Positions 1-36,723 of a stretch of 36,723 nucleotides of DNA are shown here, piece by piece. The DNA comes from a virus. A program made the translations under genes and the position numbers. Position 1 is the stretch's first letter, and every line of letters starts with the position of its first letter. The stretch spans positions 1-36,723 of the IMG/VR virus record IMGVR_UViG_3300048927_000772. One strand, 5' to 3'. Below the pieces are notes generated by a model. That model was not told where the DNA came from. It saw only the letters and a program-made list of their open reading frames with translations, and made no database searches.

Positions 1-147
1 TTAAATAATGTGCATCCAGGTTATAACCCCTTCAAGACTATGTTCAGCAATTGCTTCGGTCTCTGTCAGATTAGCGTTAATAATTTCCGACAGTATTAAA
101 AATGCCACCATGGTGTGAAGAATACGAAAAAAAAGTAGCATATTCAT
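1..147 (-). CDS. small hypothetical protein, flanking DNA
   Basis: A 48-aa reading frame starting MNMLLFFRILHTMVAFLIL, with its stop at the very first bases of the window. The first ~20 residues are hydrophobic (possible membrane segment or signal); the rest is acidic. A GGAG lies 11 bases before the ATG, and an in-frame stop is found about ten codons upstream, so the start is reasonably defined. It lies outside the P2-like prophage, near a broken integrase, so it may be host or a remnant of an older element. I do not recognise the family. Confidence 0.4.
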   Translation of the reverse strand: MNMLLFFRILHTMVAFLILSEIINANLTETEAIAEHSLEGVITWMHII

Positions 148-391
148 GGGGTAACAGACTCCAGACTCGCAATTTCATTAATGAGCTCTTAGCATATTTA
201 CCCATAGTCTGAATCATACAAAAGAATTATTAGCATAACCTTAATTCTGAAAATTTCAGCAGACATTAGCTCACTTCATGATACTGATATCCATGAAATA
301 GGAATGATAACTATTATTATGATTTATTCTCTTCTTGTTACTCAGCAGATCCCCTATATATAATTTTAGTTTGCAGAATAATAATACTGAG

Positions 392-642
392 TTCATTCTC
401 AGTTCTGCCAGCAGAAAAACCGGCTGGCAGCCCGGCACGCTTCGAGCGGATAGCATTACCCAAGCATTCTGGCGCGCGGTAAAAAAGCGGTGTATCACAG
501 AGCAAAAGCCCGCAGTCTTGCTTCCCGGCTTTACGAGCGGGAATACGGCGCGGAATTTGCTCAGAAACCATTGGGGCATAAATCGATGAAAATGACGAAC
601 GTTTATCCTGATAGCCGCGGTACCGAGTGGACGGAGATATAG
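392..642 (+). pseudogene. lambda-type integrase, 3' fragment, frameshifted
   Basis: The frame ending at 640-642 reads SLASRLYEREYGAEFAQ, then LGHKSMKMTNVYPDSRG and TEWTEI. This is the C-terminal end of a lambda-family tyrosine recombinase, with the box II LGHKS and the catalytic tyrosine in TNVYPDSRG. An in-frame stop at 451-453 closes this frame. The preceding part (GTLRADSITQAFWRA) continues in another frame up to about 485, so at least one frameshift separates the two pieces. The N-terminal three quarters of the gene are missing. It marks an older integration event beside the present prophage and should be inactive. Confidence 0.75.
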
Positions 643-645
643 ACC

Positions 646-701
646 GGATTTAGGATTTAGGATTTAGGATTTAGGATTTAGGATTTAGGATTTAGGATTT
701 A
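646..701. repeat. (GGATTTA)8 heptanucleotide tandem repeat
   Basis: Eight perfect, uninterrupted copies of GGATTTA, plus a trailing GG, begin four bases after the stop of the integrase fragment. A perfect short array of this kind can change copy number by slippage. It is intergenic, between the broken integrase and the left end of the prophage, so a change in copy number would not alter a reading frame. Confidence 0.95.
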
Positions 702-935
702 GGGAGATGATAAAATTATCTTTATAAATCAAATAGTAAAAAAAAGACCGAATACTAATTTGATTTAATTTTATCCTTCAATATCATTAACTTGAAGAAA
801 AAACAATGAATTAATGGCGATAAAGTGGCGACCATTTATTTCCGGCATTTTCTGATTTACCATTACTTTTCGAGTTGAATTAGAGTAATTTAATATTCCC
901 ATTTCATAAGAAATATTTTCTCAATAGGATCAGTT
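702..935. other. left prophage end, non-coding, AT-rich
   Basis: This stretch has no convincing gene. It holds the arm-type repeats at 815-833 and the upstream region of parA, including the ribosome site AGGATCAGTT directly before the ATG at 936. The attL core should lie here, to the left of 815, but it cannot be fixed without the sequence beyond the right end of the window. No convincing sigma70 promoter could be picked out by eye. Confidence 0.6.
815..833 (+). other. candidate integrase arm-type repeat, left end
   Basis: TGGCGATA-AAG-TGGCGACC is a pair of 8-base direct repeats with an 11-base period. An almost identical pair, TGGCGACA-AAG-TGGCGACA, lies at 36687-36705 in the last codons of int. 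P2-family integrases bind pairs of direct repeats on each arm of attP. In the circular phage the two pairs would flank the core, which is the expected arrangement. The role is inferred from position and repetition. Confidence 0.55.
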
Positions 936-1976
936 ATGGCTAAGGTAGTTTGTCTTTTTAACCACAAAGGTGGAGTAAGTAAAACAACAACAGCCTTTAA
1001 TTTAGGGTGGATGCTAGCAAGCCTTGGTAAGAAAGTCGTACTCGCAGATTTTGATCCCCAATGTAACTTAACAGGAATGGTGCTTGGATTTGACGGATTC
1101 GAGGATCTTTCGGGGCATTACACTTCTACACCACCTAACAATGTTAAGGATGCCTTATCTCCAGCATTTGAATCAAAGCCGAAACAGATTGAGGGTGTTG
1201 AATGCTTACCAGTAAAGGGTAACCAAAATCTTCTTCTTCTGGCTGGTCACATAGGGATTTCTGAATATGAGACTACACTTGGTATAGCTCAAGAGTTGAG
1301 TGGTTCATTATTGACCCTCAAGAATCTACCTGGTGCTATTAGGTTTATGCTCGATAAAACTGCAGAAAAATATGAAGCAGATTATATTATTGTAGATATG
1401 AGTCCAAGCTTAGGTCCTCTCAATCAGAATCTATTAATGACCTCAGATTTCTTTATTGTCCCTTTGCATCCAGATTATTTCTCATCAATGGCATTGAGTT
1501 CTTTATCAAAAGCATTACCAAAATGGGCACAATGGGCAAAAGCCGCAAGCAAAGTTGACATTTTATCAAGTGCTGACTATCCCTTCCCTGAACCTAAAGC
1601 TCAATTCATTGGTGCCATCATTCAAAAATATCGACCTCGAAATGGCTCAGCGAGTTCTGCATTCCAGCATTGGATTGATAAATTGATTGAAGGTCTTCAA
1701 AATGAACTAATCCCTAGCTTAGTTAGTTCTGATCTTCTAAATATTACGGAGTACAAAAGCCGTATAGGAACTGATCCTTGGGTTCCGATACTTTCTGTAT
1801 CCGATTTTAACAGTTTAATTGCTTTATCCCAGGAACATCAGGTACCAATCTACGGACTCACGCAAGACTTAGTAGCACAATATGGTGCAGTGTGGGAAAA
1901 AACAGCTAGTAACATGGCTTCTTTTGAAGAGTCTTTCCGTGAATGTGCAGAAAAATTCATTAAGCTAACTAATTAG
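936..1976 (+). CDS. ParA/MinD-family ATPase (cargo)
   Basis: A 346-aa protein with the deviant Walker A motif HKGGVSKTTT (residues 10-19; signature K11 and K16), the Walker A' region LADFDPQCN (36-44) and Walker B IIVDMSPS (151-158). It is therefore a SIMIBI-class ATPase of the ParA/Soj group, which dimerises on ATP binding and often acts as a nucleotide-dependent switch. The C-terminal third is longer than in minimal ParA and I cannot assign it. No ParB or parS is seen, and an integrated prophage needs no partition. It is followed after 23 bases by a HEPN gene in the same direction, so a two-gene operon is likely. It is AT-rich compared with the late genes, which suggests separate acquisition. 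A defence or toxin-control role is inference. Confidence 0.8.
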   Translation: MAKVVCLFNHKGGVSKTTTAFNLGWMLASLGKKVVLADFDPQCNLTGMVLGFDGFEDLSGHYTSTPPNNVKDALSPAFESKPKQIEGVECLPVKGNQNLLLLAGHIGISEYETTLGIAQELSGSLLTLKNLPGAIRFMLDKTAEKYEADYIIVDMSPSLGPLNQNLLMTSDFFIVPLHPDYFSSMALSSLSKALPKWAQWAKAASKVDILSSADYPFPEPKAQFIGAIIQKYRPRNGSASSAFQHWIDKLIEGLQNELIPSLVSSDLLNITEYKSRIGTDPWVPILSVSDFNSLIALSQEHQVPIYGLTQDLVAQYGAVWEKTASNMASFEESFRECAEKFIKLTN

Positions 1977-1999
1977 AAGCAGGCCACAGAGGATAATCC

Positions 2000-2635
2000 A
2001 TGGAACCTATTTCTTATTATAATTCTGTTTGGCAGAGATGTGATGAAATGTCTGTCATACATTCCTACATTTCCAACCATGTTACAGTTGCTTTAAACAC
2101 AGACGAACTACTTAGGGCTGAGTGGGTTAGCAGGGTGAGCGCTCTCGATTTATACTTACATGAACTCATAACACAGCGAATGTTGATGATATTTTCAGGT
2201 AGTCTGCAACCTTCAAATGGTTTCAATAAGTTCCAATTCAGCGGAGATCTTCTTAATTCAGTCAAGCAAACTATTCCAGATGTGCAAAAGCAGTCACTTT
2301 TCGAATTAGAAATACGTAGAAAACTTGGATTTCTAACTTTCCAAGATCCTGAAAAAATTGCAGATGGCGTACGATTTGTCTCTGATATAGAATTATGGAA
2401 TGAAATAGTACTATTATTAGGTGCTACAGCAACAACAAAAAAAGCAGCTGCCAAATCGCTAAAAACCGACTTATCTCTAATTATAGAAAGAAGAAACAAA
2501 ATCGCGCATGAGGGTGACTTACAACCGGGCGCAATTCGTGAAGTATGGCCAATTGAAAAACAAGACTTGGTTGATGTTTCGAACTGCATTAATAAGATCG
2601 TTCAGTCAATAGATACTCTTATTAGTCACCCCTAA
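2000..2635 (+). CDS. HEPN-domain protein, putative ribonuclease
   Basis: A 211-aa, mainly helical protein with the HEPN signature RRNKIAHEGD: R165, N166 and H170 form the R-N-x3-H (Rx4H) motif of metal-independent HEPN RNases. The conserved N-terminal helix ALDLYLHELI (48-57) and the tail IVQSIDTLI resemble the RiboL-PSP-type HEPN group. Members of this superfamily serve as RNase effectors in toxin-antitoxin, abortive infection and CRISPR systems. It lies 23 bases after the ParA-like gene, so the ATPase may sense, hold or trigger it. The gene ends just before a bidirectional terminator shared with cI. The motif is clear; the substrate and the link to ParA are inferred. Confidence 0.75.
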   Translation: MEPISYYNSVWQRCDEMSVIHSYISNHVTVALNTDELLRAEWVSRVSALDLYLHELITQRMLMIFSGSLQPSNGFNKFQFSGDLLNSVKQTIPDVQKQSLFELEIRRKLGFLTFQDPEKIADGVRFVSDIELWNEIVLLLGATATTKKAAAKSLKTDLSLIIERRNKIAHEGDLQPGAIREVWPIEKQDLVDVSNCINKIVQSIDTLISHP

Positions 2636-2640
2636 CAAAA

Positions 2641-2669
2641 TTAACCCTCATTGAATAGGTGAGGGTTAA
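2641..2669. terminator. bidirectional terminator between HEPN gene and cI
   Basis: The perfect inverted repeat TTAACCCTCA / TGAGGGTTAA (10-bp stem, 9-base loop) lies between two convergent genes. On the minus strand it is followed directly by TTTTG, giving a good intrinsic terminator for cI. On the plus strand a T-run follows about 11 bases later. Confidence 0.85.
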
Positions 2670-2671
2670 TG

Positions 2672-3535
2672 TTAAAATAATTTTTTTAATAAATATAAAA
2701 CTAGCCCGATAGGCTTTACATCATTCAGAGAACATTCAAATTCCTCGCCTTCATTATTTAATTTGATTTTATTGCCAGGTCGTTTTGACACATTATAAAA
2801 GTCAAGTGTTCCATCAATTTCAAGAATCCAAAACCCATTTGAGATTTCATTAATACTCGTGTCAACTATCCCACTTCTGTTACCACCAACGATCAATGAC
2901 AACTTGTTATTGGATTCAAATTCGGAAATGAACTCCTTAGGCAAGTTACTAAACCCATCTGCATAAAGCTTTCCTGCTTTTAACAATTTTTTCTCTATCG
3001 ATATATTTTTATTATCTTCTTTGTAATTAAATACTTTTGTTTTAGTACCTAACGCAAGCCAATCTAAGTTGGCCCCAGTTTCTAATGCACAAGCAATGAC
3101 GACATCACCTGGAAAATATTCTCGTCTTATCCAGGTGCTGATTGTACCTGTAGAAATCTCAAGGTACTCACTCAACTCTTTTTGAGTACTAAATCCGTAC
3201 GCATCCATGACTCGTTGTAAAACGGGCCTTCCACCAGTAGAAATCATACTTTTAATTAATTTCTGACCTGATTTTTCAGAAAACCGTGGGTTTGGTGCTA
3301 GCTGCTTAAAGTTTGCATTTGCATATCCACCATTAGCAAGCCATTCGAGATCACATCCTGTATCAAGAGCACATTTTACAAACGCACTTCCAGGAACGCT
3401 ATTACGCTGCACCCAATTACTGACGTTAGCCGCAGAAACGCCCAACTTTTCAGCTAGTTGCTTCTGTGTTTCAACCCCATAAGCAGTTGAAAGGCGTTCC
3501 AAGATCTCTGAAGAACTACCCTTGCTAAATTCCAT
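2672..3535 (-). CDS. cI: 186-type CI repressor with two tandem HTH domains
   Basis: 287 aa; about 95 residues longer than the roughly 190-aa 186 CI. Residues ~11-69 and ~105-163 are two copies of the Bac_phage_CI_repr HTH domain. Aligned by eye without gaps, about 27 of 59 positions are identical, with shared AYG..TQK.L and CAL.TG..L.WLA.G signatures. Residues ~180-287 match the 186 CI C-terminal oligomerisation domain (AGKLYADGF, then FWILEIDG, then PIGLVLYL). It should repress the early promoter to its right and maintain lysogeny. There is no RecA-cleavable peptidase domain, as in 186, so induction needs another factor. Divergent from cox, with a 115-bp operator region between. The duplicated DNA-binding domain is very unusual. 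Confidence 0.85.
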   Translation of the reverse strand: MEFSKGSSSEILERLSTAYGVETQKQLAEKLGVSAANVSNWVQRNSVPGSAFVKCALDTGCDLEWLANGGYANANFKQLAPNPRFSEKSGQKLIKSMISTGGRPVLQRVMDAYGFSTQKELSEYLEISTGTISTWIRREYFPGDVVIACALETGANLDWLALGTKTKVFNYKEDNKNISIEKKLLKAGKLYADGFSNLPKEFISEFESNNKLSLIVGGNRSGIVDTSINEISNGFWILEIDGTLDFYNVSKRPGNKIKLNNEGEEFECSLNDVKPIGLVLYLLKKLF

Positions 3536-3650
3536 AAAGCACCAAAATAAACAAATGTTATTTACAAAAACTCATTTGATGATTTAAGATGCATACATAC
3601 CACATGCAACACCATAGAACTCAAATGACTGATACAGGAGATTTTGCTTT
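3536..3650. promoter_or_regulatory. cI-cox intergenic control region, candidate operators
   Basis: This 115-bp divergent region should hold the lysogenic and early lytic promoters. Three copies of the hexamer CAAATG/CATTTG occur at 3552-3557, 3573-3578 and 3622-3627. The last two share the longer core TCAAATGA in opposite orientation; the first two form an inverted pair. These are candidate CI or Cox sites. Cox has a GGAG ribosome site at about -15. Promoter hexamers are only weak matches by eye, so I do not fix start points. Confidence 0.5.
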
Positions 3651-4067
3651 ATGTCTGAACAGAATGCAATTCAAGCGGCCACTGATAAGAAAACCGTTTC
3701 TAAGGAACTCTTAAACTCTGTAGTTTCCCAGCTCCTTCCAGCGTTAGAGTCAGCCCTATCTGCAACCATCGTGAACTCAATAAGTTTGCAACTGACTACC
3801 CTCGCTAACTCCCCGACAATTTCAAAGAAAGATTTTGCTTCAATCAACGGGATCAGCTCCGCAGTCCTCGAAAAGTGGATCGCGAATGGGGTTGTCCTGC
3901 TTGCACCGACGCCTTCAACCACAATAACCCAGCAACGAAAAAACCGAAAAACAGGTCAAATGCAAACTGTCGTTATGGAACGTCATGGCAATGCCCTGAT
4001 CAATCTTGAGGCCTGGCGTGAGAAAAACCGTCAGCAAGCCATCAAGTGCCGCTACATAAATCGTTGA
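3651..4067 (+). CDS. cox: Cox-family regulator/excisionase
   Basis: A 138-aa protein in the cox position, first gene of the rightward early operon opposite cI. The C-terminal half carries a short winged-helix-like segment, TISKKDFASINGISSAVLEK followed by WIANG, and then LINLEAWREKNRQQA. This fits the phage regulatory Cox family, whose members repress the lysogenic promoter and act as directionality factor for integrase. The N-terminal ~50 residues are an extra helical segment absent from the ~90-aa P2 Cox. Assignment rests on motif and position. Confidence 0.7.
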   Translation: MSEQNAIQAATDKKTVSKELLNSVVSQLLPALESALSATIVNSISLQLTTLANSPTISKKDFASINGISSAVLEKWIANGVVLLAPTPSTTITQQRKNRKTGQMQTVVMERHGNALINLEAWREKNRQQAIKCRYINR

Positions 4068-4098
4068 GTCAGATTATTCAAACTAGCAGGGACTAACA

Positions 4099-4605
4099 AT
4101 GTTTGATTATCGCGTTTCCAAACACGCTCACTTTGACGATGCATGCAAGGCATTTGTGAATCGTCATAACCTTACCGAACTTGCAGCGCTTATGGGCACT
4201 AAACCCCAAATCCTGCGCAATAAGCTTAACCCTGAGCAACCTCATAAACTTACCTGTGAGGAAGTTCTTTTAATCACTGATTTGACTGAGGATGCCGCCC
4301 TTCTCGATGGCATGCTGGCACAGATAAATTGCCTGCCGTCAGTTCCGGTCAATGAGATTGCTACTTCTAATCTTTCAACCTACGCACTACAAGCAACTGC
4401 CGCCGTTGGTTCTATTGCAGCTGATGCGGTGAAAGGGGGTACGGTCAGTTCTCAGCGTCGAACGTCCTTACTCGAAGGTGTTAATGCAGGTATTCGCCAT
4501 CTGTCACTGATCGGTTTAGTTGTTCAAGGCCGAGTGCAGGCATCCCCTGCCCTGGCATCTGCGGTTGGTGCTATTGCAAGCGTCACGACAAATGGGCTGA
4601 TGTGA
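4099..4605 (+). CDS. cII: CII-family regulatory protein
   Basis: 168 aa. The N-terminal half (ACKAFVNRHNLTELAALMGT, then LRNKLNPEQPHKLTCEEVLL) is the CII/CP76 HTH-type domain found in 186-like phages, where CII activates the establishment promoter for lysogeny. The C-terminal ~70 residues are Ala/Gly/Val-rich. It follows cox by 31 bases and its stop lies 2 bases before the next start, so it belongs to the early operon. Confidence 0.85.
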   Translation: MFDYRVSKHAHFDDACKAFVNRHNLTELAALMGTKPQILRNKLNPEQPHKLTCEEVLLITDLTEDAALLDGMLAQINCLPSVPVNEIATSNLSTYALQATAAVGSIAADAVKGGTVSSQRRTSLLEGVNAGIRHLSLIGLVVQGRVQASPALASAVGAIASVTTNGLM

Positions 4606-4607
4606 CG

Positions 4608-4778
4608 ATGGCTGTTTCTATTGCTCAATTTTTGAAACAGCAAAGTCCATCTCGCCACTTCGGTAATGGCTGTATCGAGTTGCCTGGTGGAAAGCGCTGG
4701 AACCCTTCAATGTCACAAGCCACTGCCCCGCAGGCCGTGAGAAATTCAAAACCGCTTTTAAAGCGTCTGTTCAGTTGA
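4608..4778 (+). CDS. Fil-family filamentation protein
   Basis: A 56-aa product (MAVSIAQFLKQQSPS, then GGKRWNP) beginning 2 bases after the cII stop. The N-terminal SIAQFLKQQSP and the GGKRW segment match the phage Fil family; in 186, Fil blocks host cell division when expressed after induction. The tight spacing supports translation in the early operon. Family recognised from motif and position; function by analogy with 186. Confidence 0.65.
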   Translation: MAVSIAQFLKQQSPSRHFGNGCIELPGGKRWNPSMSQATAPQAVRNSKPLLKRLFS

Positions 4779-4785
4779 GGTGATT

Positions 4786-5088
4786 ATGTCTTTAGTGAAT
4801 GAAGAACATATTCAAATAGGCAAAAAACATCTTTCCAAAATTAAAGAGATGTTTGATTTCAGAAAGAATGTAGCGCAGGAAACATTTGATACTCAGCCGC
4901 TGCATATGCGTAGAACAATCTGTTTTCATGCTGGCTTATCTCGTCGCCATCTTGAGATGAAGTTTGCTGAATTAACACCGACGGAAAGGCATCAAGTAGT
5001 TGCTGCGCTAAATTCTTTGCTTGGTTTAACTGAATCACTGCCGAAATTCATCAGTGAAGATGACTGCAAGATAAACATTAAACACTAA
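4786..5088 (+). CDS. P2 gpB-like early replication protein (tentative)
   Basis: About 100 aa from the ATG at 4786 (MSLVNEEHIQIG); an in-frame GTG at 4780 is possible but less likely. The segment RRTICFHAGLSRRHLEMKF followed by ELTPTERHQVVAAL resembles, from memory, the middle of P2 gpB, which helps load the host DnaB helicase for lagging-strand synthesis. It is shorter than P2 gpB (166 aa). It lies in the early operon upstream of A, which suits a replication role. Confidence 0.5.
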   Translation: MSLVNEEHIQIGKKHLSKIKEMFDFRKNVAQETFDTQPLHMRRTICFHAGLSRRHLEMKFAELTPTERHQVVAALNSLLGLTESLPKFISEDDCKINIKH

Positions 5089-5153
5089 CCCGAATCCAAA
5101 TTAATTGGCGTAAACCCGCCGGGCATTCTTTTGCCTAAAAACAGGATTTTTAT

Positions 5154-5432
5154 ATGAATAATATTATTGAGAACACCCGTCAGAAAACTGTTGCTTTGCA
5201 ATTCAAGGGCATTGATTTAGCTTCAACAGAACGCGATTACACCTCTGTTCCTGATTTATCGTTGATGCTGGACACTGCTCGTAATGAAGAACGCGCTAAT
5301 CGAGCGGTGGTATTTGCTGGCCGCTTGGAAGCGATTGCCAGTTTTATCCTCAAACGAGAAATGACAGGAATTGAAGCTGCAGAAGCACTACGTATTGAAG
5401 CTAACCGAATCCAAAGTGAAGCGGAGGCGTAA
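5154..5432 (+). CDS. DUF2732-family phage protein
   Basis: A 92-aa product with the segment RNEERANRAVVFAGRLEAIA and the tail EAAEALRIEANRIQ. It matches the DUF2732 family, small proteins common in P2-like early operons and of unknown function. Translation appears coupled to the next gene, 2 bases downstream. No catalytic motif is visible. Confidence 0.7.
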   Translation: MNNIIENTRQKTVALQFKGIDLASTERDYTSVPDLSLMLDTARNEERANRAVVFAGRLEAIASFILKREMTGIEAAEALRIEANRIQSEAEA

Positions 5433-5434
5433 CT

Positions 5435-5659
5435 ATGGCTGATGTAATCGACACCGCTCAGGAGCGCGCTGATCTCATCCTTTCCGCCCAAATCCAAGCC
5501 GCCCGCGCAACTGTTGCGGGCATTTCCGCAATGTTCTGTATCGACTGTGACCGACCGATACCGAAGGAACGCCGTGCAGCTCTGCCAGGGGTTGAACTTT
5601 GTGTCTATTGCAAAGAACTCGCTGAGTTGAACGCCAGACATTACAGAGGCAACAAGTGA
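5435..5659 (+). CDS. TraR/DksA-type C4 zinc-finger protein
   Basis: A 74-aa protein with the C4 zinc motif FCIDCDRP (two Cys) and LCVYCKE (two Cys), 18 residues apart, after an N-terminal helix. This is the TraR/DksA fold. P2-like phages and F-type plasmids encode short members that bind the RNA polymerase secondary channel and alter host transcription. The gene overlaps the following GTG start by four bases. Confidence 0.85.
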   Translation: MADVIDTAQERADLILSAQIQAARATVAGISAMFCIDCDRPIPKERRAALPGVELCVYCKELAELNARHYRGNK

Positions 5660-5739
5660 TTGTTTTCTCTGTGGCGTTACTCATCCTGGCCGGTATTAAT
5701 GCTGGCTATCTGGTCATTGATATCAAAGACGGCATGTAA
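5656..5739 (+). CDS. 27-aa putative membrane peptide
   Basis: The frame starts with GTG in a GTGA overlap with the zinc-finger gene, reads MIVFSVALLILAGINAGYLV followed by IDIKDGM, and ends in TAATG, overlapping the start of gene A by one base. Residues 2-20 form one hydrophobic helix. Coupling at both ends argues for real translation, perhaps mainly to couple A translation. No family recognised. Confidence 0.5.
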   Translation: MIVFSVALLILAGINAGYLVIDIKDGM

Positions 5740-7994
5740 TGCAGTCCAGCCGCTTCACTACGCAGATTAAAACGCCCGAAGTCTGGGCGTTTCCCTGGAA
5801 TAAACCACGCCAGGCCGTTTCTGGCCTCGAAAGACCGCTTACCCGTGATGAATACAATCAGGGGCAAGCTGTTTTAATCAGAGTAAAAGCCCTCTCTACC
5901 GACCTGCGGGAAATTTTCACAGGTCGCCATGCGTATCTGCTGAAAACTCAGGGCATTAACGCCGCCAATAAATACTTGGTTTATACCCTTGCTCGCAGCA
6001 TTCTTCCCCGCGTCGAAGCGGTTAATGCTGCTCATGCAATGAATCTTAAAGCCTCCATGAAATTCATATCTGAGGCAGACACTTATCACAGCCTGCCAAG
6101 CATGAGCGATAAACCACTGCGCCGGTTTGCCCAGGACATTGCAGGACATTTGAAAGTAATTTATGAAGAACGTTGCGATCAGCTGCTTGCTCAATACAAC
6201 GGGGATAATTCGATTCTTTTTGAGGTTGATACCCAGTGCGAGCTGTACAGCGAAATCGCCGGTATGGCACAGGCTTTCAATGTCACGCCGATGTACTGGA
6301 CAAGGTATTGCAAAGGCAAGCTGGATGCCATTTCCGCTATCGCAGCCATGTCACGCTTGGTTAATCCGGACTGGTGGTTACGCCAGTTTAAAGGGCAGCG
6401 CACCCGCTGGCGTGAATCCTTGCTGATCGCAATCGGCAAAGTAAACCGCGACGCTTCGCCGTATGCCAGTAAGCAGGCCATCCGTGAGGTGCGCGCCCGC
6501 CGTATGTCTAATCTTGACTACCTGAAAAGCTGCGACCTGGAGAACATCGAAACCGGCGAGCGATTCAGTCTGATCGACAAAGTGATGGCGAGTATTTCAA
6601 ACCCTGAAATCCGCCGCATGGAATTAATGAGCACGATTGCCGGCACAGAGAAATATGCTGCTGCAAATGGCGACGTCGGGATGTTCCTCACGATCACTAC
6701 CCCATCCAAATATCATCCGACCCGCATGGTTGGTAAGGGCGATAAAAAGCGCGTTCAGCGAAATCATGCCTGGGACAAAGAAGCCTATACCCCAAAAGAT
6801 GCGCAGCGTTATCTGTGCGGGATCTGGAGCAAAATGCGCACTGCGTTTAAGGATAACGATTTGTCTGTATACGGTATGCGGGTAGTTGAACCGCACCACG
6901 ATGCGACGCCGCACTGGCACATGATGTTATTCACTAAGCCCGCCATGCGTCAGCGGGTGATCGATATCATGCGCAAATACGCCATGAAAGAAGACGGTGA
7001 CGAGCGCGGGGCGGCAAAGAACCGCTTTGACTGTAAACACCTGAACCGTGGCGGCGCGGCAGGCTATATTGCCAAATACATTGCAAAGAACATCGACGGT
7101 TATGCACTGGAAGGCGAGCGCGACCACGAAACCGGCGAGCTGCTGACAGATTCCGCTGCCGCTGTCACAGCCTGGGCTGCCACCTGGCGTATCCCTCAAT
7201 TTCACCCTATCGGCCTGCCTACCATGGGTTCATACCGTGAGTGCCGCCGCATCCGTTCTATCAGTCTGACTGAAACCTTTGACGAAGAAGTGGAAGCCGT
7301 TCGCGCTGCGGCTGATGCTGGTGATTTTATGGCGTACATGTCAGCCCAGGGTGGGGCAAATGTTGCCCGTGACGACCAGACGGTGCGTGTCGCCCGCCGC
7401 GTTGCTGATGAGCTGAACGCATACGATGAGGAAGTGAAAAAGGTTGTGGGTATTTTCGCGCCTCACCTCGGCGACTCCCGTGTGTATGAAACCCGTACAA
7501 CACAATGGCGGATCGTTTCTTCTGCCGTTGACGTTGAGGTTTTGACCTCAAAAAGCGCCTACGGCGCGCCTCGGAGTCCTGTCAATAACTGTGGGTTGGG
7601 AGGAAACAAAACGGCCGCAAATGGGCGCGATAACCCTGCTGGGAGCGTCACCACAGCGAGCACTTCTGACAACTTGCGAGTTATTGACTGGACAGACACT
7701 GCCGCCGTGAAGGCGATTGTGGCGCGTATACGCGAAGAAACACCGAGGATCAGCAAAGCTCAGCGTAGTTTTGACCCGACTAAAAGGTGTGTTGCATCTC
7801 CTTCTGCCAGATTGACCCCGCAGGAACGTGACAGATTGCCTCAGATTCAACAAGAGTTGCTCAAACACGACATCAGACCGGAGAAGTGGGAGCTGGAGGC
7901 CTTAGTCAGGGGGGCAAAAATCACTTTTGGAGACGTTGAGATCCAATACCCTCCGCTGCAGGATTGGGCAGAATTTTATGGGAATGATAACTGA
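5739..7994 (+). CDS. A: replication endonuclease gpA (HUH rolling-circle initiator)
   Basis: 751 aa, close to P2 gpA (about 761). The HUH motif lies at 387-394 (HDATPHWH) and the paired catalytic tyrosines at Y443 and Y447 (YIAKYIAKNID), as in the phage GPA family. The protein nicks one strand at the origin and stays covalently attached through tyrosine, starting rolling-circle replication. The likely nick site is inside its own gene (7566-7585), as in P2. It is the last large early gene and lies upstream of cos. Confidence 0.97.
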   Translation: MQSSRFTTQIKTPEVWAFPWNKPRQAVSGLERPLTRDEYNQGQAVLIRVKALSTDLREIFTGRHAYLLKTQGINAANKYLVYTLARSILPRVEAVNAAHAMNLKASMKFISEADTYHSLPSMSDKPLRRFAQDIAGHLKVIYEERCDQLLAQYNGDNSILFEVDTQCELYSEIAGMAQAFNVTPMYWTRYCKGKLDAISAIAAMSRLVNPDWWLRQFKGQRTRWRESLLIAIGKVNRDASPYASKQAIREVRARRMSNLDYLKSCDLENIETGERFSLIDKVMASISNPEIRRMELMSTIAGTEKYAAANGDVGMFLTITTPSKYHPTRMVGKGDKKRVQRNHAWDKEAYTPKDAQRYLCGIWSKMRTAFKDNDLSVYGMRVVEPHHDATPHWHMMLFTKPAMRQRVIDIMRKYAMKEDGDERGAAKNRFDCKHLNRGGAAGYIAKYIAKNIDGYALEGERDHETGELLTDSAAAVTAWAATWRIPQFHPIGLPTMGSYRECRRIRSISLTETFDEEVEAVRAAADAGDFMAYMSAQGGANVARDDQTVRVARRVADELNAYDEEVKKVVGIFAPHLGDSRVYETRTTQWRIVSSAVDVEVLTSKSAYGAPRSPVNNCGLGGNKTAANGRDNPAGSVTTASTSDNLRVIDWTDTAAVKAIVARIREETPRISKAQRSFDPTKRCVASPSARLTPQERDRLPQIQQELLKHDIRPEKWELEALVRGAKITFGDVEIQYPPLQDWAEFYGNDN
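7566..7585 (+). other. candidate replication origin/nick site
   Basis: GCGCCTCGGAGTCCTGTCAA lies within gene A and matches, from memory, the sequence around the gpA cleavage site of P2. The encoded residues (APRSPVNNCG) fall in a low-complexity linker between the nuclease core and the C-terminal part, so conservation is more likely at the DNA level. Confidence 0.6.
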
Positions 7995-8071
7995 TTAAGT
8001 ATTCATCAGAACTATGGCTCGACCATTAACATGCAGTTTTTTATGGAATTTGTTAAAGAATGGACATATTA

Positions 8072-8091
8072 TACTGTACAAATAACCAGTG
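8072..8091 (+). promoter_or_regulatory. LexA (SOS) box upstream of the 63-aa gene
   Basis: TACTGTACAAATAACCAGTG has the CTG-N10-CAG core with good flanks (TACTGTA on the left). It overlaps a likely -10 element (TATACT, 8070-8075) and ends 14 bases before the ATG at 8106. In 186 the LexA-controlled promoter for the Tum antirepressor lies at the corresponding place after A. Confidence 0.75.
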
Positions 8092-8105
8092 CATTGGAGT
8101 GAGTA

Positions 8106-8297
8106 ATGGAATCCTCTCATGAGCTAAAAATGGCTTTGACTAAAATCCGGCTAATGGCTGACATCGCACAGTCAGCCCAGTGCAGAAATGATGAGTACGC
8201 ACTGGTTATGGAAATGATCTCTGATATGGCTGATCAGGTATTGGATGAAGAGGAAGCCACGTATCCGCCCTTCACGGTTTACGACGACGAAGAATAG
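8106..8297 (+). CDS. 63-aa acidic protein, probably SOS-induced
   Basis: The product starts MESSHELKMALTKIRLMADI and ends with an acidic tail (EEEATYPPFTVYDDEE). It is helical, with no Cys or known motif. It sits between gene A and cos, the position of the SOS-induced genes of 186 (orf97 and tum), and has a LexA box at its promoter. It is much shorter than 186 Tum (146 aa) and not obviously related. A role in prophage induction, such as relief of CI repression, is possible but inferred only from position and the LexA box. Confidence 0.75.
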   Translation: MESSHELKMALTKIRLMADIAQSAQCRNDEYALVMEMISDMADQVLDEEEATYPPFTVYDDEE

Positions 8298-8596
8298 CCT
8301 GGAACATCGGGTGATCCCCTTTTAGCAGCTCTGCATGCATTGAGTGCATGATTTTGCATGGTGATCGCCCTGCTCTTTTCTCCCCGCAACACCAGTGCTG
8401 GCGTGGATCACACCGGATCGCGCAACTGCATCAAAAGCGACCTATAAAGCGGGCAGGCGTGGCGGGGATAGCATTGCGCGCACAGCCACTTTAAGTGACT
8501 GTGGCAGAAGTTTGTTGGAGCAGAAAAGAGTAAAAATTAATATTTTCATATAATTCGTAATATTTAATTCAAAGAAGTTTTGTAATCAATTTTTTT
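8298..8596. other. packaging region around cos
   Basis: There is no gene in this stretch. It holds a hairpin with CATGCA/TGCATG arms (8334-8350), the cos nick sequence (8456-8474) and a short dyad CACTT-T-AAGTG just beyond cos that may belong to the terminase-binding part. After about 8520 the composition becomes strongly AT-rich, probably the left border of the inserted restriction cassette. Confidence 0.7.
8456..8474 (+). other. cos: cos site (19-base cohesive end)
   Basis: GGCGTGGCGGGGATAGCAT differs at one base from the 19-base cohesive end of phage 186 as I remember it, and closely resembles P2 cos. It lies after gene A and on the Q side, as in P2, where terminase (P and M) cuts here to make the 5' overhangs of the virion DNA. 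In the linear virion the restriction cassette at 8597-12760 would be at one end of the DNA. Confidence 0.9.
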
Positions 8597-9844
8597 TCAG
8601 ATATGAATAAGCTTTTCAGCAAGCTCCACTAATTTTTTCCCCGAGTTGTAGTGACTGACTAGAATCATCGGATCGAGATAAGTGCACTGAATTGGCATAT
8701 ATCTTTCGTCTTGTAATTCTCCTGTAGTGGGGTCCATCAAATGTGCAGACTCGGCAGTACCTGTGATACCTGGGAAAATGAACCAGTTGTATATTATGGC
8801 TTCCGGAAAAATATCTTTCAGTGCTTGAGCATAGAAAAATTGCTTAATTAAATCAGGCCATCCTGGAAGGTTAGCCAAATTTTCTGCCCCATAATATTTG
8901 GCATCAATAATAGCAAATTTTGTTTCGTCCGAACTTCTGAGTACTGTATCGGTGCGGCCCCCTTTCTGCGTAGCAATCTGGTATTCGCCATTAATTATGT
9001 AACAAGGCTTAGCCAATCTATGATTGATGTCAAATTTCCACTTCATACATGAATCAATCATATGCTCCCACATCGAATGAAATTTGCTAATCCCTATTAC
9101 GAGACTGTCGTCTGAGTTGTTGCTTGCCTTAAATAGATAAGCAATAAGGTCCTTCATTAACTTCATATCCCTGTCGGCATAGAGAATCCCCAGCTCCCTT
9201 TCCAGTATCCGAATCTGAGCGCTACTGTCTCCTGAAGGGGGTTTGATATCGGCAAGCTTCGATGGAATATTTAAATCTTTATCGAAAAAGATCCATCCAA
9301 TGAGACGGTCTAACTCGCGTATAATTTCCGCATGGATAAGGGTCACCTCATCATTGTAGTGTGTGATTTTTTTACGTCCGAGAGTATCCAAGTAAACCAG
9401 TGAATCGCTTGAAGGATATCCCTGAATTCTGTTAATGGTACGTTTCCAGTCCGTCTTCCCTGTGTTTATTTGGATATCGGAAGTACGTCTTACATAAACG
9501 CCATTCTCGACATAATCAGTTAGAAGAGTAAATGCCAATCCGAGGAACGATTCTCCCACAATTTGTTCAGATGCGCCGTCAGTAAAGGAAGACCGATTCC
9601 TGTTTAGAGTATACTTATGAATAGCATGTATTAGTGAAGCACTGATTTTTTGTTGTTCGCTACATGCAATCGGCCCACAGTTTCTCGGCAAAAAAACATC
9701 AACCCTACTTTCCCGCATAACCATACCGCAAAAATCAAGTCGATCCTGATCGCTCCGGAGCAGGTTGTTTGAAACGAATGCAGTGCGGACATGGCTGGGA
9801 AGATTATTAACTGCACATCTATCTTCATGAAGAAAAATATCCAT
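8597..9844 (-). CDS. LlaJI-family restriction endonuclease subunit
   Basis: A 415-aa protein with a C-terminal PD-(D/E)xK nuclease: E260 (MWEHMI), D299 (GGRTDTVL), and D314 with K316 in KFAIIDAKYYGAENL. The layout matches the LlaJI/BsuMI type of McrC-like nuclease subunit, which works with a McrB-like NTPase. It starts 2 bases after the stop of the McrB-like gene, so the two are co-transcribed and probably form one complex that translocates and cuts unmodified sites. Its 3' end faces cos. It is AT-rich relative to the phage late genes, a sign of transfer. Confidence 0.85.
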   Translation of the reverse strand: MDIFLHEDRCAVNNLPSHVRTAFVSNNLLRSDQDRLDFCGMVMRESRVDVFLPRNCGPIACSEQQKISASLIHAIHKYTLNRNRSSFTDGASEQIVGESFLGLAFTLLTDYVENGVYVRRTSDIQINTGKTDWKRTINRIQGYPSSDSLVYLDTLGRKKITHYNDEVTLIHAEIIRELDRLIGWIFFDKDLNIPSKLADIKPPSGDSSAQIRILERELGILYADRDMKLMKDLIAYLFKASNNSDDSLVIGISKFHSMWEHMIDSCMKWKFDINHRLAKPCYIINGEYQIATQKGGRTDTVLRSSDETKFAIIDAKYYGAENLANLPGWPDLIKQFFYAQALKDIFPEAIIYNWFIFPGITGTAESAHLMDPTTGELQDERYMPIQCTYLDPMILVSHYNSGKKLVELAEKLIHI

Positions 9845-9846
9845 TG

Positions 9847-11331
9847 CTATGCACCAGCTGCATTTGGGACTATTGAAGCAGCTATTAAAGACTCTTCTAC
9901 GCTAGCTTCAAAAACGGGCAATCCTGATGAGAATGCAGTGGTCAGTTGTCCGAAAGTACTTAGTACGTGCTCCCCGCTCTCAGTTGCGAAGATATTATGA
10001 CGTTTGCCATGACGAAGCACATCTTCCCATAAGTAGACAAAAAGCTTGTAGCAAAGGGTATCGTGTGTTGATTGTCCATCAACCAAGTCCCCTACTGAAA
10101 CGAAACGATGACCAAGCATTCGGTCTTCGGGAACACCGAGTATCATTAGTTTTTCATTGATTACTTTTGCGAAATGTTTCCATTCAATTGCACAAGTCGT
10201 CCCATGGACTGGAATAAGTAAAGTGCCGGGTGTAGCTTGTTCATAGTCAATTGGCACATACTTTATAGCCCAGCGTCGCTTGAATGCAGTGTCAAGTGAG
10301 TTAACACCTTGGTCGCTGCTATTCATGGTTGCCAGCATCGTCAGGTTTGCAGGAAGGGATAGTTTTACTATCGGCGCGGGTATGTGCGCGTTGATATAAT
10401 CGAGCATGTCAGGATCAATATCGATCTCATATGTACTATCAGGATCGAGTAACTGGAATAAGTCGCCGAATACTGCAGCTGCCGGCGCCCTATTAATTTC
10501 CTCAATAATAAGAAAGACCCTCTGATTTGGATTTTTTTTTGCCTGAATATATGCATTCGTGAACGGACCTGGGCGAAATTCGTAGCTGATGCTTGGGGTT
10601 GGGCCATTATTAGCCATTTTTGGCCTCAGGCTTCCTACGAAATCACTGTATTGCATATCGGGATGGAACACGGTACGAACTTTGATGGCTCCGTTCGTCA
10701 CTTGTTCGATAGAGTAACTTTTACCAGTCCCAGGCGCGCCTAGATAGATGGTATTTTTCTTTCTTTCAACCACTTCAAGCTCAGAAGGCACAGAGATAGT
10801 GAAGTCAGAAATCACTTGCTCAAGGAATGCAATTGCTGCCTGGATATCAGAGTCACTAAATGGAATAACTTCATCAAGGTTTTGTGGGCGTTGGCTCGTT
10901 GCAATATGCACGATTCTCGAAACCACATTAAAAAAGAGCTTGGATTGTTCTCCCGCTACAACTTTTGCCCGGGGATATGTAAATACACTCCCTGCGAGCA
11001 CTCGAACCATTTTTTCGAAATATTTCCATTCAGTACACTGAACAGGACCTGCCGTTACTATGCTATCAAACGTATGCTGATCCTCAGCTGGAATATTTCT
11101 AATGGGTGACGGATTTTGCACAGAATAAACAATAAATTGCTTGGCTTTATCACTGTCACGGATGTCTTTCAATGCCTGGAGTATGCATTGGAATGATACG
11201 TCATGAACTTTTCCTGACGAATTTTCGATCTCGAAAAAAGAACCAGTATTGAGGAACGTTACCTTAAAACCAGACGCATTATTCCATTGATTATTTTGAA
11301 TTTGTAACTGCTGGATTTGTGCTTGTGACAT
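9847..11331 (-). CDS. McrB-like AAA+ NTPase restriction subunit
   Basis: 494 aa from the ATG at 11331, which has an AGGA ribosome site 6 bases upstream; an in-frame ATG 60 bases earlier lacks one. Walker A GAPGTGKS is at 198-205, Walker B VFLIIEEINRA at 272-282, and the McrB signature MNSSDQGVNSLDTAFKRRW at 336-354. This is the motor subunit (normally GTP-using in McrB) of LlaJI/BsuMI-type systems. The N-terminal ~190 residues should be the DNA-recognition part and are not assigned. It is divergent from the methyltransferase across a 112-bp region. Confidence 0.88.
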   Translation of the reverse strand: MSQAQIQQLQIQNNQWNNASGFKVTFLNTGSFFEIENSSGKVHDVSFQCILQALKDIRDSDKAKQFIVYSVQNPSPIRNIPAEDQHTFDSIVTAGPVQCTEWKYFEKMVRVLAGSVFTYPRAKVVAGEQSKLFFNVVSRIVHIATSQRPQNLDEVIPFSDSDIQAAIAFLEQVISDFTISVPSELEVVERKKNTIYLGAPGTGKSYSIEQVTNGAIKVRTVFHPDMQYSDFVGSLRPKMANNGPTPSISYEFRPGPFTNAYIQAKKNPNQRVFLIIEEINRAPAAAVFGDLFQLLDPDSTYEIDIDPDMLDYINAHIPAPIVKLSLPANLTMLATMNSSDQGVNSLDTAFKRRWAIKYVPIDYEQATPGTLLIPVHGTTCAIEWKHFAKVINEKLMILGVPEDRMLGHRFVSVGDLVDGQSTHDTLCYKLFVYLWEDVLRHGKRHNIFATESGEHVLSTFGQLTTAFSSGLPVFEASVEESLIAASIVPNAAGA

Positions 11332-11443
11332 AGTTTTTCCTGTATAGCCGGTTTTCCATTCCATTTGCCATTCGGCGTGTTGACTGATCAAGTGTACAGT
11401 GATAGGATTTCACCAGGACAAAAACCGGATAAGGTCAACCCAA
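11332..11443. promoter_or_regulatory. divergent R-M control region with LexA-like box
   Basis: A plausible methyltransferase promoter is TTGACT (11380-11385), 17 bases, then TAGGAT (11403-11408). Between the two hexamers lies GACTGATCAAGTGTACAGTG (11382-11401), a CTG-N10-CAG site with a good right half. It could be a weak LexA box or the operator for the HTH domain of the methyltransferase. The ribosome site AAGG precedes the ATG at 11444. Confidence 0.5.
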
Positions 11444-12760
11444 ATGAATAATCAAAACATGTCTCAGCATATCAAAAATTTGAGGGAAAGATTAGGCCTT
11501 GGCCGTACAGAATTTGCTAATCTGCTTGGGCTCAGCTCAACAGGTGAAAGAACTGTTCGAGGCTGGGAAGAAGAAGAGCATATCCCCTCTGCCGCAAAAT
11601 GGAATGCAATTCTGGAGGTTGAAAAAAAGATGGTTTCGTATTTGGATAAAGCCCCTTTACGACAAAAGCCTGCAAGTGAGTCTGAATTCACATTTATTGA
11701 TTTATTTGCTGGCATCGGTGGTATTCGTTACCCTTACCAACAGCAAGGCGGCCACTGCGTTTTTTCCTCCGAATGGGATAAGTTTTCACAAAAAACCTAT
11801 CTGACCAATTTTGGCGAAATGCCGCATGGCGATATAACAAAAATTAAAGCTTCAGATATTCCAGACCATGACGTTCTCTTAGGTGGATTTCCCTGCCAGG
11901 CCTTTTCTCAAGCAGGGTTGAAAAAAGGATTCAATGATACAAGGGGAACAATGTTCTTCGAAATTCAGCGAATCTTGGCTGCGAAACGTCCTAAAGCATT
12001 CATGCTCGAAAACGTCAAACAGCTCCAAGGTCATGACAAAGGGCGTACACTGAAAACAATCTTGGATATCCTTACAGGCAAGGGGGATCATGATATCCCT
12101 AGTGATATCCCGATCAGCGAAGACACCCGTCTGGCATTATCAATGAAACTCAACTACTGGGTTGATTATAAAGTGCTTAGGGCCGGCGATTTCGGGGCAC
12201 CTCAAAACCGTGAGCGTATTTTTATTATCGGCTTTGATAAAGATTATTTCGATGGGGTCGATTTCGACAATGTATTCAATTGGCCAAAACCACCTATGCT
12301 ACCAACGAAAGTTGGCGACATTTTGGAAAATTTAAGTGAGTTGTCTGCATCAGAAGATAAATACACAATCTCCGATAAACTCTGGGCTGGACACCAAAAA
12401 CGTAAACTTGGGCATGCACAAAAAGGCAATGGTTTTGGATATTCTCTTTTCGACGAAAATAGTGAATATACAAATACCATCAGCGCTCGTTACTATAAAG
12501 ACGGTTCAGAGATTCTGATCGACCAATCCCGACAGGGCAAGAATCCGAGGAAACTGACTCCTAGAGAATGTGCACGACTTCAAGGGTTTCCCGAGGAATA
12601 TATCGTGGACGCTGTCTCTCACGGGCAGATCTATAAGCAATTCGGAAACTCTGTCTGCATGAATGTAATACATGCGGTATCGGAACAATTGGTCAAAGCC
12701 ATGAAAACTGCAGAAGAACTGTCCGCTAAAAGCATAGATTATAAGCAGACAGGTAGCTGA
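11444..12760 (+). CDS. HTH-fused DNA cytosine-5 methyltransferase
   Basis: 438 aa from the ATG at 11444; a GTG at 11399 is less likely because it has no ribosome site and lies within the promoter. An XRE-type HTH fills residues ~6-60 (IKNLRERLGLGRTEFANLLG). Then come the m5C motifs: I FIDLFAGIGG (84-93), IV GGFPCQAFS with catalytic C151, VI LENVK, VIII QNRERIF, IX RECARLQGFP and X FGNSV. It modifies cytosine in the sites cut by the adjacent McrB/LlaJI subunits. In M.EcoRII-like and M.SsoII-like enzymes such an N-terminal HTH represses the enzyme's own promoter, so control of the shared region is likely. Only one methyltransferase is present, whereas LlaJI and BsuMI have two. Confidence 0.93.
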   Translation: MNNQNMSQHIKNLRERLGLGRTEFANLLGLSSTGERTVRGWEEEEHIPSAAKWNAILEVEKKMVSYLDKAPLRQKPASESEFTFIDLFAGIGGIRYPYQQQGGHCVFSSEWDKFSQKTYLTNFGEMPHGDITKIKASDIPDHDVLLGGFPCQAFSQAGLKKGFNDTRGTMFFEIQRILAAKRPKAFMLENVKQLQGHDKGRTLKTILDILTGKGDHDIPSDIPISEDTRLALSMKLNYWVDYKVLRAGDFGAPQNRERIFIIGFDKDYFDGVDFDNVFNWPKPPMLPTKVGDILENLSELSASEDKYTISDKLWAGHQKRKLGHAQKGNGFGYSLFDENSEYTNTISARYYKDGSEILIDQSRQGKNPRKLTPRECARLQGFPEEYIVDAVSHGQIYKQFGNSVCMNVIHAVSEQLVKAMKTAEELSAKSIDYKQTGS

Positions 12761-12844
12761 TGGACGGTCTATTAAAATAGTTCTATGACTGATAATAATG
12801 TTCTTTGCAGTCACAGAATTAAAACCAAATTAAAACGATAAATT

Positions 12845-12864
12845 ATGCCTACATCGGTAGGCAT
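12845..12864. terminator. hairpin between methyltransferase and Q
   Basis: ATGCCTA / TAGGCAT (7-bp stem, 6-base loop) lies immediately after the Q stop on the minus strand and downstream of the convergent methyltransferase gene. T-rich bases follow on the minus strand (AATTTATCGTTTT), so it is a weak terminator for the P-Q transcript. It also marks the right border of the inserted cassette. Confidence 0.5.
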
Positions 12865-13898
12865 CAATCGCTAATTTTATTTCTTTCAAAAATATAGCTC
12901 TGAAATTGAATCATCCTAATACTTAACCAAGTATTGATTTCACTTATCCTCTCCTGCAACGGCGTCAGCTCGTTCCTCACGAACACCTGCGCCGCCTTCT
13001 CCACATCCCCAAACCCGCCAGCATTATCAGGAATAATCCCCATCATCTGCGGTGGAACGCGATGCGCGCTCAGCAGGTCATCACGGCTGGATTTCTTGAT
13101 ATTGAAGAAATCATCTTTTGTCGCAACCTCACTCAACGGCAAAATCTGAATACCATCCTTCTTGCCGTTCGGCGCATACATGAAGAGATTGCGGAAGTTG
13201 CCCAGGCCTTTGGTATCACGCATAGCCTTACGCATTGAATCAATATCACTGCTGCTTTGCGCGGCGTCGGTCATATACAGAATGTAACCCGCATGCGCGC
13301 CGTTCTGGTAATACTTGCGGCGGAACAGTGTGGCGGCCTCGTTCAGCCAGGCAGAATTCAGCGCGCTGAGGTATTCCGGCAGGCCATAAATCTCCTGGTT
13401 AATGTCCGGCTCAATCAGGTGAAAGATGCTGCCTGCTGCGAACTGGTGCGGTTCCTTCCAGCCCTGCACAAACCAATATGTCCCCTCTTCCACTCCGCGA
13501 CGAACATACTTAGCTGGCACTGCCTCAAATCGCAGCGGTTCGCCGAGCTGGTTGCGGATAAGTTCCAGATACGCATTCCCGAATACCAGATAGTCCAGCG
13601 CGAATTTGCTGAACTCCTGCTGGCTCAATAGCGGATGCGGGATAAATGTCGAGGCCAAAATATTCCGCTTCACGTAAATCGGAGAGCTGTGATGAACGGC
13701 GGCGCGCAGACTGCGGGCAAGTCCGTCGAAACTGACCGGTGGCTCATACCAGCGGCCGTTGCCGGTGCACTCGATGTAATCCAGAATCTCTCGGCGGTCT
13801 AACACCGGCGTAGGATCTCCGAAGCTGAACACCTCTGCACCCTGCTGGCTTTCAGTTGTCGTGGTCTGTGTGGTTTTACGGTATTTGCGCTTGCTCAT
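12864..13898 (-). CDS. Q: portal protein gpQ
   Basis: 344 aa, the same length as P2 gpQ. It begins with a polar Thr/Gln-rich segment, followed by the PBSX-family portal core with the FALDYLVFGNAYLELIRNQ region. The ring of portal subunits forms the head vertex through which terminase drives DNA. It follows P on the minus strand with no gap, the standard P-Q operon. Confidence 0.96.
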   Translation of the reverse strand: MSKRKYRKTTQTTTTESQQGAEVFSFGDPTPVLDRREILDYIECTGNGRWYEPPVSFDGLARSLRAAVHHSSPIYVKRNILASTFIPHPLLSQQEFSKFALDYLVFGNAYLELIRNQLGEPLRFEAVPAKYVRRGVEEGTYWFVQGWKEPHQFAAGSIFHLIEPDINQEIYGLPEYLSALNSAWLNEAATLFRRKYYQNGAHAGYILYMTDAAQSSSDIDSMRKAMRDTKGLGNFRNLFMYAPNGKKDGIQILPLSEVATKDDFFNIKKSSRDDLLSAHRVPPQMMGIIPDNAGGFGDVEKAAQVFVRNELTPLQERISEINTWLSIRMIQFQSYIFERNKISD

Positions 13899-15662
13899 TT
13901 AGTAGAACTCCAGAATGTTAGGGCTTTGTCCGCCATTGGCGGCGGTCAGCGGTTCGTTTAACAGGGCGTGCATGATTGCCCACGCGACGTCGGCGTGGCT
14001 GGCCTCTTCACTGCGGCTGGCTTCGTAGGTTGAACGGTTGCCGCTAGCGGTCATCGTTTTGCGGATAGCCATAAACGATGCGGTGATATCGGTATGGCCA
14101 GTGTCATATTCCAGACGACCGGAGCTGATGGTGTCTTTTGCTTTCAGTACCAGTGCGGTTTTTACCTCGGGGCTGTAGCGGATCTCCCGCGCGGCAGGAA
14201 AGAACTGCTGAACAAGCTGGAATACGCCCTGCCCGATTCCAGTCGCATCGATGCCGATGTACTCCACGGCATAACGATTGGTGAGTTCTTCAATGCTTCT
14301 GGCCTGCGCCGCAAAGTCCATACCCTTCCACTGGTGACGCTCGAGCACACGGAACTTACCGCCGGAAACTACCGGCGGAGCAATTACCGCGCAGCCTGCG
14401 CTGTCGCCGGTGTGCGACGGGTCGTAACCAATCCACACGGGACGATAGGCAAAAGGTCGTTTCAGGTACGGGTCGAAGTCTTCCCACTCGTCCAGGCTGT
14501 CCACCATGCAGCCCTGCAACTCGGCGAACGGGAACACCGACGCCTGATCATCCACGAACTCACACATCAGCAGGTTTTCATATTCAGCGGGGCTGTATTC
14601 CAGTTGCAGCTGTTCCAGGTCGAACAGGTTACATCCACCTGACAGCGCATCTTCCACCGTTACAATCTGCCGCCACTGGCCGTCATCGCACAGCACGCCT
14701 TTTGACAGGTGCGCATGCGTCAGATCCAGGTCAATTCTGTCTGCTTTATTGCGACGGCCTTTGTTGAGCAGTTCACCCGACCAGAACGGGTAGGCGCTGT
14801 GTGCCAGGCTCGACGGCGTGGAGAAGTAGGTGCTTCGCCATTTCTTATGCAGTGACATGCCGGAGGCGACTTTACGCAGCTCCTGAAACTTGGGGATCCA
14901 GAAGTATTCGTCCAGGTACAGATTGCCGGTGTAGCTCTGCGCGGTGCGGACGTTGGTGCCGAGGAAAATCAGCCGTGCACTGTTCGGCAGCACAATCGGG
15001 TCGCCTTTTAAATCGACATCCACCTGCCTCGCAAAGTCGATGATGTAGTTTTTAAAGACGTGCGCCTGCGCCTTACTGGCTGACAGGAAAATCTGATTAC
15101 GGCCGGTGGTCAGCGCATCAATCAAAGCTTCCCGGGCAAAGTAGAAGGTTGCGCCAATCTGGCGGGACTTGAGGATGTTGCGGATACGGTGCTGAAGCCC
15201 TGCCTGATGCCATCCACGCTGATACTCAAACGACGTTTCAATGAAGATGTCGCCGAGTTTCTCAATGGCCTCATCACTGAAAACATTCTTATCGGGTACC
15301 TTTCGTTCGCCCTTGTTACGGTTAGCGACGTTCGGGTTTAAATCAGCCTCGCTGCCGGTCTGGTTGTAACGGTTTACCCGTGCCAGGCGTTCAATCTGTC
15401 GGCCTAACAGGTCGATCTCTTTGTAGTCCTTCCCCTCCTTCACATCTTTCATGACGAGTTGGATCAGCCGCGCTTCCATGCTCGTTTCCACGCGGGAAAT
15501 GGGCGCAATGGCCTCCCACTGATCGCGAGTTTTCCAGCTCTGCACGGTCGGCGTTTTTTGGCTCAGCATCTCCCCGATTTGCCGCACAGAAAATCCCTGC
15601 CAGTAAAGCAGTGCCGCCTGTCGGCGCGGGTCGCTGATGATGGTGGAGTTTGAAATATTCAT
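13899..15662 (-). CDS. P: terminase large subunit gpP
   Basis: 587 aa (P2 about 590). An N-terminal HTH (LLYWQGFSVRQIGEML, 19-34) is followed by the ATPase with SRQIGAT (166-172) and LYLDEYFW (248-255). The C-terminal RNase H-like nuclease has acidic residues D414 (IGYDPSHTG) and D472 (IGIDATGIG). With gpM it cuts cos and pumps DNA through the portal. It is divergent from O across a 142-bp late promoter region. Confidence 0.96.
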   Translation of the reverse strand: MNISNSTIISDPRRQAALLYWQGFSVRQIGEMLSQKTPTVQSWKTRDQWEAIAPISRVETSMEARLIQLVMKDVKEGKDYKEIDLLGRQIERLARVNRYNQTGSEADLNPNVANRNKGERKVPDKNVFSDEAIEKLGDIFIETSFEYQRGWHQAGLQHRIRNILKSRQIGATFYFAREALIDALTTGRNQIFLSASKAQAHVFKNYIIDFARQVDVDLKGDPIVLPNSARLIFLGTNVRTAQSYTGNLYLDEYFWIPKFQELRKVASGMSLHKKWRSTYFSTPSSLAHSAYPFWSGELLNKGRRNKADRIDLDLTHAHLSKGVLCDDGQWRQIVTVEDALSGGCNLFDLEQLQLEYSPAEYENLLMCEFVDDQASVFPFAELQGCMVDSLDEWEDFDPYLKRPFAYRPVWIGYDPSHTGDSAGCAVIAPPVVSGGKFRVLERHQWKGMDFAAQARSIEELTNRYAVEYIGIDATGIGQGVFQLVQQFFPAAREIRYSPEVKTALVLKAKDTISSGRLEYDTGHTDITASFMAIRKTMTASGNRSTYEASRSEEASHADVAWAIMHALLNEPLTAANGGQSPNILEFY

Positions 15663-15706
15663 GCCGCCACGTTACCGGCCAGACAGCCGTTTTTCGCGCT
15701 GCCCAC

Positions 15707-15727
15707 GTTGTGCCATCGGGCAACAAC
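15707..15727. promoter_or_regulatory. Ogr-binding dyad of the late promoter for O (and perhaps P)
   Basis: GTTGTGCC-ATCG-GGCAACAAC is a hyphenated dyad close to the TGT-N12-ACA element that Ogr/Delta proteins bind near -55 of P2 late promoters (here N11). A start about 55 bases to the right falls near 15770, about 35 bases before O. For the leftward P gene the same spacing would fall inside P, so a second site may serve P. Confidence 0.7.
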
Positions 15728-15804
15728 CCGCATCGGCTGGCGGCCTGCGGCGACTCTCTGGAAACTAACTCCCGTTCTCAACACTCATTACCGGAGTCAG
15801 TTAC

Positions 15805-16653
15805 ATGGCAAAGAAAGTATCGAAATGGTTCCGCATCGGGGTCGAAGGTGACACCTGCGATGGCCGCGAAATTGATGCTAACGACATCAAACAAATGGCG
15901 GAGACATACAGCGCGAAAGCCTACGGTGCCCGCGTCAATCTGGAGCACATCAAAGGCGTTTTACCGACCAGTGATTTCCGCCGTTATGGCGACGTGATCC
16001 AGCTTAAAGCCGAACAAATTGATGACGCGGCTGAACCGCTGCTGCATGACAAATGGGCGCTGTACGCAATGATCAGCCCGACCGCGGATTTAACGCAGAT
16101 GGTCGGCGACGGACAGAAGGTTTACACCTCGATGGAGATCAAACGTAACTTCGCCAACTCCAATAAATCCTACCTGGTCGGTCTTGCCGTCACCGACGAC
16201 CCTGCCAGCCTCGGCACTGAAATGCTGGAGTTCAGCCGTACAGCAAAACAGAACCCGCTGGCCGGTCGTAAAACCGATCCGGACAGCCTCTTCACCGTCG
16301 CCACCGAAGCACTGATTGAGTTCGAAGACGCGCCGGAAACTGCCCCTTCTCTTTTCGCCCTGGTTAAACAAAAGCTTTCTCGTAAGCAGGCGTCCGACGA
16401 TGCCCGCCTGGCCGATGTTCACGAAGCCGTCAGCGAAGTTGCTCAATACGCTCAGACTGAACTGGATAAGCATGAAACCAGCCTGACCGACCTGCTGAGC
16501 CGCGTCGATACCCTGGAAAAATCCACCGCTGCCGAACATGAAGCCCTCAGTGAATTGAAAGGCAAGTTGGCGCAAACACCGGCGCAGAACTTTAACCAGC
16601 GCCCGCACGCAACCGGCGGCACAGGCGCTGACGAGACAGTGACCGACTGCTGA
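15805..16653 (+). CDS. O: capsid scaffolding protein/protease gpO
   Basis: 282 aa (P2 284). The N-terminal half (KWFRIGVEGDTCDGREIDAN and on) is the gpO protease domain that processes gpN, gpO and gpQ. The C-terminal ~90 residues are a charged helical scaffold (LDKHETSLTDLLSRVDTLEK). It is the first gene of the rightward head operon, with GGAG before the start. Confidence 0.96.
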   Translation: MAKKVSKWFRIGVEGDTCDGREIDANDIKQMAETYSAKAYGARVNLEHIKGVLPTSDFRRYGDVIQLKAEQIDDAAEPLLHDKWALYAMISPTADLTQMVGDGQKVYTSMEIKRNFANSNKSYLVGLAVTDDPASLGTEMLEFSRTAKQNPLAGRKTDPDSLFTVATEALIEFEDAPETAPSLFALVKQKLSRKQASDDARLADVHEAVSEVAQYAQTELDKHETSLTDLLSRVDTLEKSTAAEHEALSELKGKLAQTPAQNFNQRPHATGGTGADETVTDC

Positions 16654-16688
16654 TCCGACACATTTAATTCACCCTCAGGAAATAAGTC

Positions 16689-17828
16689 ATGAAAAAAGAA
16701 ACGCGCTTTAAATTTAATGCGTTCCTCTCCCAGCTCGCCAAACTCAACAACGTTGACGTCGGTACGCTGGACAAGAAATTTAACGTCGAGCCGTCCGTCA
16801 CTCAGACGCTGATGACCCGATTGCAGGAGTCCTCAGAGTTCCTGACCCGTATCAACATCATTCCGGTGGACGAAATGATGGGCGCGAAAGTGGGCGTCGG
16901 CGTCACCGGCACGATTGCCAGTACCACCAACACTGACGCCGGTGACGAGCGTGAAACGGCTGATTTCACCAAGCTGGATCAGGAAGGTTACCACTGCACC
17001 AAAACCAACTACGACTTCCACTGGATGTACAGCAAGCTGGATTTGTGGGCGCGCTATAACGATTTTCAGACCCGCCTGCGTGACGCCATTATCAAGCGTC
17101 AGGCGCTGGATCGCATCCTGGTCGGCTTTAACGGTGTTTCCCGCGCACCGACATCTAACCGTGTACAGAATCCGCTGTTGCAGGATGTCGGCGTGGGCTG
17201 GTTGCAAAAATACCGCCTGAATGCCCCGACCAAAGTGATGGGCATGATTGTCGCCGAAGACGGTACCGTGACCAATGAGGCGGTGAAAGTCGGTGGCGAA
17301 GGTGAATACAAAAACCTCGACGCGCTGGTCTTTGATGCGGTGAATGAACTGATCGACCCAATCTATCAGGACGACACCGAACTGGTGGTTATCTGTGGCC
17401 GCAAGCTGCTCGCGGATAAGTATTTCCCGCTGATCAACAAACAACAGCCAAACACTGAGGCGATGGCCGCCGACCTGATTGTCAGCCAGAAACGCATCGG
17501 CAATCTGCCCGCCGTTCGCGTGCCCGGCTTCCCTGCTAACGCCATGCTGATCACCCGTCTGGATAACCTGTCCATTTACTGGCAGGACGGCACGCACCGC
17601 CGCCACGTTGAGGAAGTACCAAAGCGTGACCGTATCGAAAACTACGAATCCATTAACGAGGATTACGTGGTGGAAGATTACGGCTGCGGCTGTCTGATCG
17701 AGAACATCGAAGTGACCGCCGGAGAAGACGACACAGCTGAAAAAGCTGATCTCAGCAAATTCACCTCGGCGATCGTTGATGCCATCAAAACTGCATCCGG
17801 TACCACCGCACCGGCAGCTCAGGAGTAA
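16689..17828 (+). CDS. N: major capsid protein gpN
   Basis: 379 aa (P2 357). It contains the P2 capsid family features: the N-terminal RFKFNAFLSQLAKLNNVDVG segment removed on maturation, then SEFLTRINIIPVDEM, LRDAIIKRQALDRILVGFNG and SIYWQDGTHRRHVEE. It forms the icosahedral shell. It lies between O and M in the usual order, with a longer acidic Ala/Thr-rich tail. Confidence 0.97.
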   Translation: MKKETRFKFNAFLSQLAKLNNVDVGTLDKKFNVEPSVTQTLMTRLQESSEFLTRINIIPVDEMMGAKVGVGVTGTIASTTNTDAGDERETADFTKLDQEGYHCTKTNYDFHWMYSKLDLWARYNDFQTRLRDAIIKRQALDRILVGFNGVSRAPTSNRVQNPLLQDVGVGWLQKYRLNAPTKVMGMIVAEDGTVTNEAVKVGGEGEYKNLDALVFDAVNELIDPIYQDDTELVVICGRKLLADKYFPLINKQQPNTEAMAADLIVSQKRIGNLPAVRVPGFPANAMLITRLDNLSIYWQDGTHRRHVEEVPKRDRIENYESINEDYVVEDYGCGCLIENIEVTAGEDDTAEKADLSKFTSAIVDAIKTASGTTAPAAQE

Positions 17829-17831
17829 GCC

Positions 17832-18488
17832 ATGACCAGCCCTGCCCGACGTCATTTGTTGCGGCAGTCAGCTATCGAAGCCGCGCAGCAGGATACCAGC
17901 CTGCTGCGTCATGCCACTGGCTATGAACTGCTGCTGCAAAAGCTTAATGCTGACCAGAAAGCCCTGAAGAAAGCCTATTCCGCTGAGAAAAAAGCAGAAC
18001 TCAAACGCAAGATGCTGCCTGAATATGCGCCGTGGGTGGCAGGCGTTCTCGCCGAGGGGAAAGGTGCTCAGGACGCCATCCTGATGACCATCATGATCTG
18101 GCGTATTGATGCCGGTGACTACGCCGGTGCGCTGGAAATCGCCCGCTACGCGCTTCATTACAAGCTGGCGATGCCGTTCGGCAAACGCCCCGCCGGTTAT
18201 GCGCTGGCGGAGGAAATCGCCGACATGAGCACCCGCGCTCATGCTGCTGGTGAGCCGGTCAGTCTCGATGTACTGATGACCACGATGGAACTGACGGAAA
18301 GCCAGGACATGCCGGATCAGGTACGCGCCAAGCTGCACAAAATCACCGGCTACCTGTATCGCGACGCGGAAAAACTGCCGCTCGCCCTGCAACACCTGAA
18401 ACGCGCCTTCCAGCTGAACAGCAACTCCGGCGTTAAAAAGGATATTGAGCGGTTGGAATCAGCCATCAAAAAGGCAGCCAACGGCTAA
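17832..18488 (+). CDS. M: terminase small subunit gpM
   Basis: 218 aa, gpM family; shorter than P2 gpM (about 247). The segment EYAPWVAGVLAEGKGAQDAI followed by LMTIMIWRIDAGDY is typical. It binds DNA near cos and guides gpP cutting. It starts 3 bases after N. Confidence 0.95.
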   Translation: MTSPARRHLLRQSAIEAAQQDTSLLRHATGYELLLQKLNADQKALKKAYSAEKKAELKRKMLPEYAPWVAGVLAEGKGAQDAILMTIMIWRIDAGDYAGALEIARYALHYKLAMPFGKRPAGYALAEEIADMSTRAHAAGEPVSLDVLMTTMELTESQDMPDQVRAKLHKITGYLYRDAEKLPLALQHLKRAFQLNSNSGVKKDIERLESAIKKAANG

Positions 18489-18583
18489 ACAGAACGCGCC
18501 CCGCGCCGGACGGCACGCCAGCCGCGACAGGTCTTTGACCTCGTTCAACGCTGGCGTCCACCGTCCCCTATTCAGAGGTCACT

Positions 18584-19054
18584 ATGTCTCTTGTTGTACC
18601 TGCACCAAAGCCGGACTCCGCGACGGAACCCACGATCAAAAACACGCACTTCTGGCCGGATATCAGTCCGATAGAGTTACGCGACACGCTGCGCCTGGAA
18701 GGAACGGTGACCGCCAAACGTCTGCGCGCCGTCATTAAGTACGCGCTTACCGAGGTTAATGCCGAGCTTTACAGCTACCGCGTCGCACAGGTGGCTCAGG
18801 GTTACAAAACTCTCGCTGATGTCCCGGCAGACCAGATTGATGATGAAAGTATCAAAGTCTGTGCCTACCTGCGGGCAGTTTCATCCCTTACAGCTGCCAT
18901 TCTGGCGGAACGATATCCCAACAGTGATACGACTGATGCCGGCAGCAAGAAGGCCGAGATTGTTGAAAGTACGGTTGATGAGCTGTGGCGTGATGCCCGC
19001 AACGCGATCAGCGATGTCGCTGGTGTGTCGCACTGTGTGATCGGGCTGCTCTGA
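18584..19054 (+). CDS. L: head completion protein gpL
   Basis: 156 aa (P2 169). The segments FWPDISPIELRDTLRLEG and YRVAQVAQGYKTLADVPADQ are characteristic of the gpL family, which completes the filled head at the connector. The ~95 bases between M and L hold no gene. Its stop overlaps the gpX start (TGATG). Confidence 0.95.
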   Translation: MSLVVPAPKPDSATEPTIKNTHFWPDISPIELRDTLRLEGTVTAKRLRAVIKYALTEVNAELYSYRVAQVAQGYKTLADVPADQIDDESIKVCAYLRAVSSLTAAILAERYPNSDTTDAGSKKAEIVESTVDELWRDARNAISDVAGVSHCVIGLL

Positions 19055-19257
19055 TGAAAGTCTACGCCGAACAAGGTGACACCGTGGATTCGCTCTGCTG
19101 GCGGTACTACGGGCGCACGGAATCGGTCGTTGAACACGTTTACGCGGCTAACGTTGGCTTAGGCGCACAGGGGGCAATCCTGCCCCATGGCTACGCGGTG
19201 GAACTGCCGGACACAAGCCTGCCCGCAGTCAGTGAAACCGTCTCACTTTGGGACTGA
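19054..19257 (+). CDS. X: tail protein gpX
   Basis: 67 aa, the P2 gpX length. It is a LysM-like protein (YAEQGDTVDSLCWRYYGR, then PHGYAVELP) essential for the tail; in P2-type phages it acts at tail ends or in the baseplate. Starts overlap both neighbours, so translation is coupled. Confidence 0.95.
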   Translation: MKVYAEQGDTVDSLCWRYYGRTESVVEHVYAANVGLGAQGAILPHGYAVELPDTSLPAVSETVSLWD

Positions 19258-19472
19258 TGACCATGGAGCGCATCACCTCGTTTATCTGTTACTGCGTCGC
19301 GGCCTTTCTTGCCTGGCTCGGCGCAATGTCGCCGCAGGATATTGCCTTTTTAGTCGGTGCCGCGGTCGGCGTGGCGACCTTCCTGGTGAACTGGTACTAC
19401 CGGCGCAAAACTTACCGCCTGCTGAAAGCAATGGGCGTCAGGGGGGACATTAATGCAGCCATCAATCGTTAG
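19257..19472 (+). CDS. Y: holin gpY
   Basis: 71 aa from the ATG at 19257 (TGATG overlap with X), with a second possible start at 19263. It has two membrane helices (about residues 6-22 and 28-46), a charged tail YYRRKTYRLLKA, and the HP1/P2 holin family pattern. It forms the inner-membrane lesion that times lysis. It overlaps the lysozyme gene by 20 bases. Confidence 0.9.
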   Translation: MTMERITSFICYCVAAFLAWLGAMSPQDIAFLVGAAVGVATFLVNWYYRRKTYRLLKAMGVRGDINAAINR

Positions 19473-19962
19473 ACGCTGCGCCGTCGCCGCCGTTCTGGCG
19501 ATTGCCGCGCTGCTGCCGCAAACGCCGACGTTGAAAACGTCCGCCGCCGGTCTGGCACTGATTGCCGATTTTGAAGGTTGCCGCCTGTCTGCCTATCAGT
19601 GCAGCGCGGGCGTCTGGACAAACGGCATCGGGCACACCGCAGGCGTGAAACCGCAAACGCACATCAGCGAACGGCAGGCCGCCGTGAATCTGGTGGAAGA
19701 CGTGATGCGGGTGGAGAAAGGTATTGCGCGCTGTATGCCGGTTGCCATGCCGCAGCCGGTGTACGACGCAGTGGTGTCCTTTGCGTTTAACGTCGGCGTG
19801 ACAGCGGCCTGCAAATCAACCTTAGCGTTTTTCATCAACAAAGGTCGATGGCGTGATGCCTGCGAGCAGTTGCCGCGCTGGGTGTTTGTGAAGGGCGAGC
19901 GCGTCACCGGCCTGGAGCGCCGCCGCGCGAATGAGCGGGCCTACTGCCTGCGGGGAGTCTGA
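19453..19962 (+). CDS. K: SAR-type endolysin gpK (GH24 lysozyme)
   Basis: 169 aa. Catalytic pattern E41-x8-C50-x5-T56 (FEGCRLSAYQC, then WTNGIGHT), that is E-8-(D/C)-5-T with Cys in the D position as in several phage lysozymes. Residues ~8-22 (RCAVAAVLAIAALL) form a signal-anchor-release segment, so the enzyme is exported by Sec and held inactive until the membrane collapses. It cuts peptidoglycan. Confidence 0.95.
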   Translation: MQPSIVRRCAVAAVLAIAALLPQTPTLKTSAAGLALIADFEGCRLSAYQCSAGVWTNGIGHTAGVKPQTHISERQAAVNLVEDVMRVEKGIARCMPVAMPQPVYDAVVSFAFNVGVTAACKSTLAFFINKGRWRDACEQLPRWVFVKGERVTGLERRRANERAYCLRGV

Positions 19963-20387
19963 TGCGCATTTTAATTTTGTTACTGCTGGCAGCCTGCGCT
20001 CTAGCGGGGCTGCAAACCTGGCGCATTGGTGGCCTGCATGATGAAGCCGTTCAGGCGCAGCGCATCATCGGCACACTGTCCGCCGGTATTGAAAGCCGCG
20101 ACAACGCCATTCACCGCCTGAACGATGAGGCACTGAGGCGCGAACGCCAGGAACAAAGCCTGCGCATCCGGCTCTCACGGGCGGGTGAGCAGGCACGCGT
20201 CCGTGAAGTTCACATTCAAAGGTTACTTAATGAAAATCAGGAAATGCGCGACTGGTATAGCGCTCGTCTGCCTGCCGGCATTAGCCGGATGCACGCGCGT
20301 CCCGCCTTTGCCAGCGCCGCAGATTATTTACGTTGGCTGTCCGGCGGTAACCAGTTGCCCGATACCGGCAAGCTCACCGGTCACTAA
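19962..20387 (+). CDS. lysB: i-spanin LysB (Rz-like)
   Basis: 141 aa. An N-terminal membrane anchor (ILILLLLAACALAGL) is followed by a long charged coiled coil (to ~100). It joins the outer-membrane partner LysC, whose gene begins inside it in another frame. It disrupts the outer membrane in the last step of lysis. The start overlaps the K stop. Confidence 0.93.
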   Translation: MRILILLLLAACALAGLQTWRIGGLHDEAVQAQRIIGTLSAGIESRDNAIHRLNDEALRRERQEQSLRIRLSRAGEQARVREVHIQRLLNENQEMRDWYSARLPAGISRMHARPAFASAADYLRWLSGGNQLPDTGKLTGH

Positions 20388-20520
20388 CGGCGACTTAAGC
20401 AGTGATGTCAGAAACCTGGAGGCCGCGCTGACGGCCTGCGGCCTCCAGGTGGAAGCAATCAAACAATGCCAGGAGGAACACCGTGTTAAAACCCGCCCAG
20501 CTGAGAAAAGCGTTAACTGA
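20230..20520 (+). CDS. lysC: o-spanin LysC (Rz1-like lipoprotein)
   Basis: A 96-aa product nested in the +1 frame over the 3' part of lysB, continuing beyond it. From the ATG at 20230 it has a lipoprotein signal MKIRKCATGIALVCLPALAG with C21 as lipidated residue, followed by a Pro-rich stretch. It is longer at the C-terminus than lambda Rz1, as usual for P2 LysC. It is the outer-membrane half of the spanin. Confidence 0.9.
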   Translation: MKIRKCATGIALVCLPALAGCTRVPPLPAPQIIYVGCPAVTSCPIPASSPVTNGDLSSDVRNLEAALTACGLQVEAIKQCQEEHRVKTRPAEKSVN

Positions 20521-20950
20521 TGCGGTGCCGGTGCTGCAAACCAGCCCCGACACATTGCGGATGTTTGTGGATAATGGCCGCATCGTTTCCACGTTAGCCA
20601 GCTCGCTGTCGTTTGAATACCAGTATCAGACCGAGCTGCTGATCACCAACTTTGCCCAGGACTGCGATCTGATTATTGTCCCGATCCTGGCGTGGCTGCG
20701 TGAGAACCAGCCGGACATCATGGCGACGCCAGAAAAGCAGCAGACCGGCTTTAAATTCAAGGCCGATATGCTGGATGATGGTTCCTACGATATCGCGATT
20801 GATGTACAGCTCACCGAGCGGGTGATCGTCAAACAGGTTGAAGCCGGTCTGTACGTGGAGCATTTTCCGGAACCGCAGCTGCCGGAGCCGGTGGAAAAGC
20901 CGCGTGAACTGTATCTGCACGGTGAGTTAGTGAGTCAGTGGCATGAGTGA
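20483..20950 (+). CDS. R: tail completion protein gpR
   Basis: 155 aa (P2 155). GTG start with a strong AGGAGG site 7 bases upstream. The segment NGRIVSTLASSLSFEYQYQT and the terminus YLHGELVSQWHE are family features. It is needed to finish the tail for head joining. It overlaps lysC by 38 bases and S by 8. Confidence 0.93.
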   Translation: MLKPAQLRKALTDAVPVLQTSPDTLRMFVDNGRIVSTLASSLSFEYQYQTELLITNFAQDCDLIIVPILAWLRENQPDIMATPEKQQTGFKFKADMLDDGSYDIAIDVQLTERVIVKQVEAGLYVEHFPEPQLPEPVEKPRELYLHGELVSQWHE

Positions 20951-21398
20951 ATTATCAGCGTTTGATACCCGCCTGGCGGGGTTGATTGCTGCGCTCTCAC
21001 CGCAAAACCGAAAGGCGATGGCGGCAGTCATTGCGAAGCGTCTGCGCAAACATCAGCAGCAGCGCATTAAGCAGCAGGTGACGCCGGAGGGGCAACCGTT
21101 CACACCGCGACGTCCGCAGCCTTTGCGGGCAAAGAAAGGCCGCATTAAGCGGGAGATGTTCGTCAAACTGCGCACGGCGAAATACATGAAGGCCAAAGGC
21201 ACCGCTGACGACGCCGTGGTGGAATTTACCGGCCAGGTGCAGCGCATGGTGAAAGTGCATCAGTACGGGCTGAGGGATCGTCCGTCTGTCCGTGCAAAAG
21301 AAATGCAGTATCCGGCGCGTCCGTTGTTGGGACTGGACGCGGAAGATATGAAGGTCGTTGAGGAGGAATTGGTATTGTTTCTTTATAAGCTTTTTTAA
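20943..21398 (+). CDS. S: tail completion protein gpS
   Basis: 151 aa (P2 150). Basic segment RLRKHQQQRIKQQVTPEGQP, then KRMVKVHQYGLRD-like middle and PARPLLGLDAEDM near the end, all typical of gpS. It works with gpR. It is the last gene before the AT-rich insertion carrying the restriction-type nuclease. Confidence 0.95.
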   Translation: MSELSAFDTRLAGLIAALSPQNRKAMAAVIAKRLRKHQQQRIKQQVTPEGQPFTPRRPQPLRAKKGRIKREMFVKLRTAKYMKAKGTADDAVVEFTGQVQRMVKVHQYGLRDRPSVRAKEMQYPARPLLGLDAEDMKVVEEELVLFLYKLF

Positions 21399-21615
21399 AT
21401 GAATTATTAAAAAAATTATATTTTCATTTTAAATCAATGACGTATAACATCCAATCTCGCCTCACCAAGTTTTTGAAATCATTTTATTATGATGCATTTG
21501 ATTTTTAAACTCGCAAATTTTAGTATAATTATTGAAAAGTAGATTTTGTCTTGCAATCAATTGATTTTAGACATAAACAGTGGCGGTTAAATTTTAATTA
21601 TAGGGAATTAAAATA
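21399..21615. promoter_or_regulatory. AT-rich upstream region of the EcoRII-like nuclease
   Basis: There is no gene in this stretch. It includes a consensus -10 hexamer TATAAT at 21524-21529, without a well-spaced -35, and the perfect 12-base palindrome AATCAATTGATT at 21555-21566, about 25 bases downstream, where a repressor could bind. The ribosome site TAGGGA lies 11 bases before the ATG. The composition changes abruptly from the S gene, marking the border of inserted DNA. Confidence 0.5.
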
Positions 21616-22506
21616 ATGGAAGAAAAGATAGAGAACTTAATAAAACTTCCAATTGCAGAGCGTTTAAAGTTCGCTAAGTTCATTGCTACGAATAGGAAAA
21701 AGTTCATCTCCTCACCTAAGGTTACAGCTCAGAAATCCACTTCCAGTAATAGCGATCTCATATTGGGACTCCTAAATGAGCGCTATATAACCAAAGCAAT
21801 AATTGAGCTTAGAGAGCTTTCTTACGATGAATTTTTGAAAGAAGAGTCAATTTTTAATTCTTTTATACTAAGAGAAATAAGCGAAAAATTTGATGCACCA
21901 AAGGAAAGGCTAGACTATTTTTGTCACCAATTAAATGGCATGGATAATACCAATTTCGATTCTTTAAGGGATAATGTCAGAGACATATTTGGCATGTACT
22001 CAGGCTATATAAGCCCATATGTATATCAATTATTCCTAAGTAACACCCAGTCTAGAAGATCAAGAGCAGGGAGTGTTTTTGAAGGAATAATTTACTTTCT
22101 GTATGAGCATTATGGTTATCCGTATGCTTCTCAGGCGAGTATAGGGAAAAAGCATTTTTCAGACTTAGGATTAGGCAAGGTAGTTGATTCAATACTTCCA
22201 AGCGTTGATGCTTTTAATCAGCGTAGGGACAAGACCATTGTAGGAACAATGAAAACAACTTTAAGAGAACGCTGGCAAGAAGTTGTGGAAGAAGTTGCAA
22301 GGTCAAACCTCCCGAATATTCACTTGCTTACGGTAGATGATACAATCTCTAGCGACAAAGCAGATCAGATGGCAAAACATAATATAGTTCTCGTTGTACG
22401 TAATGATATCAAAAGTCGTGATGAATTAAGACATCGAAGGAGCATAATAGATTTTGAAACATATTTCCTCGATGAATTACCTTCAACATTGAAATTTTGG
22501 AGCTAG
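21616..22506 (+). CDS. EcoRII-C-family restriction endonuclease, no adjacent methyltransferase
   Basis: 296 aa. The C-terminal half has the EcoRII-C pattern: RRSRAGSVFEG with E156, then VVDSILPSVDAF with D191, then GTMKTTLRERWQEVVEEV with K213, and finally HLLTVDDTISSDKADQM and NIVLVVRND. This is a PD-(D/E)xK nuclease with the KTT-x2-RWQ signature of the EcoRII/NgoMIV branch. The N-terminal ~130 residues are helical and unlike the EcoRII effector domain. Type II enzymes of this class normally pair with a neighbouring cytosine methyltransferase; none is present here, the only one being at 11444-12760. AT-rich, with its own promoter region, inserted between S and V. It probably restricts incoming DNA; the target and mode of self-protection are unknown. 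Confidence 0.82.
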   Translation: MEEKIENLIKLPIAERLKFAKFIATNRKKFISSPKVTAQKSTSSNSDLILGLLNERYITKAIIELRELSYDEFLKEESIFNSFILREISEKFDAPKERLDYFCHQLNGMDNTNFDSLRDNVRDIFGMYSGYISPYVYQLFLSNTQSRRSRAGSVFEGIIYFLYEHYGYPYASQASIGKKHFSDLGLGKVVDSILPSVDAFNQRRDKTIVGTMKTTLRERWQEVVEEVARSNLPNIHLLTVDDTISSDKADQMAKHNIVLVVRNDIKSRDELRHRRSIIDFETYFLDELPSTLKFWS

Positions 22507-22681
22507 TTGAAATGCACACCCAATTAACTTTTCAAATGAATGACTTTTTGTGAAGGAAAGTTCTTTTTTTGAGGGATACCATTTTTTTTAAAATTTTTAT
22601 TAACTCCGAACTATGTTGTGCCTTAGATAGTTAACCCGCCTCAAATTGTATGTCGCCTGACAGGGCGGCATTCTTTTATCC
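22507..22681. other. non-coding region between the nuclease and V
   Basis: There is no gene in this stretch. The first part has A/T runs (TTCTTTTTTTGAGG, then ATTTTTTTTAAAATTTTTAT) without a clear stem. TTGTGCC at 22616-22622 resembles half of an Ogr site and may belong to the V late promoter, but the second half is poor and the implied start would fall almost at the V start codon. Confidence 0.4.
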
Positions 22682-23326
22682 ATGAATACATCCATCCCAA
22701 ACAACGACATTCCGCGCCTGCTGCGCAATCTGATCCGTATTGGCACTGTTGCCGAGGTGGACTTAGTTGCTGGCACCTGTCGCGTCAACACCGGCGGCAA
22801 CGTCACCGACTGGTTGCACTGGTTGACCTCCCGCGCAGGGCGCGCACGTTCCTGGTGGGCACCGTCTACCGGTGAACAGGTATTGCTGTTTTGCCTGGGC
22901 GGTGAGCTGGATACCGCCTTTGTGATGCCGGGGGTTTTCTCTGATGACTTCCCCGCGCCGTCGGCATCAGCCGATGCCGTGCATGTCACGTTTCCTGACG
23001 GCGCGGTAATTGAGTACGAACCGAAAACCGGCACGCTGCTGGCAACTGGCATTAAATCCGCCACGGTGAACGCCTCGGACAAGGTGGCAGTCACTGCCCC
23101 GCTGATTACCTGCACGGCGAAAACGCGCATCACTCTCGACACGCCGGAAGTGGTCTGCACTAACAAACTCACCACCGCCACCATCGAGATTAAACAGGGC
23201 GGCACCCTAACCGGCAACCTCACCCATTCAGGCGGGAGCCTCACGTCAAACGGCGTGGTTGTTCATACCCATAAACACAGTGGCGTCCAGACGGGCGGCG
23301 GCAGTACCGGTACACCGACAACATAA
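22682..23326 (+). CDS. V: baseplate spike protein gpV
   Basis: 214 aa (P2 211). An N-terminal OB-like region (GTVAEVDLVAGTCRVNTGG), a middle with WWAPSTGEQVLLFCLGGELD, and a repeat-like C-terminal beta-helix ending with VVHTHKHSGV, whose HxH motif binds iron at the spike tip in P2. It punctures the outer membrane. The ribosome site is weak. Confidence 0.95.
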   Translation: MNTSIPNNDIPRLLRNLIRIGTVAEVDLVAGTCRVNTGGNVTDWLHWLTSRAGRARSWWAPSTGEQVLLFCLGGELDTAFVMPGVFSDDFPAPSASADAVHVTFPDGAVIEYEPKTGTLLATGIKSATVNASDKVAVTAPLITCTAKTRITLDTPEVVCTNKLTTATIEIKQGGTLTGNLTHSGGSLTSNGVVVHTHKHSGVQTGGGSTGTPTT

Positions 23327-23336
23327 AGAGGATTGT

Positions 23337-23468
23337 ATGAGTAAGAATCTAAGAGTTTATCTGTCTGTTTTCGCAGCAACGACAGCGGGCGTCATGCTGG
23401 CAAACGGGACGCCTGGCTGGTGGTTGGTGGGTGGTATTGGCCTCTATTTATTGTTCAAAAATGACTAA
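23337..23468 (+). CDS. 43-aa membrane protein between V and W
   Basis: The product runs from MSKNLRVYLSVFAATTAGVM through WWLVGGIGLYLLF with two short hydrophobic stretches. AGAGG lies 6 bases before the ATG and the stop overlaps the W start by eight bases, so it is probably translated. It is not part of the classical P2 gene list. Function unknown; possibly lysis-related or superinfection-related, but nothing in the sequence shows this. Confidence 0.65.
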   Translation: MSKNLRVYLSVFAATTAGVMLANGTPGWWLVGGIGLYLLFKND

Positions 23469-23811
23469 CGCGAAATACATCGGCCTGGCTCGCGACACGG
23501 GGCGCGGCGTCGAAGACCTGGCGCACATTCAGCAGTCGGTCAGCGACATTCTGCGCACGCCCGTCGGTTCCCGCGTCATGCGCCGTGACTATGGTTCACT
23601 GCTGTCTGAGCTGACTGACCGCCCGCAGAATGCGGCGCTGCGCCTGCAAATCATGGCGGCCTGTTACAGCGCGATCCTCAAGTGGGAGCCGCGCGTAAGC
23701 CTCACCGGCATCACCTTTGAAACGACGTTTGACGGGAAAGCGGTGGTGGAACTCACCGGCACCCGCAAAGACACGTCCGCCGCCATTTCCTTAACCCTAC
23801 CCGTGAGCTGA
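23461..23811 (+). CDS. W: baseplate wedge protein gpW (gp25-like)
   Basis: 116 aa (P2 115) from the ATG at 23461; the frame is open further upstream, but that would run through the small membrane gene. It contains QSVSDILRTPVGSRVMRRDY, the signature of the gpW/T4 gp25 baseplate family. It helps link baseplate to sheath. Confidence 0.94.
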   Translation: MTNAKYIGLARDTGRGVEDLAHIQQSVSDILRTPVGSRVMRRDYGSLLSELTDRPQNAALRLQIMAACYSAILKWEPRVSLTGITFETTFDGKAVVELTGTRKDTSAAISLTLPVS

Positions 23812-23814
23812 ATT

Positions 23815-24723
23815 ATGGCAACGATTGATCTCAGCCAGTTACCCGCCCCCGACGTGGTGGAGGTGCTGGATTACGAAATCCTCCTGGCGGAGCGCAAAGC
23901 CACGCTGGTCTCCTTGTATCCCGAAGACCAGCAGGCCGCGATTGCGCGCACGCTGACCCTGGAGTCTGAACCCATTGTGAAGCTGCTGGAGGAGAACGCT
24001 TACCGCGAAGTGATCCTGCGTCAGCGGGTTAACGAGGCGGCGCAGGCGGTCATGCTGGCCTATGCCAGCGGAACAGACCTGGACAACATCGCGGCGACGT
24101 TCAGCGTGGAGCGCCTGACCATCACACCTGCGGATACGGTCAGCGTGCCTGCTGTCGCAGCAGTGATGGAAAGCGATGCGGATTTGCGCATCCGGGCGCA
24201 GCAGGCGTTTGAAGGGCTGAGCGTGGCCGGTCCGGTCGGTTCCTATGAGTATCACGGGCGCTCGGCTGACGGGCGGGTGGCGGATATTTCGGTCATAAGT
24301 CCCTCGCCCGCCTGCGTGACGATTTCCGTGCTGGCACAGACCGGCAACGGCACCGCCCCCGCTGACCTGCTTGCGAAAGTGCAGGCCGCGCTCAATGACG
24401 AGAACGTCCGCCCCGTGGCCGACCGCGTGACCGTCCAGTCAGCAACCGTGGTGAATTACACCATTGACGCCGTGCTGTATCTGTTTCCGGGTCCGGAAGC
24501 CGAACCCATTCGCGAAGCCGCCGAAGCAAAACTGATTGCCTACACCACCGCGCAGCACCGGTTAGGCCGCGATATCCGGCTGTCCGCCATTTATGCCGCG
24601 CTGCACGTTGAGGGCGTCCAGCGCGTGGAGCTGAAAAGCCCCGCCGCTGACATCGAGCTGGATAAAACGCAGGCGTCATTCTGCACCGCGTACACCCTGA
24701 AAGTGGGCGGTTACGATGAGTGA
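23815..24723 (+). CDS. J: baseplate assembly protein gpJ
   Basis: 302 aa, the P2 gpJ length. The opening IDLSQLPAPDVVEVLDYEIL and the repeat-containing middle are typical. It is a wedge component to which gpI attaches. It starts 3 bases after W and overlaps I by 8 bases. Confidence 0.96.
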   Translation: MATIDLSQLPAPDVVEVLDYEILLAERKATLVSLYPEDQQAAIARTLTLESEPIVKLLEENAYREVILRQRVNEAAQAVMLAYASGTDLDNIAATFSVERLTITPADTVSVPAVAAVMESDADLRIRAQQAFEGLSVAGPVGSYEYHGRSADGRVADISVISPSPACVTISVLAQTGNGTAPADLLAKVQAALNDENVRPVADRVTVQSATVVNYTIDAVLYLFPGPEAEPIREAAEAKLIAYTTAQHRLGRDIRLSAIYAALHVEGVQRVELKSPAADIELDKTQASFCTAYTLKVGGYDE

Positions 24724-25243
24724 TCGCCTGCTGCCTGTCGGTTCCTCGGCTCTTGAAGTTGCCGCCGCCGAGGCCTGCGCCGCGCTTGAAAACGTGCCGG
24801 TGCCGCTGCGGCAGCTTTGGGATCCGCTGACCTGTCCGGCGAAGTTTTTGCCTTACCTGGCGTGGGCGCTGTCGGTTGACCGCTGGGATGAAAACTGGCC
24901 TGTCGCTACCAAGCGCCGCGTGATCCAGTCGGCCTGGTTCATTCACTGCCATAAAGGAACCATTGGTGCTATCCGGCGCGTGGTGGAGCCGCTCGGCTAC
25001 CTGATTAACGTGACCGAATGGTGGGAAACGAATGACGAACCCGGCACGTTTCGCCTGGATATCGGCGTGCTGGAAACCGGCATCACCGAAGACATGTATT
25101 TGGAGATGGAGCGGCTTATTGCTGACGCCAAACCGGCCAGCCGCCATCTGATTGGCCTGACCATCACCCAGGATATCAAAGGCGATGTTTACACCGGCGC
25201 GGCGCACTACCTGGGCGAGCTGCTGACCGTTTACCCCGCATAA
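24716..25243 (+). CDS. I: tail/baseplate protein gpI
   Basis: 175 aa (P2 176). The segment LPYLAWALSVDRWDENWP and the C-terminal DIKGDVYTGAAHYLGE are diagnostic for the gpI family, which connects the baseplate wedge with the tail fibre. Confidence 0.96.
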   Translation: MSDRLLPVGSSALEVAAAEACAALENVPVPLRQLWDPLTCPAKFLPYLAWALSVDRWDENWPVATKRRVIQSAWFIHCHKGTIGAIRRVVEPLGYLINVTEWWETNDEPGTFRLDIGVLETGITEDMYLEMERLIADAKPASRHLIGLTITQDIKGDVYTGAAHYLGELLTVYPA

Positions 25244-25252
25244 GAGGACGAT

Positions 25253-27439
25253 ATGAGCACATTTAAATCCGTTGTCACCACGCTTGGACAGTCGCGCATT
25301 GCGGCAGCCATTGCGGCGGGGACTGACATCAATATCACGCAGTTGGCCGTCGGTGACGGCAACGGCAAAGCGACCACGCCGGTTGCCACGCAGACAAAAC
25401 TGGTTAAAGAGGTGTACCGCACGCAGCTCAACTCCTTAAAGCTGGATCCGACTCACGGAAACTGGGTCATTGCTGAGGCGGTGATTTCTGCGAGCGTCGG
25501 CGGCTTCTGGATGCGCGAAATGGGTCTGTTTGCCGACGACGGCACGCTGATTGCCGTGTGCAACATGGCGGACACTTACAAGCCAACTTTGGCGGAAGGT
25601 TCAGGGCGCACGCAAACTTTACGGATGGTGATTGCGGTCAGTAACACCGAGGCCATCAGCCTGCTGATCGACGACTCGGTGATTATGGCCACCGAGCAGT
25701 ATGTGAATGACCTGCTGGCCGCACATGAAAAATCCCGCAACCACCCCGACGGCACGCTGACGGCAAAGGGATTTGTCCAGCTTAACAGCTCGGTCAGCAG
25801 TACCAGCGAAGCGCTGGCCGCCACGCCCAAAGCGGTCAAGGCCGCCAACGACAATGCCAATAGCCGCGTGCCGTCCACCCGTAAGGTGAACAATAAAGCG
25901 CTGAGCGCTGACATTACCCTGACGGCGGCGGACGTGGGGGCGCTGCCTGTGGCGTCCGCCGTTCTCGGCACCGCGAATATCAATACGCTGAATCTGGCAA
26001 ACATCGGGGTTTACGTGCAGAGCACCGGCGCGAATGCCACCGTCGCCAATGGCTACCCGGCCGGTTCACAGGCGGCGGGCGTGCTGGAGGTTATCCCCGC
26101 GTCCTGGACGGGCGGCGTGCTGCAGCGTTACACCGTGCAAAATACCGGCATGGTGTGGACGCGTGCGCTGAATGCGTCCTGGAATGGCGCGGACGGACCC
26201 TGGCGTGACTGGGTGCAGGCCAGCGCGGTGAATTCCGTCACGGTGCCGTCGGCCATCCTGACAACCACGGATATTAATACCCTGGGCTTTGCCAGCGGAG
26301 CCGGAAGTGCCGCCCTGTACGCGCAGCCTAAAAATGCCAACGCCACGGCGGCGTTGCACTATCCGCAAGGCATTGCAGGCACGCTGTACGTCACACCAAG
26401 CGCCTACGGCTGTCAGCAGATGTACGTCACGTTCACCGGCAATATCTGGAATCGCGGATTGTCCGCTGACTGGAACGGCGTGGATGGTCCCTGGAAAGAG
26501 TGGGTGCCGACGTACAGCGCGAATAACAAACCCACTGCCGCCGACGTGGGCGCATGGACGGCCGCGCAAAGCGCCGCCAGTGAAAAGGCGCTGTCTGATG
26601 AAATTGCGACGGCCTTTAAAATTCGCGCCAATTTAACTGCGACGGACTCGCCCAACGCGCTGCATGGCACGGCTATGCTAGGGCATTACGGCGTCCCAGG
26701 TGCCGCCGCCGCGACCACGGATAAAGGCTATCCGATGAACGGGTTTGTCGGCGTAATTTTCGTGACCTGGGGACCGAATGCGACGCAGCAGATTGCCTTT
26801 AACAACAACGGACGACAGTTTACCCGTGGCGCGTCGGGGGCATGGAACGGCGTCGATGGTCCGTGGACGGCCTGGAATGAAATTTACTGCCAGGCCAACA
26901 AGCCGACACCGGCAGACGTCGGCGCATTACCGGCAGGCGGGACGGCCGTCGCGGCGACCAAACTCGCCACTGCCCGCAAGATTGCCGGTGTGGCCTTTGA
27001 TGGCACTGCGGATATCAATCTCAGTAACGCGAATGTCGGGCTGGGGAATGTCGGGAACTTTACCGCCGTGCAGCAAGGCGGCGGTGCCGGTATGCAGTCC
27101 AATAAAGTCTATATCGGCTGGACGGGATCAAGGGTCAAAATTCAGGTGGATGCGTCGGATATGGGGGAGGTTTACACCACCAATTTCCCGCCGCCGCAGC
27201 GCGATAGCTATACAAAGGCTGAATCCGACGGGCGATTCGTTTACGACTTACAGCGCGGCAGTCAGGCGCTGGAGAATGCAGGCTGGACAACACAAACAGG
27301 CTGGGAAGCTCCGACGGGTTGCTTTATGACGGGCTTAAGTGTCAGGCCGGATTTGGGGGACGCCCGCACGCTGGGGAAATATTACCGCGCGTTAATGGTA
27401 CGAACGGCCAGCGGAAGCTGGCGACAGGTAGGTAACTAA
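25253..27439 (+). CDS. H: tail fibre protein gpH with pyocin-knob repeats
   Basis: 728 aa. The N-terminal ~150 residues (FKSVVTTLGQSRIAAAIAAG) are the conserved P2 gpH attachment domain. Then come three copies of a ~70-aa pyocin-knob-like unit, each ending in (A/S)xWNGxDGPWxxW: about residues 250-310, 350-408 and 480-545. They are joined by linkers of the type NKPTAADVGA. The C-terminal ~90 residues (PPPQRDSYTKAESDGRFVYD, then LGDARTLGKYYRALMVR) form the receptor-binding tip. It is specific for this lineage and determines host range. The chaperone gene follows directly. Confidence 0.93.
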   Translation: MSTFKSVVTTLGQSRIAAAIAAGTDINITQLAVGDGNGKATTPVATQTKLVKEVYRTQLNSLKLDPTHGNWVIAEAVISASVGGFWMREMGLFADDGTLIAVCNMADTYKPTLAEGSGRTQTLRMVIAVSNTEAISLLIDDSVIMATEQYVNDLLAAHEKSRNHPDGTLTAKGFVQLNSSVSSTSEALAATPKAVKAANDNANSRVPSTRKVNNKALSADITLTAADVGALPVASAVLGTANINTLNLANIGVYVQSTGANATVANGYPAGSQAAGVLEVIPASWTGGVLQRYTVQNTGMVWTRALNASWNGADGPWRDWVQASAVNSVTVPSAILTTTDINTLGFASGAGSAALYAQPKNANATAALHYPQGIAGTLYVTPSAYGCQQMYVTFTGNIWNRGLSADWNGVDGPWKEWVPTYSANNKPTAADVGAWTAAQSAASEKALSDEIATAFKIRANLTATDSPNALHGTAMLGHYGVPGAAAATTDKGYPMNGFVGVIFVTWGPNATQQIAFNNNGRQFTRGASGAWNGVDGPWTAWNEIYCQANKPTPADVGALPAGGTAVAATKLATARKIAGVAFDGTADINLSNANVGLGNVGNFTAVQQGGGAGMQSNKVYIGWTGSRVKIQVDASDMGEVYTTNFPPPQRDSYTKAESDGRFVYDLQRGSQALENAGWTTQTGWEAPTGCFMTGLSVRPDLGDARTLGKYYRALMVRTASGSWRQVGN

Positions 27440-27440
27440 C

Positions 27441-27959
27441 ATGATTACATTTAAAAATATCAAAATGACCCGACAGGTTTTAGAAGAGGGTTTGCCGCTG
27501 CCGGTGCTCTATTTTGAAGATGAGAACGGCATGGACTGGTACGAACTGCGGGATCGAGAATGGCAGGGAGAAAACTGTTTTATCGCCGTCGGCGCTGACG
27601 GTTTTGTTTCCACCTGGGCGGAAAATCCCAACTTTTTAACGCTGTCCGAAGGCGTCAGCATTTACGAACTGGATACCGCCGCGTTGCCGGAGGATATCAG
27701 CACGCTGGCGTACCGCTATCAGGACGGCCAGTTTATTCCGTTCGTGCAGCCCGCTGCTGAGGTGGCTGAGCAACGCAAAAGTGCACTGCTCAGCCAGGCC
27801 GCCGCCGCCATTGCGCCTTTGCAGGATGCCGTTGATATCGATGACGTGACTGACGCAGAACGGGAGCACCTGAAAGCCTGGAAGACATTCCGCGTGGCGC
27901 TGAATCGCCTGGATTTATCCGCTGCGCCGGATATCGACTGGCCTGCTGTACCTGAATAA
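27441..27959 (+). CDS. G: tail fibre assembly chaperone (gpG-like)
   Basis: 172 aa (P2 gpG about 175). It has the Caudo_TAP layout: N-terminal MITFKNIKMTRQVLEEGLPL followed by PVLYFEDENG, and the C-terminal HLKAWKTFRVALNRLDL. It helps the fibre fold and trimerise. It starts one base after H. Confidence 0.92.
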   Translation: MITFKNIKMTRQVLEEGLPLPVLYFEDENGMDWYELRDREWQGENCFIAVGADGFVSTWAENPNFLTLSEGVSIYELDTAALPEDISTLAYRYQDGQFIPFVQPAAEVAEQRKSALLSQAAAAIAPLQDAVDIDDVTDAEREHLKAWKTFRVALNRLDLSAAPDIDWPAVPE

Positions 27960-27960
27960 A

Positions 27961-27981
27961 TTGATCGCTGAAAACGATCAA
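27961..27981. other. stem-loop after the tail fibre chaperone
   Basis: TTGATCG / CGATCAA (7-bp stem, 7-base loop) begins one base after the G stop, with a third related copy TTGATCA at 27992. There is no T-run, so it may stabilise mRNA or be a recombination scar rather than terminate. Confidence 0.4.
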
Positions 27982-28064
27982 TGACGGAGAATTGATCAGT
28001 AGTAACTATTTGAACATGTCCCGCCGATGTCCAAGGATATCCCCAGACTATTCAGGAGGATGAA

Positions 28065-28208
28065 ATGGAATTAAATAAAGAGGAAGCGGAGATTATCGCG
28101 GGATTTCTGGCGGCCAACTGGTCTGCCTTTTCACAGGTTGCTGAGGACGTGATGACCGTCAGCGCCCTGCACCGGCTGGCTGAAAAGTTGGGACTCGACA
28201 GCGCCTGA
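28065..28208 (+). CDS. 47-aa hypothetical protein between G and FI
   Basis: The product MELNKEEAEIIAGFLAANWS continues to LHRLAEKLGLDSA; it is acidic at first and helical. It has a strong ribosome site (CAGGAGG) and is followed by a clear terminator. It lies where P2 carries fun(Z), but shows no likeness to it. No family recognised. Confidence 0.65.
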   Translation: MELNKEEAEIIAGFLAANWSAFSQVAEDVMTVSALHRLAEKLGLDSA

Positions 28209-28236
28209 CCCCACGACCTTCCTCAGAACACCCACT

Positions 28237-28256
28237 GCCCCGAAAGGGGCTTTTTT
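28237..28256 (+). terminator. intrinsic terminator of the V-G operon
   Basis: GCCCC-GAAA-GGGGC followed by six T's: a stable 5-bp GC stem with a GNRA-type loop, directly before the FI late promoter. Confidence 0.93.
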
Positions 28257-28275
28257 GTCTCTGGCTTTCCCACGT

Positions 28276-28293
28276 TGTGCCATTTCCCACACA
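28276..28293 (+). promoter_or_regulatory. Ogr-binding site of the FI late promoter
   Basis: TGT-GCCATTTCCCAC-ACA is an exact TGT-N12-ACA element, as bound by P2 Ogr near -55. A start about 55 bases downstream falls near 28340, 25 bases before FI. Confidence 0.75.
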
Positions 28294-28364
28294 CCCCGCC
28301 CCCCGTGCCTGATTGTTCCCAACACGCGATGATTGATTGGCTTATTAATCACAGGAAAAACACC

Positions 28365-29534
28365 ATGGCTGATTATCATCACGGTGTGCGCGTTGTTGAA
28401 ATCAATGACGGCACCCGCGTTATCTCCACCGTTTCCACCGCCATCATCGGGATGGTTTGTACCGCAGAGGATGCTGACGCCGACGCGTTCCCCCTCGATA
28501 CGCCGGTGCTCATTACCAACGTGCTGACCGCCGCCGGTAAGGCCGGTAAAACCGGCACGCTGCGCGCCTCCCTGATGGCTATCGCCAACCAGGCTAAACC
28601 GGTTGTTGTCGTGGTGCGTGTAGCACAAGGCGAGACCGAGGCGGAAACCACCTCCAACATCATCGGCGGCTCAGACGACACCGGCATGTATACCGGCATG
28701 AAAGCCCTGCTGTCCGCCCAGACTGAACTCGGCGTAAAGCCGCGCATTCTGGGCGTGCCGGGTCTGGATAATCAGGAAGTCGCGACGGCGCTTGCCGCCG
28801 TCTGTCAGCAACTGCGCGCCTTCGGCTACGTCAGCGCATACGGCTGTAAAACCGTATCGGATGCCATTAAGTACCGCGACAATTTCAGCCAGCGTGAGCT
28901 GATGGTGGTCTGGCCGGATTTCGTATCCTGGAACACCGCCACCAACGCCAGCGACATCGCCCCCGCGACGGCTTACGCCCTCGGCCTGCGTGCCAAAATC
29001 GACGTGGAAACCGGCTGGCATAAAACGCTTTCGAACGTCGGGATCAACGGCGTCACCGGCCTGTCGGCGAGCGTCTATTGGGATTTGCAGACCCCCGGCA
29101 CCGATGCCGACCTGCTGAACCAGGCGTGCGTCACCACCCTTATCCGCAAGGACGGCTTTAAGTTCTGGGGGCAGCGCACCTGCTCGGATGATCCGCTGTT
29201 CCTGTTTGAGAACTACACCCGCACCGCGCAGGTGCTGGCGGACACGATGGCGGAAGCGCACCTGTGGGCGATGGACAGGCCAATGACCCCGACGCTTATC
29301 AAGGACATGATTGCGGGCATTAACGCCAAACTGCGCGAAATGAAAACCGCCGGTCTGATCATTGACGGCACCTGCTGGTATGACGCGGAAGCGAACACCG
29401 TTGAAACCCTGAAAGCAGGCAAGCTGTTTATTGATTACGACTATACGCCGGTGCCGCCGCTGGAAGATTTAACCCTGCGTCAGCGCATCACCGACCAGTA
29501 CCTGGCGACGTTTGCCACAGCCATCAACAGCTAA
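28365..29534 (+). CDS. FI: tail sheath protein gpFI
   Basis: 389 aa (P2 396) from the ATG at 28365; the open frame extends 30 codons further but that part overlaps the promoter. ADYHHGVRVVEINDGTRVIS at the start and FIDYDYTPVPPLEDLTLRQR near the end are signature regions. It forms the contractile sheath. Confidence 0.97.
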   Translation: MADYHHGVRVVEINDGTRVISTVSTAIIGMVCTAEDADADAFPLDTPVLITNVLTAAGKAGKTGTLRASLMAIANQAKPVVVVVRVAQGETEAETTSNIIGGSDDTGMYTGMKALLSAQTELGVKPRILGVPGLDNQEVATALAAVCQQLRAFGYVSAYGCKTVSDAIKYRDNFSQRELMVVWPDFVSWNTATNASDIAPATAYALGLRAKIDVETGWHKTLSNVGINGVTGLSASVYWDLQTPGTDADLLNQACVTTLIRKDGFKFWGQRTCSDDPLFLFENYTRTAQVLADTMAEAHLWAMDRPMTPTLIKDMIAGINAKLREMKTAGLIIDGTCWYDAEANTVETLKAGKLFIDYDYTPVPPLEDLTLRQRITDQYLATFATAINS

Positions 29535-29547
29535 GAGGCGCTAAAAC

Positions 29548-30057
29548 ATGGCACTGCCTAAGAAACTGAAATACCTGAACCTGTTTAACGACGGGAACAG
29601 CTACCTCGGCACGGTCAGCGCGCTGACGCTGCCGAAGCTGACCCGCAAGCTGGAAAACTATCGCGGCGGCGGCATGACCGGTTCCGCCGCCATTGATTTC
29701 GGCCTGGACGACGACGCGCTGACCTTTGAGTGGACGGTGGGCGGACTGGATGAATTGGTGTTGCAGCAGTGGGGCGCGGTCGATGCCGTGCCGCTGCGCT
29801 TTGCCGGTTCCTTCCAGCGCGACGACACCGGCGACACCTCCGCCGTGGAAGTCACCTTGCGCGGACGTCATAAAGAGATGGATTTCGGCGAGTACAAGCA
29901 GGGTGAAGACACCGAAACCAAAATCACTACCCAATGCACCTATTTCAAGCTGGTAATTGACGGCAAAGACGTGATTGAAGTCGATACCGTGAACATGGTG
30001 GAAATCGTCGGCGGCGTTGACCGCGTGGCACAGCACCGCAAAAACATCGGCCTGTAA
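29548..30057 (+). CDS. FII: tail tube protein gpFII
   Basis: 169 aa (P2 172). ALPKKLKYLNLFNDGNSYLG at the start is diagnostic. It polymerises into the inner tube within the sheath. Made in large amounts; a hairpin follows it. Confidence 0.97.
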   Translation: MALPKKLKYLNLFNDGNSYLGTVSALTLPKLTRKLENYRGGGMTGSAAIDFGLDDDALTFEWTVGGLDELVLQQWGAVDAVPLRFAGSFQRDDTGDTSAVEVTLRGRHKEMDFGEYKQGEDTETKITTQCTYFKLVIDGKDVIEVDTVNMVEIVGGVDRVAQHRKNIGL

Positions 30058-30066
30058 CCCGTAACC

Positions 30067-30085
30067 CGCGCCGGACACCGGCGCG
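30067..30085 (+). other. GC-rich hairpin between FII and E
   Basis: CGCGCCGG-ACA-CCGGCGCG-like inverted repeat with an 8-bp stem and 3-base loop and no T-run. It lies between the abundant sheath/tube genes and the low-level E-T genes, so it may protect the upstream mRNA or attenuate transcription. Confidence 0.5.
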
Positions 30086-30115
30086 AAACCTCACCTTTGA
30101 AGAAGAGACACCGCT

Positions 30116-30397
30116 ATGTCAGAACACAATGAAAACATCGTAATCCTGGAAGAGCCGATCAAACGCGGCGATACCCTGATCGACCAGGTTGAAATCATCA
30201 AACCGAACGCCGGACACCTGCGCGGGATTGGCCTCGCCTCCCTGGCGAATGCCGACGTTGACGCGCTGACCGTCATTCTGCCGCGCATTACCGTGCCGAA
30301 CCTCACCGCCCAGGACTGCAAAAGCCTGAACCTGCCCGACCTGATTGCCATGGCGGGCAAGGTGATTGGTTTTTTATCGCCGAAATCGGAACAGTAA
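30116..30397 (+). CDS. E: tail assembly protein gpE
   Basis: 93 aa (P2 91). The product begins MSEHNENIVILEEPIKRGDT and is acidic. It is the shorter of two products; a slippery site near its end yields gpE+E'. These act like lambda gpG and gpGT, chaperones of the tape measure protein. Confidence 0.93.
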   Translation: MSEHNENIVILEEPIKRGDTLIDQVEIIKPNAGHLRGIGLASLANADVDALTVILPRITVPNLTAQDCKSLNLPDLIAMAGKVIGFLSPKSEQ

Positions 30398-30552
30398 AAC
30401 TTCCTGCGGCACTGACCGTTGATGACCTGATGGCGGACGTGGCGGTGATTTTTCACTGGCCGCCGTCAGAACTGAACCCGATGACGCTGACCGAGCTGCT
30501 GGTGTGGCGTCATAAGGCCATGCAGCGCAGCGGAGCCACCGACAGTGAGTAA
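30116..30552 (+). CDS. E': gpE+E' by -1 ribosomal frameshift
   Basis: At 30370-30376 the sequence T-TTT-TTA fits the X-XXY-YYZ slippery rule in the E frame. Slipping by -1 continues as IAEIGTVKLPAALTVDDLMA and on through HWPPSELNPMTLTELLVWRH to the stop at 30550-30552, giving a product of about 145 aa. In P2 the same gene pair uses a programmed -1 shift at a T-run. The E' part is the gpT-binding extension and overlaps the T start by eight bases. Confidence 0.9.
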
Positions 30553-33019
30553 CTTAAAAGTAGAGGTGTTGTTAAAGGCGGTTGACCAGGCGACCCGCCC
30601 GTTTAAGGCTGTGCAGAATGCCAGCAGGGCGCTGTCTGGGGATATTCGCAACTCACAAAACAGCCTCAAAGACCTGAACGCCCAGGCCGGAAAGATTGAC
30701 GGCTTCCGCAAATCCAGCGCGCAGCTCGCCGTCACCGGCCAGAAACTGAAAGACGCCAAAGCGGAAGCGGCGGCGCTGGCGATTCAGTTTAAAAACACCG
30801 CCAGCCCGACCCGCGCCCAGGCGCAGGCCATGGAGTCCGCGAAGCGTACCGCCGCGCAGTTGCAGACCCAGTTCAACGGGCTGCGCCAGTCGGTGCAGCG
30901 TCAGCGCACGGAACTTACCCAGGCGGGCATCAGTACGCGCACGCTGTCTGACTCTGAGCGCCGCCTGAGAACGTCCATCAGTGAAACCACCGCGCAGCTC
31001 AACCGGCAACGTGAATCACTGGCACGGGTGAGCGCACAGCAGGCCAAACTCAACGCGGTGAAAGGCCGGTATCAGGCGGGCAAACAGTTCGCCGGTAGCG
31101 TGACCGGTGCAGGTGCCGCCGGTGTCGGCATTGCGACGGCGGGCATGGCGGCGGGTGTCGGGCTGCTGATGCCCGGATTTAACTTTGCGCAGAAAAACTC
31201 TGAATTGCAGGCGACGTTAGGGCTGGAAAAAGACTCCGCCGATATGACCGCGCTGCGCGCCCAGGCGCGGCAGCTCGGGGACAACACCGCCGCCTCTGCC
31301 GATGATGCCGCCGCCGCGCAAATCATCGTGGCGAAATCCGGTGCGGACAAGGACGGCATTCTGGCGGCGACGCCGACCATTCTGAATCTGTCCCTGGCAA
31401 ACAAGCGCACCATGGAGGAAAACGCCACGCTGCTGATGGGCGTGAAATCCGCGTTCGGCATGACCAATGACACCGTTTCACACATCGGTGACGTGCTGTC
31501 ATCGGCCATGAACAAGTCGGCGGCCACCTTTGAGGGGCTGTCTGACACCATGACCTATGCTGCACCGGTGGCAAAGCAGGCCGGTATCGACGTTGAAGAA
31601 ACGGCGGCCATCGCCGCTGCCCTGGCGGATGCCAAAATCACCGGCTCGATGGCGGGCACCGGTGCGCGGGCGGTCATTACCCGCCTGCAGGCACCGACGG
31701 GCACCGCCGCTGCCGCGCTCGGTGAGCTGAAGGTGAGAACGGCGGACAGTAAAGGCAACATGCGCCCGCTGTTTGTCATCCTGAAAGAAATGCAAAAGAG
31801 CTTTGCGAAAAACAAGCTCGGCGATGCGCAGCGTGCGCAGTACATGAAAGCCATCTTTGGTGAAGAGGCCAGCTCGTCGGCGATGGTGCTGATGGACGGC
31901 GCAACGTCGGGCAAGCTCGACAAGCTTACCCAGGCGTTCAAAACCTCGGACGGCAAAACCGAGGCGCTGGTGGCGATCATGCAGGACAATCTCGGCGGTG
32001 ACTTTAAGGAATTTCAGTCCGCCTATGAGGCGGTCGGCACTGACCTGTTTGACCAGCAGGATTCGTCACTGCGCAAACTGGTACAAACCGCCACCGGCTA
32101 CGTGCTGAAACTGGATAAATGGGTGGTGAACAATAAAGCCCTGGCGGCCACGCTCGGCAAAATCGCGGGCGGTGCGCTGCTGATTATCGGTGCGCTGGGC
32201 GTGTTTGGCCTGGTGGCCGGTCCCGTTATCAGCGGGATGAATCTGATTATCGCCGCTGCGGGGATGCTCTGGACCATTCTCGGCACGGTGGGCGGCGCGA
32301 TTGCAACGGTGATCGGCGGGCTGACATGGCCGATTGTTGCCGTCGGTGTCGCCATTGTCGCCGGCGCGCTGCTTATCCGGAAATACTGGGAGCCGATCAG
32401 CGCCTTCTTTGCGGGCGTCATTGAAGGGCTGGGGGTGGCGTTCGAACCGGTGAAAGAGATGTTTGCCCCGCTTAAGCCGGTGTTTGACTGGCTTGGGGAC
32501 AGGCTCAAGGTCTTGTGGCAGTGGTTCAAAGACCTGATCCAACCGGTGAAATCCACGCAGGAAACGCTGAACAGTTGTAAAGATGCGGGGGTGTCGTTTG
32601 GTCGCCTGGTCGCTAACGCACTGACCGCACCGTTGCAGGTGGCTAATAAGCTGCGTAGCAGTGTGGTCTGGCTGCTGGAGAAGCTCGGCATCATCAAGGA
32701 TGAATCCGCAGACATTGATAAAACGGCGGATAAGGCTGACCGGCGTTCGAAGCAATCCGGCGACGGGGAACCGCAAGCGCATCCGCTGGATAATCCTGTC
32801 CCCATTGTCCCGCCGTCGGGCGGCCTGCTGGGTGGCGGTTATACGCCGGTGTCCGTCGGCGGCGGGCGCAGTTACATCGACCGCAGCACGCACCATTACA
32901 CCATTGCCGCCGGTGCGGGTTTAGGCGTCCAGGACACCAGCCGCCAGATCCGCGCCGAGCTGGAAGCCCGTGACCGCGCCCGCGCCGCCCAGCAACGTTC
33001 CCGCATGGATAACGATTAA
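30545..33019 (+). CDS. T: tail tape measure protein gpT
   Basis: 824 aa (P2 815); GTG start overlapping the E' stop. An N-terminal coiled coil (to ~170) is followed by a Gly/Ala hydrophobic segment and the PhageMin_Tail-type region (~200-420). Two or three strongly hydrophobic helices (about 540-620) come next, then a Pro/Gly-rich C-terminus. It sets tail length. Confidence 0.96.
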   Translation: MSNLKVEVLLKAVDQATRPFKAVQNASRALSGDIRNSQNSLKDLNAQAGKIDGFRKSSAQLAVTGQKLKDAKAEAAALAIQFKNTASPTRAQAQAMESAKRTAAQLQTQFNGLRQSVQRQRTELTQAGISTRTLSDSERRLRTSISETTAQLNRQRESLARVSAQQAKLNAVKGRYQAGKQFAGSVTGAGAAGVGIATAGMAAGVGLLMPGFNFAQKNSELQATLGLEKDSADMTALRAQARQLGDNTAASADDAAAAQIIVAKSGADKDGILAATPTILNLSLANKRTMEENATLLMGVKSAFGMTNDTVSHIGDVLSSAMNKSAATFEGLSDTMTYAAPVAKQAGIDVEETAAIAAALADAKITGSMAGTGARAVITRLQAPTGTAAAALGELKVRTADSKGNMRPLFVILKEMQKSFAKNKLGDAQRAQYMKAIFGEEASSSAMVLMDGATSGKLDKLTQAFKTSDGKTEALVAIMQDNLGGDFKEFQSAYEAVGTDLFDQQDSSLRKLVQTATGYVLKLDKWVVNNKALAATLGKIAGGALLIIGALGVFGLVAGPVISGMNLIIAAAGMLWTILGTVGGAIATVIGGLTWPIVAVGVAIVAGALLIRKYWEPISAFFAGVIEGLGVAFEPVKEMFAPLKPVFDWLGDRLKVLWQWFKDLIQPVKSTQETLNSCKDAGVSFGRLVANALTAPLQVANKLRSSVVWLLEKLGIIKDESADIDKTADKADRRSKQSGDGEPQAHPLDNPVPIVPPSGGLLGGGYTPVSVGGGRSYIDRSTHHYTIAAGAGLGVQDTSRQIRAELEARDRARAAQQRSRMDND

Positions 33020-33031
33020 GGAGATGTCCGC

Positions 33032-33502
33032 ATGATGTTAACGCTTGGACTGTTTGTGTTTCAGTTGCAGACCGTCCCCTATCAAAGCTTGCAGCGCGAT
33101 GTGGATTACCGCTGGCCGGTAAACAACCGCGTCGGCCTGCGTCCGCTGCCGCAGTTCCTCGGGGTGAATGAGGAGAAAATTACCCTGTCCGGCGTGCTGA
33201 TGCCGGAAATCACCGGCGGAAAGTTGTCACTGATGGCACTGAACCTGATGGCCGACGAAGGCAAGGCGTGGCCGCTGCTGGAGGGCAGCGGCACCATTTA
33301 CGGGATGTTCGTGGTGAACAGCGTCAGCGAAACCCACACGGAACATTTTTCCAACGGTGCCGCCCGCCGGATTGAATTCACGCTGACGCTGACGCGCGTG
33401 GATGAATCCCTGGCCTCGATGTTTGGCGACATGAAAGCCCAGGCCGACGGGCTGCTGAATCAGGCCGGAGGTTTAACCGGCCAACTGGGAGGCTTGTTGT
33501 GA
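33032..33502 (+). CDS. U: tail protein gpU
   Basis: 156 aa (P2 159). LFVFQLQTVPYQSLQRDVDY and RVGLRPLPQFLGVNEEKITL are family signatures. It takes part in completing the tail and overlaps the D start (GTGA). Confidence 0.96.
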   Translation: MMLTLGLFVFQLQTVPYQSLQRDVDYRWPVNNRVGLRPLPQFLGVNEEKITLSGVLMPEITGGKLSLMALNLMADEGKAWPLLEGSGTIYGMFVVNSVSETHTEHFSNGAARRIEFTLTLTRVDESLASMFGDMKAQADGLLNQAGGLTGQLGGLL

Positions 33503-34659
33503 TTACGGATATGACCATCGGTGCCGGTGCGCTGTTTGAGCCGGATTTTACGGTGACCGTTGGCGGCAAAGACATCACACAGGACGTCAGCAACCGGCTG
33601 ATTTCGCTGACGCTCACGGATAACCGGGGCTTTGAGGCTGACCAGCTCGATATCGCGCTGAGCGACACCGACGGTCTGCTGGAGATGCCGCCACGCGGCG
33701 CGGTGATAAATATCGCGCTCGGCTCGAAAGGCCAGGCGCTGACGAACAAAGGCGATTTCACGGTGGATGAGGTGGAGCATCGCGGCACGCCGGACACGCT
33801 GACCATCCGTGCCCGCAGCGCGGACTATCGCGGCAGCCTGAATTCCCGCCGTGATTACTCTTATCACGACACGACGCTGGAGGCGGTGGTGTCCGCCGTG
33901 GCGGCGCGTAATAACCTCAAGCCCGCCGTTGCCGAGCCTTTCAGGGGCGTAAAGGTCTCACACATTGACCAGACCCAGGAAACGGACGCGAAATTTATCA
34001 CGCGCCTGGCGGAGCTGAACGGCGCGGTTGTCGCCATCAAGGCGGGCAGATTACTGTTTATCAAACCAGGCGCGGCAAAGACGGCCAGCGGGAAACCCAT
34101 CCCGCAGATGACCATTGTCCGCAGCGACGGCGACGGGCATACGTTTAATATTGCTGACCGTGGGGCATACACCGGCGTTTCGGCAAGCTGGCTGCATACC
34201 AAAGACCCGAAGCCGAAAAAGGTAAAGTTGCAGCGAAAACCGAAAGTGCAGTATCTGCGCGCCCTGCAACACCCGAAGGCTAAGAAGACCAGCGTGAAGG
34301 TGCAGAAAACGCCGGAAGCGAAGGAAGGGGATTACCTGGCGGGCAGCGATGAAAACGTGTTTGCCCTCACCACCATCTACGCCACGCAAAAGGCCGCCAT
34401 GCGGGCAGCCCAGGCGAAGTGGGACAAACTCCAGCGCGGCGTCGCCGAGTTCTCGATCTCCCTGGCTCGCGGACGCGCTGATTTATTCCCTGAGACGCCG
34501 GTGGCGGTGTCGGGCTTTAAGTCCGTGATCGACGCGCAGCCCTGGATAATCAGCAAGGTGACGCACAGTCTGGGCGGCAGTGGATTTGTGACGACGCTAA
34601 ATCTGGAGGTGTTGCTGTCGGATGTAAATTACGAAGCGGCCGAGGATGATGGTCCCTAG
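33499..34659 (+). CDS. D: late control/tail protein gpD
   Basis: 386 aa (P2 387); GTG start at 33499 overlapping the U stop, with an ATG four codons later as alternative. Contains FEPDFTVTVGGKDITQDVSN and the lysine-rich insert DPKPKKVKLQRKPKVQ. It is the baseplate hub that holds the gpV spike, related to T4 gp27. It is the last gene of the FETUD operon. Confidence 0.96.
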   Translation: MITDMTIGAGALFEPDFTVTVGGKDITQDVSNRLISLTLTDNRGFEADQLDIALSDTDGLLEMPPRGAVINIALGSKGQALTNKGDFTVDEVEHRGTPDTLTIRARSADYRGSLNSRRDYSYHDTTLEAVVSAVAARNNLKPAVAEPFRGVKVSHIDQTQETDAKFITRLAELNGAVVAIKAGRLLFIKPGAAKTASGKPIPQMTIVRSDGDGHTFNIADRGAYTGVSASWLHTKDPKPKKVKLQRKPKVQYLRALQHPKAKKTSVKVQKTPEAKEGDYLAGSDENVFALTTIYATQKAAMRAAQAKWDKLQRGVAEFSISLARGRADLFPETPVAVSGFKSVIDAQPWIISKVTHSLGGSGFVTTLNLEVLLSDVNYEAAEDDGP

Positions 34660-34681
34660 ACCACATTAGGGTTACAGCAAT

Positions 34682-34727
34682 CAGGTATGTTCAATTCCAT
34701 TGTATGAGCGGGGATTGAACATGCCTG
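34682..34727. other. long imperfect inverted repeat after D
   Basis: Arms CAGGTATGTTCAAT (34682-34695) and ATTGAACATGCCTG (34714-34727) pair at 13 of 14 positions, with an 18-base loop. There is no T-run in either direction. It lies between convergent D and the acetyltransferase, so it could limit readthrough in both directions or be the scar of an insertion. Confidence 0.6.
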
Positions 34728-34740
34728 CGGATAGGGGAAA

Positions 34741-35154
34741 TTAAAGGATCTTTTTCATTGAAGGTGAAGTGTGGAAAATGAAATCATTCCTTTCATAGAA
34801 GGGAATTGCTTCTTGTCTTGCATCAAGAAAAACAAAATTCATCTCCCTGCTTTTAGCCTCACTGACAGCAAAATCAAGAAGTAACCTACCCGTTCCCGAA
34901 TGGCGCTCATGCTCATCAACGACCAGATCATCAATATGTAGGTGAGAACCTCTCGCCAGCGTGTGTACAGGCCTTATGCCCATCACACCGATAATTCTTT
35001 CTTCGAGAACAGCAGCAACAAGCTCATACCCATTCAGAGTCTGAACTCTTACGCTTTTTAAAAATTCGTCTTTGGTGATATTTCTTAGCTGAGCAATGAT
35101 CGGGAATGCGCTTTCCCACTCTGAAGGAAGTAACTTTTTAATCAGAACAGTCAT
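34741..35154 (-). CDS. GNAT-family N-acetyltransferase (cargo)
   Basis: 137 aa with acetyl-CoA motif A: HIDDLVVDEHERHSGTGRLL (73-92), with the Q/R-x2-G-x-G/A loop R84-H-S-G87-T-G89. Motif B follows as AIPFYERNDF (117-126). The length is typical of a single GNAT domain. The substrate is unknown. It is on the minus strand, unlike all neighbouring late genes, is AT-rich, and sits between D and ogr, so it is likely a lysogen-expressed cargo gene. It could be an antitoxin-less acetyltransferase, a resistance enzyme or a host-modifying factor; the sequence does not say which. Confidence 0.85.
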   Translation of the reverse strand: MTVLIKKLLPSEWESAFPIIAQLRNITKDEFLKSVRVQTLNGYELVAAVLEERIIGVMGIRPVHTLARGSHLHIDDLVVDEHERHSGTGRLLLDFAVSEAKSREMNFVFLDARQEAIPFYERNDFIFHTSPSMKKIL

Positions 35155-35301
35155 AAAACATCCAATTCAATAAGCAGAGTTATTATTTATAGGATTGTTA
35201 TTATTACGTTGCAATGTAAATCACTGTAATTTCACATGTATGTTTTTCATCATAATATACAATGACCGAATCTGATTAAAAATGATTACATGGTGATTAT
35301 T

Positions 35302-35523
35302 ATGATGCGCTGCCCGAAATGCCAGCACGCAGCACACGCCCGTTCAAGCCGTTATCTGAGCATCAATACCAAAGAACGCTATCACCAGTGTCAGAACATT
35401 AATTGCAGTTGTACGTTCAAAACGCATGAGTCCATTGCGGACATCATTGTTGAACCTGGCACCGTTCATGCTGTTCAGTTGCATCCTGATAAACATAGTC
35501 AGCAGTCCCTTCAAATACACTAA
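35302..35523 (+). CDS. ogr: late gene activator Ogr/Delta
   Basis: About 73 aa, from the ATG at 35302 or 35305. MRCPKCQHAAHARSSRYLS followed by ERYHQCQNINCSCTF gives the Cys4 zinc finger of the Ogr/Delta family; the P2 protein is 72 aa with the same start. It binds TGT-N12-ACA elements and contacts the RNA polymerase alpha subunit to start late transcription. It is followed by a strong terminator. Confidence 0.95.
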   Translation: MMRCPKCQHAAHARSSRYLSINTKERYHQCQNINCSCTFKTHESIADIIVEPGTVHAVQLHPDKHSQQSLQIH

Positions 35524-35536
35524 GACTAAGACCAAG

Positions 35537-35555
35537 CCCGCGAAAGCGGGTTTTT
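35537..35555 (+). terminator. intrinsic terminator after ogr
   Basis: CCCGC-GAAA-GCGGG followed by five T's. It separates the late region from the integrase, which must therefore use its own promoter. Confidence 0.93.
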
Positions 35556-35613
35556 CTATTACAGATTCAGTGGATTAATCCTCTTGCATGTATACGACTG
35601 ACTAAATCAAACA

Positions 35614-35641
35614 TTTACACTGGTTTTATATACAGTAAAAT
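35614..35641 (+). promoter_or_regulatory. integrase promoter with LexA (SOS) box in the spacer
   Basis: TTTACA (35614-35619), 16 bases, TAAAAT (35636-35641) is a good sigma70 promoter. The spacer holds CACTGGTTTTATATACAGTA (35618-35637), a LexA-type site with CTG-N10-CAG and a perfect right half TATATACAGTA. LexA bound here would block the polymerase. The AGGAGG ribosome site follows at about 35657. Confidence 0.75.
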
Positions 35642-35667
35642 TCACATTCTCAAAAAAGGAGGATGTG

Positions 35668-36723
35668 ATGAGTGTAAGAAAACTGTCTACCGGCAAATGG
35701 TTATGTGAGTGCTACCCGAACGGACGCGAGGGCAAGCGATGCCGCAGGCAGTTTGATTCCAAGGGTGAAGCCGTTTCCTTTGAGACTTACACCATGGAAC
35801 AGGCGAAAAACAAACCCTGGCTGGGTGAGAAGGAAGACCGGCGGAAGCTGAGCGAACTGGTCGATCTCTGGTACAGCCTGCATGGCTGCTCTCTGAATGA
35901 TAAAAAGGGACGGTTGGGAAAACTGAAGATTATCAGCGCGGGAATGGGTGACCCGATCGCCAGCACAATCACACCAAAGGACTGGGCGCACTATCGTGAT
36001 CAGCGGCTGCGCGGCGAGATTGATAATGGCTACAGTACCAGTCTGGCGACCCGTAAAGTTTCCACCGGCACGGTGAACTGTGAGCATGCTTTTCTGCGGG
36101 CGGTGTTCAATGAGCTGAAACGCCTGGGGGAATGGTCGTTACCTAACCCGCTGGAAAATATCCGTGAGTTTGATCAGCCGGAACGTGAAATGGCATGGCT
36201 GACTCAGGAACAAATTCTGCGGCTCATGGCCGCCTGCGAACATCATAGAAATGACGAATTAACGCTTATCGTTAAAGTCTGCCTTTCGACCGGCGCACGC
36301 TGGAACGAGGCGGCCAAAATCAAAAGCTCGCAGATTTCGCCCTACAAACTCACCTTCATTAACACCAAAGGTAAAAAGAACCGTACCGTTCCCCTTTCCC
36401 GCCCTTTGTATGACGAACTGATCGCCCGTAAAGGTGCGCCCTTCTCGCCCTGCTATAAACAGTTCTATCGGGTGATCAGGCTGGCCGGTATTGAGCTGCC
36501 AGAAGGACAGATGACGCACGTTCTGCGGCATACGTTCGCCAGTCATTTCATGATGGCCGGTGGCAATATTATCGTGCTGCAACGCATCCTCGGGCACTCC
36601 GATATCCGCGTCACGATGCGCTATGCGCATTTCGCTCCGGATCACCTGGAAGACGCTATTCACCTGAATCCGCTGGCTCAAATAGATGGCGACAAAGTGG
36701 CGACAGAAAGTCCAAATGAGTAG
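35668..36723 (+). CDS. int: P2-family tyrosine integrase
   Basis: 351 aa from the ATG at 35668, with a strong AGGAGG site; the GTG and ATG immediately upstream are less well placed. Catalytic residues: R211 (STGARWNEA), H284 and R287 (HVLRHTFASHF), H310 (LGHSD), nucleophile Y319 (MRYAHFAPDHL); K lies in KGKKNRTVPL. The N-terminal arm-binding region is VRKLSTGKWLCECYPNGREG. It integrates and excises the prophage, with Cox for excision. Its last codons contain arm-type repeats, and attR should follow directly after the stop. Unlike P2 and 186 it is beyond ogr and under its own promoter. Confidence 0.96.
   Translation: MSVRKLSTGKWLCECYPNGREGKRCRRQFDSKGEAVSFETYTMEQAKNKPWLGEKEDRRKLSELVDLWYSLHGCSLNDKKGRLGKLKIISAGMGDPIASTITPKDWAHYRDQRLRGEIDNGYSTSLATRKVSTGTVNCEHAFLRAVFNELKRLGEWSLPNPLENIREFDQPEREMAWLTQEQILRLMAACEHHRNDELTLIVKVCLSTGARWNEAAKIKSSQISPYKLTFINTKGKKNRTVPLSRPLYDELIARKGAPFSPCYKQFYRVIRLAGIELPEGQMTHVLRHTFASHFMMAGGNIIVLQRILGHSDIRVTMRYAHFAPDHLEDAIHLNPLAQIDGDKVATESPNE
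36687..36705 (+). other. candidate integrase arm-type repeat, right end
   Basis: TGGCGACA-AAG-TGGCGACA is a perfect 8-base direct repeat with an 11-base period, within the last codons of int (encoding GDKVAT). It matches the pair at 815-833 with two changes. Because codons overlap it, conservation could partly reflect the protein; the copy in non-coding DNA at the other end argues for a DNA role. Confidence 0.55.

Follow-up and report, generated by a model that had tools for sequence, protein, structure and literature searches.

The CI repressor encoded in the window (the whole 36,723-nucleotide stretch of viral DNA analysed here) carries two DNA-binding domains on a single chain and raises the question of what each of them reads. 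The gene, cI (positions 2672..3535, minus strand, with an ATG start), encodes a 186-type immunity repressor of 287 aa. Its domains, all on the minus strand, are a variable head, HTH1 (residues 11-69; 3329..3505), a near-constant head, HTH2 (residues 105-166; 3038..3223), and a C-terminal oligomerisation domain, the CTD (residues 180-279; 2699..2998). Searched by themselves, the N-terminal and the middle piece both match the Pfam family PF07022 (Phage_CI_repr; cut-off 22 bits), HTH1 with 70.9 bits (E 1e-19) and HTH2 with 91.4 bits (E 5e-26), and the C-terminal piece matches PF16452 (Phage_CI_C) with 67.5 bits, likewise significant in a separate search. The Pfam matches bear out the initial annotation, which had read two complete 186-CI-type HTHs ahead of one C-terminal domain. 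The recognition helices are those quoted there, SAANVSNWVQR in HTH1 (residues 34-44) and STGTISTWIRR in HTH2 (residues 128-138). A gap-free alignment of the two heads has 27 identities in 60 positions (45%), close to the earlier hand count of about 46% over 59, and its BLOSUM62 local score of 161 compares with a mean of 24 (sd 4.6, maximum 50) in 2000 shuffles.

The AlphaFold model of CI (one chain, from an input alignment of 50 sequences; mean pLDDT 86.8, pTM 0.46) predicts three confident modules at about residues 8-68, 90-162 and 177-284, separated by low-confidence, flexible linkers at 72-87 and 171-174. In structure comparisons the CTD resembles that of 186 CI (2fkd; Z 16.8, rmsd 1.8 over 110 residues), and HTH2 and the CTD together superpose on the complete 186 CI chain. 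Judged by the predicted model, HTH1 is the added part relative to 186 CI.

The architecture is neither an accident of assembly nor peculiar to one isolate, as the initial annotation had allowed for. It recurs in 134 of 170 CI ORFs drawn from IMG/VR, GTDB species genomes and named phages, which rules out an assembly artefact, and its hosts include Rahnella, Buttiauxella, Kosakonia, Pectobacterium, Dickeya, Lonsdalea, Pantoea and Enterobacter. A private duplication is ruled out by the named phages, in which the closest annotated CIs (Escherichia phage Midge, Klebsiella phage RCIP0057 and the Salmonella phages SI22, SW9, PSP3 and SEN1) are 42-47% identical over their full length. Within this set, the CIs of PSP3, SEN1, SW9 and SI22 (Eganvirus) and of Midge have the same length and domain order as that of the window, differing from it in HTH1 and pR; the double-HTH CI of PSP3 is annotated merely as CI. 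No match to the switch region was found in E. coli genomes. Among close pairs of relatives, dN/dS is 0.046 in HTH1 and 0.027 in HTH2, indicating that both heads are under strong purifying selection and that neither is decaying. Selection together with the co-variation described below thus speaks, on its own, against the earlier proviso that one head might be dead.

The surroundings of cI have the 186-type layout. Divergent from it lies a gene in the Cox/Apl position (3651..4067, plus strand), recognised by its position and by the annotation of relatives and lacking a Pfam match, which is followed by cII (Phage_CP76; 4099..4605, plus strand; PF06892, 144 bits). The predicted promoter pR (3561..3590, plus strand; -35 TTTACA at 3561-3566, -10 TAAGAT at 3585-3590) was called by eye and from the -35 block common to relatives, TGTAAA on the opposite strand. 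Four candidate operators are placed on this map. O1, AACAAATGTT (3550..3559), lies between the -35 of pR and cI, at a position common to relatives, and O2, CTCATTTGAT (3571..3580), lies between the -35 and the -10, 21 bp from O1. FL, AGTTTGCATTTGCATATC on the plus strand (3310..3327), falls inside cI at about codons 70-76, where the disordered linker that joins HTH1 to HTH2 begins, and FR, AGTCAGATTATTCAAACT on the plus strand (4067..4084), lies between cox and cII and begins at the cox stop codon. FL, FR, the prior occurrence of the architecture in PSP3 and its wide distribution were absent from the initial annotation.

The two heads evolve differently, as seen in their recognition helices and in column entropies. 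That of HTH2 is nearly constant (ISSGTISTWVRR and slight variants), whereas that of HTH1 is highly variable, with SAANVSNW, AKSNVASW, PANNISGW, HANNVSSW, PSNSVSTW and others. The Eganvirus group (Midge, PSP3, SI22) shows hardly any difference in HTH2, in the CTD or in the intergenic DNA distal to cI, while HTH1 and roughly 60 bp adjoining cI are replaced jointly.

This pattern extends to a double dissociation between heads and sites. In partial Mantel tests that take CTD, CII and Cox similarity into account (83 distinct loci), pR is correlated with HTH1 (r 0.61, p 0.001) and not with HTH2 (-0.06), whereas FR is correlated with HTH2 (r 0.50, p 0.001) and not with HTH1 (-0.15); the permutation p-values ignore shared ancestry and are hence too small, and a few misplaced -35 anchors (such as that of L042) add noise. 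The order along the DNA is cII, FR, cox, pR, HTH1, FL, HTH2, and the tie between FR and HTH2 runs contrary to linkage, since FR lies closer to HTH1. Pairs of loci tell the same story: in the 36 pairs with like HTH1 and unlike HTH2, pR is kept (71% identity, against 44% over all pairs) and FR is not (73% against 76%), and in the 205 pairs with like HTH2 and unlike HTH1, FR is kept (92%) and pR is not (37%). Heads with the helix AKSNVASW retain the pR pattern CGCTTT...GCG together with three different HTH2/FR types (L123, L022, L099). In the natural chimera L027 the HTH1 helix is near that of the window and pR is likewise similar, but its HTH2 helix and its FR (AATTCGAATAATCGAATT) are those of L046 and L087. 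In the Rahnella group (L026 and kin), a PSP3-like HTH2 helix, ISSGTISTW, occurs with a window-type FR; because this group breaks the pairing, the HTH2 helix alone is not a full code for FR. We interpret these comparisons, which draw on over 100 relatives, as an indication that HTH1 reads the fast-changing immunity operator at pR and HTH2 the unchanging distant sites. That one CI protein reads two operator types, a suggestion of the initial annotation, is in its form of one type per head well supported in silico, by this dissociation as well as by the constraint on FL and the HTH2-only repressors considered below.

FL and FR were recognised through their counterparts elsewhere. The record of coliphage 186 (NC_001317) annotates CI sites at pR, at FL (inside cI), at FR (which lies at the stop of apl, ahead of cII) and at pB; read from the record, the FL, FR and pB sequences are TTCACTTAATGTGAA-like and differ from pR. 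Palindromes like AACTTGCATTTGCAAGTT are found in three settings: upstream of cI in phages with an HTH2-like-only CI, at ogr promoters (PSP3 and Midge), and in the interval from cox to cII. A matrix built from such palindromes places one site in the double-HTH loci at +181 or +189 nt from the start of the HTH1 domain and a second between cox and cII. In 103 of the 112 distinct loci a site of at least 12 bits lies at the FL position; such sites also accumulate around FR, compared with 0.4 per kb overall. With FL sites left out of the training of the matrix, the mean FL score over 107 loci is 15.9 bits, against 5.7 under synonymous-codon resampling (sd of the mean 0.5), and the score of the window's own FL was matched in 4 of 300 resamplings. 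FL would be an operator written in the codons of a disordered linker, where constraint at the DNA level would explain the conserved protein motif ANAN.

With a matrix from relatives that excludes the window, FL (18.6 bits) is the top match in all 36.7 kb and FR (11.2 bits), a degenerate palindrome with 6 of 9 pairs, is the second best; this ranking speaks for conservation and specificity and not for independent origin, since relatives share the positions by descent. At the ogr promoter of the window, the held-out matrix found no HTH2 site (best score 2.0, rank 56); PSP3, Midge and SI22 have a CI-type site there. A window-wide search for the CTTGCANNTGCAAG palindrome with at most three mismatches gave no excess, because the PSP3-type consensus differs from that of the window and a class-specific matrix is required. 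FL by itself does not discriminate between the heads (partial r 0.19 with HTH1 and 0.22 with HTH2), and because it correlates weakly with both, its assignment to HTH2 rests on the motif.

At pR, candidate HTH1 sites flank the -35 about 21 bp apart, or two helical turns (CACAAATGTG and CACTTTCGTG in L026, CTCATTTGAT and AACAAATGTT in the window). Their palindromy across pR types is modest (p about 0.01 for O1 and about 0.05 for O2), so that the proposed pair has modest support as the HTH1 site at pR. A single large palindrome spanning the -35, with inverted-repeat covariation of its two sides, was marginal (p 0.043). A third, O2-like site near 3621-3635 (CTCAAATGACT) was dropped, as it is altered in the close relative L003.

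How the two heads came about is suggested by an HTH-domain tree (66 rows, 61 columns; only 11 of 63 branches starred). The HTH1 and the HTH2 copies of the main family are separated by a supported branch (99/96), and because they form separate groups the duplication looks old and single. The Felsduovirus CI L008 was duplicated independently, since both of its HTHs group with CIs of the same kind that have a single HTH (99/97); this locus (Klebsiella phage ST437-OXA245phi4.2 and kin) is without the FL/FR motif of the main double-HTH family. The HTH2-related single-HTH CIs L134-L151, from Citrobacter, Rahnella, Ewingella and others, fall inside the HTH2 group, a position that suggests either loss of HTH1 or the donor state. 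With so few branches starred, the order of events may have been duplication followed by loss, or gain of HTH1. These CIs have an HTH2-like helix, LSSGTISTW, and no HTH1, and many have an FL/FR-like palindrome upstream of cI; in one of them, L142, the pR and FR palindromes are unlike each other, as in 186.

We consider it probable that an ancient duplication of the DNA-binding domain of a 186-type CI was followed by a split of labour between the copies, with HTH1 on pR, HTH2 on FL and FR, and the CTD joining both. HTH1 dimers would sit on the short palindromes O1 and O2 flanking the -35, repress pR and set immunity specificity. HTH2 dimers would hold the 18-bp FL inside cI and FR between cox and cII and, in PSP3-like phages, also the site at the ogr promoter. 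The common CTD would oligomerise, most likely into a 186-like wheel, so that a single assembly contacting pR through HTH1 and FL and FR through HTH2 may loop the switch region. Physical binding, looping, the wheel and the setting of immunity by HTH1 are steps that we infer. The 14-mer wheel of 186 CI consists of seven dimers. The different repression geometry, or bridging of sites, raised in the initial annotation is possible; since the CTD matches the 186 CTD, which forms that wheel, a wheel of this kind carrying two heads on each spoke is, by analogy, the simplest guess. For a more specific version we see the chances as evenly balanced: a wheel with two unlike rims, in which HTH1 and pR form a swappable cassette that changes immunity while HTH2 stays fixed with FL and FR. 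If this holds, one oligomer loops two unlike classes of operator, and immunity can change while the distal control sites are left as they are.

Other explanations of the co-variation have to be weighed. The ties between heads and operators might reflect mosaic ancestry and linkage, with FL and FR being sites of CII, Cox or another factor. FR does correlate with CII similarity as well (r 0.52) and is close to pE, on which CII acts in 186. The correlation of FR with HTH2 nevertheless remains 0.50 when CII, Cox, the CTD, HTH1 and pR are all controlled for, similar motifs lie inside cI and, in HTH2-only phages, upstream of it, and 186 CI is annotated as binding FL and FR at the same places; we therefore regard this explanation as unlikely.

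It is quite improbable that both heads of one chain bind a composite, asymmetric operator at pR, to which FL and FR would be secondary. There is a precedent in mycobacteriophage TipsytheTRex, whose immunity repressor has two domains that bind DNA (PMC9283540). Against it, the HTH2 motif is missing at pR in all 112 loci, pR does not co-vary with HTH2, and FL and FR are palindromic, as is to be expected of sites for homodimers of one head. That HTH2 is a structural spacer or an oligomerisation element, leaving DNA binding to HTH1 only, would suit a recognition helix as constant as a structural part. It appears highly improbable given the low dN/dS of HTH2, its co-variation with a distant non-coding site, and the use of an HTH2-type domain as the sole HTH in L134-L151, with a similar motif upstream of cI.

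Compared with known systems, the double-HTH CI is, by its sequence features, a variant of the 186 type: the domains, the layout and the FL/FR features are shared, and what sets it apart is the second HTH and, in the window, the lack of an ogr site. Coliphage 186 (PDB 2fjr, 2fkd; NC_001317) has the same two Pfam families, with cI divergent from apl/cox and followed by cII, FL inside cI behind the HTH, and FR at the apl stop, just as FR of the window lies at the cox stop. A CI site at the B/ogr promoter is present in 186 and absent from the window; it is not known as a requirement of the family. Sites at FL, at FR and at the ogr promoter are present in PSP3, Midge and SI22. 186 CI makes use of distal sites, its CTD forming a wheel-like 14-mer (PMC8053113), and at FR it represses pE (PMC7708051). 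According to the title of Shearwin 2002, as given in PMC3991615, its single HTH reads two distinct sequences, whereas the two HTHs of the window CI appear to divide them. In TipsytheTRex a monomer places its two domains on one asymmetric site (PMC9283540), in contrast with the duplicated, like domains and separate palindromic candidate sites of the window CI. No paper describing a double-HTH 186-type CI was found in the open literature, and within that literature a sharing out of sites between two heads also appears to be new. While 186 CI is the textbook case of one HTH reading two sequences, the double-HTH family would represent its natural separation-of-function version, and its more than 80 distinct evolved head-operator sets, together with the natural chimeras, a code book. 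It opens to experiment the way in which a looping repressor handles unlike classes of sites, and how immunity can be switched by swapping one head and one promoter with the distal sites unchanged.

Several neighbouring regions deserve mention. Between 8597 and 12760 the prophage carries an LlaJI-like Type II restriction-modification module with an RE_LlaJI endonuclease (minus strand), an AAA_5 partner (minus strand) and a C5 cytosine methylase (plus strand). Amid the tail genes, one gene (21616-22506) encodes an EcoRII C-terminal endonuclease domain, with no adjoining methylase seen. At 936-2635, adjoining cI at the attachment end, a ParA/AAA_31 ATPase is followed by a RiboL-PSP-HEPN protein, a possible cargo pair. 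In PSP3, SEN1, SW9, SI22 and Midge, cI, a small gene and int follow one another in one orientation, an arrangement that the window lacks. Its P2-like integrase, recognised by eye, sits at the far end (35665-36723, plus strand) instead of behind cI as in 186 and PSP3, and the usual cI-int operon is thus broken. An integrase-like C-terminal fragment, likewise recognised by eye, lies at about 490-642 and is directly followed by a perfect tandem repeat of GGATTTA (646-703, 8.3 copies).
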